Source: Ignavibacteria bacterium (GTDB lineage: Bacteria; Bacteroidota; Ignavibacteria; Ignavibacteriales; SURF-24). Taken from it: 64,000 bases of DNA. A program made the translations under genes and the position numbers. Shown in pieces: positions 1 through 64,000 of the stretch. Every line of letters starts with the position of its first letter. The first letter of the stretch is position 1. A model generated the notes under the pieces. It saw nothing but the letters and a program-made list of their open reading frames with translations, was not told the origin of the DNA and did not search any database. The stretch is from NCBI GenBank assembly GCA_025612375.1, contig JAAXKN010000007.1:62001-126000 (forward strand). Direction: 5' to 3'.

Positions 1-489
1 GCGGATCCCTTTATATGCCCCTTTCCGGTTTAGGTACCTTATGTTCTTAATGCTGTTTGTCTCCAGGCTCACGTCAAATGAGAAGATGCCGCCGGGCTTA
101 AGAGAAGAATATACTTCGCTAAAAAACTGATTTATCGATTTTCTCGTCAGTAAATAATTAACGCTGTCGAATGCCGAGACAATGAGGTCAAACTTTTTCT
201 TAAAAGGAAGTGCCATCATGTTGCAGCATACTTTTTTGAGTTCGGCGTCTTCTGACTGCAGAAGCATTTCATACGACAGGTCGGAAACTATTACGTCCTG
301 GTAATACTTCTTTAGTCTTGAAGAAAGCTTGCAGTTGCCCCCTGCCAGCTCAAGCACGCTGCTTTCAGGCGGAATATAATCCTTTGTAAGCATGTAATAG
401 TATTCAGCCCATTCATCGTAGCTAATAAAGCGCATGAGGTGGGAATATATTTCCGCAATCAGTTTATAAGGCTTGACTTCTTCAGACAT
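1..489 (-). CDS. class I SAM-dependent methyltransferase (partial, C-terminus off the left edge)
   Basis: This gene is read leftwards from an ATG at 489 and is still open at base 1, so only the first 163 codons are present. The visible part has the order of motifs of a Rossmann-fold SAM methyltransferase: VLELAGGNCKLSSRL as the SAM-binding motif I, VIVSDLS after it, FDLIVSAFDSVNYLL as motif II and LKPGGIFSFDV as motif III. The start overlaps the end of pdxA by 8 nt, so it is probably translated from the same message. The substrate cannot be told from the sequence. Family-level confidence is high, function is unknown. Confidence 0.85.
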   Translation of the reverse strand, partial: MSEEVKPYKLIAEIYSHLMRFISYDEWAEYYYMLTKDYIPPESSVLELAGGNCKLSSRLKKYYQDVIVSDLSYEMLLQSEDAELKKVCCNMMALPFKKKFDLIVSAFDSVNYLLTRKSINQFFSEVYSSLKPGGIFSFDVSLETNSIKNIRYLNRKGAYKGIR

Positions 490-1483
490 TTTGCCTCTTG
501 CGGTTTCTTACAATCCTGCGGGCAAGAAGAAATGCCTGCAGCATGCTGCTCTCGTCGGCAACATACCTGCCAGCAATGTCAAATGCCGTCCCGTGGTCAG
601 GACTTGTCCTTACAACGGGAAGCCCTGCCGTAAAGTTGACTCCAGAGGAGAAGTTCAAAAACTTAAAAGGAATTAGGACCTGGTCGTGATACATTCCTAT
701 TACAACGTCGTACTTCAAATAAAGCCTGTTCGCAAAGAAGGCGTCGGGCACAAAAGGCCCTGAGGCCATATCACTGAAGCCTGAAGTTTTTATGGCAGGC
801 GTAATTACTTCCAGTTCCTCCAGGCCAATTCTGCCATTTTCACCGGCATGGGGGTTAAGCCCGAGGACTGCAACTCTGGGACTTATTATATTAAAATCAC
901 GCCTCAGCGAAGAAATTACCACCTTAAGCGTCCTCTGTATGCTTTCTGTGGTAATAAGCTTAGGAACCCTTTTTACAGGTTCATGGATTGTCACAAGGGC
1001 GCACTTCATTTTTTTTGACCAGAACATCATAACAAAGTCTTTTACCCTGCTCCATTCGGCATACATTTCCGTGTGCCCCGGGAAGTCTATTTTAGCCATG
1101 CCGAGCGCTTCTTTTGAAATTGGCGCCGTTATTATGGCATCGGCAAGCCCGCGCGAAGCAATTTCAAATGACCCCTTTATTGCCCTGAAGCTTACAATGC
1201 CCGAGATGGCAGTAGGCTTGCCGGGCTCCTGAATAAATCCGTCTTCTTTGATGTTAATTATTTCCACCGGGCCTTTCTTTCGGACAGGTGCCTCAGGAAT
1301 CTTATTTTGTATCTCGTAGGCAAAATCGGGCGGGATCTTCTCCGATATCCTTTCAAAGACCTCTGCCGGGCACAGGTAGTAAATTTTGAGGTTTCCCTGG
1401 CCGGAAATCCTGTTTATTGTCTTCTGGACAATCTCAGGTCCTATGCCGTTAATGTCGCCGCAGGTAAAGACAAAGTTATTCAT
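482..1483 (-). CDS. pdxA: 4-hydroxythreonine-4-phosphate dehydrogenase PdxA
   Basis: PdxA oxidises 4-phosphohydroxy-L-threonine with NAD in the DXP-dependent branch of pyridoxal phosphate synthesis, in the cytoplasm. The 333 aa length is normal. The N-terminal GDINGIGPE matches the family GDPxGIGPE motif. GHTEMYAEW, LGLNPHAGENG, GMYHDQVLIPFK and the C-terminal HGTAFDIAG follow in the expected order and include the metal-binding His/Asp residues. The ATG overlaps the stop of the upstream GWxTD gene by 4 nt (ATGA), which indicates translational coupling. The PdxA2-type catabolic paralogues are an alternative, but nothing here suggests a catabolic cluster. Confidence 0.95.
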   Translation of the reverse strand: MNNFVFTCGDINGIGPEIVQKTINRISGQGNLKIYYLCPAEVFERISEKIPPDFAYEIQNKIPEAPVRKKGPVEIINIKEDGFIQEPGKPTAISGIVSFRAIKGSFEIASRGLADAIITAPISKEALGMAKIDFPGHTEMYAEWSRVKDFVMMFWSKKMKCALVTIHEPVKRVPKLITTESIQRTLKVVISSLRRDFNIISPRVAVLGLNPHAGENGRIGLEELEVITPAIKTSGFSDMASGPFVPDAFFANRLYLKYDVVIGMYHDQVLIPFKFLNFSSGVNFTAGLPVVRTSPDHGTAFDIAGRYVADESSMLQAFLLARRIVRNRKRQNV

Positions 1484-2748
1484 AGCTTCCCGCTTAAGAT
1501 GAAGTTTCCAAGGCCCGACTTGTCAACAAAAACAAACTGCCTCTCAGGCTCGTCATAGACCCAGACTTCACGCACATCTTTTGAACCGGTGTATATTCTT
1601 TCAACCGACTTAGGCTTTCCGAATTTAATGTAAATCTTTCCCCTGTCCGTTTCCGCGCCATCAGGGTTACTGATTAGTGAAAAGCTCGCTGCAGCGTAAT
1701 CAACCCTTTTGTAAAACTCAGCCATCAGCTCGTTATATGCCGTCTCAGGCGTTGGATCAAACCTCTTCCAGTAATTTACGAGCTGTGTATAGTCCATTTT
1801 GCTTTGGGCTATATTTTTCTTTTGCTTTTCGTCCGCGTCAATATTCTTAAGGACTTTCACTGCATATTCAAGATTATTAAGTGAGCGGGGTTTGTTGTAC
1901 CAGGTAACAGAGCGCCTGAAAAGAGTTTTTTCTTTATTTCCGCTTAAAAGGCTTATTGTAAGCGTCCCTTCCTGAAGCTTTTCATTGAACTTATGCAGAA
2001 CAAAGTTGCGCGTAAGTGTGCCGTGTGAATTATATTCAGCAGTAATATTCTCCCTGTCGCGGCTGAATGACAACCCGGCAACAAATGAGCTCTTAAGGGA
2101 ATCCTTAAATATTAGCGAATCGTTATTTTTCAGCTCCACATAAACTGAAGAAATGTTCGTATCGGTTACAGGAATAACCATGTCGTAATCTTCATGTGAA
2201 AACGGCACGTTGCCGTCAAAGCCCGCCAGCACGTGCTTCTGCGGACTTTTGGACGCTGCAAGGGCTTCCTTTAAGACTATCGGCGAAAGCGCCCATTTTT
2301 CATCCTGAGGCATAACTTTAAGATCAAACTGGGAGAGAACATGCTCGCTGTTTGTGTTAAAGTCATAAATTACCGGCACAACCTTATAGCTTCCCGCAGG
2401 AAGCGAGAGCTTGAGAACACCCTGCACATATTTGCTCTCTGAATTTGTTTCTTCAAAATCATTAACCGAGTATTCATTCTCCGTAATTTCCCGGTAGACT
2501 TTTCCCGTAAGGCTGTCCACGGCTTCAATATTCAGGCTGAAGTGTGTTGTAAAAACATCCTTGGCTTTTACAAATACGAGCCTGTTGCAGGTGGTCTGAT
2601 AAGTAATATAGCAGTCGGAATTATTTCCCGAAGGGATTACAATTGTATCGAAGAATATCCCGCGCATCTGGTTTAAGCCCGGCCTTGAAGGCTGCGCTGA
2701 AGTAACTGCGCCAAGTAAGATGAGGCAGAGTAATAAGATTTTTTTCAT
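1480..2748 (-). CDS. GWxTD-domain secreted protein
   Basis: The protein begins with a clear signal peptide (MKKILLLCLILLGAVTSAQ), so it is exported. An upstream in-frame start at 2772 would put eight residues before the signal; I chose 2748 because AAGGA lies 8 nt ahead of it. The middle looks like beta-sandwich repeats. The C-terminal ~130 residues carry the GWxTD-type region, here WKRFDPTPETAYNEL, followed by GKIYIKFGKP and EVWVYDEP. This domain is typical of Ignavibacteria and some related FCB bacteria and has no agreed biochemical function. It overlaps pdxA by 4 nt, but a direct link to B6 synthesis is unlikely. Confidence 0.85.
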   Translation of the reverse strand: MKKILLLCLILLGAVTSAQPSRPGLNQMRGIFFDTIVIPSGNNSDCYITYQTTCNRLVFVKAKDVFTTHFSLNIEAVDSLTGKVYREITENEYSVNDFEETNSESKYVQGVLKLSLPAGSYKVVPVIYDFNTNSEHVLSQFDLKVMPQDEKWALSPIVLKEALAASKSPQKHVLAGFDGNVPFSHEDYDMVIPVTDTNISSVYVELKNNDSLIFKDSLKSSFVAGLSFSRDRENITAEYNSHGTLTRNFVLHKFNEKLQEGTLTISLLSGNKEKTLFRRSVTWYNKPRSLNNLEYAVKVLKNIDADEKQKKNIAQSKMDYTQLVNYWKRFDPTPETAYNELMAEFYKRVDYAAASFSLISNPDGAETDRGKIYIKFGKPKSVERIYTGSKDVREVWVYDEPERQFVFVDKSGLGNFILSGKL

Positions 2749-2801
2749 ATTTATCCTTTTTTCAGAAGGCAATATAAATGTGACGTTTTTCTTAAGATAA
2801 C

Positions 2802-2851
2802 AAAAAGCCGGATCAAAAAGGCAATAATTCAGCCCTTGTTAATCCGGCTTT
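2802..2851 (-). terminator. intrinsic terminator of rho
   Basis: A perfect 10-bp inverted repeat (AAAGCCGGAT at 2804-2813 and ATCCGGCTTT at 2842-2851) lies 24 nt past the rho stop. On the minus strand the stem runs into CTTTTTG. The long loop can pair weakly inside itself. It separates rho from the GWxTD-pdxA unit. Confidence 0.75.
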
Positions 2852-2874
2852 AGTAAAGAACTTTAATCAATAGA

Positions 2875-4128
2875 TTAACTATTCATATTGTTTATAAATT
2901 CTTTATTATTTTTTGTTCCCTTCATTTTGTCGAGGAGGAATTCCATTGCCTCAATCGGGTCAAAATCGCTGAAGATTTTTCTTAAGATCCAGATCTTATT
3001 CAGCTCTTCCTCTCTTAAGAGGAGTTCTTCTTTTCTTGTACCCGACTTGTTGATGTCAATTGCCGGGAAGATTCTTCTGTCACTTAAGTCGCGGCTTAAG
3101 ACAAGTTCCATGTTGCCTGTACCCTTGAATTCTTCAAAGATAACTTCGTCCATCCTGCTGCCTGTTTCAATGAGTGCCGTGGCAATAATTGTAAGGCTTC
3201 CGCCGTCTTCTGTATTTCTTGCAGAACCGAAGAAACGTTTCGGCTTATGGAGAGCATTTGCATCCACACCGCCGGAAAGGATTCTGCCGCTGTGAGGAGC
3301 AACAGTATTGTGTGCTCTTGCAAGCCTTGTAATACTGTCCAGAAGAATGACAACGTCCATATTTGCTTCAACCATTCTCTTGGCTTTCTCGATAACCATA
3401 TTGGCTACCTGAACGTGGCGCTCTGCAGGCTCATCAAACGTAGAGCTGATGACTTCAGCCTGAACGGATCTCTGCATGTCTGTAACCTCTTCCGGGCGTT
3501 CATCTATTAAAAGCATGATAAGTCTGACTTCGGGGTGGTTACGTGTAATTGAGTTGGCAAGCTTCTGAAGGAGGATTGTTTTACCGCTTTTAGGTGGTGA
3601 AACAATGAGTCCTCTCTGTCCCTTTCCTATCGGCGAAAGTATGTCCATTATTCTCATTGAGTATTCGCCTGGAGCAGATTCAAGTATAAGTCTTTTGGTC
3701 GGATAAAGAGGAGTCAGGTTGTCGAAAAGTGTTCTTTCCCTGATTGTATCGGGGTCCTGCCCGTTTACAGCTTCCACCCTTAAAAGGGCGAAGAAGCGCT
3801 CTCCTTCCTTTGGAGGCCTTACCTGGCCTGAAACGTGATCCCCTGTTCTTAAGCTAAATCTTTTTATCTGAGATGGAGAAACATATATATCGTCGGGAGA
3901 CGGAAGGTAGTTATAGTCGGAGCTTCTTAGAAAACCGTAGCCATCAGCAAGCACTTCAAGAACGCCTTTGGAGAAGGTCAATCCGTCTTTTGTCGTCTGT
4001 GCTTCTAAGATTTTGAAAATAAGTTCCTGTTTTCTAAGATCGCTGTAACCTGTAATTCCAAGTTCTTTAGCTATCTTATTTAAATCAACAATCTTCTTAG
4101 ATTGAAGTTCAGAAATATCCATTGGCAT
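2875..4128 (-). CDS. rho: transcription termination factor Rho
   Basis: Rho is the hexameric RNA-dependent ATPase that ends untranslated transcripts. The 417 aa length is close to E. coli Rho (419), with no large insertion. Residues 3-45 form the Rho N-terminal SAP-like domain. The cold-shock-like RNA-binding domain follows with [11 protein letters not shown]. The ATPase core has the Walker A PPKSGKT and the Walker [15 protein letters not shown]. The usual P-loop is PPKAGKT, so Ala is Ser here. The ATG at 4128 has AGGA 8 nt upstream. The gene has its own candidate promoter at the end of folC and a leader of about 140 nt, which would fit autogenous control. Confidence 0.97.
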
Positions 4129-4268
4129 ATTTCAATCCTACATTAAGAATTATTAAAATACTATTATTGTGCATTATGTTAAAATTATAACCGGATTAGT
4201 TAATCGGGGTTATTTACTGATCACTCTGTTTTGAAAGCTGTGAAAGGAACAAGAGGAACTATAGTAAA

Positions 4269-4295
4269 ATTATACTTATTGGTAAAAAATGTCAA
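4269..4295 (-). promoter_or_regulatory. candidate rho promoter
   Basis: On the minus strand a perfect TTGACA (4295-4290) is followed after 15 bp by a perfect TATAAT (4274-4269). It overlaps the last codons of folC. The 15-bp spacer is shorter than the usual 17, so this is only a candidate. It would give rho a leader of about 135 nt. Confidence 0.4.
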
Positions 4296-5560
4296 GGCTT
4301 TTTTTTCTTCAACAGCTCTTCCTTGATCTTCCCCAGCACGTACATGCTCCCCAGCACGACGAGGCATTCGCCTTTTTCCTTTTTCGAAAAACTCTCCACA
4401 AAGTCAGCGCCGTTTTTCTCCTGGAAACAATTTATACCCAGCTCAAGCCCGATTCTTTCCAGTTCGTCAAGCCCTGCTGCCCTGTCGTAATCAATCGTGT
4501 TAAGGTGGATCTCATCAAAGTAAGGCGCCAGGGCCGTGAGCATTTCTTTAACCGCCTTATCCCTCATTACGCCAAAAAGAAGCGTCTTCTTTCTGAACTC
4601 ATCTTTCTGAGGAATAAATGCGCTTAGGAAACTTTCTATACCCTCCGGATTGTGAGCTGAATCAAATATTATACGGGGCTGCTCCAGATAAACTTCATAC
4701 CTACCCTGTATTCCGGAATTTTTTACAACGTTTTTGAGCCCTGAGTCTATATGACGCGGATTATTAAGGCCAAGCGTCTTATTAAGCGTTAATACTGCAA
4801 GTGCGGCATTATTCTTCTGATAAGGCCCGAATAAAGCCGGCTCAATTTTTTCAAGCCGCAGGCTCTCAGTCTTAAGCCCCGTGCTTTCCTTTTCCAAATA
4901 GTCACTAAGACGGAAGAGCTCCGCTTTCTTTTCGCTGCAGATATTTCTTATAGTCTTTTCAGCTTCTTCGGGCAGAATGCCTGTAAATACCCTGCACCCG
5001 TTTTTAATTATTCCCCCTTTTTCAAAGGCGATTTTTTCAAGCGTGCCGCCAAGAATTTCAGTATGCTCAAGGCTTATTGAAGTTATTATGGAAGCAAGAG
5101 GATTTAAGGTATTCGTTGCGTCAAGCCTTCCACCAAGGCCCGTTTCAACTGCGGCATATTCCACATTCATGTCGGAAAAGTACTTAAATGCCAGGGCTGT
5201 TGTAACCTCAAAGAACGTAGGTTTGTGTATATCTATGAAACGATTAATGCCGTTAATAAATTCCACAATATATTCATCAGGAATTTCTTTTCCCTGTATT
5301 CTGACCCTTTCATTGAACCTGATAAAATGAGGCGAAGTATAGAGTCCTGTTTTATATCCCTCTTCAATTAAAATGCTGGAAATAAAGGATGTTGTGCTTC
5401 CCTTGCCGTTTGTGCCTGCTATGTGAAAGGACTTAAAGTTTTTATGCGGATTACCCAGATATTCCAGCAAAGCTGTTATATTATCCAGGCCGAGCTTGAT
5501 CCCGAATTTCTGCAGGGAATAAAGCTTGTCCAAAGCTTGTTTAATCTCACTGTCTGACAT
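4292..5560 (-). CDS. folC: bifunctional folylpolyglutamate synthase / dihydrofolate synthase
   Basis: FolC joins dihydropteroate to glutamate and then extends the glutamate tail of reduced folates, using ATP. The 422 aa length is typical. The P-loop is GTNGKGSTTSF near residue 50. YTSPHFIRFNERVRIQG is the conserved substrate loop, GLGGRLDATN holds the folate and metal contacts, and FDSAHNPEGIESF is the Mur-ligase C-terminal signature. It sits between pyrD and rho on the same strand. Whether it also has the dihydrofolate synthase activity cannot be decided from sequence, but a single FolC usually does both. Confidence 0.95.
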   Translation of the reverse strand: MSDSEIKQALDKLYSLQKFGIKLGLDNITALLEYLGNPHKNFKSFHIAGTNGKGSTTSFISSILIEEGYKTGLYTSPHFIRFNERVRIQGKEIPDEYIVEFINGINRFIDIHKPTFFEVTTALAFKYFSDMNVEYAAVETGLGGRLDATNTLNPLASIITSISLEHTEILGGTLEKIAFEKGGIIKNGCRVFTGILPEEAEKTIRNICSEKKAELFRLSDYLEKESTGLKTESLRLEKIEPALFGPYQKNNAALAVLTLNKTLGLNNPRHIDSGLKNVVKNSGIQGRYEVYLEQPRIIFDSAHNPEGIESFLSAFIPQKDEFRKKTLLFGVMRDKAVKEMLTALAPYFDEIHLNTIDYDRAAGLDELERIGLELGINCFQEKNGADFVESFSKKEKGECLVVLGSMYVLGKIKEELLKKKKP

Positions 5561-5604
5561 TTAATAACCTGATTCTATACTTGGCACGTTACCGGGGCAT
5601 AATT

Positions 5605-6546
5605 TCATATAATGTATGAACCTGTCAAATCCGATATCTTTTTAATGCCCATTTTTCTGCAATATTCCACCAGCCCCGCTGCTATTTCCACACCCGCATT
5701 AGGGTTAACAAAGTTGACCGTTCCAATCTCAAATGCCGTGGCTCCGACGATCATAAATTCTGCGGCATCCTGCCACGTCATTATCCCGCCTATTCCGATA
5801 ATCGGAATCTTAACCTGCCTTTTAATTTCCAGCACCTTGGCCAAAGCAACCGGTTTAATTGCCGGGCCGGACAGGCCGCCTGTAACGTTAAAGAGTTTAG
5901 GCTTGCGTGTATATATATTAAACGATGTACCAACGAGCGTATTTATGGCTGAAACGGCGTCACCGCCTTCCTCACTTACCACCCTTGCATAACTTGCAAT
6001 GTCGGGCACGTTTGGAGAGAGCTTTATTATTACCGGCTTATCTGTTGCGGCCTTAACCTTCCGTGTAATCTCGCCCACGGCCCTCAGGTCGTGACCGAAT
6101 ATGAGCCCCCCTTCCCTGACGTTGGGGCATGAAATATTAATTTCAAAGGCCTTAATTACATCTTCGGCTGAAAGAATCCGCGTGCACTCCACATACTCCT
6201 CAATTGAGCTTGCGGCAATGTTGCAGACGATATTTGTATCAAACTGCTTCAAGAACGGGACTTTTGTTTTTATAAACTCCTCAACGCCCACGTTTGCCAG
6301 GCCTATTGCGTTCAGCATTCCTGACGAGGTCTCAACTATTCTTTGCGGAGGGTTGCCTTTCCTCGGCTTCAGGCTTACGGATTTTGTAATAACGGCCCCG
6401 ATTTTATTTAAATCGGTAAGGTTCGAGATCTCGTTTCCGTATCCCACGGTCCCGGATGCCAGCATGACTGGATTTTTCAGCCTCATGCTTCCGATCTGAA
6501 CCGAGAGGTCTATGTCCTCAGTGCTTAAAAGGCTCTTCTCAATCAT
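5605..6546 (-). CDS. pyrD: dihydroorotate dehydrogenase, catalytic subunit (class 1B)
   Basis: It oxidises dihydroorotate to orotate with FMN in pyrimidine synthesis. The catalytic base is the cysteine of NISCPNV (C140), which marks class 1; class 2 enzymes have serine. The N-terminal NPVMLASGTVGYG and the FMN-binding IPIIGIGGIMTWQDAAEF are present. It lies directly after pyrK with a 4-nt ATGA overlap, so it is the NAD-linked class 1B form, a PyrD2-PyrK2 heterotetramer in the cytoplasm. The 313 aa length is normal. Confidence 0.96.
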   Translation of the reverse strand: MIEKSLLSTEDIDLSVQIGSMRLKNPVMLASGTVGYGNEISNLTDLNKIGAVITKSVSLKPRKGNPPQRIVETSSGMLNAIGLANVGVEEFIKTKVPFLKQFDTNIVCNIAASSIEEYVECTRILSAEDVIKAFEINISCPNVREGGLIFGHDLRAVGEITRKVKAATDKPVIIKLSPNVPDIASYARVVSEEGGDAVSAINTLVGTSFNIYTRKPKLFNVTGGLSGPAIKPVALAKVLEIKRQVKIPIIGIGGIMTWQDAAEFMIVGATAFEIGTVNFVNPNAGVEIAAGLVEYCRKMGIKKISDLTGSYII

Positions 6547-7301
6547 ATTACAACCTTTCTTATGTCAAAGACCGGACCGTCCTTGCAGACAAGATAGTAT
6601 CCGTCTTTATCGAGGGCCTGAATAGGACAGCCCTGGCAGATGCCGAATCCGCAGGCCATTGCACATTCGGTTGAAACTTCACAGTTGTAGCCGTATTTCA
6701 TGCAGAAATCTTTGACTGCCCTTAGCATCGGGGTTGGCCCGCATGCAAAAACCTTTATTTTTGCCCCGTCTAAAATTGCCTTATTTGCTTCCAGGAGCTC
6801 AACAACGTTTCCCTTAAAGCCCTTTGAGCCGTCGTCGGTGGAAATTATAGCGTTCTTCATTCCGTATGTTATTACGTCACCCGATGAACGCCCGCCTACA
6901 AAGCTGTAAATCTTTTTTTCTTCGGGCATTGCTTTGGTAAGGAAAGGAAACGGCGCAGAACCAAGCCCTCCGGCAACAAAAACGGCACATTCATAATCGT
7001 CACTGATCTTAAAGCCGTTTCCGAGCGGCCCCAGTATATCCAGGACTTCTCCTACCTTTTTATGCGAAAGCGTTTTTGTACCTTCTCCCGGCACGTTGAA
7101 CATGAAAGAAAGGCTGTCGCCATCAACGTCACATATGCTGAAAGGCCTTCTAAGAAGGGGGAAATTGGAATCTGAAACTTTAACGTTACAGAACTGGCCG
7201 GGCTGTGCTTCGCGTGCAATTTCCGGGCAATGCACCTTTAGGAGGAATACTGCATTTCCCAGTTCAATCAGCTGTAAAACTTCTGCATTTGCAATAATCA
7301 A
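6543..7301 (-). CDS. pyrK: dihydroorotate dehydrogenase B, electron transfer subunit
   Basis: PyrK passes electrons from PyrD to NAD through a [2Fe-2S] cluster and FAD. The flavin-binding RRPFSICDVD and the NAD-binding GGLGSAPFPF are in place. The C-terminal cluster ligands are C217, C222 and C225 in ACGFGICQGC plus C239. The 252 aa length fits the family. It is coupled to pyrD by an ATGA overlap. Confidence 0.96.
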   Translation of the reverse strand: MIIANAEVLQLIELGNAVFLLKVHCPEIAREAQPGQFCNVKVSDSNFPLLRRPFSICDVDGDSLSFMFNVPGEGTKTLSHKKVGEVLDILGPLGNGFKISDDYECAVFVAGGLGSAPFPFLTKAMPEEKKIYSFVGGRSSGDVITYGMKNAIISTDDGSKGFKGNVVELLEANKAILDGAKIKVFACGPTPMLRAVKDFCMKYGYNCEVSTECAMACGFGICQGCPIQALDKDGYYLVCKDGPVFDIRKVVI

Positions 7302-7334
7302 ATATTACTCTCGTCTTCTTTATAAATCTAAATT

Positions 7335-7997
7335 CTATGCTTTTAGTTCCGGTTTCATGAATTTTTCTTCTACGGCCGTAATTTTATCCAGCCTTTTCTG
7401 GTGCCTGCCGCCAGAAAAAGAGGTTGTCATGAAAACTTCCAGAATCGATTTTATGGTCTCTTCACCAAGCGCCTTTGCTCCAACAACCAATACGTTTGCA
7501 TCATTATGTTCTCTGGCACTTCTGGCCGAGAACTCGTTGTAGCAGGTTGCGGCCCTGATACCCGGGATTTTATTTGCGGTTATTGCCGAGGGAATTCCCG
7601 TAGCGTCCACAATAATCCCGAAATCAACTTTTTTCTCAATTACCTGAAGCGCAACTCCAAGGGCAAAATCGGGATAGTCGCATGAAGCCTCATCATGTGT
7701 CCCTACGTCTATTACACCGTAGGACTTGTCGGTTAAAACCTTTGAAAGCACCCCTTTTATCCGGAATCCCGTATGGTCACTTCCAATTGCCGCTTTGTTA
7801 AGCTTTACCTTTGGAGCGCCTGACGTTGAATCGGCTTCAATTGCCTCAGACTCCTCACGGCGCACAATTGTAATACCAAGGGACTTTATTTTATCTAAAG
7901 CCAGAGGGGTAACAATGTCATTTGGAGCAACAGGCAGAACTTTAATGCCCTGCCTGAATAGCTTTATAATGTCACTTTCCAGGATGAGTTTTTTCAT
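7335..7997 (-). CDS. rpiB: RpiB/LacA/LacB-family sugar-phosphate isomerase with N-terminal extension and no catalytic Cys
   Basis: Residues 68-213 match ribose-5-phosphate isomerase B: IGSDHTGF, CDYPDF, AREHNDANVL with the catalytic-side His164, and the phosphate-binding GGRHQKR. Two things are odd. The loop that carries the catalytic cysteine in E. coli RpiB (CGTGxG) reads DATGIPSAI here, so Asp131 sits at the Cys position. There is also an N-terminal extension of about 65 residues containing IVTPLALDKIKSLGITIV, which resembles a short domain I recall from ethanolamine-utilisation (EutQ/PduL-like) proteins. This is known of RpiB paralogues linked to bacterial microcompartments, but no shell genes are visible here. 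The real substrate is therefore uncertain. It is 33 nt upstream of pyrK. Confidence 0.8.
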   Translation of the reverse strand: MKKLILESDIIKLFRQGIKVLPVAPNDIVTPLALDKIKSLGITIVRREESEAIEADSTSGAPKVKLNKAAIGSDHTGFRIKGVLSKVLTDKSYGVIDVGTHDEASCDYPDFALGVALQVIEKKVDFGIIVDATGIPSAITANKIPGIRAATCYNEFSARSAREHNDANVLVVGAKALGEETIKSILEVFMTTSFSGGRHQKRLDKITAVEEKFMKPELKA

Positions 7998-8037
7998 ACT
8001 TTTAGGATTTTGCTAAAGATTTTTACTTAGAGGTCAA

Positions 8038-9105
8038 TTATAAGTGCTCTGTCAGCTTCTTCATCTTCAGATAATCAACTACGTTCTTTACTTCCTGTGC
8101 CTTGTCACGCCTGCAGATCAGGAGTGCGTCGTCTGTATTTATGACAATAAGGTTCTCTACGCCTACTACAGCAGTAAACTTCTTGGGCGAATATACATAG
8201 GAGTCACTAGTATTCTGGCAGTAGGTTTTTCCAACCAGTGCGTTTCCGTCCTCGTCTTTTTCAGTCAGCTGGTAAACCTCTTCCCAGCTTCCAACGTCGC
8301 TCCAGATGAACATGCCGCGCGTAAGATAAACGTTTGAAGACTTTTCCATCACGCCGTAATCGATTGAGATGCTCTTTAGCTGTCCGTAGACGTGGCCTAA
8401 AGTCTTCTCAAAGGCAGGAGTATCCAGGCTTCCTTCAATTTCCTTCAGGCCATCAAAGAGCTCGGGCATATAGGTTTCAATTTCGCTTAAAATGGTATCA
8501 ATTCTCCAGATGAACATGCCGCTGTTCCAAAGGAAATCGCCGCTTTCAATAAACCTAACCGCGGTTGCATAATTGGGCTTTTCAGCAAATGTAAGCACCT
8601 TGAATATGTTGTCCTCAACCGGCTTTTCCTCAATCTGAATGTAACCGTATCCTGTTTCGGGCCTTGTAGGATTAATGCCTATTGTAACCAGCCCCTTCTT
8701 TTCATATGCGAACTTTGCAGCAGAGCTTAAAGTCCTCTGGAATTCATCTTTATCTCTTATAATATGGTCGGCCGGGAGTGTCAGTATTACAGCTTCCTTA
8801 TTTTTCTTTCCGACTATGATTGAAGCCAGGCCGATAGCAGCTGCTGTATTCTTACCGAAAGGTTCATCAATAATGTTTTCTGCGGGTAAATCTGAGAGCT
8901 GACTTTTAATTTCTGCTTTCTGGACTTTATTTGTAATGACAAATATATTCTTCTTATCAACCAATCCTTCCAGGCGTTTTACAGTATCCTGGATCATTGA
9001 ATTCTGACCAAAGATCTTCAGAAGCTGCTTAGGTTTCTTTTCCTTGCTTCTGGGCCAGAACCGGGCACCAACCCCGCCAGCCATGATCACTGCATATAGT
9101 TCCAT
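8038..9105 (-). CDS. manC: mannose-1-phosphate guanylyltransferase
   Basis: It makes GDP-mannose from mannose-1-phosphate and GTP for glycan and lipopolysaccharide building blocks. The N-terminal nucleotidyltransferase signature VIMAGGVGARFWPRSKEKKP-KQ is complete. TLPADHIIRD, TGYGYIQ, FAEKPNYATA and FLWNSGMFIW follow in the expected order. The length of 355 aa shows the single-domain form without the C-terminal phosphomannose isomerase cupin. It is 41 nt from rpiB and 10 nt after the unknown gene upstream, probably one transcript. Confidence 0.93.
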   Translation of the reverse strand: MELYAVIMAGGVGARFWPRSKEKKPKQLLKIFGQNSMIQDTVKRLEGLVDKKNIFVITNKVQKAEIKSQLSDLPAENIIDEPFGKNTAAAIGLASIIVGKKNKEAVILTLPADHIIRDKDEFQRTLSSAAKFAYEKKGLVTIGINPTRPETGYGYIQIEEKPVEDNIFKVLTFAEKPNYATAVRFIESGDFLWNSGMFIWRIDTILSEIETYMPELFDGLKEIEGSLDTPAFEKTLGHVYGQLKSISIDYGVMEKSSNVYLTRGMFIWSDVGSWEEVYQLTEKDEDGNALVGKTYCQNTSDSYVYSPKKFTAVVGVENLIVINTDDALLICRRDKAQEVKNVVDYLKMKKLTEHL

Positions 9106-9115
9106 TCGATTTCCT

Positions 9116-10021
9116 TTAGTTTATATTCTGAATTTTTCTTCCAAAATCTTCAGCTTTATTTAAGAATTTTTTTATATCCACGTCCTTACCCCTTATGACT
9201 GCCACAATAACAATAAGAGCGGCCCTCATCCCCTCGGCTACCTCCCTTACAGGCGGTATTGCATCTGACTTTAGGAGCTCAAGTGCCCTGACAAAAACAT
9301 GATGCATATTGGCTATAATTTCAAAACCTATTTTATCAGATAGATCCGCATTTTTCTGCATGATTTCACGGTATTTTTCTATCTCTTCTTTGCCAGGAGG
9401 CTCATCGGACATTTTCTTTAAGAACGTATCAAGCTCCTTTATAGGGCTTAAAATGCAGGCTTCATAATCTTCAAAGAGTATGTTTTCTTCAGCCTCAGTC
9501 TTCCTGACTGTCTGGGCAGCGCTGTCAGCAGACAGCTTTCTCGCCTCAGAGGGCTTTTCAGGAGACTTATCCGCTATGGCCGGGGTTACTGCTACCCCCT
9601 CTTCTACAGTTACTTCGTCATCAAAAGCCGCATCTGAACTTCTTTTTGAGAGGTCGACGCTGATAGCCTCATCCTCCATTTTCATATCATAGAGGATCTG
9701 CCTGAATGCCTGGGGCGTAACCCTGTCAAGCAGGTTGTTCAGGTCCTTAACTATGTAGTAGCTGTGCTCTTTAAACTTATCGGTAATTTTAAGAAAATCA
9801 ACTTTGCTTTTGGCTATAAAGTTATGTATTTCCCCTAGTCTTATGGCAAAGGTTGATAGCTCTGTAACTTTCTTCATTTTCTGAATTTCTTTTTCAAGGT
9901 CCTTTGACTGGCAGATATTCTCCCTTATAAGAGCAACGACCTCAATTTTTTCCGTATTTAATCTTAAATTATTGGCTGCACAAATAATACACTGGACAAT
10001 ATATTGCTGTATTAAGTCCAT
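9116..10021 (-). CDS. protein of unknown function, mostly helical
   Basis: I do not recognise this 301 aa protein. It has no signal peptide. Residues 1-120 and 185-301 look like two alpha-helical domains joined by an acidic, Ser/Ala/Pro-rich linker at about 120-185. The second domain, with long amphipathic helices, recalls histidine-phosphotransfer folds, but I see no convincing phosphorylatable histidine motif. Only 2 nt separate it from alr and 10 nt from manC, so it is very likely co-expressed with them. Its low-complexity linker and tight spacing argue for a real gene. Confidence 0.75.
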   Translation of the reverse strand: MDLIQQYIVQCIICAANNLRLNTEKIEVVALIRENICQSKDLEKEIQKMKKVTELSTFAIRLGEIHNFIAKSKVDFLKITDKFKEHSYYIVKDLNNLLDRVTPQAFRQILYDMKMEDEAISVDLSKRSSDAAFDDEVTVEEGVAVTPAIADKSPEKPSEARKLSADSAAQTVRKTEAEENILFEDYEACILSPIKELDTFLKKMSDEPPGKEEIEKYREIMQKNADLSDKIGFEIIANMHHVFVRALELLKSDAIPPVREVAEGMRAALIVIVAVIRGKDVDIKKFLNKAEDFGRKIQNIN

Positions 10022-10023
10022 AT

Positions 10024-11133
10024 TTAGTCAGTGTATACTCTGGGAACCCTTTTACTGATATTACAGGTAATTTCATAAGGAATTGTGTTCAGCATCTTTG
10101 CCCAGTCTGAAGCGGTAATTTCAAGTCCTTTTGATTTTCCGAGCAAAATGACCTCATCGTTTTCCTTAATGCTGCCGTTAGTCCCGATGTCGAACATTAT
10201 GCGGTCCATACAAACCTGCCCTACCTGCGGGTACTTTTTCCCCTTAATTATTACTTCAGCCCTGTTTGAAAGCCCGCGCACGTAGCCGTCGGCATATCCA
10301 ACTGAAGCCGTGGCAATTCTGGTTTTTGCTTTGGCTATAAATTTCCTTCCGTAGCTGATCGACTGCCCTGGCTCTACTTCCTTAATGTTTGTAACGCTTG
10401 TAACAAGCGACATTACAGGCTTAAGCTTAATAGATTCAGAAGTCTCATCCGAAGGATAATATCCGTAAAGGGCAATGCCCGGTCTTACCATGTCGAAATA
10501 TGCATCAGGCATATCCAGTATAGCCCCGCTGTTGGCGCAATGGGCCAGCCCGTAGTTAACGTTACTTTTCTTTAATTCATCAACAATGGCTTTGAATCTT
10601 TCCAGCTGCAGGAGCGCATAGGATTTGTCGTATTCGTCTGAGGTGGCAAAGTGTGTGTAGATGCCGTCAATGATGAACTGCTTATCCAGGCTTACCTTTT
10701 TAATGAATGCAGCCGCCTCACTATAGCTTACCCCGAGGCGCCCCATACCGGTATCTATTTTGATGTGGATCCTGATATTCTTCTTACCGGTTTCTCTTAA
10801 ATAGCTTAAGTGTTCTTCTGTAAATACAGTGAAAAGTACTTTGTACTTGAGGTAATCATTAACCTCGGATTTCAGAACCGGGGCAAAGACCAGCACAGGC
10901 TCCTTAAAGCCCGCTTTTCTGAATTCAATTGCTTCCTCAAGCAAGGCTACGGCAAAGTAGTCAGGTTTTTTGCTTTCTAAGGAAAGCAGTGTTTTTACAC
11001 ATTCCGTCATTCCATGGCCATATGCATCGGCTTTAACCACGGCACAAATTTTCGTTTTTTTTACTTTCTTTTTAATGTTAAGAAAATTGAATTTAAGGTT
11101 TGAACGGTTTATTTTGGCAATAGTAGGTCGCAT
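10024..11133 (-). CDS. alr: alanine racemase
   Basis: Alr interconverts L- and D-alanine with PLP for peptidoglycan. The PLP lysine is in AVVKADAYGHG (K34 from the chosen start). The conserved GMGRLGV, VRPGIALYGYYP and the catalytic-Tyr segment ASVGYADGYVRG are all present. An in-frame ATG at 11199 would add 22 mostly hydrophobic residues, so I chose 11133, where the protein starts MRPTIAKINRSNL as in other racemases. The length is then 369 aa, as expected. It is the first gene of the leftward run, divergent from the VWA gene. Confidence 0.94.
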   Translation of the reverse strand: MRPTIAKINRSNLKFNFLNIKKKVKKTKICAVVKADAYGHGMTECVKTLLSLESKKPDYFAVALLEEAIEFRKAGFKEPVLVFAPVLKSEVNDYLKYKVLFTVFTEEHLSYLRETGKKNIRIHIKIDTGMGRLGVSYSEAAAFIKKVSLDKQFIIDGIYTHFATSDEYDKSYALLQLERFKAIVDELKKSNVNYGLAHCANSGAILDMPDAYFDMVRPGIALYGYYPSDETSESIKLKPVMSLVTSVTNIKEVEPGQSISYGRKFIAKAKTRIATASVGYADGYVRGLSNRAEVIIKGKKYPQVGQVCMDRIMFDIGTNGSIKENDEVILLGKSKGLEITASDWAKMLNTIPYEITCNISKRVPRVYTD

Positions 11134-11385
11134 TTTTCCGAATATTTTTATTAAAAATAACCGTAAAATATACTTTTTATTAAAGTGATAATCAATCAAA
11201 TCATCTTTTTATTTTGTTATTGTGAAGCCCTAAAATAACCTTCCTTTTGCCCTGTTTTCCGGCAATTCCGCCCTTAATGTAAAGAGAGGATTTAAAATCC
11301 CCTTTTTCAAATCAGAACTTTTGTCTTTTTTATCAGGTTAATACTATATAGGCAATTTATTTATAAAATAAAATAAAGTGGCGAA

Positions 11386-12486
11386 ATGATAGGATACAGA
11401 TTCACAGATTTCACTCCCGATGATAATCAGGGGAGCTCTTTTGAATCACTGCTTAACGTATTCCTGCAGCTTCTGACGCTGACCTCGGGAAACGTTTCTG
11501 AAGCCCTTAACCTCTTAAGCCAGCTAGATTCAAAGTATAACCTGACTTCAGATGAATACGGAATTGGTGATTTTATACAGGATCTGAAGGACAAGGATTA
11601 TCTTTCTGAAGACGAATCAAATCCGGGAGTATATAACATAACGGCCAAAAGTGAACAGTCGATACGCCGCCGGTCGCTCGAGGAGGTGTTCGGCAAACTC
11701 AAGCGTTCTGTAGCCGGAAACCACCGCACCCCTTTGTCAGGCCGCGGGGATGAGAAAACTTCAGACAGGCGCGACTATGAGTTTGGTGATGCCCTGGACC
11801 AGATAGATATGACCGATTCAATTAAAAATGCACAGATCAACCATGGAATTAAGGATTTTACGCTCACAGAAGACGACCTGGAAGTTGAGGAAAGAGAATA
11901 TAAGACAATTACTTCTACTGTTCTTATGATAGATATTTCCCATTCAATGATCCTCTACGGGGAAGACAGAATAACACCGGCTAAGAAAGTTGCAATGGCC
12001 TTTGCTGAACTGATAACAACAAAATTCCCGAAGGATACGCTTGACGTTATTGTTTTCGGCAACGACGCCTGGCCGATTGAAATTAAGGACCTCCCCTACC
12101 TTCAGGTTGGGCCTTATCACACCAACACCTATGCCGGGCTTGAACTTGCAATGGATATTTTAAGGCGCCGCAGAACGGGAAACAAGCAGATATTTATGGT
12201 TACAGACGGAAAGCCTACCTGTCTTAAGGAAGGCCTCAAGTATTACAAGAACAGCTTCGGAATGGACAGGAAAATCCTCAACAAGACTCTGGACCAGGCG
12301 GCCAAGTGCCGGAGGATGGGAATAACAATTACAACTTTTATGATAGCAAAAGACCCTTATCTGCAGAATTTTGTCAGGGAATTTACTAAAATTAATAATG
12401 GGAAGGCTTTCTACAGCAGCCCGACCGGACTAGGTGAATACATATTTGAAGATTATATCCGAAACCGCCGCAAAACTCTTAAGTAA
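11386..12486 (+). CDS. von Willebrand factor A domain protein (partner of a ChlI/MoxR-like AAA+ ATPase)
   Basis: The C-terminal half is a VWA domain with an intact metal-ion adhesion site: DISHS at residues 183-187, a conserved Thr in NTYAGLELAMDIL, and VTDGKPT. The N-terminal ~170 residues are helical and charged with no known domain that I can name. There is no signal peptide, so it should act in the cytoplasm. Its stop overlaps the earliest possible start of the AAA+ gene (TAATG). By analogy with ChlD-ChlI, CoxE-CoxD and MoxR-VWA pairs it should be the substrate or metal-sensing arm of a remodelling machine. The target is unknown. Confidence 0.88.
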   Translation: MIGYRFTDFTPDDNQGSSFESLLNVFLQLLTLTSGNVSEALNLLSQLDSKYNLTSDEYGIGDFIQDLKDKDYLSEDESNPGVYNITAKSEQSIRRRSLEEVFGKLKRSVAGNHRTPLSGRGDEKTSDRRDYEFGDALDQIDMTDSIKNAQINHGIKDFTLTEDDLEVEEREYKTITSTVLMIDISHSMILYGEDRITPAKKVAMAFAELITTKFPKDTLDVIVFGNDAWPIEIKDLPYLQVGPYHTNTYAGLELAMDILRRRRTGNKQIFMVTDGKPTCLKEGLKYYKNSFGMDRKILNKTLDQAAKCRRMGITITTFMIAKDPYLQNFVREFTKINNGKAFYSSPTGLGEYIFEDYIRNRRKTLK

Positions 12487-12524
12487 TGCGGCCTGAGAGT
12501 AAACTAATGGAGGGCCCGAAAACT

Positions 12525-14039
12525 ATGTTGATTAAAAATCATTCCGAAATCAGAACTTTAGGACAATTAAAAAACACCGGTTATAAACCGCGCTCCATCA
12601 AGGATGAAATGCGCGAAAACCTGATTAAACAGCTGCAGAACAACGAGAACAGTTTCCACGGGATTGTCGGCTATGAACAAAGCGTTATTCCGGACATCGA
12701 TACCTCTATTCTTTCCAGGCACAATATTCTTCTATTGGGACTTCGCGGACAGGCAAAAACACGCCTTGCCCGCCTCATGATTAACCTGCTTGATGAATAT
12801 ATCCCTGTTGTGGAGGGATCTGAACTTAACGACGACCCCTTTGACCCGATTTCAAGGTATTCTCTGGACCTGATCAAGGAGCACGGCGACGATACACCGA
12901 TCTCCTGGATGCACCGCTCTGAAAGATATACGGAAAAGCTGGCTACACCGGACGTTTCAATTGCTGACTTAATTGGCGACGTGGACCCGATTAAGGCCGC
13001 CAACATGAAACTCCCCTATTCCGACGAAAGGGTAATTCACTTTGGACTTATACCGCGCTCGCACAGGGGAATTTTCGTCATAAATGAGCTCCCCGACCTG
13101 CAGGCAAGAATACAGGTCGCACTTTTTAATATCCTTCAGGAAAAGGATATACAGATAAGAGGCTTTAAGATCAGGCTTCCTCTGGACATACAGTTCGTCT
13201 TTACGGCAAACCCGGAGGACTATACAAACCGCGGAGCTATCGTTACACCATTAAAAGACAGAATTGACAGCCAGATCTTAACCCATTACCCGAAGTCAAT
13301 TCATATTTCAAAAGAAATTACAAGCCAGGAGGCAAAGCTGACAGTGGAGCAGGCGCAAAGGGTTTGTTCATCCGAACTTGTTAAGCTTCTTGTTGAACAA
13401 ATTGCCTTTGAGGCAAGGGAAAGCGAATACATCGACGCTAAAAGCGGCGTCTCGGCCCGCCTTACAATCTCGGCTTATGAGAACCTTGTAAGCGCCGCTG
13501 AACGCAGGCTCCTTATAAATAAGGAAAAAGAAACACACATCAGAATTAGCGACTTTGCAGGGGTAATACCGTCCATAACAGGTAAAATTGAGCTCGTTTA
13601 TGAGGGTGAGCAGGAAGGCCCGGCCAAGGTTGCACAGATTCTGGTGGGTAAGGCAATTAGAAGTCAGTTCTCTTTATACTTCCCTAACCCGGATAAGCTG
13701 AAGAGGAACCAGGATTCCAACCCCTATCTTCCTATCATTAACTGGTTCGGCAAGGGTAACCAGATCGATCTTATGAACAGCTTCTCAAATGCTGAGTATA
13801 AGAAGACACTTACAGCAATTCCCGGACTTAAGGAGCTCGTAAATAAATATCACCCGAATGAGGATGAATCTAATAAGCTTCTTTTAATGGAATTTATACT
13901 GCACGGGCTTTCTGAATACTCACTTTTAAGCAAGTTCCGCCTGGAAAAGGGTCTGCAGTTTAAGGATATGCTGAGCAGTATGTTTTCAATGAACAAGGAA
14001 GAAGATGAGGATTTGAATAACTCGGATACTTTCATCTAA
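12525..14039 (+). CDS. AAA+ ATPase of the magnesium-chelatase-I/MoxR type
   Basis: The Walker A motif is GLRGQAKTRLARL. The Walker B region reads GIFVINELPDL, with Asn where most AAA+ proteins have Asp before the catalytic Glu. Sensor 1 is in FVFTANPEDYTNRG and the arginine-finger region is PLKDRID. This pattern matches ChlI-like chelatase ATPases. Starts at 12486 and 12507 are also possible; I prefer 12525 because GGAGGG lies 10 nt upstream and the conserved region begins soon after (EIRTLGQLKNTGY). From 12525 the protein has 504 aa. It is coupled to the VWA gene and probably forms a hexamer with it. No chlorophyll, cobalamin or methanol-dehydrogenase genes are nearby. Confidence 0.88.
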   Translation: MLIKNHSEIRTLGQLKNTGYKPRSIKDEMRENLIKQLQNNENSFHGIVGYEQSVIPDIDTSILSRHNILLLGLRGQAKTRLARLMINLLDEYIPVVEGSELNDDPFDPISRYSLDLIKEHGDDTPISWMHRSERYTEKLATPDVSIADLIGDVDPIKAANMKLPYSDERVIHFGLIPRSHRGIFVINELPDLQARIQVALFNILQEKDIQIRGFKIRLPLDIQFVFTANPEDYTNRGAIVTPLKDRIDSQILTHYPKSIHISKEITSQEAKLTVEQAQRVCSSELVKLLVEQIAFEARESEYIDAKSGVSARLTISAYENLVSAAERRLLINKEKETHIRISDFAGVIPSITGKIELVYEGEQEGPAKVAQILVGKAIRSQFSLYFPNPDKLKRNQDSNPYLPIINWFGKGNQIDLMNSFSNAEYKKTLTAIPGLKELVNKYHPNEDESNKLLLMEFILHGLSEYSLLSKFRLEKGLQFKDMLSSMFSMNKEEDEDLNNSDTFI

Positions 14040-14068
14040 GCCATCAGCCCGTTCAGAATTGACATATA

Positions 14069-14101
14069 AAAAGGGGCAGAGTTTAAGGCTTTGCCCCTTT
14101 T
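14069..14101. terminator. bidirectional intrinsic terminator
   Basis: A perfect 10-bp stem, AAAAGGGGCA at 14069-14078 and TGCCCCTTTT at 14092-14101, lies between the convergent AAA+ and pmbA-like genes. T-runs follow in both directions (TGTTTTTC to the right, TTTTTATATG on the minus strand). Confidence 0.85.
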
Positions 14102-14114
14102 GTTTTTCAAATGA

Positions 14115-15437
14115 TTAAAGGCCGCTGAAGTTTACACCTGTAAAGGCCATAGTTGGAATTTTCATTGAGCTGTAGGGATAAGGGTCATTCCCCATTTCAG
14201 CTAAACTTTTCCAGAAGTCCTTTGCGTTACCGCTTACATTCATTTCGTTTACAGGTTTTACTATCTTTCCGTTCTCGATTAAAAATCCCACAATTCCGAA
14301 TGAGAAATCGCCTGTTGTGGAGTTGGAGTTGCCTCCTATAAACCCGTTAACAAGGATTGCTCTTTTCTGATCTTTAATCATGTCTTCCAGCGATTTTGTC
14401 CCATATTCAAAGAGAATGTTAGATGTTGATCCTGAATTAGGCTCCATTCCTATTTTCTTTCCATAATAATTATCGACATAGTAGTTTCTTAAAACTCCTT
14501 TTTCAATTATCATCTTCTTCTTAGCTGCAATCCCCTCGCCGTCAAAAATCCTGGAGCCGAATCCGCCGCGTACAAACGGGTCGTCTATAACGGTCAGTTT
14601 ATCCGAAGCTATAGGCTTATCCAGCATCCCATCCAGGAAAGAGCTTTTCTGCTGTAGTGCCCTTGCGCTTAAGGGTTCTGCAAGCATATAAAGAAGCCTT
14701 GATCCGGCCCTGTTTTCAACCAGCATTTCATAAATACCCGACTCGATTTTCTTCTGCCCGATTTTCTTTAATGCCCTTTCGGCGGCATTCCTACCAAGCA
14801 TTTCAGGCGTGGGCAGCTCATTGCGGAACCTTGAAGTGGCGTAGTACCAGTCCTCGGGCCTGCCGCCGTCTTTATCATTTACTGTAACCGAGGCTCCGGC
14901 TGTAAAGAATGTGCCTGCGCCTTCTCCCTTAAAACCGTTGCTGTGCACGCGGGCAAATTCATAATAAGAATCGTTATAGCCCGCAGTAGCCGAAATTATC
15001 AGGTCGCTTTGAGCTGAGGCAACACGTTCAATCTCTGAGGCAATATTCTTTCTTTCGGAAGCCTCAATTTTATCGTAGCCCGGATCGGTAAGTCCAAGGT
15101 CCGTATCCGTATTCTCAGGATAGTATTTGGGATCGGGCAGTGCCCTGAATTCATCGCGCGTAAGGTATTTTGTTCCAGCAACAGCTTCCTTAATAAATTT
15201 TTCAAGGGAGTCTTTTCTTAAGTCATTTGTCGAGTGCCCTGAATAGCGCTTGTCGGCGTAGACCTGAAGTGAAAGAGAGTTCCTTGTGGATTCCTTCATT
15301 GTCTCCAGTTTCTTATCCCTGTACTCAATTTCAATATCGCGGCTGTTGTAAATTACGGCAGAGGATTCATCGGCACCCGTCTTCAGGGCGTAGTTCATGG
15401 CCCATTCTGCAAGGTCGAGCCTTTCTTTATTATTCAT
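14115..15437 (-). CDS. pmbA: TldD/PmbA family protein, PmbA/TldE type
   Basis: TldE (PmbA) is the non-catalytic partner of TldD in a heterodimeric metalloprotease that degrades unfolded or modified peptides. The 440 aa protein has the family layout: an N-terminal domain with EIEYRDKKLETMKES, a middle region and a C-terminal domain with DDPFVRGGFGSRIFDGEG, IGMEPNSGSTS and GGNSNSTTGDFSFG. It has no HExxxH, as expected for the TldE side. The tldD gene lies 38 nt upstream on the same strand. It has no signal peptide, unlike its partner, which is odd if they meet in one compartment. Confidence 0.9.
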   Translation of the reverse strand: MNNKERLDLAEWAMNYALKTGADESSAVIYNSRDIEIEYRDKKLETMKESTRNSLSLQVYADKRYSGHSTNDLRKDSLEKFIKEAVAGTKYLTRDEFRALPDPKYYPENTDTDLGLTDPGYDKIEASERKNIASEIERVASAQSDLIISATAGYNDSYYEFARVHSNGFKGEGAGTFFTAGASVTVNDKDGGRPEDWYYATSRFRNELPTPEMLGRNAAERALKKIGQKKIESGIYEMLVENRAGSRLLYMLAEPLSARALQQKSSFLDGMLDKPIASDKLTVIDDPFVRGGFGSRIFDGEGIAAKKKMIIEKGVLRNYYVDNYYGKKIGMEPNSGSTSNILFEYGTKSLEDMIKDQKRAILVNGFIGGNSNSTTGDFSFGIVGFLIENGKIVKPVNEMNVSGNAKDFWKSLAEMGNDPYPYSSMKIPTMAFTGVNFSGL

Positions 15438-15475
15438 GGGAAAATTCCTTATAATTTCTTTTTAATATGGATGAA

Positions 15476-17029
15476 TTAGGATTTAGCAGTGCTGATTCCG
15501 CCGACAGTGATTTTCTTAACCTTAACCGTAGGCAGCCCCATTGAAACAGGCACACCCTGCCCGTTTTTGCCGCAGGTCCCGCCGCCTTCGCCTATCTTAA
15601 GGTCATCGGCAACCATTACAATGTCCCTCAGCACCTGCGGACCGTTACCTATAATGTTAACATCCTTAACGGGTTTTGTAATCTTCCCATTTTCAATCAG
15701 GTAGCCCGACTTCACATAGAAAGTAAAGTCACCGGCGCCTATAAATACCTCGCCGTTTGTAAATGCTTCAGCGTAGAGGCCCTTCTTAACGCTGGCAATA
15801 ATTTCATCTTTTTTATGGGGTCCCGGCTCCATGTACGTGTTTCTCATTCTAGGCTGTGGAACGTGCCTGAAGGATTCCCTTCTGCCGTTTCCGGTTGGTT
15901 TCACCTTGTAGTAATTTGCACTTATAATGTCGTGCAGGTAGCTTTTAAGTGTGCCGTTTTCCACGAGGTAAGTTTTTTCGGTTTCATTGCCCTCGTCATC
16001 CACGTTAAGCGATCCACGGAGGTTCGGGTTTGTGCCGTCATCCACAATAGTTACAAAGTTTTCGGCAACAGGTTTGCCAATTTTGTCGCTAAAAATTGAA
16101 ATTTTCTTGCGGTTAAAGTCGGCTTCCATTCCATGCCCGATAGCTTCGTGCAGAAGAATTCCGCTTATGCCCGGAGCAAGCACCACTTCCATTTCCCCGG
16201 CCTCAGGCTTTACGGCGTCAAAGAGCATAAGGGTCCGTCTTACGGACTCCTTTGCTAGGCGGTCAATATTCTCAGGCGTAAAGAACTCAATGCCGCGTCT
16301 ACCGGATAGGTCAAAGTAGTTCTGTTCTCGCTGCCCGTTCTGTTCAGCCGTACAGTTAACGGCAATCTGCCCCATCGGCTGATAGTCGCATACAATCTTG
16401 CCTTGTGAATTTGCTATCATAACGTAGGAGGTGCCGTTAATAAACCATATGTTAGACTTAATGATTCTCTTATCCTCGGCAAAAACCTTGTCGTTAATCT
16501 GCTGGAGGTAAGGAACCTTCTTATCCACACCGACCTGCTCCCATGGAGTTTCAATTGGATAGAAGTTCGGGACTTCCTTTAATTTCAGCTCTACCGGTTT
16601 GACTATATTGCCAGAGTCGGCAATGTTGGCGGCAGTTCTTGCGGCAAGCTTCATTGCGTTAGGTGTAATCTCCTCTGTAAAGGAGTATCCGGTCTGGTCG
16701 CCTTTAAGGACCCGTATACCAACGCCGAAGCCGACGTCTGTATATGCGCGGTTAACTGCCTTATCCTCAAGGCCGATATAATTATCGATCGAGTGCTGGA
16801 AGTAGAGGTCGCAATAGTCCCCGCCCTTAGACAGGGCTTCCGCCATAACATCACTGATTGTCTTTTCATCGACGCCGAAATGGTCCATGAATTCTTTTAG
16901 GTTAGCTGAAGAAACGGAAGGACCTCTTAAGGCCTTTTCGGTATCAAATCTCATAAAATAAGGCACGAAAGCGGCAGCAACTAAGCCCTTGGAAGTTCTT
17001 TCCAGAAAGGCACGCCTGGTAATTTTCAT
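15476..17029 (-). CDS. tldD: TldD-family metalloprotease with Tat signal peptide
   Basis: The zinc site HEAIGHGMEAD (HExxxH) near residue 290 marks the catalytic TldD subunit. Other family features are SGYLIENGKITKPVKD and GGGTCGKNGQGVPVS at the C-terminus. The N-terminus MKITRRAFLERTSKG has the twin-arginine pattern followed by a hydrophobic stretch (LVAAAFVPYF), so export by the Tat pathway is likely. Classic TldD of E. coli is cytoplasmic. The 517 aa length includes about 40 extra residues at the N-terminus. It is followed by the pmbA-like gene at 38 nt. Confidence 0.92.
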   Translation of the reverse strand: MKITRRAFLERTSKGLVAAAFVPYFMRFDTEKALRGPSVSSANLKEFMDHFGVDEKTISDVMAEALSKGGDYCDLYFQHSIDNYIGLEDKAVNRAYTDVGFGVGIRVLKGDQTGYSFTEEITPNAMKLAARTAANIADSGNIVKPVELKLKEVPNFYPIETPWEQVGVDKKVPYLQQINDKVFAEDKRIIKSNIWFINGTSYVMIANSQGKIVCDYQPMGQIAVNCTAEQNGQREQNYFDLSGRRGIEFFTPENIDRLAKESVRRTLMLFDAVKPEAGEMEVVLAPGISGILLHEAIGHGMEADFNRKKISIFSDKIGKPVAENFVTIVDDGTNPNLRGSLNVDDEGNETEKTYLVENGTLKSYLHDIISANYYKVKPTGNGRRESFRHVPQPRMRNTYMEPGPHKKDEIIASVKKGLYAEAFTNGEVFIGAGDFTFYVKSGYLIENGKITKPVKDVNIIGNGPQVLRDIVMVADDLKIGEGGGTCGKNGQGVPVSMGLPTVKVKKITVGGISTAKS

Positions 17030-17277
17030 ATATGCTCCAATTTATGTTAGAAGTGTAAATGTCTTCCTACAAGAGCAAAGAAAGAATGAAGTTAAAGTAC
17101 CAGAACAATAAGAACGGATAAAATATCGTAAGGGAAAGGTCATTGGAAAAGAGATATTGTCATCCCAATTATCAAACTTTAGTCAAAATAGCCTTAAATT
17201 AAAAGAAAATCAACGGTTCACTGAAGAATTCTAAAATATTTAATTTGAGGGCTTTAGTCGGATAGCTTATACCGGAA

Positions 17278-17460
17278 AGACAACTTAAGGGAAGCAGGTA
17301 TACGGCCAGGTCCCCAAGCACCGAAGGTGTGCACTGTCTATAGCTCGAGAATATCTCCCCTCAATCTAAGAGCCCTGAATGGGCTCCATGTATGGAAACG
17401 GGCTAAACATCAGGTTCCACAAGTGGGCTCTCCGGGAATGTCTGAGACCGTTATTCAGAC
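17278..17460 (+). ncRNA. structured non-coding stretch, possibly a group II intron domain I remnant
   Basis: The gap 17030-17489 has no convincing gene. Bases 17030-17277 are AT-rich with nothing I can name. From about 17278 the base composition rises in GC and several short hairpins appear: CACC/GGTG around GAA at 17319-17329, a perfect GAGCCC/GGGCTC hairpin at 17370-17386, and GTCTGA/TCAGAC at 17440-17460. The phrase CTCCGGGAATGTCTGAGAC at 17429-17447 resembles what I remember of domain I in bacterial group II introns. I see no domain V and no reverse transcriptase, so it would be a truncated relic. An unrelated small RNA is also possible. An 81-codon open frame crosses this stretch but looks non-coding. 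Confidence 0.3.
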
Positions 17461-17489
17461 AAAAATTTCTCGCATTTTGAATTGCCATT

Positions 17490-18032
17490 TTAATAGGTTT
17501 TCGGTCCAATCATATAGACTTTCCGGGTATGTATGGTATCTGCAATATCAGGCAGTATTTGAAGTTGAATAGTATTCCCGTCTTTTTTCGAGGATTGTTT
17601 TGCTTTTTCCGTATTTCTTCTTCTGAGTTCAGCAAAATCTTTCAATTTAATCGAAACAGATTTTGTTACGAACCCTCTTAATACGTATTTACCAAACGGT
17701 TCCCGGCCCCAGGTAATTTCCACATGATTTGATTTACTTATAAAGCGACTCTCTGAAGCTTCTTTACTAAGCTTTAATCTAAATGAAACAGTTTTTGTTT
17801 CCCCAGCCTTTATTTCTCCTTCCCACCGGTCAGGCCCGATTACTTCAAAACTGCTCGGCGCAACTCCTATATATATATAGCCTTCGACTTCTGAAAGAGA
17901 GTAAGTTACTGTGAACTCTTCCGTCGACAAAACGGAATCCTTTGAGGAGGCAAGAGTTATTATATATGGAATCTCTTGCGCCAGACACAAATTGGTTAGT
18001 AATAATAAAAATAAGGATACAGTTTTCAACAT
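17490..18032 (-). CDS. secreted protein of unknown function
   Basis: The protein of 180 aa starts with a signal peptide (MLKTVSLFLLLLTNLCLAQ) and should be exported. The next ~110 residues look like a beta-sandwich: TVTYSLSEVEGYIYIGVAP, then EGEIKAGETKTVSFRLKL, similar in style to BatD/Ig-like domains. The C-terminus is Lys/Arg-rich. I do not recognise the family. A TTG at 18041 is also in frame, but the ATG at 18032 starts the signal peptide directly. It lies 76 nt after another secreted unknown on the same strand. Confidence 0.7.
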   Translation of the reverse strand: MLKTVSLFLLLLTNLCLAQEIPYIITLASSKDSVLSTEEFTVTYSLSEVEGYIYIGVAPSSFEVIGPDRWEGEIKAGETKTVSFRLKLSKEASESRFISKSNHVEITWGREPFGKYVLRGFVTKSVSIKLKDFAELRRRNTEKAKQSSKKDGNTIQLQILPDIADTIHTRKVYMIGPKTY

Positions 18033-18108
18033 TAACCTCAAATATCAAAGAGTTGAATACCCGAGACCTACAGAACCGCGATCAATTATTAATTTTTTAT
18101 TTAATTCC

Positions 18109-18735
18109 TCATTTCGGAAGTGACCGCTTCTCAAAATAATCAGGATTATATATTTCACCGATGTTTATTATTTTAACCCAGGCCATTATAGTTCCTGGTT
18201 CATCATTATCCTTATCTACTGAATTTATAGCTCCTTTTGCTGCCTCAGGAAAGAGAAAAGCTAAATTAGCTTTCGAGCTTTTAACTTCAATGGTTATGTC
18301 AAATTCACCATCTTTGTAAGCTTCCAGTACCTGATATGGATGGAAGTAACTGTTTCCCGTTTTCTTATTCCCATAGTCAATTTTCTTATCCCCTATATAG
18401 ATACCGGAAATCACTGTTTCCGTATCGGAAATGTCACCGGCTATTATTCTGGCAAAGGGAATCTCATACTCTTTGCCATTCTCATTTATTACTTTTCCTC
18501 TTAGATGCAGCTGTCTCGATCCCTTTTCATATGAGATTTCATTCAGTTTTATTCCGACCCAGGGAATATAACATGGACTCCTAAAATTTGTCGTAAATTC
18601 ATTATTACCTAAATAAGTATAATATTGTGTAGTAAATAGTGAGTCAATTTCATTTGGACCCAATTTGATTTCTTGAGCATTTATCAGTTTGGATAATGAA
18701 ACTATTACAATGATTAAAGCAGCTATGGTTTTCAT
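18109..18735 (-). CDS. secreted protein of unknown function
   Basis: This 208 aa protein begins with a signal peptide (MKTIAALIIVIVSLSKLINAQ). The rest has alternating short strands, for example RQLHLRGKVINENGKEYEI and ETVISGIYIGDKKIDYG, suggestive of a carboxypeptidase-regulatory-like or beta-sandwich fold, but I cannot name a family. No lipobox is present. With its neighbour at 17490 it forms a pair of small exported proteins on the same strand. Both are richer in A+T than the metabolic genes around them, which may mean recent arrival. Confidence 0.7.
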   Translation of the reverse strand: MKTIAALIIVIVSLSKLINAQEIKLGPNEIDSLFTTQYYTYLGNNEFTTNFRSPCYIPWVGIKLNEISYEKGSRQLHLRGKVINENGKEYEIPFARIIAGDISDTETVISGIYIGDKKIDYGNKKTGNSYFHPYQVLEAYKDGEFDITIEVKSSKANLAFLFPEAAKGAINSVDKDNDEPGTIMAWVKIINIGEIYNPDYFEKRSLPK

Positions 18736-18904
18736 GATAGATTTTGTTTTAAGTGAATCACTTTTCCCCTATATATTTCTCTTATAAATGAAAACACCTA
18801 TTCTCAATTGGAACTTATTAATCAATAAATTATAAAGCAAGTATTAACTGAGTAACTATCAGCTATATTCAATTGCCGCGACTGATCACGGCTTTTATTC
18901 ATTG

Positions 18905-18936
18905 TATAAAATAAAAGAGGCGCCGTAAAGCGCCTC
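18905..18936 (-). terminator. intrinsic terminator of the MFS transporter gene
   Basis: GAGGCGC (18917-18923) and GCGCCTC (18930-18936) form a perfect 7-bp stem with a 6-nt loop 26 nt past the MFS stop. On the minus strand it is followed by TTTTATTTTAT. Confidence 0.8.
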
Positions 18937-18962
18937 GATGATCAAAAAAATTTTTCTATTAC

Positions 18963-20366
18963 TTATTCCCCATGCTTCGTCTTGAAGCCCTTCATCATCC
19001 ATTTTCTGGAGAGGAGTAAGCCGATCGGACTTATTATGGCTATGAAGCCGTAGATGAGCCACATGAATTCGGTGTTCATCTGGTTGGGCGGTGTATTTTC
19101 CGGGCAATAGTGCATCAGGAACCAGCCTGAATAAAAGCTTGTAAACACCTTGGTCAGAAACCACGGGAACTGTCCTATTCCCATATAAATTCCTGTCATG
19201 TTCTTGGGCGCAATTTCTGCTACCCACTGCAGGAACCTCGGCTGCCACATGGCTTCACCAATCGTCATGATAATAAGAAAGGCAAACAGTGTGTAAACGT
19301 TCGGTCCCAAAACCAGAAGGAACGTAGGCGATGCCATAACAAACGTTCCAAGTATCATCATCTTGTAGGCATTCTTCTTGGCCGTAAGCGCCGCAACCAT
19401 AGGGGTCAGAATAAATATCAGAATAGGATTGAAGTTAGAGAAAAATTCAAAGTTGTCTTTTACGAACCCTGAGAATGCACGGCTTGTGTATTGCGGAATA
19501 GTAAGCCAGTTATGCGCAAAAAGAGTCTGAACGGGAATTAAGATAAATATGAAATAAAGGAACCTTAAATCCTTAAGCGGGAAGTTCTTCCAGTAAAACT
19601 TAAGCTTTTCTTTTCCCGTCATCTCCTCAAATTCATCTTTTTCTTCCACCTTGCCCTGTGTTCCTGCCTCGGCCTCGGCCTGGCGTACAGCTTTCTTTGT
19701 AATAATGAACGCTACAACGAGCATTCCCACAACTGTCAGAACAGAGTAAAACCAGAACACACCCGTTATGCTGAAGGCTTTCCTGAGCGGTGGTGAAACG
19801 AGTCCCGGAAGAAACCCTCCCAGGTTCATCAGCGCATAAAGCATGGCGTAGCCCATTGCGGCCGTGTTCTCATTTGTCCACATCTTAACCGCGGCATAGC
19901 AGGCAGGCTGGTAAATGCCGTAACCCAGGATAATCCCGAATATTCCAAGCATTGCTGTTATATGCGCCGAGGACCACATGCCGGACGTTCCGGTTATTCC
20001 GGGAGCTACAGCAAGCAGAACTCTGCCTATGAGCATGAATCCCAAAGACAACAAAAGCGACTTTCTTACTCCCACCCAGTCGACGGTGGCACCAAGGAAA
20101 AGCATGCTGAGCGTTATGCCGCCTGTAAGTACACCAACCATAAGCCCCGCGTTGATGTCATTCAGGCCGATGAACTCATTGAAGTAAATTGCAAGAAGTG
20201 TTACAACGCCGAAGTATGTTAGTCCTTCAAGAATATAGGAAATGTTTAAGCCCATAAGAGCCCTTGAAGTATGCATAACGTCAATAAAGGGCTGCGTAAT
20301 TTCTTTTAATATGCCCTTCGAAACGCTTTCTTTTGATTCCTGGCTGGCAATTTCGCTGTCTGCCAT
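18963..20366 (-). CDS. MFS transporter, possibly peptide/POT-like
   Basis: This inner-membrane protein of 467 aa has about 12 hydrophobic segments, a cytoplasmic central loop rich in Glu/Lys at about 215-245 (QAEAEAGTQGKVEEKDEFEE), and the MFS-type loop GATVDWVGVRKS between helices 2 and 3. The first helix region LEGLTYFGVVTLLAIYFNE resembles proton-dependent oligopeptide (POT) transporters, which start with a similar YFG motif. The substrate cannot be told. It has its own terminator; the gap to murB is 115 nt. Confidence 0.85.
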   Translation of the reverse strand: MADSEIASQESKESVSKGILKEITQPFIDVMHTSRALMGLNISYILEGLTYFGVVTLLAIYFNEFIGLNDINAGLMVGVLTGGITLSMLFLGATVDWVGVRKSLLLSLGFMLIGRVLLAVAPGITGTSGMWSSAHITAMLGIFGIILGYGIYQPACYAAVKMWTNENTAAMGYAMLYALMNLGGFLPGLVSPPLRKAFSITGVFWFYSVLTVVGMLVVAFIITKKAVRQAEAEAGTQGKVEEKDEFEEMTGKEKLKFYWKNFPLKDLRFLYFIFILIPVQTLFAHNWLTIPQYTSRAFSGFVKDNFEFFSNFNPILIFILTPMVAALTAKKNAYKMMILGTFVMASPTFLLVLGPNVYTLFAFLIIMTIGEAMWQPRFLQWVAEIAPKNMTGIYMGIGQFPWFLTKVFTSFYSGWFLMHYCPENTPPNQMNTEFMWLIYGFIAIISPIGLLLSRKWMMKGFKTKHGE

Positions 20367-20481
20367 AATTTTTCTCCCAACTTAAAAAAAATTAATACCC
20401 TGATTATTAGTTACCGGATTTTATTCTGATTTATGATCCCGAAAATAACGATTATTTATTTAATTTCAACTGCTCAGGCTA

Positions 20482-21498
20482 TCAGATTATATTTACCTCT
20501 GTTTCCAGATGTACACCAAATTCCTTCTCCACCGAAGCCTGAATGGCACGCGAGAGCTCAACAACATCTTTTCCCGCTGCCCCGCCGTAATTTACAAGAA
20601 TAAGCGCCTGCTTGTCATAGCTTCCTGCATTGCCGAGCCTTTTACCCCTCCAGCCCGAATTCTGTATAAGCCACCCGGCAGGAATTTTTACTTTCCCTGC
20701 CTGGGTCTCATAGCCTGTCAGATCCTGATGCATGGCCTTTAATTTAAGGAATTTCTCTTTTTCTATCTCGGGGTTCTTAAAAAAGCTTCCTGCATTACCC
20801 AGCACACTGGGATCCGGGAGCTTGCTCATCCTAACCCTTTTAACCGCTTCACTTACATCCCTTATTGTTATTTCACTTTCAGTAAGCCCGAGAAGTTCCT
20901 GCTTTAAGGCTGCATAAGAGACGTTGATTCTGGGATCAAGACTGAGCCTGTATGTAACTGAAGTCACCACAAAACTGTTCTTAAGCTCCTGCTTGAAAAT
21001 TGAATTCCTGTAGCCGAACCGGCAGGAACTATTATCATATACTTCTGTCTTCCCCGTCAAGAGGTTAATCCCTTCAACTTCATGAAGCACATCCTTAATT
21101 TCCACGCCATATGCCCCGATGTTCTGTATGGGACTTGCACCTACAGTTCCGGGAATGAGCGAGAGGTTTTCAAGGCCCCCAAAGTTATTCTCCAGCGCGT
21201 AGCTTACAAAGTCGTCCCAGTTTTCACCTGCCCTGGCTTTTACGTAAACACAGGAGTTATCTTTACCCAGGACTTCAATTCCCTTTAGAAGCATTTTTAT
21301 AACAATGCCGTCAAAATCTTTTGTAAAAAGGACGTTACTGCCGCCGCCTAAGATCAGTCTTGGCATTCCGCGGAACTCATCACTTTCCAGTAAACCCCTT
21401 AAATCTTCTAAAGTTTCTGCCGCGGCAAATTTTCTCGCTCTGGCTTCTATTCCAAATGTATTTAATTCTTTTATTGAATAGTCAGATTTTATTTCCAT
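20482..21498 (-). CDS. murB: UDP-N-acetylenolpyruvoylglucosamine reductase
   Basis: MurB reduces UDP-GlcNAc-enolpyruvate to UDP-MurNAc with NADPH and FAD, an early cytoplasmic step of peptidoglycan synthesis. The FAD-binding LILGGGSNVLFTKDF, LSLIPGTVGASPIQNIGAYG and the catalytic-serine segment GNAGSFFKNP are all present. The Tyr-containing loop and the ~340 aa length fit the type I (E. coli-like) enzymes. An ATG at 21537 would add 13 residues; I chose 21498 because MEIKSDYSIKELNTFG is the usual start. Neither start has a strong ribosome-binding site. Confidence 0.95.
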   Translation of the reverse strand: MEIKSDYSIKELNTFGIEARARKFAAAETLEDLRGLLESDEFRGMPRLILGGGSNVLFTKDFDGIVIKMLLKGIEVLGKDNSCVYVKARAGENWDDFVSYALENNFGGLENLSLIPGTVGASPIQNIGAYGVEIKDVLHEVEGINLLTGKTEVYDNSSCRFGYRNSIFKQELKNSFVVTSVTYRLSLDPRINVSYAALKQELLGLTESEITIRDVSEAVKRVRMSKLPDPSVLGNAGSFFKNPEIEKEKFLKLKAMHQDLTGYETQAGKVKIPAGWLIQNSGWRGKRLGNAGSYDKQALILVNYGGAAGKDVVELSRAIQASVEKEFGVHLETEVNII

Positions 21499-21588
21499 TA
21501 CATCACATGAATTTTTAATAAGCTGAAAGATAAACATTTATAAGGGACTTTGGTATACAAATTTTATTCTTACCCAGGGCGGATTATT

Positions 21589-23976
21589 TTACTCTTTCCA
21601 GGCAGCTTTTCTGATCTTATCGCCGTTGCTCCTAAGAATTATAGCCCCTTCCTGGTCGGTCCTGAGAAGTCTGATACTAAACTGCCTGCTTCTTTCCAGC
21701 ACTTCTTTTGATGGATGCCCGAAGCGGTTCTGTACACCCGCGCTTATTAACCCGTATGAAGGCTTAACTAAGGCCAGCATCTTAGAAGAAGAGCTGTGTT
21801 TACTCCCGTGATGCCCCATTTTCAGGAAATCGGAAGAAAGAAAGTCCCCGTATTCTTCAGCTAATATTCCCTCTTCCATTTTCCCGGCATCCCCTTCAAA
21901 AAGGAAGCTTGTACTGCCGTAAACAATTTTAATTACGCCGCTTCTGTCGTTTAAGCTCCCTGAAGTTCCCAGTTCCTCAGTGTTCAGAATGTAGACTTTA
22001 GCATTGCCGAACTTAAGACTTCCTTTCCTGTAATAAAGAATGGGGATTCTGCTTTTTTTAAGAAACTGCTCCAGACTCAGGTCCTTGGGATAATTTTTAT
22101 CCAGCCTGGGCTTAAAGATCTTTCTTATTACACCTTTTTTAATCAGCGAAATAAAGCCCGAGTAGTGGTCGTTATCCACGTGAGAAATAAAGCCGTAGTC
22201 AATTTTATCAATCCCCAGGCGGTTTAACAGGGGAAAAATTGTGTTCTCCCCGCTGTCGGAATACCGGCTCACCGGCCCGGCATCAATCAGGATTGTGGTA
22301 TTATCCGGAAACTTTACAAGCGTGGCATCCCCCTGCCCTACGTCGATCGCCATTATGGTAAGCTCATGTTCCGGCAGCAAACTTTTATTGTCCAGTGAGC
22401 AGAATAAAAATATGTTAATTACACAAAGCAATGCTGTTATCCACTTTGCCAAAAGGCTCTCCAGGCGTCTTATTACTATAAAGTAGCCGCATAAAAAAGT
22501 GTATGATATTAAAAGGTCAGCTAAAGTGAATTCCCTTATAGAAAGATACGACACGCTGAGGCTGCCAAGAAGGTGCGTTATATAAATCAGCACGTCGGCA
22601 AAAAGATTGTTCATTCCGGCATAAACCGAGGCTATGTATTGTGAAACAGGATTTAGAACTAGCGTAACTATTCCAAGGGCAGAAATAAGGAAAGAAAGCG
22701 GTATAACCAAAAGGTTTGCAGGAAGTGAAACAACCGACACCCTTCCGAAATAGTAAAGCGTAAAGGGCAAGACGCCAACCTCGGCCGCAATGGTAACTGA
22801 AATAAAAAGCAGGGGCTTATAAATTATTGCAGATTTTATATTTAGCCTGTCCAGAAGAGATTTCAGGTGAGGGTAAATTACAGCAATTGATATGACCGCA
22901 GCAAAGGAAAGCTGGAATCCCGAATCAAAAAGCTGGTTCGGGTTAAGCCCCAGGATTATTACGGCCGCAATTGCAAGGAGGTTAAATACGTTGTAGCTTC
23001 TGTTTGTAAGAAATGCCGCGGAACCCACCGCACCCATTGTTACAGCCCTTACAACTGAAGGTGAAGAACCTGTTATGATTAAAAATAAAAATAACCCTGT
23101 CAGGGTCAGAACAGAACGCACAACCACATTAAAGCGCCCGAAGAGGAGTGTAAAGATCATAATAATTAATAACACATTGCTCCCTGAGACTGCCAGTATG
23201 TGCACTACGCCTGTATTTATAAAGTCGCTCTGCACCTCCTCGTCAACTTCACTCCTGTCTGCAAGGAGAAATCCCCTCAGCAATGAGGCGCAGTTTTTTG
23301 TGTGAAGCCTGCTGAATACCTCATCAATACTCTTTCTTACGCTGAAAACAAGCTCCTCAAGGGGCATCTTTTCAGCCTGATAAAGAATTGAAATGTCACC
23401 CGTGCTGAAGGCTGTGTGGAGGGCACTTATACCTCTTTCTTCAAGGTAGTTCTGATAGTCGAACTCTCCCGGATTTCTTCTTTGCCTCCCTTTTGAGAAG
23501 GTCCCCTTAATCATTACGTACTGCCCGGGATTAAGGCATTTATATGCAGAATCGAGGCTTCCCGCCTCCTCATCCCTCAGCCGGCAGATAACTGAAAGCC
23601 CCAGGCTGTATGTTTTATCATTTAGCCTTAGAGAATCCGATTTAAGCAGAAATCTTATTTCATAGTCTCTTTTCAGGTCAACGGAGCTTACCTTTCCCCA
23701 CAGCGCCACATCCTTCAGCCTGGAAACCTGAAAGGGATAAGGCTTAAGATCCGTTTTATACAACCCGAAGTATACTGCCCCGGCAAGGAAAATGACTATT
23801 GAGGACAATACAAGTAGTAACGATTCTGTGGATTTCCATTTGAGGTTTATTAAGGATAAGAGAGTGAAAAAAGCTGCCAGTATAAAAAGTACGCTGATGC
23901 CCGGGGCAAAGATCTTTTGCAGAATAATTCCGCCCATAAACATCAGGCATATTCTAATTACCGGGTAGTCTTTCAT
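21589..23976 (-). CDS. comEC: DNA internalisation competence protein ComEC/Rec2
   Basis: ComEC forms the inner-membrane channel for single-stranded DNA uptake in natural transformation. The 795 aa protein has the full three-part layout: an N-terminal soluble OB-like region after two membrane helices, a polytopic competence domain from about residue 220 (GFLLADRSEVDEEV, HILAVSGSNV), and a C-terminal metallo-beta-lactamase-like domain with AIDVGQGDATLV, ISHVDNDHYSGF near residue 597 and GHHGSKHSSS. All motifs look intact, which suggests the cell may be naturally competent. It overlaps the upstream phosphatase-like gene by 4 nt. Confidence 0.94.
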   Translation of the reverse strand: MKDYPVIRICLMFMGGIILQKIFAPGISVLFILAAFFTLLSLINLKWKSTESLLLVLSSIVIFLAGAVYFGLYKTDLKPYPFQVSRLKDVALWGKVSSVDLKRDYEIRFLLKSDSLRLNDKTYSLGLSVICRLRDEEAGSLDSAYKCLNPGQYVMIKGTFSKGRQRRNPGEFDYQNYLEERGISALHTAFSTGDISILYQAEKMPLEELVFSVRKSIDEVFSRLHTKNCASLLRGFLLADRSEVDEEVQSDFINTGVVHILAVSGSNVLLIIMIFTLLFGRFNVVVRSVLTLTGLFLFLIITGSSPSVVRAVTMGAVGSAAFLTNRSYNVFNLLAIAAVIILGLNPNQLFDSGFQLSFAAVISIAVIYPHLKSLLDRLNIKSAIIYKPLLFISVTIAAEVGVLPFTLYYFGRVSVVSLPANLLVIPLSFLISALGIVTLVLNPVSQYIASVYAGMNNLFADVLIYITHLLGSLSVSYLSIREFTLADLLISYTFLCGYFIVIRRLESLLAKWITALLCVINIFLFCSLDNKSLLPEHELTIMAIDVGQGDATLVKFPDNTTILIDAGPVSRYSDSGENTIFPLLNRLGIDKIDYGFISHVDNDHYSGFISLIKKGVIRKIFKPRLDKNYPKDLSLEQFLKKSRIPILYYRKGSLKFGNAKVYILNTEELGTSGSLNDRSGVIKIVYGSTSFLFEGDAGKMEEGILAEEYGDFLSSDFLKMGHHGSKHSSSSKMLALVKPSYGLISAGVQNRFGHPSKEVLERSRQFSIRLLRTDQEGAIILRSNGDKIRKAAWKE

Positions 23977-24899
23977 CCATAGAGGTCCAGTATTGCCGGT
24001 TTAATATCTGTAAGATCCTTAATTTTCTCTGACAGTTCCCAGGCATATTTCCCTGCTGTAATTGTGATAGAAGGGTTAAGCGTATGGCTTTTAACCGAAA
24101 TGTCCTCCAGGTTGCCGTGGTCGGAGCATATCACCAGCGTCATATCCTCCGGAAAGTTTTTCAGTATGTGATATAAAAACCTGTCAAGCGTATGCATCGT
24201 CTCTTCAAACGTGTCGGCGTTGCGCCCATGGCCCAGGTGGTCGGTTAAGAAGTATTCATATAATGTAAATGAATTGTGTGAGGCAATTCCCATGAGCCTT
24301 TCAGCGGCACTTTCAGGCTCAATAACGGGAAGATCATACCCAAGTTTTGTAACCCACCTCGAGTTATCAATCTCAGCCGATAGGGCTTTCCCCTCTTTTA
24401 AGTCCTCATAATCATGAAGCCTTAGGCCGCTAAGCCGGCAGCAAAGTGTAGTAGCGCTAAGGCGCTGTTTGCCCGAGGCAAGATAATCGAAAAATATTTT
24501 AGGATAAGCATTTACGAAGTTTACTTCAAGCTTTCTATCAAGGAATTCCCGGAAGATGTTTTTCTCTTTTATCAGAGGGATAAGCGTTGAATAGGGGTAC
24601 GGACCGAAATGCTGCCCCAGAACCTTAGGCGCGTTAAAGCCGCAGAAGATGGATGTCTGCCCCGTTCCGCTCTGCGGTAGCCCATCCACCCCAAGGCGTG
24701 CGTCTGTGGGGAAAAGAAAAATGCCGTTTTCTGCTGTCAAAGTTTGGTTATTGAGGCTAGGGATCGCCCCGAAAACCTCAGTAAAAGCCTTAAAGCCCAA
24801 CTTAAAGAAAGGATTTTTCCGGGCATCAGGCTCCCCAAAGCCCACCCCGTCAATAAATATCATCAGCGTTGAATGCGAGGTATTTTTTATTTCTGGCAT
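23973..24899 (-). CDS. alkaline-phosphatase-superfamily metalloenzyme
   Basis: The 308 aa protein has the metal-binding pattern of the phosphopentomutase / phosphoglycerate mutase / alkaline phosphatase fold: IFIDGVGFGEPD at the N-terminus, PQSGTGQTSIFCG with the likely nucleophile Thr/Ser, DHLGHGRN, and ICSDHGNLED near the C-terminus. It has no signal peptide, so it acts in the cytoplasm. The substrate is unknown; a phosphomutase or phosphodiesterase is possible. It sits between dtd and comEC and overlaps comEC by 4 nt. Confidence 0.85.
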   Translation of the reverse strand: MPEIKNTSHSTLMIFIDGVGFGEPDARKNPFFKLGFKAFTEVFGAIPSLNNQTLTAENGIFLFPTDARLGVDGLPQSGTGQTSIFCGFNAPKVLGQHFGPYPYSTLIPLIKEKNIFREFLDRKLEVNFVNAYPKIFFDYLASGKQRLSATTLCCRLSGLRLHDYEDLKEGKALSAEIDNSRWVTKLGYDLPVIEPESAAERLMGIASHNSFTLYEYFLTDHLGHGRNADTFEETMHTLDRFLYHILKNFPEDMTLVICSDHGNLEDISVKSHTLNPSITITAGKYAWELSEKIKDLTDIKPAILDLYG

Positions 24900-24962
24900 A
24901 AGTATTTTCTTTAGCTTTAACTCTTATTAGACAAGATATGAAATTAAGGCTTTCAGATGCAA

Positions 24963-25412
24963 TTATTTGGATTCAACCAATATGGTAACCGGACCGTCAT
25001 TTATTATTTTAACCTTCATCATGGCCCCGAAAATTCCCGCCTTAACCTTCCCGTCACCAATATTACCTTTTACCCGTTCAATAAATTTCAGGTACAGGCT
25101 TTCAGCCTGCTCAGATTTGGCAGCCTCTGTAAAGTTCGGCCTGTTGCCCTTTCTGGCGTCCCCGTAGAGCGTAAACTGCGAAATGATCAAAACCTCGCCA
25201 TCCACATCCTTTAAGGGAAGATTCATCTTTCCTTCACTGTCTTCAAAAATCCTTAAGTTGCTGCACTTATCTGCAACAAAATTAACGTCTTCTTCGGTGT
25301 CGCTAGTCCTGACACCTAAAAGTATAACTATGCCGTTGGGGATTTCAGCCGAATACTTATGGCTCTCTATGTAAACTCCCCCTTCTGAAACCCTCTGCAC
25401 CAAAGCTCTCAA
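24963..25412 (-). CDS. dtd: D-aminoacyl-tRNA deacylase
   Basis: Dtd removes D-amino acids (and glycine from tRNA-Ala) from mischarged tRNA. At 149 aa it has the normal length. The two active-site motifs are present as SQFTLYGD and NDGPVTILVES; the usual second motif is NxGPVT. It overlaps prmC by 4 nt (ATGA) and is followed by the phosphatase-fold gene, in a translation-related cluster. Confidence 0.96.
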   Translation of the reverse strand: MRALVQRVSEGGVYIESHKYSAEIPNGIVILLGVRTSDTEEDVNFVADKCSNLRIFEDSEGKMNLPLKDVDGEVLIISQFTLYGDARKGNRPNFTEAAKSEQAESLYLKFIERVKGNIGDGKVKAGIFGAMMKVKIINDGPVTILVESK

Positions 25413-26260
25413 AGTTTTTCTCCATAAACTACGCGTTCAATATTTAAGTAATCCTTTTTAACTGTAATGTTAGTAAAGCCGCAGTTTTTCATGTGCATGG
25501 CCACCGCATCCGACTGCCCCTGCCCAACCTCAAAGAACAGTTTTCCCCCTGTACTCAGCATCTCCATTGCACGTGAAGATATGGTCTTATAAAAAGTATA
25601 CCCATCGGAATTATCCGTTACAGCTTCCATCGGCTCATATTTAGTAATCTCGGGCTGAAGCGTCTTATACTCCTCAAGCGAAACATAGGGCGGATTTGAG
25701 ACAATGACCTCAAAGATTTTCCCAGGTGAGAAGGTTTTATCCAGTATGTCCCCTTTTACAAACTCGATTTTTCCTTCAAGACGGTTCAGCTCTGCATTTT
25801 CTTTTGCAAGTTTAAGCGCGCTTTCACTGACGTCAATTGAAATAAATGAAGAAGCCGGAAAATGCGGGGCAAGCGTAATTGGTATATTCCCCGTACCCGT
25901 TCCTATGTCCAGAAAGCTCATCGGCTTATTTTTATCCAGGGCGTTTATCATCACTTCAATTAATATCTCAGTCTCCTGCCTCGGAATTAAAACCGAAGGA
26001 TTTACCTTAAAGGGCATCCCGTAGAACTCAACTTCCCCTAAAATGTACTGCAGAGGCTCATTCTGCGATCTTCTTTTCAGGTATTCGCGGTATTTTAATA
26101 CTTCCTCTTCCTGTAATGGCTTGTCGAAGGCAAGATAAAGGTCCAGCCTCTTGCATTTCAGTATATGCGCCAGCAGTATCTCGGCGTTCGGCCGGGGGGA
26201 TTCAATCCCCTTTTTCTCAAAGAATTCAGTTGTCAGCCTGATTGCTTCTAAAACAGTCAT
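25409..26260 (-). CDS. prmC: peptide chain release factor N5-glutamine methyltransferase
   Basis: PrmC methylates the GGQ glutamine of release factors RF1 and RF2 with SAM. The SAM site is FLDIGTGTGNIPI and the catalytic NPPYVSLEEY tetrapeptide motif NPPY binds the target glutamine. The N-terminal helical domain (LQYILGEVEFYG) that recognises the release factor is also present. 283 aa is the normal length. It leads the dtd-phosphatase-comEC run and is divergent from the glycosyltransferase operon. Confidence 0.96.
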   Translation of the reverse strand: MTVLEAIRLTTEFFEKKGIESPRPNAEILLAHILKCKRLDLYLAFDKPLQEEEVLKYREYLKRRSQNEPLQYILGEVEFYGMPFKVNPSVLIPRQETEILIEVMINALDKNKPMSFLDIGTGTGNIPITLAPHFPASSFISIDVSESALKLAKENAELNRLEGKIEFVKGDILDKTFSPGKIFEVIVSNPPYVSLEEYKTLQPEITKYEPMEAVTDNSDGYTFYKTISSRAMEMLSTGGKLFFEVGQGQSDAVAMHMKNCGFTNITVKKDYLNIERVVYGEKL

Positions 26261-26398
26261 TTTCTTTAGTTTTACTTTAAATTTTGGAATCTTGCTTTAA
26301 ATATAATCAATTTCAAGCCGTTTTCTTCACAGTATTCACGCCCCGGGACTATTAAATTTTACCTTTGCCAAAAGAGTGATTTTTCTCTATTTTTGAGC

Positions 26399-27439
26399 AT
26401 GAAAATAGACAAAAGTAAAGTTAAAAAGATACTCTGCATTAAGCTTCGCGGGATCGGGGATGTTATTTTATCGACTGTTGTTCTTGATAACCTGAAGAAA
26501 GAATTTCCTGAGGCCAAAATAGATTACCTGACGGAAGCGCCGTCTAAAGCTGCCCTCGAGGGGCTTCCCTTCTTAAATGAAGTCCTTATCCTGGACAGAA
26601 AAAAAGGCCTGTCCGCTATTCTGGATGTCAGAAGAAAAAAGTACGACCTCGTGCTCGATTTTTATACAAATCCCCGCACGGCTCTGATTACTTTTCTTAG
26701 CGGGTCGAGGTACAGGGCGGGATTCCCTTATAAGGGACGTTCTTACGCCTATAACCTCCTTGGCCCAGCAGAACGCGACAAATTCCACGCGGCTGACCTC
26801 CACCTTCAGTTCCTGAAAAACCTGGATCTCGCTTCTGAACTTAGAGAGCTCCATTTCAGCCTTGGTAATGGTGACATTGAGTTTGCAGACAACTTCTTTA
26901 AGACAAACTTTAAGTCAAATGATTTTGTTGTCGGCTTGAGCCCTTCGGGCGGATGGCCTTCAAAAAAATGCGATCCCGTTAAGTTTGCTGAAATAGGCGA
27001 CGAAATAGCGCGCAGGCTTTCAGCTAAAATACTCATTATCTGGGGACCCGGGGATAAGATTGAGGCCTTCAGGACAAAAGAGCTGATGAAAACTGAAGTC
27101 GTTATGGCTCCTCCAACGGATATCCGTCAGATGGGGTCCCTCATGAAGAAATGCCGGATGCTAATTGCCAACGACAGCGGACCCATGCATATGGCAACAG
27201 CCCTAAAGGTCCCTGTCTTAAGCCTCCACGGACCAACAAACCCCAGGCTTCAGGGCCCGTATGGGGAACGTCATGAGTGGATAAGGCTTGAAAGCTTAAG
27301 TTGCATCGGGTGCAACCTTTTGGAGTGTCCCAGGCATCATGAATGCTTTCTGGAGCTCCCGGTTGAAAACGTGATGAAAAAAGTAATGTCGATTGTTGAA
27401 AAAAATAAATTGAAGCTGCCCGTAAATGAAGAAGATTGA
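26399..27439 (+). CDS. glycosyltransferase family 9 (heptosyltransferase-like)
   Basis: GT9 enzymes add ADP-heptose or related sugars to the lipopolysaccharide core at the inner membrane's cytoplasmic face. The N-terminal ILCIKLRGIGDVILSTVVL carries the family GDhhhs motif, and the C-terminal half has NDSGPMHMATALKVPVLSLHG, the donor-site motif. The C-terminus has a Cys/His cluster, CIGCNLLECPRHHEC, common in heptosyltransferases. The frame is open from a TTG at 26393, but the ATG at 26399 is the better start. It is the first of three GT9 genes that overlap each other. Confidence 0.92.
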   Translation: MKIDKSKVKKILCIKLRGIGDVILSTVVLDNLKKEFPEAKIDYLTEAPSKAALEGLPFLNEVLILDRKKGLSAILDVRRKKYDLVLDFYTNPRTALITFLSGSRYRAGFPYKGRSYAYNLLGPAERDKFHAADLHLQFLKNLDLASELRELHFSLGNGDIEFADNFFKTNFKSNDFVVGLSPSGGWPSKKCDPVKFAEIGDEIARRLSAKILIIWGPGDKIEAFRTKELMKTEVVMAPPTDIRQMGSLMKKCRMLIANDSGPMHMATALKVPVLSLHGPTNPRLQGPYGERHEWIRLESLSCIGCNLLECPRHHECFLELPVENVMKKVMSIVEKNKLKLPVNEED

Positions 27440-28487
27440 AATATTCATAAAAAATGTTTTCTTAAGAATCCTGCTTCTCTTAAAGTCCGGCAGCAAGTCA
27501 AAGGGAAAGCCTCGTTTTAATGAAAGTTCAAAAATTCTTTTTATCCGCTTAAACAGAATAGGCGACGCCCTTGTTACAACACCACTTCTTCAGGAAGTAA
27601 AGCGCCAGGTAAAATGCAGGGTTTATGTGCTTGCCGATAAAAATAACTCATTTGTCTTCACAAATAACCCTAATGTGGATAAGGTAGTTGTTTTCCGCAA
27701 AGGTTTTAAGGGCTTCTTTGAAACACTGGATTTTATAAAGGAAGAAAACTTTGACGCCATAGTAGACCTGCACGATGACGTTTCAACAACAGTAACTTAC
27801 CTGCTGGCAATGGCAAAGGCGCCAAATAAGTTCGGCCTGAAGAAAGGCAATGAAGAGGTCTATACAAAAACTGTTGATAAGCCTGATGCCAGGAAGGTCC
27901 ACGTAATTGACAGGGTTATGGCGCTTGCAGATTTGTTTGACCTTCAGGTCTGCAGAGAAGAAGTAAACGTGAATTATTTCCCAAAGGCTGAATCGCTAAA
28001 AAAAGTTAAAGAAGTGCTTAAAGGCAGGTTCCCTGAAAAAAAATTTCTTTTAGGCATCAACATTTCAGCCGGCAGTCAGGCCCGGTTCTGGGGCGTTGAA
28101 AAATACAGGGAACTAATCAGGTTCTTAAAAGTGTATAATGTAAACGTCCTTTTACTGTGCTCGGAAAAAGAAGCCCCTCAGGCACTCGAGATAAATGACG
28201 GTCTTGAGAATAATATTTTCTACAGCCCGTCATTTGATGAATTTTCTTCGGCAATCTCAATGCTTGATATGCTCTATACTCCTGACACAATGGCCGTACA
28301 TCTGGCATCAGCCTATAATGTGCCCGTATTCGGCATGTACGTCCACTATAATACAACGGATATTATCTGGGCGCCGTACCGCTCGGACTTTGAGTGCGTC
28401 ATTACTGAAAACAACACATTAAATGACGTTACGTTTAATGAGGTAATTGAAAAATTTAAACCATTCCTGGAAAAATATTTATCATGA
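27426..28487 (+). CDS. glycosyltransferase family 9 (heptosyltransferase-like)
   Basis: This second GT9 protein is 353 aa. It has ILFIRLNRIGDALVTTPLL near residue 37 and a C-terminal TPDTMAVHLASAYNVPVFG, in which the usual NDSG-type donor motif is altered to TPDT. It lacks the C-terminal cysteine cluster of its neighbours. The first ~30 residues are basic and hydrophobic and may bind the membrane. The start overlaps the first GT9 gene by 14 nt and its stop overlaps the third by 4 nt, so the three are one translational unit. Its sugar and acceptor are unknown. Confidence 0.88.
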   Translation: MKKIEIFIKNVFLRILLLLKSGSKSKGKPRFNESSKILFIRLNRIGDALVTTPLLQEVKRQVKCRVYVLADKNNSFVFTNNPNVDKVVVFRKGFKGFFETLDFIKEENFDAIVDLHDDVSTTVTYLLAMAKAPNKFGLKKGNEEVYTKTVDKPDARKVHVIDRVMALADLFDLQVCREEVNVNYFPKAESLKKVKEVLKGRFPEKKFLLGINISAGSQARFWGVEKYRELIRFLKVYNVNVLLLCSEKEAPQALEINDGLENNIFYSPSFDEFSSAISMLDMLYTPDTMAVHLASAYNVPVFGMYVHYNTTDIIWAPYRSDFECVITENNTLNDVTFNEVIEKFKPFLEKYLS

Positions 28488-29632
28488 TGATACAAATTCC
28501 AAAGTGCAAACGCTTTACCGGCTATAAACCATGCTTCCCCGGACACGACTGCCTTCAGGAAGGATGCAGGGAACTTGTCCCCATTGGAGTTAAAATACTC
28601 CTCATTAACCTGGATGCAATGGGCGACATACTGATGACTACAGCCCAGCTTAAGGGACTCAAAAGAAAATTCCCCGAATCAACTATCTACTGGGTCACAC
28701 TGAAGTCAACAGTTCCCCTTCTTTACAATAATCCCTATATCGATAAGCCGCTGGCTTACGACTTTGAAACAATCTCCGTACTTTCACAGATGGAGTTTGA
28801 TTATGTATTGAACGTGGATAAATCCCTGCGCTCGGGAGCCCTGGCCCAAAGCGTAAAGACAAGGCACCGCCTGGGATTCGGAATGGATGAGGACGGGAAA
28901 ATTATTCCGCTTAATGACGGCGCGGAATATAACTACAAGCTTGGTATGGATGACTACCTGAAGTTTAAGGTTAATAAAAGAAGCGGGCAGGATTACCTGG
29001 CTGAAACTTTCGAACTCGATTACCAGATGGATGACTATGTATTTAACTTCTTTGACCATGAATTAAAGTATATTGAAGACTATAAGGCCAGCGTCGGCAT
29101 TAAAGAAGGCGATATGGTTATAGGCTTTAACACAGGATGCTCTCTGCTCTACCCTAACAAGAAACTGACCATTGAGCAGCATGTTACGCTGATTGAAAAG
29201 TTTCTTGCACTTGGGAAATATAAAATTGTTTTGCTTGGCGGCCCCGAGGATGAAAAAAGAAACGAAGAGATCGCTTCACATTTCCCGGGCAAAGTAATCA
29301 ATACTCCCGTAAACGGAGGCGTAAGGCGCGGCGCCTGCTATGAAAGCATCCCCCAGGTTGTAATTACAGGCGACTCTTTTGGAATGCACCTGGCAATTGC
29401 GCTAAAAAAATACGTCATTGCCTGGTTCGGCTTAAGCTGCTGGACGGAAATTGAGCTCTATGGAAGAGGCGTCAAGCTTTATCCCGAAGGACTGGAATGC
29501 GCCCCATGCTGGAAAAAAGAATGCCCTTACAACCTTGAGTGCCGCTCCATGGTGGATTTGGGCAGGATTGTAAAGGAAACGGTTAACTATTTTGAAAATA
29601 TAGAACAAAAGGCTCAGGTATTAAGCAAGTAA
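28484..29632 (+). CDS. glycosyltransferase family 9 with two cysteine clusters
   Basis: The third GT9 protein is 382 aa. LLINLDAMGDILMTTAQL is the N-terminal family motif and TGDSFGMHLAIALKKYVIAW the donor-site region. The C-terminal cluster CAPCWKKECPYNLEC resembles that of heptosyltransferases. Unusually, about 30 residues in front of the fold hold four further cysteines (CKRFTGYKPCFPGHDCLQEGC, split as C-x7-C-x5-C-x4-C), which could bind zinc or an iron-sulfur cluster together with the C-terminal set. The next gene starts 1 nt after its stop codon. Confidence 0.88.
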   Translation: MMIQIPKCKRFTGYKPCFPGHDCLQEGCRELVPIGVKILLINLDAMGDILMTTAQLKGLKRKFPESTIYWVTLKSTVPLLYNNPYIDKPLAYDFETISVLSQMEFDYVLNVDKSLRSGALAQSVKTRHRLGFGMDEDGKIIPLNDGAEYNYKLGMDDYLKFKVNKRSGQDYLAETFELDYQMDDYVFNFFDHELKYIEDYKASVGIKEGDMVIGFNTGCSLLYPNKKLTIEQHVTLIEKFLALGKYKIVLLGGPEDEKRNEEIASHFPGKVINTPVNGGVRRGACYESIPQVVITGDSFGMHLAIALKKYVIAWFGLSCWTEIELYGRGVKLYPEGLECAPCWKKECPYNLECRSMVDLGRIVKETVNYFENIEQKAQVLSK

Positions 29633-29633
29633 A

Positions 29634-30530
29634 ATGAGTTTCCCCGGAATCAATATCTTCAGCTTTGCCCAAAAGATCGGCCGCCCCCTAGTTTTAGACG
29701 GGGCTATCGGAAGCCTCCTGCAGATGAAGGGCTTAAAGACGGATGAAGACCTGTGGACCAGCCTTGCAGGAATCAGTAATCCCGATATGGTAATCAGCAT
29801 CCATAAAGAGTACATCAATGCCGGCGCGGACATAATTACTGCAAATACATTCAGGACCAATCCTGCAGCAATAAATTTAAGCGGAGTATCCAGCCTCAGC
29901 TCTGAAATCCTTGTAAAAAAGAACATGGATGCTGCTAAATCTGCCCGCGCAGGCCTGCCCGTTTTAATAGCAGCCTCAAATGCACCGGCCGAGGACTGCT
30001 ACCAGAGAGAAAGAAATTTAAGCCGCAACGAGCTTGAAAGCAATCACATTACACACATTGCTTTGCTTATGCTTAACGGGGCCGATTTCATACTTAATGA
30101 AACCCAGAGCCACTTCGATGAAATTGAAATCATATGCCGCTACTGCAGCAGAAATGACATTCCTTATGTAATGAGCCTTTTTATTACTCCTGAGAATAAG
30201 ATTCTTTCGGGTGAAGATGCCAGTGAAGTAATTGAATTCGTTCAGAAATTTAATCCCCTTGCAATAGGGTTAAACTGTATCACCCCAAAGGTGTTTGAGG
30301 AGTTCATTTCGGGCTACAAATTCTCATATAACTGGGGCGCTTACCTTAACTGCGGAAGCGGCAATTACACCGACGAGAAGATTACGTGCGGCGTTGACGA
30401 GAAAGCTTATTACAGGGTTGTAAAAAAGATGCTCCCCTTAAAACCCAGCTTTATCGGTTCCTGCTGCGGCTCAAACAGTAAACACATTCAAAAAATCAGG
30501 GATGCAATAAATGGACTATCTGGAAATTAA
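29634..30530 (+). CDS. homocysteine S-methyltransferase family protein
   Basis: This is a zinc-dependent TIM-barrel methyltransferase domain as in MetH-N, BHMT and MmuM. The N-terminal VLDGAIGSLLQMKG, the NTFRTNP motif, ILNETQSHFDE and the zinc cysteines in GLNC and GSCCGS are present. At 298 aa it is a stand-alone domain. The methyl donor (S-methylmethionine, methionine cycle or other) cannot be told. It follows the third GT9 gene by 1 nt and overlaps ispE by 20 nt, so it is co-transcribed with both, with no obvious pathway link. Confidence 0.88.
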   Translation: MSFPGINIFSFAQKIGRPLVLDGAIGSLLQMKGLKTDEDLWTSLAGISNPDMVISIHKEYINAGADIITANTFRTNPAAINLSGVSSLSSEILVKKNMDAAKSARAGLPVLIAASNAPAEDCYQRERNLSRNELESNHITHIALLMLNGADFILNETQSHFDEIEIICRYCSRNDIPYVMSLFITPENKILSGEDASEVIEFVQKFNPLAIGLNCITPKVFEEFISGYKFSYNWGAYLNCGSGNYTDEKITCGVDEKAYYRVVKKMLPLKPSFIGSCCGSNSKHIQKIRDAINGLSGN

Positions 30531-31341
30531 AGCACCTGCCAAAATAAACCTCGGGCTTTTTGTAACTGAAAAAAGGAGTAACGGCTTTCATAATATTGAA
30601 ACTGTGTTCTACCCCGTCTATGACCTTTTCGATGAACTGGTTTTCTCACGGTGCGGCACATTTGAGTTTCATTCCGATGTAAAGGAAATTGAAGATGAAA
30701 ATAACCTTATCGTCAAGGCAAAGAAACTCCTCGAAGAACACTCAAAAAAAAAACTTAACGTAAAAATCGAGCTTAAGAAAACTATTCCGATGGGTGCCGG
30801 TATGGGTGGCGGAAGTTCAGATGCCGCGGCGGCTCTTGTATCACTGAACGAAATGTTTCAGCTGAACTTTAATATGGACCAAATGAGGGAATTTGCCTTA
30901 ACACTTGGCTCCGATGTACCTTTCTTTATCAAACCCAGAAGCGCATTTGCACATGGGCGCGGGGAGCTTCTAACAATGCTGAACCTGGATATCCCCTACC
31001 CTGTTCTCATTGTAAATCCCGGCATACACATTTCCACAAAGGAAGCTTATCAGAATGTTAAGGTCGGCCCTGCACCCTTTGACTTGAGGATGATTGAGAG
31101 CATCTGCTGGAATAACATACCGGACTGCATTAAGTACGTTACAAACAGTTTTGAGGAATACGCATTTAATAAGTATCCGGAAATTGAAGGGATCAAGGAT
31201 TTAATGTACCGCAAAGGAGCAATGTTCTCCCTCATGACAGGCAGCGGATCCACCGTCTTCGGAATATTCCCCACGCGTGAGGGAGCCGAAGCAGTAAGGA
31301 ACAGTCTGCCCAAAAACTATTTCACATTCTTAAGCCTTTAA
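30511..31341 (+). CDS. ispE: 4-diphosphocytidyl-2-C-methyl-D-erythritol kinase
   Basis: IspE phosphorylates CDP-methylerythritol in the MEP pathway to isoprenoids. It is a GHMP kinase with the N-terminal APAKINLGLFV, the ATP loop PMGAGMGGGSSDAAAAL and the C-terminal LMTGSGSTVFGIF. The 276 aa length is normal. It shares 20 nt with the homocysteine methyltransferase gene and is the last gene of this rightward unit. Confidence 0.95.
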   Translation: MDYLEIKAPAKINLGLFVTEKRSNGFHNIETVFYPVYDLFDELVFSRCGTFEFHSDVKEIEDENNLIVKAKKLLEEHSKKKLNVKIELKKTIPMGAGMGGGSSDAAAALVSLNEMFQLNFNMDQMREFALTLGSDVPFFIKPRSAFAHGRGELLTMLNLDIPYPVLIVNPGIHISTKEAYQNVKVGPAPFDLRMIESICWNNIPDCIKYVTNSFEEYAFNKYPEIEGIKDLMYRKGAMFSLMTGSGSTVFGIFPTREGAEAVRNSLPKNYFTFLSL

Positions 31342-31357
31342 GGTTTTTAACTTTTCA

Positions 31358-31378
31358 GATGCCGCATCCGGCGGCATC
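31358..31378. terminator. hairpin between convergent ispE and unknown gene
   Basis: GATGCCGC (31358-31365) and GCGGCATC (31371-31378) form a perfect 8-bp stem with a 5-nt loop in the 47-nt convergent gap. There is no clear T-run in either direction, so it may be a weak terminator or a 3' stabilising hairpin. Confidence 0.45.
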
Positions 31379-31388
31379 ACGTCCTTAC

Positions 31389-31703
31389 CTAAAAATTATA
31401 AACGCCTTTATCCGCAATCTCTTTTGTAAAAACCATCGATACCTCTATCCCCTCTTTTTTGAACTGGTACTGCACTTTAAGCCCGCAGGATGCTGTCCAG
31501 TATCCTTTCCTGTTAAACTGAAGGGCGTCTATTAAGTTATAGAGCTTAAACATTACATCCTCTTCATTGGGAACCCGCTTCTCTCCGTTGACGTTCCATT
31601 CCCAGTTTAAGGCGGCATATACAGGAGTTACCTTTTCAAGGAAAGTTTCCACCTTCCCTCTTAAAGCGTCTTTAATTCTTTCAAAAATTTGTTCGTCACT
31701 CAT
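31389..31703 (-). CDS. small protein of unknown function
   Basis: I do not recognise this 104 aa protein. It has no signal peptide or membrane helix. The N-terminus is an amphipathic helix (DEQIFERIKDALRGKVETF) and the C-terminal half looks like a beta-sheet with GYWTASCGLKVQYQF. Balanced charged composition and a clean ATG support it as a real cytoplasmic gene. It is transcribed towards ispE and is divergent from the permease. Confidence 0.65.
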   Translation of the reverse strand: MSDEQIFERIKDALRGKVETFLEKVTPVYAALNWEWNVNGEKRVPNEEDVMFKLYNLIDALQFNRKGYWTASCGLKVQYQFKKEGIEVSMVFTKEIADKGVYNF

Positions 31704-31887
31704 TTAACTTGCGTTTTTTATTTATATTTTCGAAACAATTCGGCAATAGTTGACCCAAAAACTATGCTTCCATGAAGAATTTACACCAAATTTATATATT
31801 ATTAGGATGGATAAATATTTTTGCAGAAACATTAGTTTTCAATATATTATAGACTGTTTTTTTTGAAATTACTGCGGCTAAATATAC

Positions 31888-33720
31888 ATGCTAACTTTTA
31901 CATATGCTATAATTAACATACTTCTTGTCGCCATTTTCATAAAGGTAATGAGCAAGAAAGACTTTCTTTCCTACCTTTTTAACGGCAGATGGTGGCTGAC
32001 CTGGATAGCCGTCGGCATAATTACACTTATGGATGAACTGACTTCGGTCTATTATGCCCCCTTTGAAGCTTTCCGGTTTATAGGTATAAAGGCTATTGTT
32101 TATATTGCTCTGACCTCAATCCTGATACGCTTCCTTTCTACAAGGATGGTGGAAATTTCGGAAATCCTTGAGGCAAATAATATTAAAGGCGGCGGAGTTT
32201 ATTCGTTTTCATACCTGGTGCTGGGGCCTAACACCTCCTTTATTGCAATATCATCAATTATCGTAAGTTATGTGCTTACGGCAGCTATTTCAACCGTCAG
32301 CGCCGTTGAAAACGGCACTTCATTCCTGGCCATAGGACTGGGAATGAAATTCTTCCTTAAAGTCGGCGTTATCTGGCTTATTACGGGACTTAATATAGTT
32401 GGAATAAAGGAGAACGCGAAGTTCACATTCCTGATCTTTGTATTTGCTTCCTTTGTTCTGGTTAACCTCATTGTAGGAGGCTTTGCCAGCTTCAACCAGC
32501 ATACGGTAACAATGCTTAATGCCAGCTTTGGCGACTTCTGGCACGACCTGACGGGAGGATCGATTCTGCACTCATATCAGAATATTATTATCGGCATCGG
32601 AAGCTGTATTCTGGCATACTCGGGTATTGAATCTGTACTTCAGACCGCCTCTCTTGTTAAAAACTGGAAGGAAATCAGGAAAGCTTATCTCTTCCTGGCT
32701 GTGACGGTCGGCATTGTTACACCTCTTATTGCGCTGCTTGCACTCTCATCCAACGTTGATATAAGCAAGCACGAGACCGACCTTATACCGGCTTTTGCCA
32801 CCAGTGTTAACGGCGAACTCTTCGGCGTAATAGTTTCGGTTCTTGCAAGCATTACACTTATTATGGCTGTAAACACCGCCATGGTTGCTTCAGCCGAACT
32901 TATTGAAAAAGTAGCCGAAAGATACAATTACGGATGGCTTATCCAGCTGAATAAAAAGCAGTCCCTCTACAGAATCCATATTGTTAACGGTGTCTTTTAC
33001 ACGATAATCCTTATCGTTACAAACGGCAGCCAGGCCATTCTGGCTGAAATGTATGCCGTGGGACTTATTGCCAGCTTCTGCATCAACACCGGGTCTCTTA
33101 TAATTTACAGGTATTCCAAAGGAACAAAGGAAATCTCATATCACACTTCCAGAATCGGCACCTTAATTCTCTTTATTATTCTTTTGAGCACATTTATTTA
33201 TATTGCACTTAACAGGCCTTACGGCACCGGGCTCTGGTTCAGCATTACACTTTTGTTCCTTCTTGCAGGAATAAGGATATCCAAGTTCAGGGCTCCTGAA
33301 ATCCCCGTCAGGCGTGCAACGCGTACGCCTATGGACATCATATTTGCAATAAGCGACGTTCCCAAAGACGACGTACACCTGTACTTCAGACGCCCTTCGG
33401 AATTTGAGCTGCAGGGCAATAATGTCGACTCCATTTTCGTCAGCTTTTATTCCCCCAGGAACGAGGCGCCGCAGAATATCAGCCCTAACCATTTCTGGAT
33501 ATCAATTCAAAGAGGAATGAAACTCTTTGATATGATTGTGGCTCTTCTTAGAACTCTGGAATACGAAATGCCCCCTGATAAGACGCTGCATATCCATTTC
33601 GGATGGCCCCTGTCATCCTGGCTCGACCGGATGTCTATCGGCGTTATGATATATAACATAATCCATCTGCCGAAGAAGTTCCCCCACTTTACTTTCCATA
33701 TGGACTATAAGGCCGTATAA
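31888..33720 (+). CDS. APC-superfamily permease with cytoplasmic C-terminal domain
   Basis: This 610 aa protein has about 12-13 membrane helices in residues 1-465. The pattern, including GGGVYSFSYLVLGPN near residue 101 and YSGIESVLQTASLV near 250, fits amino-acid/polyamine/organocation permeases. The last ~130 residues are soluble and contain RTPMDIIFAISDVPKDDVHLYF, which I cannot assign. Such a tail may regulate transport. The substrate is unknown. It stands alone with a weak hairpin downstream. Confidence 0.85.
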   Translation: MLTFTYAIINILLVAIFIKVMSKKDFLSYLFNGRWWLTWIAVGIITLMDELTSVYYAPFEAFRFIGIKAIVYIALTSILIRFLSTRMVEISEILEANNIKGGGVYSFSYLVLGPNTSFIAISSIIVSYVLTAAISTVSAVENGTSFLAIGLGMKFFLKVGVIWLITGLNIVGIKENAKFTFLIFVFASFVLVNLIVGGFASFNQHTVTMLNASFGDFWHDLTGGSILHSYQNIIIGIGSCILAYSGIESVLQTASLVKNWKEIRKAYLFLAVTVGIVTPLIALLALSSNVDISKHETDLIPAFATSVNGELFGVIVSVLASITLIMAVNTAMVASAELIEKVAERYNYGWLIQLNKKQSLYRIHIVNGVFYTIILIVTNGSQAILAEMYAVGLIASFCINTGSLIIYRYSKGTKEISYHTSRIGTLILFIILLSTFIYIALNRPYGTGLWFSITLLFLLAGIRISKFRAPEIPVRRATRTPMDIIFAISDVPKDDVHLYFRRPSEFELQGNNVDSIFVSFYSPRNEAPQNISPNHFWISIQRGMKLFDMIVALLRTLEYEMPPDKTLHIHFGWPLSSWLDRMSIGVMIYNIIHLPKKFPHFTFHMDYKAV

Positions 33721-33736
33721 GCTTTTCTACCTTGCA

Positions 33737-33763
33737 GGGGCAGATGGATTTCCATGCTGCCCC
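33737..33763 (+). terminator. candidate terminator of the permease gene
   Basis: GGGGCAG (33737-33743) pairs with CTGCCCC (33757-33763), and ATGG/CCAT can extend the stem inward past one bulged base. The nearest T-run starts about 12 nt after the stem, so this is a weak or imperfect terminator. Confidence 0.45.
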
Positions 33764-33823
33764 CAAAGATTAAAATTTTTTAATTTTCCCTTAAGAATTC
33801 CTTAATAGTGATTGCTTAATTTT

Positions 33824-33852
33824 ATAATGTTAACAAACAACACTAACATTAT
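33824..33852. promoter_or_regulatory. perfect 9-bp inverted repeat, candidate operator
   Basis: ATAATGTTA (33824-33832) and TAACATTAT (33844-33852) are separated by 11 nt and end 20 nt before the Lys-rich secreted peptide. A TATAAT at 33823-33828 overlaps the left arm, so a protein bound here would block that promoter. It could also be a 5' leader hairpin. Confidence 0.45.
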
Positions 33853-33872
33853 TAAGTTAAAGGAGAATAAAA

Positions 33873-34190
33873 ATGAAATCACGTATTTTTGCAGTATTAA
33901 TGGCAGCTACAGTCCTCTTCTGGGGCGTAAATTTATCAACTTATGCACAGTCAAAGGATCAGAAGACTACAACAAAGACAGAAAAAGTTGAAAAGTCAGA
34001 CAAACAGGGAAACAAGAAATCTGAAACTACAAAGATGTCTACCAAGAAGGAAAAGACAAACGTTGCAGCTAACGATACAACCAAAGCCGGTCATCACAAA
34101 AAACACTCAATGAAACATAAATCATCAAAGACCAGCTCAAAGACTGAAAAGTCTTCTACTTCAAACACTAACGATAACAGCAAAAAGTAA
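33873..34190 (+). CDS. small secreted Lys/Thr/Ser-rich protein
   Basis: The protein has 105 aa. Residues 1-26 are a signal peptide ending in STYAQ. The remainder is almost entirely Lys, Thr, Ser and His/Asn, with runs such as KTTTKTEKVEKSDKQG and HHKKHSMKHKSSKTSSK, so it is basic and probably disordered. AAGGAGAA lies 5 nt upstream of the ATG and a clear terminator follows. It ends 76 nt before a two-component system, so it could be a regulated envelope or acid/stress-response protein similar in style to Asr, but this is inference. Confidence 0.75.
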   Translation: MKSRIFAVLMAATVLFWGVNLSTYAQSKDQKTTTKTEKVEKSDKQGNKKSETTKMSTKKEKTNVAANDTTKAGHHKKHSMKHKSSKTSSKTEKSSTSNTNDNSKK

Positions 34191-34222
34191 TTTCAGTTAA
34201 CCTCTGAATAATTTCGCGTCAT

Positions 34223-34251
34223 AAGGAGAGTTTTTAACTCTCCTTTTTTTT
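34223..34251 (+). terminator. intrinsic terminator
   Basis: AAGGAGAGTT (34223-34232) and AACTCTCCTT (34236-34245) make a 10-bp stem with a 3-nt loop, followed by a run of eight T. It separates the secreted peptide from the response regulator, whose ATG is 15 nt past the T-run. Confidence 0.85.
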
Positions 34252-34266
34252 GAGTATTTTATCCAA

Positions 34267-34935
34267 ATGAAAGTACTGCTCGTTGAAGATGAAAAAAAGG
34301 TAGCCTCCTTTATCAGGAAAGGTCTTGAGGAGGAATACTACACAGTTGACGTGGCCTTCGATGGAAGGCAGGGGCGCGAACTGGCTTTGTCACAGGAATA
34401 TGACCTCATCATCCTTGATATCATGCTCCCTTATATTAACGGCATTATGCTCCTCGAGGAAATCAGACGTAGCAGAATTTCCACACCCGTCCTCCTGCTT
34501 ACTGCAAGACAGTCCGTGGAAAACAAGGTCGAAGGGCTGGATGCCGGGGCTGATGACTACCTAACGAAACCTTTCGCCTTTGAAGAACTGCTGGCCCGGA
34601 TCCGCGCACTCTTAAGACGGAAAGAAACGGAAAAATCCCTCTCACTTAAGGCCGGGGACCTTACGCTTGACCTCCAGACGCACAGCGTTAAGCGAAATGG
34701 GGTTGAAATTTCCCTTACCCCTAAAGAGTACGCCGTACTGGAATTTCTCCTGAGGAATAAAAATAAGGTTATATCCAGAACCAGGCTTTCAGAACACGTC
34801 TACGACTACCACTTCGATACCGATACCAATGTAATTGACGTGTATATCAATAAACTCAGAAATAAAATTGACAAGGACTTTGAAAAACAGCTGTTGTATA
34901 CAATAAGAGGAGTCGGATACTCAATAAAGGAATAA
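34267..34935 (+). CDS. OmpR-family response regulator
   Basis: The 222 aa protein has a receiver domain in residues 1-115 with the acidic pocket VEDE, the phosphoacceptor Asp in LIILDIMLPY, the Thr of LLLTARQ and the Lys of LTKPFAFEEL. Residues 125-220 form an OmpR/PhoB winged helix with LTPKEYAVLEFLLRN and a C-terminal YTIRGVGYSI. The histidine kinase gene starts 42 nt later. The target genes are unknown; the secreted Lys-rich protein just upstream is the obvious candidate. Confidence 0.93.
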   Translation: MKVLLVEDEKKVASFIRKGLEEEYYTVDVAFDGRQGRELALSQEYDLIILDIMLPYINGIMLLEEIRRSRISTPVLLLTARQSVENKVEGLDAGADDYLTKPFAFEELLARIRALLRRKETEKSLSLKAGDLTLDLQTHSVKRNGVEISLTPKEYAVLEFLLRNKNKVISRTRLSEHVYDYHFDTDTNVIDVYINKLRNKIDKDFEKQLLYTIRGVGYSIKE

Positions 34936-34977
34936 CTAAGACGCGCCACAGTTTATTGGGAGAAAAGTTTCAGAAAA

Positions 34978-36432
34978 GTGAAAAAATTGAACCTGCGACA
35001 CACAATTTTTAAAGCAGCTTTATTCGTCAAGACTACACGCTTTAAGACCACATTATGGTACTCATCACTCTTCCTGCTGCTTGAGGCCATGATTGGAATT
35101 GCTATCTATTTTTACACACATCAAAGCCTTAACGAACAGCTGGATATTGCCCTTACAAGACAAGCCGAGGCAATATATAATTTCGTTTCAGACAGCAAGG
35201 TTGATCTGGGAGATTTTCAGCCCGACTCTGTCTATGCTTCACCGGAAGACGTTGTATACGACCTCATCTTTGAAGCCGTAACGCTGAACCCAAGAAACAC
35301 TTATGTCCAGGTGCAGCTGAAGGATAAGATAGTCTTCAGAACAGAAAACCTTATGGGGCATAAACTGGCTTTTCCTGACGTCAAACCGAACAAGGTGGAC
35401 GTACAGACATTTAAGAATGAAAAGCTTTCCCCTTATACCATCAGAGGCGCCTATCTGCATAAAGGGAGATATAAGATTGTAGTTGCCTTCCCTGCCGATC
35501 TTATTCATGAAACACTGAACAGCCTGAAAGACATTTACGCAATTATTGCCCCAATATTCTTTATCATTTCTATAGTCGGCGGCTCCATCATTTCAGCCCG
35601 CTCACTTTCCAGAATTGACCAGGTAATTAACCGCATGGATGAAATAACAGCACAGAACCTGAATGAAAAGATTGAAGGCGAGGAATTTGAGGATGAATAC
35701 GGCCGCCTGGTAAGAAGGCTGAATGAAATGATACACAGGATAAAAACTTCCATCGAGTATATGAACCAGTTCTCCATTTCAGCCTCACACGAACTGAAAA
35801 CGCCTCTTACTATCCTGCGCGGTGAAATTGAAATTGCGCTTAAATCCCCCAAAACCCCGGAGGAATACAGGGAAATCCTTCACAGTAATTATGAGGAAAC
35901 CTTAAGGCTTATAAATATTGTTGAAAAGCTTTTCTTCATTTCTAAAATTGACCACTCCCTGGTTAAAATAAATAAGGAAAGAGTGAACCTGAAGGCTTAT
36001 CTTGAAGACATTCTGGCAAACATGAGTTTCATTGGAGGAGAAAACCAGATTGAACTTCTTTTTAATGTGCAGGATACTCCTAAAGTCCTCCTTGACCCGG
36101 AGTGGATGCGCCAGGCGCTCTTTAATCTCGTCGACAATGCAATAAAGTTCGGGAATGAAAATACTCCCGTAACAGTTGAAGTTACGCAGCCTGAGGATAA
36201 GAAAATTAAAATATCGGTGAAAAATGAGGGACCTGGAATTCCGGAGGAAATTCTCCCTAAAATATTCGACAGGTTCTTCAGGGCTGAATCATCAAGAAAC
36301 AGGAGCACGGGAGGCGCGGGCCTGGGGCTTTCAGTTGTAAAATCGATCGTTACATGGCATCAGGGTGAAATCAGGGTTAAGTCTATTCCAGACAAAGAAA
36401 CAGAATTTTCAATTATTCTACCCAACAGCTAG
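34978..36432 (+). CDS. sensor histidine kinase
   Basis: The kinase has 484 aa and two membrane helices, at about residues 24-44 and 186-206, with a periplasmic sensor of about 140 residues between them. A HAMP linker follows, then the dimerisation domain with the phosphorylatable His in SASHELKTPLTILRGEIE, and an ATPase domain with the N box NLVDNAIKFG, the G1 box GPGIPEEI and the G2 box GGAGLGLSVV. The start codon is GTG with GGGAG 15 nt upstream, which is a long spacing. It pairs with the OmpR-type regulator before it and ends at a bidirectional terminator. Confidence 0.92.
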   Translation: MKKLNLRHTIFKAALFVKTTRFKTTLWYSSLFLLLEAMIGIAIYFYTHQSLNEQLDIALTRQAEAIYNFVSDSKVDLGDFQPDSVYASPEDVVYDLIFEAVTLNPRNTYVQVQLKDKIVFRTENLMGHKLAFPDVKPNKVDVQTFKNEKLSPYTIRGAYLHKGRYKIVVAFPADLIHETLNSLKDIYAIIAPIFFIISIVGGSIISARSLSRIDQVINRMDEITAQNLNEKIEGEEFEDEYGRLVRRLNEMIHRIKTSIEYMNQFSISASHELKTPLTILRGEIEIALKSPKTPEEYREILHSNYEETLRLINIVEKLFFISKIDHSLVKINKERVNLKAYLEDILANMSFIGGENQIELLFNVQDTPKVLLDPEWMRQALFNLVDNAIKFGNENTPVTVEVTQPEDKKIKISVKNEGPGIPEEILPKIFDRFFRAESSRNRSTGGAGLGLSVVKSIVTWHQGEIRVKSIPDKETEFSIILPNS

Positions 36433-36452
36433 GGTTTTCCGTAGTCAAAAAA

Positions 36453-36477
36453 AAAAGCGGCACATAGTGCCGCTTTT
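36453..36477. terminator. bidirectional intrinsic terminator
   Basis: AAAAGCGGCAC (36453-36463) and GTGCCGCTTTT (36467-36477) form an 11-bp stem with a 3-nt ATA loop between the convergent histidine kinase and peptidase genes. A-runs and T-runs flank it on both sides. Confidence 0.85.
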
Positions 36478-36486
36478 AATTTCCTT

Positions 36487-37338
36487 CTACCAGGCGATCT
36501 TGTCACCCGGAACGTCTTTATTTACTTTCTGGTTTACATCGAACTTGAACAGGTTCTCTGGTTTTGTGAGCCTTACAATTTTAATTTCCTTTATTTTTTC
36601 CAGTGACACCACCTGATCGCCGTAGCCGTTTGTAGATTTCTGGCTGCTCCAGTAGACCATGTTTTTATTGTTGTTCTCATCCATGTACCAGCCCAGGAAT
36701 ATAACTGAATGCCCAATGCCTGTTTTCCATGAGATATTTACAAAGTCTCCGGGACGTGCATCCTCGGGCTTAACATTTTCTCCCATGCCTGCATACTGCA
36801 CCATGGCATACTGGCTTCCAAAGCCATCGGCATTCCATATGCCCCAGAATTTAATCCAGTCTTCCCTTCTTCCGCCATCGGGCTCCTGCATCCTTAAGGC
36901 TTCAAGCCTCTCCGGAGAAAGCTTATTGTCCTTCTTTGCCAGGATCATGTTCAGCGCTTCAATGAAAGCTGAATATGAACTGCCCGAGCAGTAGCTGCTG
37001 TGGCGCGGAGGAGTAATGAGAGATTTGTTAAAGAGCTTTACTTCATAATATGCAGGAGATTCGGTTGGAACTGAATCCTTTCCTATAAAGTAGCCGCCTC
37101 CATTCATTGCATGAGACTGCACCTTGTCAATTGCTTTTAATACTTCCAGGTTGTAGCCTTTGGCGTATTTCTTAAAAATTTTATAATGATCTGTGTGATA
37201 AGTTCCTTTTGCAAGGTCCTTCTTCTGTAAAATGAGCCATTGGCTTTTACCTTTAGCGCCCCCTCTGGCAAATGAAGGCTGGAAGCTCATCATAAGAGTT
37301 AAGGCTGAAAGAAATAATATCCTGCTAAAATATTTCAT
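36487..37338 (-). CDS. secreted NlpC/P60- or CHAP-like cysteine hydrolase
   Basis: The protein of 283 aa starts with a signal peptide (MKYFSRILFLSALTLMMSF) and is exported. A Cys-containing helix start, HSSYCSGSSYSAFIEAL, is followed by RPGDFVNIS and GHSVIFLGWY, the Cys/His arrangement seen in papain-like NlpC/P60 and CHAP amidases that cut peptidoglycan. I chose the ATG at 37338, which has AGGA 6 nt upstream; an ATG at 37386 would place 16 residues before the signal. It may be an envelope maintenance enzyme. It stands alone, convergent with the two-component system. Confidence 0.75.
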   Translation of the reverse strand: MKYFSRILFLSALTLMMSFQPSFARGGAKGKSQWLILQKKDLAKGTYHTDHYKIFKKYAKGYNLEVLKAIDKVQSHAMNGGGYFIGKDSVPTESPAYYEVKLFNKSLITPPRHSSYCSGSSYSAFIEALNMILAKKDNKLSPERLEALRMQEPDGGRREDWIKFWGIWNADGFGSQYAMVQYAGMGENVKPEDARPGDFVNISWKTGIGHSVIFLGWYMDENNNKNMVYWSSQKSTNGYGDQVVSLEKIKEIKIVRLTKPENLFKFDVNQKVNKDVPGDKIAW

Positions 37339-37432
37339 TTTTTCCTGCTCCGTAATAGTAAATAATTGCTTGCATAAAATAAGCATTTACAAATTAAAGT
37401 ACATAGTGCCTGAAAAATCCTTTCTAAAAAAA

Positions 37433-37460
37433 ATAAATGCCGGACAAGTCCGGCATTTAT
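37433..37460 (-). terminator. intrinsic terminator of the glmS-GTPase-arcC-argF operon
   Basis: ATAAATGCCGGA (37433-37444) and TCCGGCATTTAT (37449-37460) form a perfect 12-bp stem with a 4-nt loop 32 nt past argF. On the minus strand it is followed by TTTTTTTTAG. Confidence 0.85.
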
Positions 37461-37492
37461 AGAAAAACAACTGTCTGTTATGAAACAAAGAA

Positions 37493-38425
37493 CTACATAA
37501 CAAGAGCCATAATTGCCTTCTGGACATGAAGCCTGTTTTCAGCCTCGTCAAAAATGATTGAATTAGGTGAATCGGCAACTTCATTTACTACCTCATCGCC
37601 CCTGTGCGCAGGCAGGCAGTGCATAAAGAGGTAATCTTCCTTTGCATTCTTTACGAGTTCAGGATTAACCTGGAACTTCTGGAAGATCTTTTTACGCTCA
37701 GTAGCTTCAGCTTCCTGGCCCATGCTGGCCCAGACGTCAGTGTAAACGACGTCGGCGTCTTTAACCGCAGCCACAGGGTCATCCAGTATTTCTACCTTGC
37801 TTCCCATGTATTTGGCGTTGGCCTGGGCATTTTTAACAATCTGCTCAACCGGCTTGTAGCCCGAAGGTGAAGCAATTGCTATGTCCATTCCAACTTTGGA
37901 GCAGCCGTGCAGAAGGCTGTGCGCCATGTTGTTGCCGTCGCCAATATAAGCTAGCTTAAGACCCTTTAACACCTTCTTTTTCTCATAAACCGTAAACAGG
38001 TCTGTCAGAACCTGGCACGGATGCAGCAAGTCGGTAAGTCCGTTTATTACAGGGATAGATCCGTAGGTTGCCAGGTCAACTACGTCCTGGTGGTCAAAAG
38101 TTCTTATCATTATGCCGCTAAGGAAGCGCGAGAGCACTCTGGCCGTATCGGCTACGCTTTCGCTTTTCTTTAACTGAAGGTCGTTCTGGCCGAAATACAT
38201 ACCTATTCCGCCCAGTTCATATATGCCCACCTCAAAAGAAACTCTTGTTCTTGTAGAAGGCTTTGAGAATATCATTCCGAGGGTCTTGCCTTCAAGTAAC
38301 TTATGGGGTTCCCCGGTAAGGCGTTTCATTTTAAGCGTGGCGCTCAGTTCAAAAATTTGCCATACTTCCTCAATTGTAAGGTCGTTTATGGAAATAAGGC
38401 TTTTTCCTTTCATATTAACTGCCAT
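37493..38425 (-). CDS. argF: ornithine carbamoyltransferase
   Basis: It joins carbamoyl phosphate and ornithine to give citrulline, or the reverse in arginine catabolism. STRTRVSFE binds carbamoyl phosphate, DLLHPCQVLTDL is the conserved domain motif, and MHCLPAHRGDEV holds the ornithine-site cysteine. From 38425 the protein is 310 aa; I chose this ATG because GGAG lies 6 nt upstream, whereas 38470 would add 15 low-complexity residues. It is last in an apparent glmS-GTPase-arcC-argF operon. Its neighbour carbamate kinase suggests a catabolic or carbamoyl-phosphate recycling role. Confidence 0.95.
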   Translation of the reverse strand: MAVNMKGKSLISINDLTIEEVWQIFELSATLKMKRLTGEPHKLLEGKTLGMIFSKPSTRTRVSFEVGIYELGGIGMYFGQNDLQLKKSESVADTARVLSRFLSGIMIRTFDHQDVVDLATYGSIPVINGLTDLLHPCQVLTDLFTVYEKKKVLKGLKLAYIGDGNNMAHSLLHGCSKVGMDIAIASPSGYKPVEQIVKNAQANAKYMGSKVEILDDPVAAVKDADVVYTDVWASMGQEAEATERKKIFQKFQVNPELVKNAKEDYLFMHCLPAHRGDEVVNEVADSPNSIIFDEAENRLHVQKAIMALVM

Positions 38426-38490
38426 TTTTTCTCCATTTGCTGCTTTTTCTGTTTTTCTGTTTAAAACCACTTCTCCAGAGGACTATTTTT

Positions 38491-39435
38491 CTAAAGGACT
38501 ATTTTTGTCCCGCTGTTGATATCGTGAAGCTGAGTGGCTTCGGTAATAATAGTTTCCTTTCCGCTGCATTCAACAAATTTGATTGCGGCCATAATTTTAG
38601 GTCCCATGCTGCCGGCGGCAAACTCCCCGGCCTCAAAGTACCTTTTTGCATCCTCAAGCTTTAATTCATCGAGCTGGACCTGGTCCGGCTTATTGAAATT
38701 AAGGCATACCTTTGCAACATCTGTAAGGATAAAGAATGCGTCGGCTTTTATCTGGCTTGCCAAAAGAGCCGAAGCCAGATCTTTGTCAATTACAGCATCT
38801 TCAACGGGACGGAAGGTTTTCTTCTCATCCAGAAAAACGGGTATACCCCCGCCTCCTGCTGCAATTACGATGTGCCCTTCATGGGCAAGCTCCCCGATCA
38901 GCTCATAATTTATTATGTCAAGCGGGCGGGGTGAGGCAACAACACGCCTCCATCCTCTTTTTCTGGGGTCTTCCTTAAAAAGCCAGTTATTAGTCTTCGA
39001 CAACAGGTCAGCTTCTTCTTTAAGATAATAGGGGCCTACCGGTTTGGTAGGCACCGCAAAAGCGCTGTCGTCTTTATCAACTAATACCTGCGTTAAAACC
39101 GTAAGGACTTTCTTGTCCATATGGTTTTCGATCAGAAGATTCCTCATCTGGCGCTCAATCATGTAGCCTATTTCCCCCTGGGAATCTGCTACCGATATAT
39201 CCAGAGGCATCTTCGGAATCTTGTATAAGGAATATCCCGCTTCGCTTCTCAAATAAATACTGCCGACCTGCGGGCCGTTACCATGCGTAATTACAATGTT
39301 ATAACCATCCTTAATGAGTTCAATCAGATTTTTACAGGTATCATATGAATTCTGCTCCTGTTCGTCAGCCGTACCAACCTGCCCAGCCCTCAGAAGCGCG
39401 TTGCCTCCGAAGGCAACGACAGCCAGTTTCCTCAT
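38491..39435 (-). CDS. arcC: carbamate kinase
   Basis: ArcC makes ATP and carbamate from carbamoyl phosphate and ADP, or the reverse. The 314 aa length is typical. The amino-acid-kinase fold motifs AFGGNALL at the N-terminus, ITHGNGPQVG, IAAGGGGIPV and the C-terminal SMGPKIMAAI are complete. It overlaps the GTPase gene by 4 nt and lies 65 nt before argF. No arginine deiminase (arcA) is visible in the window, so the source of carbamoyl phosphate or citrulline is not clear. Confidence 0.95.
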   Translation of the reverse strand: MRKLAVVAFGGNALLRAGQVGTADEQEQNSYDTCKNLIELIKDGYNIVITHGNGPQVGSIYLRSEAGYSLYKIPKMPLDISVADSQGEIGYMIERQMRNLLIENHMDKKVLTVLTQVLVDKDDSAFAVPTKPVGPYYLKEEADLLSKTNNWLFKEDPRKRGWRRVVASPRPLDIINYELIGELAHEGHIVIAAGGGGIPVFLDEKKTFRPVEDAVIDKDLASALLASQIKADAFFILTDVAKVCLNFNKPDQVQLDELKLEDAKRYFEAGEFAAGSMGPKIMAAIKFVECSGKETIITEATQLHDINSGTKIVL

Positions 39436-40751
39436 ATAATCCCTTTTTCTTTAAGAATACTTTCAACCGTAATGGCTCCGATTTCCTGGAGTTCATAACG
39501 CACACGGGTTGAAGGCTTGTTTATCGTGAGTATTCTGCCTAAATCAATAGGAGTCCCGATAACAACCGCATCACAATCCGTATTGTTAATAGTTTCTTCA
39601 AGGTCTTTCATCTGATCCTCACCGTATCCCATTGCAGGCAGTAAAATACCAATTTTTGGGTACTTTTGGTAGGTGGCAGTAATAGATTTTACGGTATATG
39701 GCCTTGGATCCACAATTTCTTTTGCGCCATAGTTCATTGCAGCTATTGTACCGGCGCCGTATGCCATCTCGCCGTGCGTAAGTGTCGGGCCGTCTTCAAC
39801 AACCAGTACTCTTTTGCCGGCAATGAGTTCAGGGTTATCAACAAATATCGGGCTTGCGCCGTCAATGATCTTGGCCTTCGGGTTAACCTTGCGGATGTTG
39901 TTTCTGACCTCGAGAATATTTTTGGGATCTGCAGAATCAATTTTATTTATGATTGCACAGTCAGCCATCCTGAGCGATGTGTTTCCAGGGTAATAGGTCA
40001 TTTCGTGACCCGGGCGGTGGGGGTCAACAACCGTAAATGTTACGTCCGACTTATAGAATGATATGTCGTTATTGCCGCCGTCCCAGAGTATGACGTCTGC
40101 TTCTTTTTCAGCTTCGGCTAAAATTGCGCCGTAGTCAACACCTGCATAAATTACGCCGCCTAAGGCTATATGCGGTTCGTATTCCTCAATCTCCTCAATT
40201 GTACATTCATGGAGCTTCAGGTCTTCTATAGATCCGAATCTCTGAACCTTCTGCTTAACGAGGTCGCCGTAAGGCATGGGGTGGCGGATTGCAACAACTT
40301 TTTTACCAGCGGCCCTTAATACCTCAACTACTTTTCTTGAAGTCTGGCTTTTTCCGCTTCCGGTTCTTACGGCAAGCACTGAGATTAAGGGCTTGGAGCT
40401 CTTGATCTGTGTTTCTTCAGCGCCCAGGAGCCTGAAGGATGCGCCGGCAGCGTTAACTATTGAGGCCTTGGTCATAACGTAGTTAAAAGGAACATCTGAA
40501 TAAGAGAATACTACTTCCTCTACCTCAAGTTCATCAATAAGGCATTCCAGTTCCGATTCATCATAGATCTTAATTCCTTCAGGATAAAGCTCCCCGGCCA
40601 GTTCCTTCGGGTATACGCGGCCGTCAATATTCGGGATCTGTGTAGCTGTAAAAGCAACTACATTGTACTCTTTGTTGTTCCTGAAATAAACATTAAAGTT
40701 GTGGAAATCGCGCCCTGCGGCGCCCATGATTAGAACATTCTTACGAGCCAT
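39432..40751 (-). CDS. cyclic 2,3-diphosphoglycerate synthetase-like GTPase (COG2403 type)
   Basis: The N-terminus (MGAAGRDFHNFN) and the overall layout match the family named after the archaeal cyclic 2,3-diphosphoglycerate synthetase. A P-loop, RTGSGKSQTS, sits at about residues 129-138 and a G4-like INKID at about 267. The archaeal enzyme makes a thermoprotectant, but most bacterial members have no assigned reaction. Here the gene is 23 nt after glmS and overlaps arcC by 4 nt, so a link with carbamoyl phosphate or nitrogen metabolism is more likely. Length is 439 aa. Function remains open. Confidence 0.85.
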   Translation of the reverse strand: MARKNVLIMGAAGRDFHNFNVYFRNNKEYNVVAFTATQIPNIDGRVYPKELAGELYPEGIKIYDESELECLIDELEVEEVVFSYSDVPFNYVMTKASIVNAAGASFRLLGAEETQIKSSKPLISVLAVRTGSGKSQTSRKVVEVLRAAGKKVVAIRHPMPYGDLVKQKVQRFGSIEDLKLHECTIEEIEEYEPHIALGGVIYAGVDYGAILAEAEKEADVILWDGGNNDISFYKSDVTFTVVDPHRPGHEMTYYPGNTSLRMADCAIINKIDSADPKNILEVRNNIRKVNPKAKIIDGASPIFVDNPELIAGKRVLVVEDGPTLTHGEMAYGAGTIAAMNYGAKEIVDPRPYTVKSITATYQKYPKIGILLPAMGYGEDQMKDLEETINNTDCDAVVIGTPIDLGRILTINKPSTRVRYELQEIGAITVESILKEKGII

Positions 40752-40774
40752 AAAATTAAACCTCCAATTAATAG

Positions 40775-42607
40775 TTATTCAACTGTGACACTTTTAGCTA
40801 AATTTCTTGGCTGGTCAACATTCAGCCCTTTCTTTACTGCTATATGATAAGCCAACAGCTGTAAAGGTATTACAGTCAGTATCGGCATTAACATCCTTAT
40901 TGTATCCGGAATTTTAATCGTGTAGTCCACTATGTCCTGTATCTTGTCGTCACTTTCAGAGGCAATTGCAATTATCCTTCCCTGCCTGGCTTTTACCTCC
41001 TGTATATTGCTGAGGATCTTGTCGTAGGTTGAATCCTTCGGAGCAATAAAAACTACAGGCATATTCCTGTCAACCAGTGCAATAGGGCCATGCTTCATTT
41101 CAGCCGCAGGATATCCTTCGGCATGAATGTAGGAGATCTCCTTGAGCTTTAAGGCCCCTTCCAAAGCCACAGGGAAATTGTATCCTCTTCCTAAATAGAG
41201 GAAATTCTGTGCGTCCTTAAACTCTTCGGCAATTTTTTCAATTTCATCATTCAGCTTAAGTATGCGCTCAATTTTATCCGGAATCTGCTCTATCTCGGAA
41301 ACAATATTCTGCCCGTCAATAAGGCTCATGCGCTTTTTCCTCGCAATCATGAGCGTTATGAGTGAAAGAACAATGAGCTGGCTTGTAAAGGCTTTCGTGG
41401 AGGCCACGCCGATCTCGGGGCCCGCGTGAATGTAGACGCCCGCGTGGCTTTCCCTGGCAATTGAACTGCCTACAACGTTGCATACCCCGATGCATAAGGC
41501 TCCGCGCCTTTTTGATTCCTTAAGGGCCGCAAGCGTGTCAGCCGTCTCTCCGCTCTGTGAAATAAAAATAACCGTGTCATCAGGATATATTAACGGGTTC
41601 CTGTACCTGAACTCCGATGCGTATTCAACTTCAGTCGGGATCTCCATAAACTGCTCAAACATGTACTCACCAACGAGCCCCGCATGCCACGAGGTGCCGC
41701 AGGCTGAAATGATGATCCTCCTCGACTGTGCCAGACGGTCGGCAAATTCCTCAACGCCGCCAAGCTTTGAAGTGCCTTCACTGGCTACGAGCCTTCCCCT
41801 CATGGAATTACAGATCGATTCCGGCTGCTCCATGATTTCTTTGAGCATGAAATGGGCGAAACCACCTTTGCTGATTTCATCAAGCTTGAGTGTAATTTCC
41901 TGCGCCTTCTTTTCTATTTCCCTGTCAGTGACATCCTTGGCAATAAATTTATCCTTATAAACTTCAACCACCTCCCCATCCTCCAGGTAAACTACCTGCT
42001 GGGTGTGGGCAACGAGCGCGCTTACGTCAGAAGCAATAAAGTTTTCATCATTCCCGATGCCGATGACAAGAGGTGAGCCTTTCTTGGCTACAACAATCTT
42101 ATCCGGCTCCTGTTCTGAAATAACTGCAATTCCGTAGGTTCCTTCAACCTCGTTTAGCGCAGCCCTTACAGAATTAAAGAGCTTCAGGCCTTTACTTAAA
42201 AAACTGTCTATCAGATGAGCCAGGACTTCTGTATCAGTGTCACTCTTAAAAATATATCCGCTTTGTTTGAGCGTTTCCTTAAGAGCCGCATAGTTCTCAA
42301 TAATTCCATTATGAATAATCATCAGGGAATTTTCGTTATTCACGTGCGGATGGGCATTTGTTTCATTTGGAACGCCATGCGTAGCCCACCTTGTGTGACC
42401 AATGCCAATACTTGAACTAATACTGAGATTTTCTAATTTATCCTGGAGAACGGTTACTTTTCCTACACTTTTTACAACAAGGGCTTTACCTTGGGAAAGA
42501 ATGCCGACACCAGCAGAATCATAACCACGGTATTCTAACCTCTTTAACCCGCCAAGTAATATAGGAATGCAATTCTTTGCGCCAATATATCCAACTATAC
42601 CGCACAT
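40775..42607 (-). CDS. glmS: glutamine-fructose-6-phosphate aminotransferase (isomerising)
   Basis: GlmS makes glucosamine-6-phosphate from fructose-6-phosphate and glutamine for cell-wall amino sugars. The nucleophile is Cys2 of MCGIVGYIG at the N-terminal glutamine amidotransferase domain (residues 2-240, with RWATHGVPN and HNGIIENY). Two SIS isomerase domains follow, with ISQSGETADTLAAL and the C-terminal PRNLAKSVTVE. 610 aa is the usual length. A strong AGGAGG precedes the ATG. I find no glmS ribozyme in the 377-nt leader region. It probably leads the operon down to argF. Confidence 0.96.
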   Translation of the reverse strand: MCGIVGYIGAKNCIPILLGGLKRLEYRGYDSAGVGILSQGKALVVKSVGKVTVLQDKLENLSISSSIGIGHTRWATHGVPNETNAHPHVNNENSLMIIHNGIIENYAALKETLKQSGYIFKSDTDTEVLAHLIDSFLSKGLKLFNSVRAALNEVEGTYGIAVISEQEPDKIVVAKKGSPLVIGIGNDENFIASDVSALVAHTQQVVYLEDGEVVEVYKDKFIAKDVTDREIEKKAQEITLKLDEISKGGFAHFMLKEIMEQPESICNSMRGRLVASEGTSKLGGVEEFADRLAQSRRIIISACGTSWHAGLVGEYMFEQFMEIPTEVEYASEFRYRNPLIYPDDTVIFISQSGETADTLAALKESKRRGALCIGVCNVVGSSIARESHAGVYIHAGPEIGVASTKAFTSQLIVLSLITLMIARKKRMSLIDGQNIVSEIEQIPDKIERILKLNDEIEKIAEEFKDAQNFLYLGRGYNFPVALEGALKLKEISYIHAEGYPAAEMKHGPIALVDRNMPVVFIAPKDSTYDKILSNIQEVKARQGRIIAIASESDDKIQDIVDYTIKIPDTIRMLMPILTVIPLQLLAYHIAVKKGLNVDQPRNLAKSVTVE

Positions 42608-42790
42608 ATAATTTCCTCCTAGTCATTAAAGCTATGTTAAAAAACGGGCAAGTAGAACGGAAGACTTACAAATCAGGGCAATGCCTGAGCAAGAGAGGAT
42701 TTAATTTCTGGAAATAAAAGGTATTTACATCTGTAAAGAGCATATCTTTACTTTCTTTTATCGTTAATTAATTTATTCTATCCCTTAATC

Positions 42791-42815
42791 TTGCAAATTT
42801 ATGCACCATTTGCAA
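42791..42815. promoter_or_regulatory. perfect 8-bp inverted repeat in the glmS/kgd divergent region
   Basis: The 377-nt gap 42608-42984 separates divergent glmS and kgd. It is AT-rich and holds one striking element: TTGCAAAT (42791-42798) and ATTTGCAA (42808-42815) with a 9-nt spacer. The left arm overlaps a minus-strand TAAATTTG (42801-42794), which fits the Bacteroidetes TAnnTTTG -7 box and could be the glmS promoter. A regulator bound here could control one or both operons. I see no riboswitch or RNA gene in the rest of the gap. Confidence 0.4.
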
Positions 42816-42984
42816 GGAAAATCTCACTTTTTAATTAAATCTCCGGGGTAATTATATCTACATACCTTTTGAATTCCTGAAAAGGTAAATTGAGGGCTTT
42901 TTTTGCCAGGTTGAGTTTGAAGCCGCATTTTCTTAAACTGAAATAACGGACGCGTTAAGAAAATAACTTTGAGGGTATAGCATA

Positions 42985-45900
42985 ATGGATGAACAGCATT
43001 TATCCGATGGGCATGAAATCCTTTTTGAGCAGTTCGGCTCAAATTTCTGGTATGTGGCCGACTTATACGACAGCTATCTGAATGATAAAAGCTCCGTCTC
43101 AGAGTACTGGCGGAACTACTTTGACAACCTCGCCACTAAAAAACCCGTTCCCGGAGGGAAAAAGCAGCAGGCGCCGCCTCCTGTAGAAAAAAAGACTGCG
43201 GAATTAACGCAGCCCGCGACAAAACGCGAGCCCCCGAGGGGAACCCAGGCTCCCCCGCCATCAGGAGATCACGAAAGTTACCAGCTCATTACGGGCGTAG
43301 GGCAAAGAATAATTGAAAACATGACGGGCAGCCTTACAATTCCTACCGCCACGAGCCAGAGGACAATTTCTGTCAAACTGCTCGAAGAAAACAGGAGGAT
43401 CATTAACCAGTTCCTCCAGAAAACAAATCAGGGGAAAATATCTTTTACTCATATAGTGGCCTATGCAATTGTACGGGCCCTCAGGCTCTTCCCTTCAATG
43501 AATAATTCCTTTTCCATGGTAAACGGCAAGCCTTACCTTGTAAAGAAAGACGAGGTAAACTTCGGCCTGGCTATAGACATAGAAAAAAAAGACGGAACCC
43601 GCTCGCTTATAGTCCCAAACATTAAAGGCGCCGGGAAAATGGACTTTTCTGATTTCAGGAAGGCTTATGACGACGTAATTAAACGCTCGCGCACGGGCAA
43701 AATTGAACCATCCGACTTTCAGGGAACTACAATTTCCTTAACGAACCCCGGTACTGTGGGCACCGTTTCATCAATTCCAAGACTTATGACCGGACAGGGC
43801 GTCATTATTGCTATTGGCGTGATCGATTACCCGGCACAGTACCAGGCGATGAGTCGCTCAACCATAGCTGAACTTGGTATCGGGAAGGTCATGAATATTA
43901 CGAGCACCTACGACCACCGCGTCATACAGGGCGCTGAATCGGGACTCTTCCTGAAGCTCATAAATGACCTCCTTTTAGGAGAAGAGAATTTCTATGAGGA
44001 TATTTTCCGTGACTTCAATATACCCCAGAAACCTGTTAACTACAGGGAGGACATACCGTCGAAGGCATATTCGGCACTGCCCGGAATGGATAACGTGGAA
44101 AAACAGGCAAGAATCCTTCAGCTTATAAATATCTACAGGGTTAGAGGCCACCTGATTGCAAACTTGAACCCTCTCGGCATGAATTCCATATACCATGCGG
44201 AACTGGATCCCGCAAACCTGGGCTTTACAATCTGGGACTACGACAGAAAGTTCATAACAGGAGGCCTGGGGGAAAAGGAAACCGGAACCCTGAGGGAAAT
44301 ACTGGACATTCTTCAGCAGACATACTGCGACAAAGTCGGCATTGAGTATATGCACATTCAGCACCCGGAGGAAAAACAGTGGCTGCAGAGCAAAATGGAA
44401 CCTATTAGAAATCATTTTACATTCAGCCCCCAGGAGAAAAAACGCATTCTCTGGCAGCTCGTAATTGCAGAGGAGTTTGAGCACTTCCTCCATACTAAAT
44501 ATGTAGGGCACAAGAGGTTCTCCCTTGAAGGCTCGGAAACCGTAATACCACTTTTGGACTATCTCATAAACCTCTCGGCTGAAGACGGAGTACAGGAAAT
44601 TTTTATGGGAATGGCACACCGCGGGCGCCTTAACGTGCTGGCCAACATAATAGGCAAAACTTATGAGAAAATATTTACCGAATTTGAAGGCAATATTGAC
44701 CCCGACTCAGTCCAGGGTTCAGGCGACGTAAAGTACCACCTCGGAGCCTCAGGAGAAGTAAAGGCCCTTAACGGTAAAAAAATGACCGTATCTGTTGCCT
44801 CAAACCCGAGCCACCTGGAATGGGTAAATCCGGTGGTGGAAGGTATTGTAAGGGCAAAACAGAAAAGAGCCAATGATACCGGACGCAAGATCATTATTCC
44901 CCTTTTAATTCATGGCGACGCCGCTTTCGCGGGCCAGGGTGTGGTGGCTGAAACAATTAACCTTTCGCAGCTAAAAGGCTACCGCACGGGCGGAACAATC
45001 CATTTGATTATTAATAACCAGATAGGCTTTACAACCGACCCCGCGGAAGCCCGATCCTCAATTTACGCCTCGGATGTGGCAAAAATGGTGCAGGCGCCGA
45101 TATTTCACGTAAATGGCGACGACCCCGAGGCCTCGCTCTGGATTACACGCCTGGCTTATGAATACCGTCAGAAATTTAATAAGGATGTCGTTATCGACCT
45201 CTTCGGCTACCGCCGGCACGGACATAACGAGGGGGACGACCCTGCCTATACACAGCCTGTAATGTATAAGCACATAAAGGAACATCCATCAGTAAAAGAG
45301 CTCTATAAACAGAAGCTTATTGCTGAAAAGCTCCTTACTTCAGATGAAGAGATAAATAAAAGATCAAACGTAAATGAATGCCTGACTGAGTCTTTTGATA
45401 AATCAGCACACGACACATTTGATTTTTATACCGACCTGCCGCTTGCTGTTCCTGAGGAAAAACTGAACGAGCAGAAAGAAAATGCGCCTACGGCAGTGGA
45501 TAAAAATGAAATTATTAAGGTTGTTGAAGGCATCACTTCACTACCCCAGGGATTTGTGGCAAACCCCAAACTGGCCAGAATGCTTACCAAAAGACGCGAA
45601 CTTATAGCTAACCCGCAGCTTCCAATGGACTGGGCTTACGCCGAAGCCCTGGCGTTCGGGACACTCCTACTGGAGGGCACCCCGATCCGCTTAAGCGGGC
45701 AGGATAGCGCCCGCGGAACCTTCAGCCAGCGCCACCTTATTTTGTCCGACATTAATACAGGCGAGGAGGTGCTGCTCTTAAACCATATTGATCAGGACCA
45801 GGCCTCAATGGAAGCCCTGGACAGCCTCCTTTCAGAGGCCGCAGTTCTAGGCTTTGAACTGGGCTATAGCGGGGCCGACCCGCTCTCACTGGTGTTGTGG

Positions 45901-46653
45901 GAGGCTCAGTTTGGCGACTTTGCCAATAGCGCACAGGTGATAATTGATAACTTCCTCGTCAGCGCTTACAGCAAATGGAAACTGCCTAACAGCCTTGTAC
46001 TCCTACTGCCCCACGGCTATGAAGGTCAGGGTCCTGAGCACTCAAGTGCAAGAATTGAAAGATTCCTTTCTCTGGCTGCCGAAGATAATATGACAATCTG
46101 TAACGTAACCACCCCGGCACAATACTTTCACCTCCTGAGAAGGCAGATAAAAGACCATATGTCGAGGCCCCTTATAATCTTTACTCCCAAAAGCCTCCTA
46201 AGGCTTCCTGAGGCGCGTTCAATACTTGGCGAACTGACCTCTGGAAAGTTCTCCAAAGTAATTGACGACCTCTCAGCCGGGGATAAAAGCAGCATTACAA
46301 GGCTTCTTCTTGTAAGCGGGAAGCTTTATTATGACCTCCTCGCTCATAAAAGTAAAAATAACTTAAAAGATACGGCAGTTGTGCGCCTGGAAGAGTTATA
46401 CCCGTTCCCGGCTGAAGAGATTAATAGACTGTTTAACTCCTATCCGAATCTTAAGTCAGTCGTCTGGACTCAGGAGGAGCCCAAAAACATGGGAGCCTGG
46501 AGTTTTATCCTGCAGAGGTCCGAAGAATTAAGCCTGCAGAACCGGAAACTTTACTATGCCGGCAGAACTGAAAGCGCCAGCCCGGCTTCAGGTTCCCTGA
46601 AGATGCACCAGAAGGAACAGGAGGAGCTGATCAGTAAGGCATTTTCACTGTAG
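42985..46653 (+). CDS. kgd: fused 2-oxoglutarate dehydrogenase E2-E1 (multifunctional, kgd type)
   Basis: This 1222 aa protein joins three parts: an E1-type N-terminal tail (NFWYVADLYDSYLND, residues 20-34), a Pro-rich linker at about 50-90, an acyltransferase domain at about 95-340 with the catalytic YDHRVIQGAESG near residue 309, and a full E1 from about 360 onwards (MAHRGRLNVLANIIG near 541, thiamine-diphosphate motif GDAAFAGQGVVAE near 644). It decarboxylates 2-oxoglutarate in the TCA cycle. There is no lipoyl domain, so it must use the lipoyl of another E2, as OdhA and KGD of actinobacteria do. The HRVIQGAESG motif also matches that group. GAGGG sits 9 nt before the ATG. Confidence 0.94.
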   Translation: MDEQHLSDGHEILFEQFGSNFWYVADLYDSYLNDKSSVSEYWRNYFDNLATKKPVPGGKKQQAPPPVEKKTAELTQPATKREPPRGTQAPPPSGDHESYQLITGVGQRIIENMTGSLTIPTATSQRTISVKLLEENRRIINQFLQKTNQGKISFTHIVAYAIVRALRLFPSMNNSFSMVNGKPYLVKKDEVNFGLAIDIEKKDGTRSLIVPNIKGAGKMDFSDFRKAYDDVIKRSRTGKIEPSDFQGTTISLTNPGTVGTVSSIPRLMTGQGVIIAIGVIDYPAQYQAMSRSTIAELGIGKVMNITSTYDHRVIQGAESGLFLKLINDLLLGEENFYEDIFRDFNIPQKPVNYREDIPSKAYSALPGMDNVEKQARILQLINIYRVRGHLIANLNPLGMNSIYHAELDPANLGFTIWDYDRKFITGGLGEKETGTLREILDILQQTYCDKVGIEYMHIQHPEEKQWLQSKMEPIRNHFTFSPQEKKRILWQLVIAEEFEHFLHTKYVGHKRFSLEGSETVIPLLDYLINLSAEDGVQEIFMGMAHRGRLNVLANIIGKTYEKIFTEFEGNIDPDSVQGSGDVKYHLGASGEVKALNGKKMTVSVASNPSHLEWVNPVVEGIVRAKQKRANDTGRKIIIPLLIHGDAAFAGQGVVAETINLSQLKGYRTGGTIHLIINNQIGFTTDPAEARSSIYASDVAKMVQAPIFHVNGDDPEASLWITRLAYEYRQKFNKDVVIDLFGYRRHGHNEGDDPAYTQPVMYKHIKEHPSVKELYKQKLIAEKLLTSDEEINKRSNVNECLTESFDKSAHDTFDFYTDLPLAVPEEKLNEQKENAPTAVDKNEIIKVVEGITSLPQGFVANPKLARMLTKRRELIANPQLPMDWAYAEALAFGTLLLEGTPIRLSGQDSARGTFSQRHLILSDINTGEEVLLLNHIDQDQASMEALDSLLSEAAVLGFELGYSGADPLSLVLWEAQFGDFANSAQVIIDNFLVSAYSKWKLPNSLVLLLPHGYEGQGPEHSSARIERFLSLAAEDNMTICNVTTPAQYFHLLRRQIKDHMSRPLIIFTPKSLLRLPEARSILGELTSGKFSKVIDDLSAGDKSSITRLLLVSGKLYYDLLAHKSKNNLKDTAVVRLEELYPFPAEEINRLFNSYPNLKSVVWTQEEPKNMGAWSFILQRSEELSLQNRKLYYAGRTESASPASGSLKMHQKEQEELISKAFSL

Positions 46654-46677
46654 AGGTATAGAAAAAAAGGATCTTTC

Positions 46678-46722
46678 AGGAACAAGGGACTGCACTTTTT
46701 TGGCAATCCTTGCTCCTTTTTT
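46678..46722 (+). terminator. intrinsic terminator of kgd
   Basis: AGGA-a-CAAGG (46678-46687) pairs with CCTTG-c-TCCT (46708-46717), a 9-bp stem with one internal mismatch, followed by six T. It starts 25 nt after the kgd stop. Confidence 0.7.
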
Positions 46723-46840
46723 AAGCAATTTTCACCTTTTTCAAAAAAATATTATTTTTTTTCAAAAATTTTTCCGAATTCGGCCTCTGTCACCATATAT
46801 ATATATAAACGAAATAATTGTTTTTGGTCAGGAGGTAAAA

Positions 46841-47116
46841 GTGAATCTTAAAAATTTTTTCGGAAGAGCTTTTAAGGAAAAAGGCAAAGAGCTTAATTAC
46901 GAGGATGTTATTACGCAGGCAGCTAAACTTGAGTATGTTTGTGACTCCACTGAAACTGATATATGTCTTGAAGCAGGGGTAAACACAAAATTTGTTTCGA
47001 AAGATGACTTTGTAAAAGAGGTTTGCGAGGAAATGGCCACTGGAAAACCACTTTCTTCAGCAATTCACTATGCAGTTTACAGCCTGATGAGGAAGAGATC
47101 TTTAATTGAAAACTGA
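46841..47116 (+). CDS. small protein of unknown function
   Basis: The open frame extends up to an ATG at 46700, but that part would encode a Phe/Ile-rich leader running through a terminator and an AT-rich promoter-like stretch. I chose the GTG at 46841 because a perfect AGGAGG lies 5 nt upstream. This gives a 91 aa protein, MNLKNFFGRAFKEKGKEL at its N-terminus, with mixed charge and no membrane helix. Three cysteines occur within the middle 50 residues, and I do not recognise the family. It is followed by a terminator, so it is a single-gene transcript. Confidence 0.65.
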   Translation: MNLKNFFGRAFKEKGKELNYEDVITQAAKLEYVCDSTETDICLEAGVNTKFVSKDDFVKEVCEEMATGKPLSSAIHYAVYSLMRKRSLIEN

Positions 47117-47142
47117 TCCGTAAAATCCTCTTATGATTTTGG

Positions 47143-47171
47143 AGCGGCAGGAATTAAGAATTTCTGCCGCT
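47143..47171 (+). terminator. intrinsic terminator
   Basis: AGCGGCAG (47143-47150) and CTGCCGCT (47164-47171) form a perfect 8-bp stem, extended inward by GAATT/AATTT with one G-U pair to 13 bp and a 3-nt loop. It is 27 nt past the small unknown gene; T-rich bases follow, though not as an unbroken run. Confidence 0.7.
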
Positions 47172-47315
47172 TTCTGATTTTTCTTCCTTTCTCTCCATTT
47201 ATTTATCTTTTAAAATTAATACCCTCCATCAATTTTTTCTGTTTTCATAAATAAGGATTTTGTATTATTAAATAAATTATTTAATATCCTTAGAAGACAA
47301 TTACAGAGATGCAGT

Positions 47316-48317
47316 ATGGAAATATTTAAAAACCTCTTTAATACCATTATTGAATTCAAAAACATGAGTCCCTGGAACTGGATGTCTAACTCTGATATAT
47401 TTGCAGTCGAGAATCCGGCGACAGGACAGATCGGCTACTGTGACATCATGGGAGAAGGAGGAGAAACTTTCGGACTCGCAGTCTACCTGGGTAATACAGG
47501 CTGGCGCTGGTTAAGCGACAGGCTTACTGACACTCCTGTTGACTCATTCAGCATGTTTATGCAGAACTGCATCTCTGTTACATTTGAAAACGCGGGAGAA
47601 CTTGAGCCGGAGGACAAAGAAATTATAAAAAAGCTGGGACTTAAATTTAAGGGGAAGAATGCCTATCCCCTTCTCCGCCGGTATTCCCCGGGACACATAC
47701 CTGTAATGATAAATGAAGCTGAGGCTGAATTTCTGAACGTTGCACTCCAGCAGACCATGATGCTGGCTCCCAAAGTTAAGGAAGATCCCAATTGTCTCGT
47801 CTCTCCTGAGGGGGATCTGGTAATCCGTAAGTTAAACAAAAATAAAAAAGGATGGATGAACCATTGGTTCTCCCCCGGCCTTACACCGGATATTACAATG
47901 CCGGATAATTCTTTTATTTCTGAAATTGCCGGTCAGATTAAAAATCTCCGGACCAGGGGAAGTGAAATATGGGCCTTAGGCATGTTTTTTCTTCCCGAAC
48001 CTGTTCTTGATGATAATGAGAAAAATATATTTTTCCCTCTTGCACTGGTAATTCTTGATAGGAAAACAGGACTGATACTAAACAACAGGCTTGTTGATTA
48101 TAACTACCTGGAAAAGGAACTCTTAAGCCTTTTTGCAGCTACTGTGAAAAAGGCCGGATTCATTCCCAGCGCCCTGGAAACAACAATGGAGGAAATTTAT
48201 TTTACATTCTCTCCCGTAGATGAATTGCTCAGGGTAAAACCGGTACTCTCTGAATCAATCGAAGTATTGGATGAAATGGAACAGGAAATGATGCGGATGT
48301 TCCTAAAAGGTAAATAA
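47316..48317 (+). CDS. protein of unknown function (DUF6930/DUF7309-like)
   Basis: The 333 aa protein is cytoplasmic. The N-terminal third, with NWMSNSDIFAVENPATG, GYCDIMGEGGETFGLAVYLG, and PLLRRYSPGHIPVMINEAEA further on, resembles the DUF7309/DUF6930 proteins that I recall from varied bacteria. No catalytic motif is visible. It is followed 92 nt later by a gene for a TPR-like protein on the same strand. Such proteins are often found with SEC-C or plasmid pRiA4b ORF-3 type partners, which are not seen here. Confidence 0.65.
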   Translation: MEIFKNLFNTIIEFKNMSPWNWMSNSDIFAVENPATGQIGYCDIMGEGGETFGLAVYLGNTGWRWLSDRLTDTPVDSFSMFMQNCISVTFENAGELEPEDKEIIKKLGLKFKGKNAYPLLRRYSPGHIPVMINEAEAEFLNVALQQTMMLAPKVKEDPNCLVSPEGDLVIRKLNKNKKGWMNHWFSPGLTPDITMPDNSFISEIAGQIKNLRTRGSEIWALGMFFLPEPVLDDNEKNIFFPLALVILDRKTGLILNNRLVDYNYLEKELLSLFAATVKKAGFIPSALETTMEEIYFTFSPVDELLRVKPVLSESIEVLDEMEQEMMRMFLKGK

Positions 48318-48409
48318 TATACCCTGGCTCTTTCTGCAGTGAAATATTTAAGCAGTTGAAAAAATGATAATTTTTCTTCATTCTATCTGGAAAAGGCTGG
48401 AATGCTGGT

Positions 48410-49033
48410 ATGAAGAAAACTTCAAAAAAGAAGAAAAGCCCTGTCTCAGCAAAAGTATTTCCTTATAAGGTCACTTTCGACGCCCTGGATAAGTACTCCG
48501 GAGATGAAAATAAAAACTTAAGGGATCTGTTAGAGGAATTACATTTTATGAGCAAGGAGTCGCCCAGGAGGGCTATAAGAAAACTCCGAACCGCTATTTC
48601 ACAGTATCCCAACGTTCCTGAATTCTACAATTACCTTTATATTGCTGCACGTCTTGCATATGGTGAAATAGAGAGTTTCAAAGTCACACTGAAAGCACTG
48701 GAAAAATTCCCCGATTATTTTTTCGCGAAAATGGGACTTGCAGAACACTTTTTAGATACAGGCGAGTTGGAAAAGATTCCCGAAATCTTTAACAATAAGT
48801 TTGACATAAAGCAATTGCTTCCCGGGCGCGAGGTTTTCCATATTTCAGAAGTTCAGGCTTTTCTGGCTATTCTGATACAGTATTATGCAAAATCAGATAA
48901 TTTCGGGGCAGCCGATAAATACTTCTCTCAGCTTGAAAGCGTGAATCCTGAAAGCCCCTTTCTGGATGAACTTGAAGAGATGATTTTTGAAAGCAGGCTG
49001 GAAGCAAAGGTCATGAACATTCTATGGAAATGA
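48410..49033 (+). CDS. TPR-like helical protein of unknown function
   Basis: This protein of 207 aa starts with a Lys-rich tail (MKKTSKKKKSPVSAKV) and then forms helix pairs like tetratricopeptide repeats: SPRRAIRKLRTAISQYPNVPEFYNYL, split here, is followed by KALEKFPDYFFAKMGLAEHF and FGAADKYFSQLESVNPESPF. It is probably a protein-binding scaffold. It may work with the preceding 333 aa unknown. It is convergent with the toxin-antitoxin pair, with only 12 nt between the stops. Confidence 0.65.
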   Translation: MKKTSKKKKSPVSAKVFPYKVTFDALDKYSGDENKNLRDLLEELHFMSKESPRRAIRKLRTAISQYPNVPEFYNYLYIAARLAYGEIESFKVTLKALEKFPDYFFAKMGLAEHFLDTGELEKIPEIFNNKFDIKQLLPGREVFHISEVQAFLAILIQYYAKSDNFGAADKYFSQLESVNPESPFLDELEEMIFESRLEAKVMNILWK

Positions 49034-49045
49034 TAGAGAATTCAC

Positions 49046-49315
49046 TCAGATTTCCCTGAATTTCCCATGCACATACTTATGAATAATGCTGGCAATCAGT
49101 GTCTGGTAAGGTATCCCTTCTTCCAAAGATTTAGCCTTTAAGTTTACAAGATCCTTTTCTGATAGTCGTATGTTTATCCTTTTATTCTTAAGCCCCGTAT
49201 TTTTTGCATAACGCACGTATTCAGCCTTATTCTTCTCGACATCCTTTACCGGCTTCCATTCATCATTCTCAAAAGACTTAATGATGTCAACTTCACTTTT
49301 GTCTGACTTTTTCAT
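49046..49315 (-). CDS. ribbon-helix-helix antitoxin (BrnA/CopG-like)
   Basis: The 89 aa protein has a C-terminal ribbon-helix-helix: the strand KRINIRLSEKDL is followed by two helices (VNLKAKSLEEG and TLIASIIHKYVHGK). This is the arrangement of BrnA/CopG antitoxins that bind DNA as dimers and neutralise their toxin through the N-terminal part. It lies 4 nt downstream of a BrnT-like toxin gene, in the usual toxin-first order of BrnTA modules, and probably represses the pair's promoter. Confidence 0.8.
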   Translation of the reverse strand: MKKSDKSEVDIIKSFENDEWKPVKDVEKNKAEYVRYAKNTGLKNKRINIRLSEKDLVNLKAKSLEEGIPYQTLIASIIHKYVHGKFREI

Positions 49316-49319
49316 TCAA

Positions 49320-49592
49320 TTACCCTTCCAAATATTTCTTAGTTGCCTTTCTGCTTGGAATAATTGTCTTCAGGAATACTTTCTCAGAATCTTCAACAAA
49401 TTGGACAAGATACGCATAACTTTCATACTCAACTACAAATATCTTTTGATCATCATATTTTTCTTTGTTAGGATGCTCTATGATATCAAGCAAATATCCC
49501 ATTTCAATCTGGCTTATAATGATCTCAAATGAAATCTTCCTTTCATCCTTAAGCCACTCATTTTTATCTTCATTCCACGAGAAATACTTCAT
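49320..49592 (-). CDS. BrnT-like toxin
   Basis: This 90 aa protein begins MKYFSWNEDKNEWLKDER and ends with IIPSRKATKKYLEG. These match the general pattern of BrnT ribonuclease toxins, which start with FxWDxxK and end with an Arg-rich ISARRA-type strand. The fold would be RelE-like and the target mRNA. The pairing with the downstream ribbon-helix-helix gene supports the call. Divergence from classical BrnT is considerable, so activity is not certain. Confidence 0.7.
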   Translation of the reverse strand: MKYFSWNEDKNEWLKDERKISFEIIISQIEMGYLLDIIEHPNKEKYDDQKIFVVEYESYAYLVQFVEDSEKVFLKTIIPSRKATKKYLEG

Positions 49593-49741
49593 TTAACCTG
49601 AATTTATTATCTTTTAATATATTATTTTGTGTGCCTTTTGTCAACCCGCCACTTTTCCAATACACTCCCCCTCCTCAAAGTTTGGAACTTTACGCCTTTT
49701 TAATAATATTAAAAAGATACACAATCCAATTGGGAGATATT

Positions 49742-51325
49742 TTGCTTAGAAAGTTCGACCAGACAATTACTGAAGGAGTCCTGTTTACCGACCAGTATGA
49801 ACTGGTCATGTCGCAGCTCTACTTTAATCTTGGACTGCAGGATAAAAGAGTTGTTTTTGACCACTTCTTCAGAAAATATCCCGACTACGGATCCCACAAG
49901 GCAGGCTACTGCATAAATGCGGGACTCGAATGGTTCATAGACTGGATGCAGAATTCGCACTTCAGAAATGAGGAAATTGAATTCTTAAAAAGCCATAAAA
50001 ATGCAAAAGGTGAAAGACTTTTTAAGGACGACTTCCTCAACTGGCTTAAACTTAACGGAAATTTCCAAAGCCTTACCATAAGAGCAATTCCTGAAGGCAG
50101 ATGCGTGCATCCCAACGAGCCCCTTACAATTGTTGAAGGCCCCCTTGTCATGGCCCAGATCATTGAAACGGCGCTCCTGAACCAGCTGAACTTCCAAACC
50201 CTTATTGCCACAAAGGCCTCAAGAATTAAGGACATTTCAAGAAACCAGCCAGTCCTTGAATTCGGTGCCCGGCGCGGGCAGGACCGCGGCGCCGTTGCAG
50301 CCGTCAGGGGCGCTCTTATTGGAGGAGCCGATTTCTCCTCCAACGCAGGCATTTCCTACGTCCTCGGCTACCCCCCGAAAGGTACACACGCACACAGCAT
50401 GGTACAGCTTTTCCTCTCTTTGGGCATGAGCGAACTGGAGGCTTTCCAGGCCTTTGCAGACCTGTACCCCGACGACTGCACCCTTCTTGTCGATACAATT
50501 AATACACTTGAAAGCGGCATACCAAATGCCATTAAGGTATTTGAAAAGCTCAGGTCAAAAGGGCATATTCCTCAGGGCATCCGCCTCGACTCGGGCGACC
50601 TGGCTTACCTTAGCGTCAAGGTCGTAAAAATGCTGAACCAGGCGGGATTTACAGAAACTAAAGTTGTGCTTTCCAATGAGCTGGATGAAATGAATATATG
50701 GCAGATTATTACGCAAATTGGAGAAGAGGCCCAAAAGGAAGGGATGCATCCGGATGAAATCATTAACAGGCTCGTCTATGGAGTAGGGACCCGCCTCGTT
50801 ACCTCAGAAGGTGAAGCTGCCCTGGGCGGAGTCTATAAGCTGGTTGCCGTGGAAAATAACGACTGGATTCCGGTAATGAAAATCTCAGAGTCCATTGAAA
50901 AGATCCCGAACCCGGGACAAAAGGAATTGTGGCGGATTTATGACACATCCGGCAAGGCTAACGCCGACCTTATTACACTTAAAGGTGAAAACCCACGGGG
51001 CTTAAACGAGATACATCTTATTCACCATTCGGATCAGAGCAAAAGCCGTACAATTAAGAAAAGCAGCTCCACCGAAATTGAAAACCTGCTGAAGGTGATA
51101 TTTAAAAACGGTAAGACTGTTTATGAATTCCCGTCTATTGAACAGATAAGACAGACGAGGGAAAATGACTTAAGCAGGCTTGATACAGGTGTTAAAAGAC
51201 TTATTAACCCCCACACTTACCACGTTTCAATCTCCCCTGCCATGTTTGAGGAGAAGCAGAAGCTTCAAAATGAAATGAAGCCTCATAACCCGCAGGCGGG
51301 ATTCCCCTTTGCTTCCAAATCATAA
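49742..51325 (+). CDS. pncB: nicotinate phosphoribosyltransferase
   Basis: PncB makes nicotinate mononucleotide from nicotinate and PRPP in NAD salvage. TEGVLFTDQYELVMSQLYF at the N-terminus, LEFGARRGQDRG with the active-site residues, and GIRLDSGDLAYL are characteristic. A frame is open from a GTG at 49631, but its first 37 codons are not conserved-looking and overlap the toxin promoter region. I prefer the TTG at 49742, which has GGGAG 5 nt upstream and gives 527 aa. The PRPP-binding C-terminal barrel seems complete. A terminator-like hairpin follows. Confidence 0.9.
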   Translation: MLRKFDQTITEGVLFTDQYELVMSQLYFNLGLQDKRVVFDHFFRKYPDYGSHKAGYCINAGLEWFIDWMQNSHFRNEEIEFLKSHKNAKGERLFKDDFLNWLKLNGNFQSLTIRAIPEGRCVHPNEPLTIVEGPLVMAQIIETALLNQLNFQTLIATKASRIKDISRNQPVLEFGARRGQDRGAVAAVRGALIGGADFSSNAGISYVLGYPPKGTHAHSMVQLFLSLGMSELEAFQAFADLYPDDCTLLVDTINTLESGIPNAIKVFEKLRSKGHIPQGIRLDSGDLAYLSVKVVKMLNQAGFTETKVVLSNELDEMNIWQIITQIGEEAQKEGMHPDEIINRLVYGVGTRLVTSEGEAALGGVYKLVAVENNDWIPVMKISESIEKIPNPGQKELWRIYDTSGKANADLITLKGENPRGLNEIHLIHHSDQSKSRTIKKSSSTEIENLLKVIFKNGKTVYEFPSIEQIRQTRENDLSRLDTGVKRLINPHTYHVSISPAMFEEKQKLQNEMKPHNPQAGFPFASKS

Positions 51326-51331
51326 AAACAG

Positions 51332-51357
51332 GAAAGCCGGATCTTATTCCGGCTTTC
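51332..51357. terminator. hairpin between convergent pncB and the histone-like gene
   Basis: GAAAGCCGGA (51332-51341) and TCCGGCTTTC (51348-51357) form a perfect 10-bp stem with a 6-nt loop that overlaps the last codons of the histone-like gene. On the minus strand CTGTTTTTATG follows; on the plus strand the T-run is poor, so it ends the leftward gene better. Confidence 0.7.
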
Positions 51358-52222
51358 TAATGGTTATTTTGGGAGGCTTTACACCCGCAATGCTGCAGGC
51401 CGATTCTGCCATTTCCAGCGGGACAATAAAATCGGCCCCAACCTGGCGCCCCTTAACGAAGTATTTGGCACTTTTTTGTATACCTTCAAGCCTGGCAAGT
51501 TTTGAGAAAATTGCTTCACTTTCAGTATAGATCTTAATCTGCACACTGCCGTCTTTTTCGAAAAATTTCCAGGAAGCTGCCTCTTCTTTTATTCCCGCAT
51601 CAATACTGCTTTTCTCCTTTACCTCTTGGAGTTTCTTTTCCGGAGCTGGCTCCGTTTTCTTTACCTGAACCGGGGCTTCCCTCTGGACTGACCTCTTCTT
51701 CTTTGCCAAAACAGGCTCCTGCCTCTTTTGCTCCGGCTGCTTTAATTTCTTTTTCTTTGCTGATGCCGTTTCCTTCTTTTGAGCCGGCTTTTTAGCCTTT
51801 TTCCCAGTGGGCTTTTTTCCTTTAGTCCTTTTTACCGCAGCCGGTTTTGCAGCTTCTTTTGGAACAGCTTTGCTTTTCTGTGCCTGATCCTTCTTGCTTG
51901 AAGTTTTCGCTTTAGTGCTCTTTGCTCCGGCACTTTTCTTTTTAATGCTCCGGGGCAATACGGGGCCTTTTTTCTTCACTGAAGCTGCTCCTTTTTTGGG
52001 TGCTCCTTCTTTTTTCGGAGCTGCCTTCGCTTTGGGAGCTGCTTTTTTAACACCTTCTGCTTTTGAAGCTGCTGCGGCTTTTGAAGCTGCAGACCTCTTC
52101 TTCCTGACAGGTTTCTGAGCTTCCTCTTTTTTTGGGGAAGCTGCTTTTATTTTTTTCGGCGGAACTGCCTTATTTTTCGTGCTACTTTTACCGTTCTTTT
52201 TTATGTTAGTTTTTGCTGCCAT
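51344..52222 (-). CDS. histone H1-like Lys/Ala/Pro-rich protein with small C-terminal domain
   Basis: Residues 1-215 are strongly basic, built of short Lys-Lys-Ala/Pro repeats such as KKAAPKAKAAPKKEGAPKKG and AKKPAQKKETASAKKKK, like eukaryotic histone H1 tails and bacterial Hc1/AlgP proteins. It should bind DNA or RNA loosely and affect nucleoid packing. The last ~70 residues are different: a small compact domain from SWKFFEKDGSVQIKIYTESE to VPLEMAESACSIAGVKPPKI that I cannot name. The gene is single, with the pncB-side hairpin as its terminator. Confidence 0.8.
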   Translation of the reverse strand: MAAKTNIKKNGKSSTKNKAVPPKKIKAASPKKEEAQKPVRKKRSAASKAAAASKAEGVKKAAPKAKAAPKKEGAPKKGAASVKKKGPVLPRSIKKKSAGAKSTKAKTSSKKDQAQKSKAVPKEAAKPAAVKRTKGKKPTGKKAKKPAQKKETASAKKKKLKQPEQKRQEPVLAKKKRSVQREAPVQVKKTEPAPEKKLQEVKEKSSIDAGIKEEAASWKFFEKDGSVQIKIYTESEAIFSKLARLEGIQKSAKYFVKGRQVGADFIVPLEMAESACSIAGVKPPKITIRKPE

Positions 52223-52369
52223 GTTTTTTCACCTGCATATTCAAATAGGCTTCTAAGCCTTACTTTCCCCTTTTCATTCAGTTAGTAATCTGAAAAGACG
52301 AAAGTGACCACGCAAATATAGTGAACAACCGCTCACTATGCAATAACATAAAAAAAGGATAGAATTCTG

Positions 52370-55093
52370 CTAGCCCAAAGTCCTTTTGGGAAGCGTAAAA
52401 AGGAAGGTTGAGCCCTCTCCCGGTTCTGATTCAACCCAGATCCTGCCACCGTGCCTTTCAACTATCTTTTTGCATACAGCCAGGCCTATACCTGTACCCG
52501 GGTATTCTTCCCTTTCGTGCAGACGCTGGAAAATGATAAAGATCCTCTCCTTAAACTGCGGATCAATTCCTATTCCGTTGTCATGCACAGAAAAGAGCCA
52601 TTCCTGCCCCCTGTCTTCCGCTTTAACGGTAATTTCCGGTACCTTATTGCTCCTGAACTTCATTGAGTTGCTTATCAGATTCTGAAAAAGCTGCATGAGC
52701 TGAATATCGTCACCCATGACCATGGGAAGAGAGCCATAGGTAATTACCGCGTTGTTATTTTTTATGCTGATCTGAAGATTGTTCAGGACTGTCCTTATAA
52801 TTTCGCCGGCATCAACGGCCGAAAAAGGCTTGCCCCTGGTTGCAACTCTTGAATATTCCAGGAGGTCATGGATGAGCTGCTGCATTCTTTTTGCCCCGTC
52901 GACAGTAAATGCAATAAACTGGTCGGCTTTTTCATCCAGCTGACCTTTATATCGCTTGGCAATCAGCTGCGTATAGCTCGAAATCATTCTAAGAGGCTCC
53001 TGCAGGTCGTGAGAAGCCACGTAGGCAAAATTTTCAAGCTCAGAGTTTGACCTTGCCAGCTCCTCCAGAGTTTTTGTCAGCTTTTCTTCTGCCAGACGCC
53101 TTTCGTCAATTTCATGAACCTTTTCCTGGTGCAGACGCGAGTTTACAATTGCAATTGCAATTCTGTTTGCCAGCTCTTCAAGAAAAGACCTGTCCTTGGA
53201 TGTGTAAGGCTTGCCCGGACGCGTTCTTAATAAGCTCAAAGTACCTATTAACTGCCTGCCTACTTTTAACGGTACTACAAGTATTCCATTAACGCCGTAC
53301 TTTTTAAAGTATTGCGTGTACTCCGGCCTTATTGAATCTTTATTCTCCTGCAGCTCTTTTTCCTGAATAATCAGGCTTTCTGATGTTGCCAGAACCCTCC
53401 CTGAAAGCCCTTTGCCTGATTCCTGAGGAACTGACCTTAAGACTTCATAAATGAGCTTTACGGCCTCATTATCCGGATGGTAAACTGCCGCAGGCTCAAG
53501 ATATTTATTATCATCCGATATAAGCCTTACAACGGCAGCATCTCCAATTAACTCTGAGGCGATCTTTGCGGCATTTTCCAAAACAGCTTTGTAATCAAGC
53601 GTCAGTTCAGCAAAGGTGTTCGAGACCTTTATCAATGTCTCCGCCCTCGACATCTCCTCTTTCAAGGCATCCTCGGCCATTTTCCTTTCTGTTATCTCGC
53701 GAGCAATTCCAAGGATAAAGTCTTCATCCCTCATCCTCATAATGCTGCTTGTTCCCTCCATCCATACCCATTCTCCTTTTGCTGTATGAATGCGGAACTG
53801 CACGGGAGATGGATTTATCCGGTTTATGAATTTTGTAATCTCATCCGGATGCACAAGGTCAGATATTCTCATATTCAGGAGCTCTTCCGGGCTGAATCCG
53901 AGCCTTTTACTGAAAGAGGGACTCGTATAGACAAAGCTCCCCTCTTTTTTCCTGACAGAAACAAGATCGTTTGCATTTTCCGTTATAAGGCGGAATCTTT
54001 CCTCGCTTTCTTTAAGCGCCTCCTCGGCACGTTTTCTTTCGTTAATTTCCACGCCAAGTGCAAGCGCACGTGCGCGTGTGGAAGAAAGCGACTTTACAAC
54101 CGCTGCAAAAAGAAGGCTTATGATTATGCCGGAAAAAAGGATAATGGGAGACTTCTGACTGTCAACGGTTCTTTCAAACATCGGAAGCGTCGAAAACTGC
54201 AGCGTCCAGGTATGACCGTTAATTATAACCTGCTCGGATCTCCTGAATAAATGGTTTTTACTGGTATCCTTTGCCTCCCCCTTAAAGCCGCTGTTATACA
54301 TTAGCTCTCTTTTTGTAGGAAGCTCCCCGTCGTAAATTTTTAATTGAATGTCTGTAAGCCCGCCGCCGAAAATTCCATTTATAAGGTCATTCATCCTGAA
54401 GGGGCTGTATACAAATCCGATTATGGCGCTTCGCCTTTCCTGAACCGTATTTAATTCCACGCCTTTCCTGTAAACCGGCACATACATAAGAAATCCTGAT
54501 TGCACGGCAGTGTTACCTTCCTGAACAAGTCTGACCTTTCCTGTTAAAGCCGTAAGGCCCGAATCCATTGCCAGCGACATGGCTTTCTGCCTTACAGGTT
54601 CAGAATACATGTCATATCCGAATGCCCTCAGGTTAAGTCCCGAAAAAGGCTCCAGATACACAATTGACGTGTATAAGTCACGATTGCCCCCGGGCCATAC
54701 ATGATACTGCGGATACCCCTCTCTCCTTACCTTCTCCTGGTGAGAAGGCAAATCCTGGGGCCTGAGCAGGATGGAAAAACCGATTCCCTGAATTCCAGGC
54801 GAAGTTTCACTGATCAGCAGCCTTTCTACGTAATCATGCCACATCTGCCGCGTGACAGGTTTGGCCACGTCAAAAAGCCCGGCACCTCCAAGCAGTATCT
54901 TTTCGTATTCCTGCATACGCTGCTGAATTACCTGCTTTATCTCATAAACCCTGAATTCAAACCTTTCATTTGCATTTTTTTGTGTGTCATGCCTTGAATC
55001 CATCCATAACCATGCAGTCAGACCCAGGAAGAAAATGAGCGCGGCTATTGCTGTAAAGTTGGAATATTTGTAAACCTTTTGTTGAAGACTCAT
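52370..55093 (-). CDS. membrane-bound hybrid-sensing histidine kinase (CHASE-PAS-GAF-HisKA-HATPase)
   Basis: The 907 aa kinase starts with a membrane helix (about 14-31), then a periplasmic CHASE-type sensor of about 290 residues (with GIQGIGFSILLRPQDLP and FGYDMYSEPVRQKAM), a second helix near 325-345, a PAS domain at about 363-480, a GAF domain at about 495-665, a dimerisation domain with YVASHDLQEPLRMISSY, and an ATPase domain with NLISNSMKFR and GTGIGLAVCKKIVERHGG. No receiver or DNA-binding domain is fused, and no response regulator lies next to it. Signal and partner are unknown. Confidence 0.9.
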   Translation of the reverse strand: MSLQQKVYKYSNFTAIAALIFFLGLTAWLWMDSRHDTQKNANERFEFRVYEIKQVIQQRMQEYEKILLGGAGLFDVAKPVTRQMWHDYVERLLISETSPGIQGIGFSILLRPQDLPSHQEKVRREGYPQYHVWPGGNRDLYTSIVYLEPFSGLNLRAFGYDMYSEPVRQKAMSLAMDSGLTALTGKVRLVQEGNTAVQSGFLMYVPVYRKGVELNTVQERRSAIIGFVYSPFRMNDLINGIFGGGLTDIQLKIYDGELPTKRELMYNSGFKGEAKDTSKNHLFRRSEQVIINGHTWTLQFSTLPMFERTVDSQKSPIILFSGIIISLLFAAVVKSLSSTRARALALGVEINERKRAEEALKESEERFRLITENANDLVSVRKKEGSFVYTSPSFSKRLGFSPEELLNMRISDLVHPDEITKFINRINPSPVQFRIHTAKGEWVWMEGTSSIMRMRDEDFILGIAREITERKMAEDALKEEMSRAETLIKVSNTFAELTLDYKAVLENAAKIASELIGDAAVVRLISDDNKYLEPAAVYHPDNEAVKLIYEVLRSVPQESGKGLSGRVLATSESLIIQEKELQENKDSIRPEYTQYFKKYGVNGILVVPLKVGRQLIGTLSLLRTRPGKPYTSKDRSFLEELANRIAIAIVNSRLHQEKVHEIDERRLAEEKLTKTLEELARSNSELENFAYVASHDLQEPLRMISSYTQLIAKRYKGQLDEKADQFIAFTVDGAKRMQQLIHDLLEYSRVATRGKPFSAVDAGEIIRTVLNNLQISIKNNNAVITYGSLPMVMGDDIQLMQLFQNLISNSMKFRSNKVPEITVKAEDRGQEWLFSVHDNGIGIDPQFKERIFIIFQRLHEREEYPGTGIGLAVCKKIVERHGGRIWVESEPGEGSTFLFTLPKRTLG

Positions 55094-55353
55094 TATGCCC
55101 CATGTAATGATTTAGAAGATCCAGGGATTTCCGGTTACTTAAAATACAAATTTATTTTGATTACGGATATACCTCTGGAGTGCCCACGGTAAATTAACCG
55201 GGGGTTATTATTGTGCTTAATAGACAACACTATTCCCGGGAAGGGAATTCCTTCCAGGCGCCGGGGGAAACAGCCCCTTTTGTCTCAGGCCGAATGCCGT
55301 GCCTACCTGATCTTCAGCCAGAGGCAAAGCTGCCTTCACCAAAAACGCATCTG

Positions 55354-55983
55354 TTAGAGTGCTATTAAAGCCCCCACAATAATCCCTAAGTAGGTAGTGC
55401 TGCTGCTGGAAGTTGAAATTGCGCCGTTTGAGAACGTACTGCCTGAAGAAGGGATTATGTTATAACTTATATTCAGATCGAGATCTACATTAGGAGGCAT
55501 GTGCATCCTTAAGCCGGCCATCGGCGCAAAGCCGAACTTCGATTCCGTATTGCTTTCTTCCAGATTTGATCCGAATATATTAATGTTACTTGAAATTTTT
55601 GTTTTCAGAAAATGTATGCCCAGATCTGCTCCCACATACGGACGCAGATCCCCCTGCATGAAAAGGTATTTTGCCCCAATCAGAACAGGTATTGTGGAAA
55701 ACGTAAAGTCCGCCAGACCCAGTAGGTCATTCTTTGCTCCCCACAGGTAGTAGCCTACAGTTGCCATCAGGCTCAGGTTAGGAGTGGCCAGGTATTCAAA
55801 ATTTCCCTGTCCTCCCCAGCCCAGCTTTGCATTGTCGCTTAAATCACCCGTTGGTATGGCTGTCCCGGCCTGAATCCCGACAAACATTTGACTGCCGTAA
55901 CCCTGATCATAGGTCTGCCCGGAGGAAACCCCGGGACCAAATAAAATGACTAATAACAGCAAAGCCCACACATATCTTTTCAT
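55354..55983 (-). CDS. outer-membrane beta-barrel protein
   Basis: The 209 aa protein has a signal peptide ending in SSGQ. Then come about eight alternating amphipathic strands, for example MFVGIQAGTAIPTG, LMATVGYYLWGA and PVLIGAKYLF, and it ends with TYLGIIVGALIAL, a fair barrel end though not with the usual C-terminal Phe. This pattern fits an 8-stranded OmpA/OmpW-like porin or a surface barrel of the outer-membrane beta-barrel (OMP_b-brl) type. Exact function is unknown. The 260-nt gap on its left holds nothing I can assign. Confidence 0.78.
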   Translation of the reverse strand: MKRYVWALLLLVILFGPGVSSGQTYDQGYGSQMFVGIQAGTAIPTGDLSDNAKLGWGGQGNFEYLATPNLSLMATVGYYLWGAKNDLLGLADFTFSTIPVLIGAKYLFMQGDLRPYVGADLGIHFLKTKISSNINIFGSNLEESNTESKFGFAPMAGLRMHMPPNVDLDLNISYNIIPSSGSTFSNGAISTSSSSTTYLGIIVGALIAL

Positions 55984-56229
55984 ATATATCCCTTTCCATT
56001 ACTTAAGCTCACCAATCTTTATTTAGTCACTGCCTCGACAATTTATTGTAGTCAATACTACAAACAAAATCAAGCTAAGCCGGGCTCCCGATGCCCCCAT
56101 CCCCTTCCATGGGCAGAACTGCCTTTTACCGGTTTAATGCCTTTCAGACAGCCCTTGTTTTTTGTTAACTTATATTATTACGCTTCATGGAATAAACATG
56201 TTTCTTGAATAATTAAACGGAGACTTATT

Positions 56230-56913
56230 ATGAATAGATCAGTAAAATCATTTCTGGCATTGTTCATTATAGCTTCCTTTCTGGCCTCCGGCTGCGGTGC
56301 AAGCAATACCGTAAAAGGCGGCGGCATCGGGGCAGCTGCAGGCGGCGTTATTGGAGGAGTTATTGGAAGTAAAACCGGAAGTACCGCCGTAGGGGCAATA
56401 ATTGGAGCAGCCGTAGGCGGTGCTGCAGGCGCATTGATCGGAAACTATATGGACCGTCAGGCCGAAGAAATGAGGAAAGATCTCGAAGGCGCCAGGGTTG
56501 AAAGAGTTGGCGAAGGAATAAAAATTACGTTCCCATCAGGCATTCTCTTTGCAACAAATAAGTACGACCTGCAGCCCGCGGCTAAAGATGACATTCAAAG
56601 GCTGGCAAAAATCCTGAAAAAATATGCCGATACTAATGTGCTCATTGAAGGGCATACGGATTCCGATGGCTCTGATGCTTATAACCAGACCCTTTCCGAA
56701 AAAAGAGCCTCCTCTGTGGCTTCATTTGCTGAACAGCTAGGCGTGGCAACCTCACGCATAACGACAAAAGGCTATGGAGAAAGCCAGCCCGTTGCAACAA
56801 ACGATTCTCCGGAAGGAAAACAGGCAAACAGACGCGTCGAAGTAGCAGTTTTTGCAAACGACAAGCTTAAAAAAGCTGCTGAAAATGGTAAACTCCCTCC
56901 TGTTAAGGGATAA
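56230..56913 (+). CDS. OmpA-family lipoprotein with glycine-zipper
   Basis: A lipoprotein signal with lipobox LASGC places it in the envelope. Residues 29-75 are a glycine-zipper helix (IGAAAGGVIGGVIGS, AVGAIIGAAVGGAAGALIG). Residues 110-215 are an OmpA/MotB domain that binds peptidoglycan (EGHTDSDGSDAYNQTLSEKR, QANRRVEVAVFAND). The 227 aa length is typical of Pal-like proteins with a YiaD-type layout. It probably links the outer membrane to the cell wall. A strong bidirectional terminator follows. Confidence 0.92.
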   Translation: MNRSVKSFLALFIIASFLASGCGASNTVKGGGIGAAAGGVIGGVIGSKTGSTAVGAIIGAAVGGAAGALIGNYMDRQAEEMRKDLEGARVERVGEGIKITFPSGILFATNKYDLQPAAKDDIQRLAKILKKYADTNVLIEGHTDSDGSDAYNQTLSEKRASSVASFAEQLGVATSRITTKGYGESQPVATNDSPEGKQANRRVEVAVFANDKLKKAAENGKLPPVKG

Positions 56914-56930
56914 CATGATCTTCCCCGCTC

Positions 56931-56969
56931 AAAAAAAAAGTCTCACATTAAAGATGTGAGACTTTTTTT
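56931..56969. terminator. bidirectional intrinsic terminator
   Basis: GTCTCACAT (56940-56948) and ATGTGAGAC (56954-56962) form a perfect 9-bp stem with a 5-nt loop, extended by nine A on the left and seven T on the right. It ends the OmpA gene and the convergent small gene. Confidence 0.88.
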
Positions 56970-56988
56970 CTTAAAACCGATTAAGCTC

Positions 56989-57219
56989 TTATTTGGATTT
57001 TCTGATTTTGTCCTCAGATTTCTCTTTTTCTATCAATGCAACCAGGTGCTCAAATGCCGCCGAGAGGTTTCCTAAGGTACCAGTAAACCTGTAGCAGATA
57101 ATGGCGGCATTGCACAATTTAATGAAACTCTTCCCTGTCGTAGTAAGGCTGTCTTCCGATGTTTCTGAATGTGAGCTGACATAGTCCCGTATTAATGTAA
57201 AGTTGATAACCTTATTCAT
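56989..57219 (-). CDS. small protein of unknown function
   Basis: I do not recognise this 76 aa protein, MNKVINFTLIRDYVSSHSE at its N-terminus. An ATG at 57261 would add 14 residues, but the ATG at 57219 has AGGAG 7 nt upstream and is the better start. The middle has two cysteines (KLCNAAIICYRFTG) and an amphipathic helix, and the C-terminus is Lys/Glu-rich (EKEKSEDKIRKSK). It has no export signal. It shares a bidirectional terminator with the OmpA gene. Confidence 0.55.
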   Translation of the reverse strand: MNKVINFTLIRDYVSSHSETSEDSLTTTGKSFIKLCNAAIICYRFTGTLGNLSAAFEHLVALIEKEKSEDKIRKSK

Positions 57220-57324
57220 GAAACGACTCCTGTGGGAAAAAGCATTTTTAATTTTAGGCAAAGATACTGAAAAAATTTCAACTTAGGCAAAATAATTCAG
57301 TTCAGAAATAAAATATTGTTCAGG

Positions 57325-57360
57325 AAAAAGCTCAGGAAACCTTTCGCGGGCCTCCTGAGC
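57325..57360 (-). terminator. intrinsic terminator of the multihaem cytochrome gene
   Basis: GCTCAGGA (57330-57337) and TCCTGAGC (57353-57360) form a perfect 8-bp stem on both strands; on the minus strand it is followed by TTTTTCC. The stem starts 12 nt past the cytochrome stop. Confidence 0.75.
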
Positions 57361-57372
57361 ATAAATTAACTC

Positions 57373-58863
57373 TTAAGGGTTCAAACCTGAGTGACAGTCG
57401 GTACAAAGCATTTCATTTGAGTAGCCGACATCAACCGGGTGCTTAAAATCAAGTGTGCTGTTCACGTTTGCAGCCTCCAGGCTCTGGGGTGAACCCTGGG
57501 CTACGATTGTATGGCAGAGGTTACAGTCTTTTGAAATCACCTTGCCGTCACTGCTCGTGTGGTTTCCGTCGTGACACCTGAAACATCCCGGGAAATTAAG
57601 ATGCCCGATATTGTTCGCGTAAGCGCTCCACTTAACCCTCATTTCAGGGAAAATATTCTGGCTGAACTGTGTCTGGAGCCCTTTTATTGCCTGGTCAACC
57701 TTTGCCTTGTTCGAAGCATAATAGTTGGTTTCATTATAATGATTAATTACCTGAGTTTTAATGTAATTCATCATAGAATCTGTTGTGGAGAAATCCTTGC
57801 TGAATATTTCCATTGCAAGAGACTTAATGCCCGGAATGTCTTTTGAAACAATGCCGGAATTAATTGCGTTGTTTACAAATACCGAGGGAGGCAGGTAATT
57901 ATGCGACGGACGGTTGTGGCAGTCTATACAGTCCATAACCCTGGTGCCTGCGGTCTGCGGATTCGTGTTGTAATCTGCAACCTTGAAAACAGTTGATTTG
58001 CCGGTTTTTAGGTCGGTATATCTTACCCAAGGGATTGTCTGCCTTTGTTCATCCTTGGCAACGTACTCAATTTTTGTATTGGGATTAATGTGCCAGTGTA
58101 TCCCTTCCTGAAGCCCCAGGGCGCTGATGGAAGGACCTATTTTCAGTACAAGATTTATGTCCCACTCTGAATTTGTATCGTCTGCAAGATAGTGCCTTTC
58201 AAGCGTAAGCTGCCGGGCATAAAACTTTGACGGCCAGTGGCAATGCTCGCAGGTCTCCCTGGCAGGCCTTAAGTTCCTGACAGGAGTTGGAATAGGACGG
58301 GGATACTTGCCTATTGTAACGGCATAAACCTGATATAAGCCGGACATTTTTGATTTTACGTACCAGTTGGCACCCGTTCCAACGTGGCATTCCACGCAGG
58401 CTACCCTTGCATGAGGCGAATGCTGGTAGGCCGTATATTCAGGCTTCATTACAGTATGGCATATTGTGCCGCAGAATTCTACAGACTCCGTAAAGTTAAA
58501 GGCGCCATAGCTCCCTATTGCCGATAATAGAAGAAATAAAGCCGTTCCAATTGCAAAAAATATGAATCCGTTTCTGTGGCGTTCGTTATTCAAATCAATC
58601 TGCGGCCACCTGGTGGGCTCGGCTTCCTTATTCTTCCTTTCCTTGCGCGTCTTGAAATACATGCCTACGGGAATTAATATCAGTCCTACAATTAAAAAAG
58701 CAGGAAGCAGAATGTAAATTACCAGACCCAGATATGAACTTCCCTGCTGAATGAATGCGGAAATTACAAACAGAAATATTATCATTATAGCTGCTATGAT
58801 GGCAATGGTAAGTCCTACAAGAGAAGTCCAGTTGTAAGCCGAAAGAGGATACTTTCTTCGCAT
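57373..58863 (-). CDS. membrane-anchored seven-haem cytochrome c (NapC/NirT-like)
   Basis: The 496 aa protein has three membrane helices (about 15-37, 44-70 and 98-120), then a large domain with seven haem-binding motifs. The first is unusual, CGTICH with three residues between the cysteines (C131-C135); the others are CVECH, CEHCH, CIDCH, CFRCH, CNLCH and CTDCH. The context around the first two (HTVMKPEYTAYQHSPHARV) matches the NapC/NrfH family that takes electrons from quinols. It probably passes electrons to a periplasmic terminal reductase that is not in the window. It is divergent from the alcohol dehydrogenase. Confidence 0.88.
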   Translation of the reverse strand: MRRKYPLSAYNWTSLVGLTIAIIAAIMIIFLFVISAFIQQGSSYLGLVIYILLPAFLIVGLILIPVGMYFKTRKERKNKEAEPTRWPQIDLNNERHRNGFIFFAIGTALFLLLSAIGSYGAFNFTESVEFCGTICHTVMKPEYTAYQHSPHARVACVECHVGTGANWYVKSKMSGLYQVYAVTIGKYPRPIPTPVRNLRPARETCEHCHWPSKFYARQLTLERHYLADDTNSEWDINLVLKIGPSISALGLQEGIHWHINPNTKIEYVAKDEQRQTIPWVRYTDLKTGKSTVFKVADYNTNPQTAGTRVMDCIDCHNRPSHNYLPPSVFVNNAINSGIVSKDIPGIKSLAMEIFSKDFSTTDSMMNYIKTQVINHYNETNYYASNKAKVDQAIKGLQTQFSQNIFPEMRVKWSAYANNIGHLNFPGCFRCHDGNHTSSDGKVISKDCNLCHTIVAQGSPQSLEAANVNSTLDFKHPVDVGYSNEMLCTDCHSGLNP

Positions 58864-58888
58864 TTTTACCTCTTATGATTCAAAAATT

Positions 58889-58970
58889 TTAAAATAAAAT
58901 TTATTTTAAGACATTATAACCAATTTTCCCCAAAATCGGATTCCGTGTCGCAAACTAAAATTTATTTTGA
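58889..58970. promoter_or_regulatory. AT-rich dyads in the cytochrome/alcohol dehydrogenase divergent region
   Basis: The gap 58864-59312 has no gene. Two related palindromic blocks stand out. One is TTAAAATAAA-A-TTTATTTTAA at 58889-58909, an odd-length perfect dyad. The other, TAAAATTTATTTTGA at 58956-58970, repeats its AAAATTTATTTT half. The centres are about 63 bp apart, close to six helical turns, as expected for two dimers of one regulator binding the same face. Both lie 25-110 nt from the cytochrome start and could control it. The rest of the gap is AT-rich with no RNA or repeat I can name. Confidence 0.4.
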
Positions 58971-59312
58971 ACAATATCAACTTTGTTGACTCAAATTTCG
59001 AAACTTTTCCGGACATTCCGTCTTTTTCTGATCATACCGAAGAAAAAATATTAAGCAAAGCAAAAACTGCAGCCATTCTGTGCTTCAAAGCAATTCCGCA
59101 CACTTGCTGCCAGTAAGGCGGACAACAGCTATAAATCTACTATAAAAGCTTTCATAAATTTAATAAATATATTTTCCCGGCAAAAACAAAATGCATTTTC
59201 CAAAGTTTCTAACTTAAAAGGCATACACCCTGCCTTTCCTTTATTCCAATCTATTAACCTTGAATTTGGTTCCAATATTAATAATATAATTATAACAAAA
59301 TCAGGAGGTATG

Positions 59313-60602
59313 ATGAAAGCGGTTGTATTTCATGGAGTTGGTGATATAAGGCTTGAAGAGGTAAAAGAGCCCAGAATAAAAGATCCGCACGATGCAGTGG
59401 TAAAAATTACTTCATGCGCTATCTGCGGGACCGATCTGCACCTTATAAGGGGAACAATGACCGGAATGAAATCCGGTACAATAATAGGCCACGAAGGAAT
59501 CGGTATAGTTGAAGAGGTGGGGCGCGAAGTAAGGAACCTTAAGCCTGGCGACAGAGTAATCATCCCTTCCACTATAGGGTGCGGCTACTGCTCTTACTGC
59601 CGCGCCGGTTACTTTTCGCAGTGCGATAATGCCAACCCTATGGGCAAAAACGCCGGCACTGCCTTTTTCGGCGGCCCCATGATGTCGGGCGCCTTTAACG
59701 GACTCCAGGCCGAGAAGGCACGTATCCCTTTTGCAAACGCGGGACTTGTAAAAATTCCTGACGACGTTACTGACGACGATGCAATCCTGCTTTCGGACAT
59801 ATTTCCTACCGGGTACTTTGGTGCTGAAATGGCAGAGATTAAACACGGCGACACGGTTGCCGTTTTCGGGTGCGGACCTGTGGGGCAGTTTGCAATCCAA
59901 AGCGCATTTTTAATGGGTGCAGGCCGCGTGCTGGCAATAGACAGAATCCCATCCAGACTTCTGATGGCTCAAAACCTGGGGGCCGAAATAATTAACTTCG
60001 ACGACGAGGACCCTGTTGAAGTTATACATGACCTGACCGGTGGTATAGGCGTCGACCGCACGATTGATGCCGTCGGTGTCGATGCCATGCAGCCCGGGAA
60101 AGGGCCGGCACTGAAAAAATCAAGAAAGCTCGAGCACCAGTTCAGAAAGGAAGTCGACCAGGTAGCACCAAGAACAAACCCTCACGGCAATAACTGGATT
60201 CCGGGTAACGGCCCCTCACAGGCTCTCTTATGGCAGATAGATTCAATTGCCAAGGCAGGCACGATGTCGGTTATTGGGGTATACCCGCAGACATTCCAGT
60301 CGTTTCCTTTCGGCATGGTAATGAATAAAAACCTTACAATTAAAACCGGCAACTGCAACCACCGCAAGTATATACCGGTTCTCCTGGAAATGGTCCAGGG
60401 CGGAGTTGTCAGCCCCAGGAAAATTATCACACAGGTCGGAACTCTTGACTCCATAATTAAAGCCTATAAGGCTTTCGACCAAAGAGAGCCGGGCTGGCTG
60501 AAGGTGGAAATTCTTGCTTCTCAGGAGCAGGACATAAAGCGGCAGAAACACCTCGAAGAAGTAACCGCCGGAAACGGGAAATCTTTTGTTCATAATTTCT
60601 GA
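59313..60602 (+). CDS. zinc-dependent alcohol dehydrogenase
   Basis: A medium-chain dehydrogenase of 429 aa. From the ATG at 59310 used for numbering, the catalytic zinc ligands are C39 (CAICGTDLH), H61 and E62 (GHEGIGIVEEVG). The structural zinc cysteines are C91, C94, C97 and C105 (GCGYCSYCRAGYFSQC). The NAD site is VFGCGPVGQF. The long form with an insertion around residues 260-310 resembles glutathione-independent formaldehyde dehydrogenases and related enzymes. I chose the second ATG at 59313 because the AGGAGG ends only 1 nt before 59310. Its substrate cannot be told. It has its own terminator. Confidence 0.88.
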   Translation: MKAVVFHGVGDIRLEEVKEPRIKDPHDAVVKITSCAICGTDLHLIRGTMTGMKSGTIIGHEGIGIVEEVGREVRNLKPGDRVIIPSTIGCGYCSYCRAGYFSQCDNANPMGKNAGTAFFGGPMMSGAFNGLQAEKARIPFANAGLVKIPDDVTDDDAILLSDIFPTGYFGAEMAEIKHGDTVAVFGCGPVGQFAIQSAFLMGAGRVLAIDRIPSRLLMAQNLGAEIINFDDEDPVEVIHDLTGGIGVDRTIDAVGVDAMQPGKGPALKKSRKLEHQFRKEVDQVAPRTNPHGNNWIPGNGPSQALLWQIDSIAKAGTMSVIGVYPQTFQSFPFGMVMNKNLTIKTGNCNHRKYIPVLLEMVQGGVVSPRKIITQVGTLDSIIKAYKAFDQREPGWLKVEILASQEQDIKRQKHLEEVTAGNGKSFVHNF

Positions 60603-60610
60603 TTTTTTGC

Positions 60611-60648
60611 ATGCGGGAAGATTTTTTTTCATCTTCCCGCATTTTTTT
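60611..60648 (+). terminator. intrinsic terminator of the alcohol dehydrogenase gene
   Basis: ATGCGGGAAGAT (60611-60622) and ATCTTCCCGCAT (60631-60642) make a perfect 12-bp stem with an 8-nt T-rich loop, followed by six further T. It begins 8 nt past the stop. Confidence 0.9.
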
Positions 60649-60659
60649 GAAATTTTGTC

Positions 60660-60703
60660 TTGACAATTCAAAAAAACGGATTTATTTTTGAATGGCAATT
60701 CAA
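60660..60703 (+). promoter_or_regulatory. tetR promoter with overlapping operator
   Basis: TTGACA (60660-60665) and, after 17 bp, TATTTTTG (60683-60690), which also matches the Bacteroidetes -7 consensus TAnnTTTG. Overlapping and following it are inverted repeats: ATTCAAAAA near 60667-60675 with TTTTTGAAT at 60685-60693, and TTGAAT-ggca-ATTCAA at 60688-60703. The ATTCAA/TTGAAT half-site occurs three times. This is the layout of an autorepressed TetR promoter. Confidence 0.6.
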
Positions 60704-60718
60704 TAATGCAGGTGCATG

Positions 60719-61306
60719 ATGAGATTAAAAGAAGGAAATAAGGGAAACGATATCTTGGTAGCAGCTATAAAGGTGTTTGCCGAAAGCGGATACCATAACG
60801 CCAAGATCCACAAAATTGCTGAACTTGCCGGCGTGGCTACAGGAAGCATATACGTTTACTATAAAAATAAGGAAACCATACTGCAGAAGATCTTCTCTCA
60901 GCTCTGGGAAAGGCTTTATAACGAACTGAATGCTGTTTCTAAACGCACGGACATAAACTCGGTTGAAAAAGTTGACGCGCTGATGGACCTTCTTTTTGAC
61001 ATGTTTATACAGGATCCTGCACTTGCTGTCGTTTTTGTGAACGAACAGAACTACCTGGTCCAGAAAAGCCCGAAGGAATTTACACCCTATTACCAGAAGT
61101 TTATCGACCTGGGTGAATGCATTGTTGTTGAGGGAATTAACAACTCCACCTTTACACCCGACATAGACGTAAAGATAATCAGATCCTTCATCTTCGGCGG
61201 ACTGCGCCTGCTCCTGCACCAGTGGGCACAGGATCCTCAGGAATACCCTCTGGATAAGATCAGACACGACGTAAAATATTTCAGTAAACGAGGATTACAG
61301 AAGTAA
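60719..61306 (+). CDS. TetR-family transcriptional repressor
   Basis: Of 195 aa, the N-terminal ~50 form the helix-turn-helix (AAIKVFAESGYHNAKIHKIA, AGVATGSIYVYYKNKE), a classic TetR pattern of the AcrR type. The C-terminal ~140 residues are the ligand-binding helices. Two ATGs lie side by side at 60716 and 60719; the second has CAGG at a better distance. Its operator-like repeats sit just upstream, and the efflux operon follows, so it probably represses the TolC-HlyD-permease genes and itself. Confidence 0.92.
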   Translation: MRLKEGNKGNDILVAAIKVFAESGYHNAKIHKIAELAGVATGSIYVYYKNKETILQKIFSQLWERLYNELNAVSKRTDINSVEKVDALMDLLFDMFIQDPALAVVFVNEQNYLVQKSPKEFTPYYQKFIDLGECIVVEGINNSTFTPDIDVKIIRSFIFGGLRLLLHQWAQDPQEYPLDKIRHDVKYFSKRGLQK

Positions 61307-61310
61307 AAAT

Positions 61311-61337
61311 CTGAGGCTGAAGCCTTAGTTAAATTTT
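61311..61337 (+). terminator. weak hairpin between tetR and the tolC-like gene
   Basis: CTGAGGC (61311-61317) and GCCTTAG (61322-61328) form a 7-bp stem with one G-U pair and a TGAA loop, followed by TTAAATTTTTTT. It could reduce read-through from tetR into the efflux genes. Confidence 0.5.
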
Positions 61338-61390
61338 TTTGCTTTATTATTGAATCCTGATTCATTATACAATAATACAGGTTACTATTG

Positions 61391-62866
61391 ATGGTTAAGA
61401 AAATTAAAAATGTGTTGCTGACTCTCCTTCTGCCTCTGGCGGCATTGCCCCAAACGGCATCCGGACAGTCACTTTCATTAAGCGATGCTGTTGAGATTTC
61501 TCTTAGGAATAATGAAAAAATAAAACAGTACGAGGAAAAATTCACACAGAAGAGATTTCAGGACCTGGAAGCATGGGGAAACTTCCTCCCTTCTGTTAAC
61601 TTTGAAACGAGCTATAATCACTTGAATGACCCGATGAATATTGATCTTGGACCGATCAGAGACGTGATTATGACACTGCAGTCTAAAAATCAGACTGAAA
61701 TGGCTAATATCTATAAAACTCTTCAGGGACAGCCGTTAAACGATCAGCAGAAGGCAGGCCTTTACTCACAGTACTATTCGCAGCTTAATAGCGTTATTCC
61801 CCCTTTCGAGGAAACTTTCAAGAAGCAGGACTTTAAGACCGCTACACTTCTGGCTGTTCAGCCCCTTTTTACGGGCGGCAAGCTGACGGCGGCAAAAAAA
61901 TTCGCCAGCGAGGAAAAGTCTTCTGCCTTAATTGAACTTGAGAAAGTGCAGAACGAAGTCGTTCAGGAAGCTGTAAACAATTACCTCAGCGTCATTCTGA
62001 TGAACAACATTGTAAAAACAAGACAGAATGTGCTGAATGGAATAAGGAAACATAAGGATAATGCAGAAAAGCTTTTTAACGAAGGGCTCATTGCAAACTA
62101 CAACCTTCTGAGAGCCCAGGTTGCTGAGGCTGAGGCTGAAAGAAATTTAACGGACGATGAAAACAAGCTTGAGCTGGCAAGAATCTCCCTGCTCAATACA
62201 ATGGGACAGGATGAATCTTCCAATTTTACGCTTTCAGATACACTGGTTTATAATGATGCACCCGCCTCACTTGAAAATTACCTCGAACAGGCAAGAAGCA
62301 ACCAGCCTATACTTAAGCTCATTGAACTGAAGAAAGAAGCCGCTTCCGATAAATATACGGCAGAACGCGCAAACTTCCTTCCTACTGTTGCGGCATTCGG
62401 AAAATACGAAATGCTTCCGCAGTACCTTTCAAGCCTGGAGCCCAGATGGGCTGTGGGACTTCAGCTGAAGTTCAACCTCTTTAACGGGCTTAAGGACTAC
62501 TCAAAGCTTCAGAACGCCGTCCATATGGAACGCGAGGTAAATTATGTTGAAGCCGATGCAAAAAGAAAGATAGACCTGTGGGTAAATAAATCCTTCAGGG
62601 ATATGATAAACGCCAAGACGCGATATGAGAAGCTGAAGACAACCCTTAGCCTTGCCTTGGAAAACCTCCGCTTAAACGACAAGCGCTTCCAGTCGGGTAT
62701 GGGAACTTCACTCGAAGTAATTGACGCCCAGCTCTCGCTGGAGAAAAACCAGGTCGAAAGCCTTCTTTCGCTTTATGATTATTACAAGTCCCTTACAGAT
62801 TTATACGTTGTAACGGGAGAACCGCAAAAGATTTTATCAGTATGGTCAAAGGAGAATAAAAAGTGA
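61391..62866 (+). CDS. TolC-family outer-membrane efflux protein
   Basis: This 491 aa protein has a signal peptide (LLTLLLPLAALPQTASGQ) and two long repeats of coiled-coil helices typical of TolC: LSDAVEISLRNNEKIKQYEE at the N-terminus, and LEQARSNQPILKLIELKKEA in the second half, then QSGMGTSLEVIDAQLSLEK. It forms the outer-membrane duct of a tripartite pump. A TTG at 61388 is also in frame; the ATG at 61391 is more likely. It overlaps the HlyD gene by 4 nt. Confidence 0.92.
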   Translation: MVKKIKNVLLTLLLPLAALPQTASGQSLSLSDAVEISLRNNEKIKQYEEKFTQKRFQDLEAWGNFLPSVNFETSYNHLNDPMNIDLGPIRDVIMTLQSKNQTEMANIYKTLQGQPLNDQQKAGLYSQYYSQLNSVIPPFEETFKKQDFKTATLLAVQPLFTGGKLTAAKKFASEEKSSALIELEKVQNEVVQEAVNNYLSVILMNNIVKTRQNVLNGIRKHKDNAEKLFNEGLIANYNLLRAQVAEAEAERNLTDDENKLELARISLLNTMGQDESSNFTLSDTLVYNDAPASLENYLEQARSNQPILKLIELKKEAASDKYTAERANFLPTVAAFGKYEMLPQYLSSLEPRWAVGLQLKFNLFNGLKDYSKLQNAVHMEREVNYVEADAKRKIDLWVNKSFRDMINAKTRYEKLKTTLSLALENLRLNDKRFQSGMGTSLEVIDAQLSLEKNQVESLLSLYDYYKSLTDLYVVTGEPQKILSVWSKENKK

Positions 62867-63843
62867 AATTTAATAAGTCAAGCATAGTTCTGATTATTCC
62901 GGCAGTAATTGCAATTATTGCAGTTTCAGTTCTGGTAGCAAACTCAGTAAATAAAGAAGAAAATATAATAACCGGTATCGTTGAATCAACTCAGGTGGAC
63001 GTTGCCTCAAAAATCCCGGGCAGGGTCGACACCGTCTTCGTTTCCGAGGGAGATATGGTCCATAAAGGACAGATTCTTGCCAGACTTGAAAGCAAGGAGA
63101 TGGATGCAAAGCTGGGACAGGCCCGCGGCCTCGTGGACGCTGCCAAAAGCAAGGTCCAGATGGCTCATAACGGAGCCCGCCCGGAGGAAAAACAGGCCGC
63201 CGAAAGGCTCTACTTCCAGGCAAAAGCACAGTATGAGCTTGCAAATAAAACCTGGACCAGGATCCAATCGCTTTTCCGCGACGGCGTGATATCGGCACAG
63301 GAAAAAGACCAGTCGGAATTCCAGTTTAAGGCTGCAAAAGAACAGATGGAAGCAGCAAAGGCAAGACTCGACATGGTTAATAAAGGAGCCCGCCTTGAAG
63401 AGATATCAGGCGCCGAGGCACTTTACTTCCAGGCACAGAATACTTATAACGAAGCCCAGGCATACCATGAGGAATTAAACCTCGTAAGCCCCATTACCGG
63501 TGAACTGAGCAAGAAGATTACGAACCCCGGAGAAATTATTGCCTCAGGCTATCCCCTCTTTACCGTAATGGACCCGAGCGATACGTGGGTGGTGCTTCAG
63601 GTAAGAGAAGATAAAATGAGCTCAATTAAAAAAGGTTCTGTATTCTACGGCAAAGTGCCCGCCCTGGGCAACCGGAAACTCCAGTTTGAGGTGTCATACA
63701 TTTCCCCTATGGCTGAATTTGCCACCTGGAAACCTACAAACCAGAAAGGGGAATTCGACCTTAAGACTTTTGAAATCCGCCTGAGGAGCAAATCCCAAGT
63801 TAAAGACCTGAGGCCCGGAATGACCGTAAACATTATTATGTGA
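62863..63843 (+). CDS. HlyD-family membrane fusion protein
   Basis: The adaptor subunit of 326 aa has an N-terminal membrane anchor (IVLIIPAVIAIIAVSVLVA), a biotinyl-lipoyl-like half (DVASKIPGRVDTVFVSEGD), a long coiled coil (about 70-205) with an internal repeat of GARPEE-KQAAERLYFQAKA and GARLEEISGAEALYFQAQN, and a beta-barrel region (PITGELSKKITNPGEIIASG). It joins the inner-membrane transporter to TolC. The start codon is GTG, preceded by AAAGGAGAA, and overlaps the TolC stop. Confidence 0.92.
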   Translation: MKFNKSSIVLIIPAVIAIIAVSVLVANSVNKEENIITGIVESTQVDVASKIPGRVDTVFVSEGDMVHKGQILARLESKEMDAKLGQARGLVDAAKSKVQMAHNGARPEEKQAAERLYFQAKAQYELANKTWTRIQSLFRDGVISAQEKDQSEFQFKAAKEQMEAAKARLDMVNKGARLEEISGAEALYFQAQNTYNEAQAYHEELNLVSPITGELSKKITNPGEIIASGYPLFTVMDPSDTWVVLQVREDKMSSIKKGSVFYGKVPALGNRKLQFEVSYISPMAEFATWKPTNQKGEFDLKTFEIRLRSKSQVKDLRPGMTVNIIM

Positions 63844-63866
63844 ACCTGTATATAAGAAGAAGTAAT

Positions 63867-64000
63867 ATGAAAGATATAAATAGCACAGGTTCACCTTTAC
63901 TTAAAATCCTCTTAAGAGAAATTAACAGGATTACAGAAAGAAAAACAATTTACCTGCTTTCTGTAGTCCTGCCTGTTATTCTTTTTCTCCTGGTAGCCCT
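63867..64000 (+). CDS. ABC-2 type permease (partial, runs off the right edge)
   Basis: Only the first 44 codons are visible. The start ATG at 63867 has AGAAG 5 nt upstream, 23 nt after the HlyD stop. The visible sequence begins MKDINSTGSPLLKILLREIN and then a hydrophobic helix (TIYLLSVVLPVILFLLVA), as in the YhhJ/YbhS-type permeases that pair with HlyD and TolC proteins. The ATPase subunit, if present, lies beyond the window. Confidence is limited by the short piece. Confidence 0.7.
   Translation, partial: MKDINSTGSPLLKILLREINRITERKTIYLLSVVLPVILFLLVA

Follow-up and report, generated by a model that had tools for sequence, protein, structure and literature searches.

An RpiB-fold protein that carries Asp where its family has a catalytic Cys, and whose N-terminal part recalls ethanolamine utilization (Eut) proteins, raises the question of which reaction it supports and where in the cell it does so. 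The gene lies in the window, by which we mean the whole stretch of 64,000 nucleotides of an Ignavibacteria bacterium contig (JAAXKN010000007.1) that was analysed. It was singled out by a first-pass annotation made from the letters alone, which suggested a different sugar phosphate or a link to a microcompartment elsewhere in the genome. The reading frame fills exactly the range given there, and both the loop DATGIPSAI and TPLALDKIKSLGITIV are present in its translation. We refer to the gene as rpiB-D and to its product as RpiB-D.

Table 1 Features of the rpiB-D locus in window coordinates.
Feature	Position	Strand	Basis
RpiB-fold protein with EutQ-type N-domain, 220 aa	7335–7997	−	Open reading frame, Pfam and NCBIfam scores, AlphaFold2 model, structure superposition
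N-terminal domain, residues 1–47, homologous to EutQ residues 2–47; predicted shell tether	7857–7997	−	Profile matches, model; role of EutQ H1/H2 as given in PMC12487888
Variable linker, residues 48–66	7800–7856	−	Alignment; pLDDT <50 at residues 54–65
RpiB-fold catalytic domain, residues 67–214	7356–7799	−	Pfam match, structure comparison
Asp131 codon, at the catalytic-Cys position (Cys66 of E. coli RpiB)	7605–7607	−	Alignment
Mannose-1-phosphate guanylyltransferase-like (manC-like) gene, 40 bp upstream; most conserved neighbour	8038–9105	−	Flank comparison
Dihydroorotate dehydrogenase electron-transfer subunit-like (pyrK-like) gene, 33 bp downstream; neighbour only	6543–7301	−	Pfam, flanks

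Domain organisation of RpiB-D

The Pfam family LacAB_rpiB (PF02502) covers residues 70–206 with an E value of 3.7e-50, and the NCBIfam rpiB equivalog TIGR01120 gives 156.7 bits, above its cut-off of 138.65. The AlphaFold2 model, built from a 29-row alignment, has a mean pLDDT of 86.9. Its RpiB part (residues 63–214, to which the structure comparisons were confined) superposes on C. thermocellum RpiB (3he8) at 0.7 Å over 148 aligned residues, with a Z score of 27.6. Ahead of this part, residues 1–47 form a small, confidently modelled domain with helices at residues 7–15 and 31–40, followed by a linker that is weakly predicted at residues 54–65. Annotation of the gene as plain RpiB only was ruled out, since the active-site Cys is absent from all 72 intact N-extended members of the class.

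Replacement of the catalytic Cys by Asp

In ordinary RpiB, Cys66 or Cys69 is described as the base and a Thr as the O1–O2 shuttle (PMC4783025, PMC3755991). The substitutions C69S and C69A inactivate the parasite enzymes (PMC4783025), and the base of the M. tuberculosis enzyme is given as Glu75 (PMC4783025, PMC3755991). The claim that RpiB-D has Asp at the Cys position was borne out, as Asp131, within the loop named above, aligns with the Cys of two crystal structures. In a narrow clade, the equivalent residue is Asp in 62 of 62 alignment rows, comprising the window protein and 61 of 65 loci from a scan with one genome per species, after three partial loci and one ordinary planctomycete RpiB had been left out. 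Across the class, the N-domain and RpiB share one reading frame at 74 of the 80 loci retrieved, and Asp holds the Cys position in all 72 intact N-extended proteins. These 72 rows are 71 loci plus the window; L131, truncated by a contig end, and L126 and L164, with decayed catalytic domains, were omitted.

All 72 rows preserve the equivalents of Asp, His, His99, Asn100, Arg133 and Arg137, residues with roles in ligand or phosphate binding and in ring opening, so the early statement that the phosphate-binding residues are retained holds class-wide; the roles follow the RpiB papers (PMC3212906, PMC4783025, PMC3755991), and the E. coli-like numbering was assigned here by alignment. The proton-shuttling Thr is kept in 44 of the 72 proteins and replaced in 28 (27 by V, A, I or L and one by S). 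RpiBs without the N-domain or an EP-like N-terminus have Cys in 20 of 20 cases. Eighteen of these come from 15 of 22 genomes searched and two from the genome of the window, which encodes two further RpiBs, both of the Cys type. In a quick tree computed without the loop columns, one branch (SH-aLRT 95, no bootstrap) separates 73 D-type from 23 C-type rows.

RpiB-D thus shares with the RpiB/LacAB family (e.g. 3he8) the fold and the ligand, phosphate and ring-opening residues, whereas the Asp in 72 of 72, the replaced Thr in 28 of 72 and the 47-residue N-domain with its linker set it apart. Isomerisation of a sugar phosphate would be feasible with a carboxylate as the base in place of Cys. Because Asp has replaced Cys throughout and Thr is often replaced, a different sugar phosphate is plausible as the substrate, and isomerisation of ribose-5-phosphate with Asp as the base would also be compatible with these residues. 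The loss of Thr would likewise allow a role limited to ring opening, or a non-catalytic one. The fixed Asp may mark an RpiB chemistry specific to bacterial microcompartments (BMCs).

Kinship of the N-domain with EutQ

The NCBIfam model TIGR02536, 'ethanolamine utilization', matches all 43 rows of the N-domain alignment, and the EutQ model matches 22 of the 43 (E up to 0.1). When a class-wide N-domain profile was compared with 12 Eut proteins, residues 2–47 of E. coli EutQ scored 8e-11 and EutT 6e-5, the next value being 1.3; a PDB sequence search with the N-domain profile gave nothing better than E 0.11. The Eut likeness proposed by the first-pass annotation was therefore found at the sequence level, in the form of the EutQ/EutT N-domain, while the accompanying label 'BMC-like' did not stand in the sense of a shell (BMC) domain. 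Chance likeness to Eut proteins was ruled out by the TIGR02536, EutQ and EutT matches together with the distribution across genomes given below.

By profile comparison, the N-domain is homologous to EutQ residues 2–47. Over 45 aligned residues, it shares with the EutQ N-region and the EutT N-terminus the pattern KKLIT..DI......G......IITP.A......G..I, and the motif TPxAxD is nearly fixed in the narrow clade (62 rows). According to PMC12487888, helices H1/H2 (residues 9–41) of Salmonella EutQ bind the shell and H3/H4 bind cargo peptides, and EutQ 1–99 sends GFP to the organelle in Salmonella. From its sequence likeness to H1/H2 and its two predicted helices, the N-domain is predicted to be a shell tether. 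RpiB-D differs from EutQ in having an RpiB domain where EutQ has its C-terminal cupin (acetate kinase-like), and no counterpart of H3/H4 was recognised in it. That an unrelated enzyme carries such an N-domain suggests that this kind of shell tether is portable and could flag cargo encoded far from the shell genes. In the genome of the window, RpiB-D is the sole N-domain match below E 1 (3.1e-21; next 1.1).

Microcompartment parts in the genome

Shell genes, which the first-pass annotation had proposed to look for, are present in the genome. The PF00936 search found four BMC domains in three genes, two BMC-H and one BMC-T, and the PF03319 search found three BMC-P genes; among 14 control genomes, the same searches were positive in two, E. 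coli and Synechococcus. The genes are spread over four contigs of a draft assembly of 140 contigs. The two BMC-H genes (C7:48145–49013) are the nearest, about 20 kb from rpiB-D, the BMC-T gene adjoins a PduS-like protein on C1, and the BMC-P genes lie on C27 (two) and C69 (one). The second BMC-H protein (L008 6145–6723 = C7:48145–48723) has a long acidic linker and about 45 C-terminal residues without a Pfam match, and a class II aldolase is found 4 kb from the BMC-P gene on C69.

Two enzymes of the genome deserve attention. A DeoC aldolase (DERA) is encoded at C7:36121–36987(−) and has an N-extension of about 65 residues. The hydrophobic moment of its N-helix, 0.35, does not stand out, as 29% of 3291 background 14-mers from nine window proteins reach this value. 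Cys residues follow the helix in the DERA sequences read (L012 6118–6987 and L211–L227), in YC....C or CKDGIC..-like arrangements, and possibly form a metal or redox site. An aldehyde dehydrogenase at C34:7126–8703(+) shares 52% identity over 467 residues with the enzyme of a BMC operon in genome G085. Its C-terminus, MTKDTIDKIIREFKK, is an encapsulation-peptide-like tail whose hydrophobic moment of 0.76 is reached by 0.1% of the background 14-mers. PduL was not found in the genome.

Co-occurrence across the class

Among 217 genomes of the class, 79 contain both the N-domain (matches with E up to 1e-3) and BMC-P, one the N-domain only (G139, 78% complete), three BMC-P only (G144, 71% complete; G174; G208) and 134 neither. 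The N-domain is thus present in 79 of 82 BMC-P genomes versus 1 of 135 without BMC-P, with a Fisher value of 2e-54 that, like the counts, ignores relatedness. G173 belongs to the same family as the genome of the window but has no BMC-P, N-domain or DERA extension, and neither BMC-P nor the N-domain is present in G130 and G165 (family f3).

The 82 N-domain matches comprise 75 RpiB-fused proteins (74 plus that of the window), six other proteins and one (in G015) cut by a contig end. All six others, from G119, G065, G085 and G096 and as second matches in G215 and G153, are encoded in BMC operons, less than 4 kb from a BMC-P gene. By eye, that of G119 is EutQ-like and the rest are small, most of them consisting of the N-domain and an encapsulation-peptide-like helix. 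The shell genes, the distribution over BMC-P genomes and these six proteins give strong support to the suggestion that RpiB-D is linked to a microcompartment encoded elsewhere in the genome. Among the small proteins, open frames of 100–134 aa at L174 7992–8393 (G085), L173 5672–5989 (G215), L176 7995–8294 (G153) and L178 7272–7592 (G065) possibly encode stand-alone shell–cargo adaptors. In two fused proteins, L126 7998–8612 (G073) and L164 2498–3229 (G114), the N-domain is intact and the RpiB active site decayed, and both genomes retain BMC-P genes; with two decayed catalytic domains among 74 fused proteins, a structural role would fit too.

The DERA search matched 195 of the 217 genomes, and positions were taken from the 146 genomes with a listed match. 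Among the matches listed, a DERA alignment starting at or before residue 36, taken as the mark of the extension, occurs in 74 of 79 BMC-P-positive genomes versus 2 of 67 BMC-P-negative genomes, namely G212 and the N-domain-bearing G139. The cut of 36 was picked after seeing the list and the counts follow it, becoming 75/79 versus 6/67 at a cut of 46 and 61/79 versus 0/67 at a cut of 10. The BMC-P-positive genomes with a later start are G031 (match at a contig start), G119, G065, G174 and G085 (with its own extension). The DERAs of BMC-P-negative G212 (L229) and G192 (L230), of family f5, have a shortened extension with, by eye, neither helix nor Cys motif, as if left over after compartment loss.

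The fused gene is missing from five BMC-P genomes (G065, G096, G119, G174, G208), in which Cys-type RpiB only, or none, was found. Three of these have a listed DERA match, starting at 64–66, and G096 and G208 gave weak unlisted DERA matches only. In the BMC operon of G085 (L174), DERA, aldehyde dehydrogenase, BMC-H and BMC-P are encoded together with a D-type RpiB whose N-terminus looks EP-like by eye; the N-domain is found there on a small protein of its own. Because of these five genomes and this operon, D-type RpiB seems to go with DERA-type BMCs, not with BMCs in general. Of the six BMC loci read, G085 alone has DERA, and four others match class II aldolase.

Gene neighbourhood

At 67 of 73 class loci, a manC-like gene stands upstream of rpiB-D on the same strand, in 66 cases no more than 700 nt away. 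This order also holds at 61 of 64 loci of a first set, which overlaps the class set in organisms. This pair is conserved across families, yet nothing ties mannose-1-phosphate to the proposed compartment. With the shell, DERA and aldehyde dehydrogenase proteins of this genome as queries, tblastn (E up to 1e-6) gave no match next to any of the 74 class loci or of 64 other loci. The flanks compared spanned up to about 8 kb and were often cut by contig ends, with at least 7 kb available on both sides at 53 of 73 and 29 of 64 loci, respectively. As a control, the BMC-H, BMC-P and aldehyde dehydrogenase queries matched 6 of 6 known BMC loci. On these grounds, a BMC operon around rpiB-D was ruled out within the flanks covered. 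Since the shell genes are scattered and none was found in these flanks, it is co-occurrence and domain homology, and not operon structure, that connect the gene with a microcompartment.

Proposed function and alternatives

From the fold, the residue changes, the N-domain homology, the genome content and the co-occurrence, we infer that RpiB-D is probably a BMC-dedicated, shell-tethered Asp-type RpiB of a dispersed deoxyribose-5-phosphate (SPU-like) metabolosome. Its EutQ-type N-domain would anchor it on the inner surface of a BMC shell encoded at scattered sites in the genome. The same shell would enclose the N-extended DERA and the aldehyde dehydrogenase, which is presumably CoA-acylating. 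There, 2-deoxyribose-5-phosphate from DNA or deoxynucleosides would be converted into glyceraldehyde-3-phosphate and acetyl-CoA, the latter made by the dehydrogenase, with acetaldehyde held back by the compartment; the PduS-like protein and BMC-T would provide electron transfer. With Asp131 in place of the Cys base, RpiB-D would most likely still shift a proton on a 5-phospho-sugar, the carboxylate acting as the base. A more far-reaching version is speculative and on balance unlikely, namely that scattered BMCs, in Ignavibacteria and related families alike, are deoxyribose-phosphate metabolosomes in which RpiB-D gave up isomerisation and opens the ring, mutarotase-like, to feed open-chain 2-deoxyribose-5-phosphate to DERA at the shell. 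Ring opening only is considered because phosphate binding and the ring-opening His and Asn are kept and the Cys/Thr shuttle is lost (Cys in all, Thr in many).

Catalysis might also have been given up altogether. As a tethering scaffold, RpiB-D would bind sugar phosphate or cargo with its RpiB fold and act as a EutQ-like shell–cargo linker; the absence of any other N-domain match below E 1 in its genome, the loss of the Cys base in every protein and of Thr in 28, the inactivity of the C69S and C69A parasite enzymes (PMC4783025), and the decay of the catalytic domain beside a retained N-domain in G073 and G114 all agree with this. However, a plain scaffold would need none of the Asp, His99, Asn100, Arg133 and Arg137 equivalents that are fixed in 72 of 72 proteins, and we hold this explanation to be rather unlikely. 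An ordinary ribose-5-phosphate isomerase that uses Asp as its base and carries the N-domain incidentally appears improbable. The NCBIfam score above the rpiB equivalog cut-off and the Glu75 base in M. tuberculosis (PMC4783025, PMC3755991) speak for it, but the two Cys-type RpiBs of the genome probably fill the housekeeping role, the N-domain occurs in just one of the 135 genomes without BMC-P, and the Thr shuttle is not retained in 28 proteins.

The conserved position of the manC-like gene, upstream on the same strand and mostly within 700 nt, would suit a partnership of RpiB-D with this mannose-1-phosphate guanylyltransferase-like enzyme in nucleotide-sugar metabolism. The co-occurrence, however, tracks BMC-P and the extended DERA, and the rest of the neighbourhood consists of unrelated housekeeping functions (pyrimidine and folate genes, rho), so that the cluster may reflect fixed gene order only; we regard such a partnership as very improbable.

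Relation to known BMC types

The SPU BMC was named by Axen 2014 (PMC4207490), where Melioribacter roseus was already seen to have seven BMC-P genes, spread over five loci. The catalogue of Sutter 2021 (PMC8217296) gives SPU with DeoC and RpiB, and describes FRAG BMCs in Ignavibacteriae that have an aldehyde dehydrogenase but no obvious aldehyde-producing enzyme, leaving their function open. In the open-access literature searched, we found no report that joins FRAG and SPU, links such an RpiB to FRAG BMCs or describes the Asp.

The genome of the window resembles the FRAG BMCs of Ignavibacteriae (Sutter 2021) in taxon, scattered shell genes and its three BMC-P genes, scattering being the defining trait of the FRAG type. 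It differs from them in that an aldehyde-producing enzyme, the extended DERA, can be proposed. Together, rpiB-D and the extended DERA would offer a concrete, testable function for FRAG BMCs, the breakdown of deoxyribose-5-phosphate, supported by gene presence and absence in 217 genomes. In comparison with the SPU BMC (Axen 2014, Sutter 2021), the genes are dispersed, whereas those of SPU form one locus that includes BMC-H and BMC-P; RpiB has a predicted tether of the EutQ type, and PduL was not found. The SPU gene set itself, that is, a DeoC-type aldolase (pfam01791), an RpiB isomerase (pfam02502), an aldehyde dehydrogenase and shell genes, is all present in the genome.
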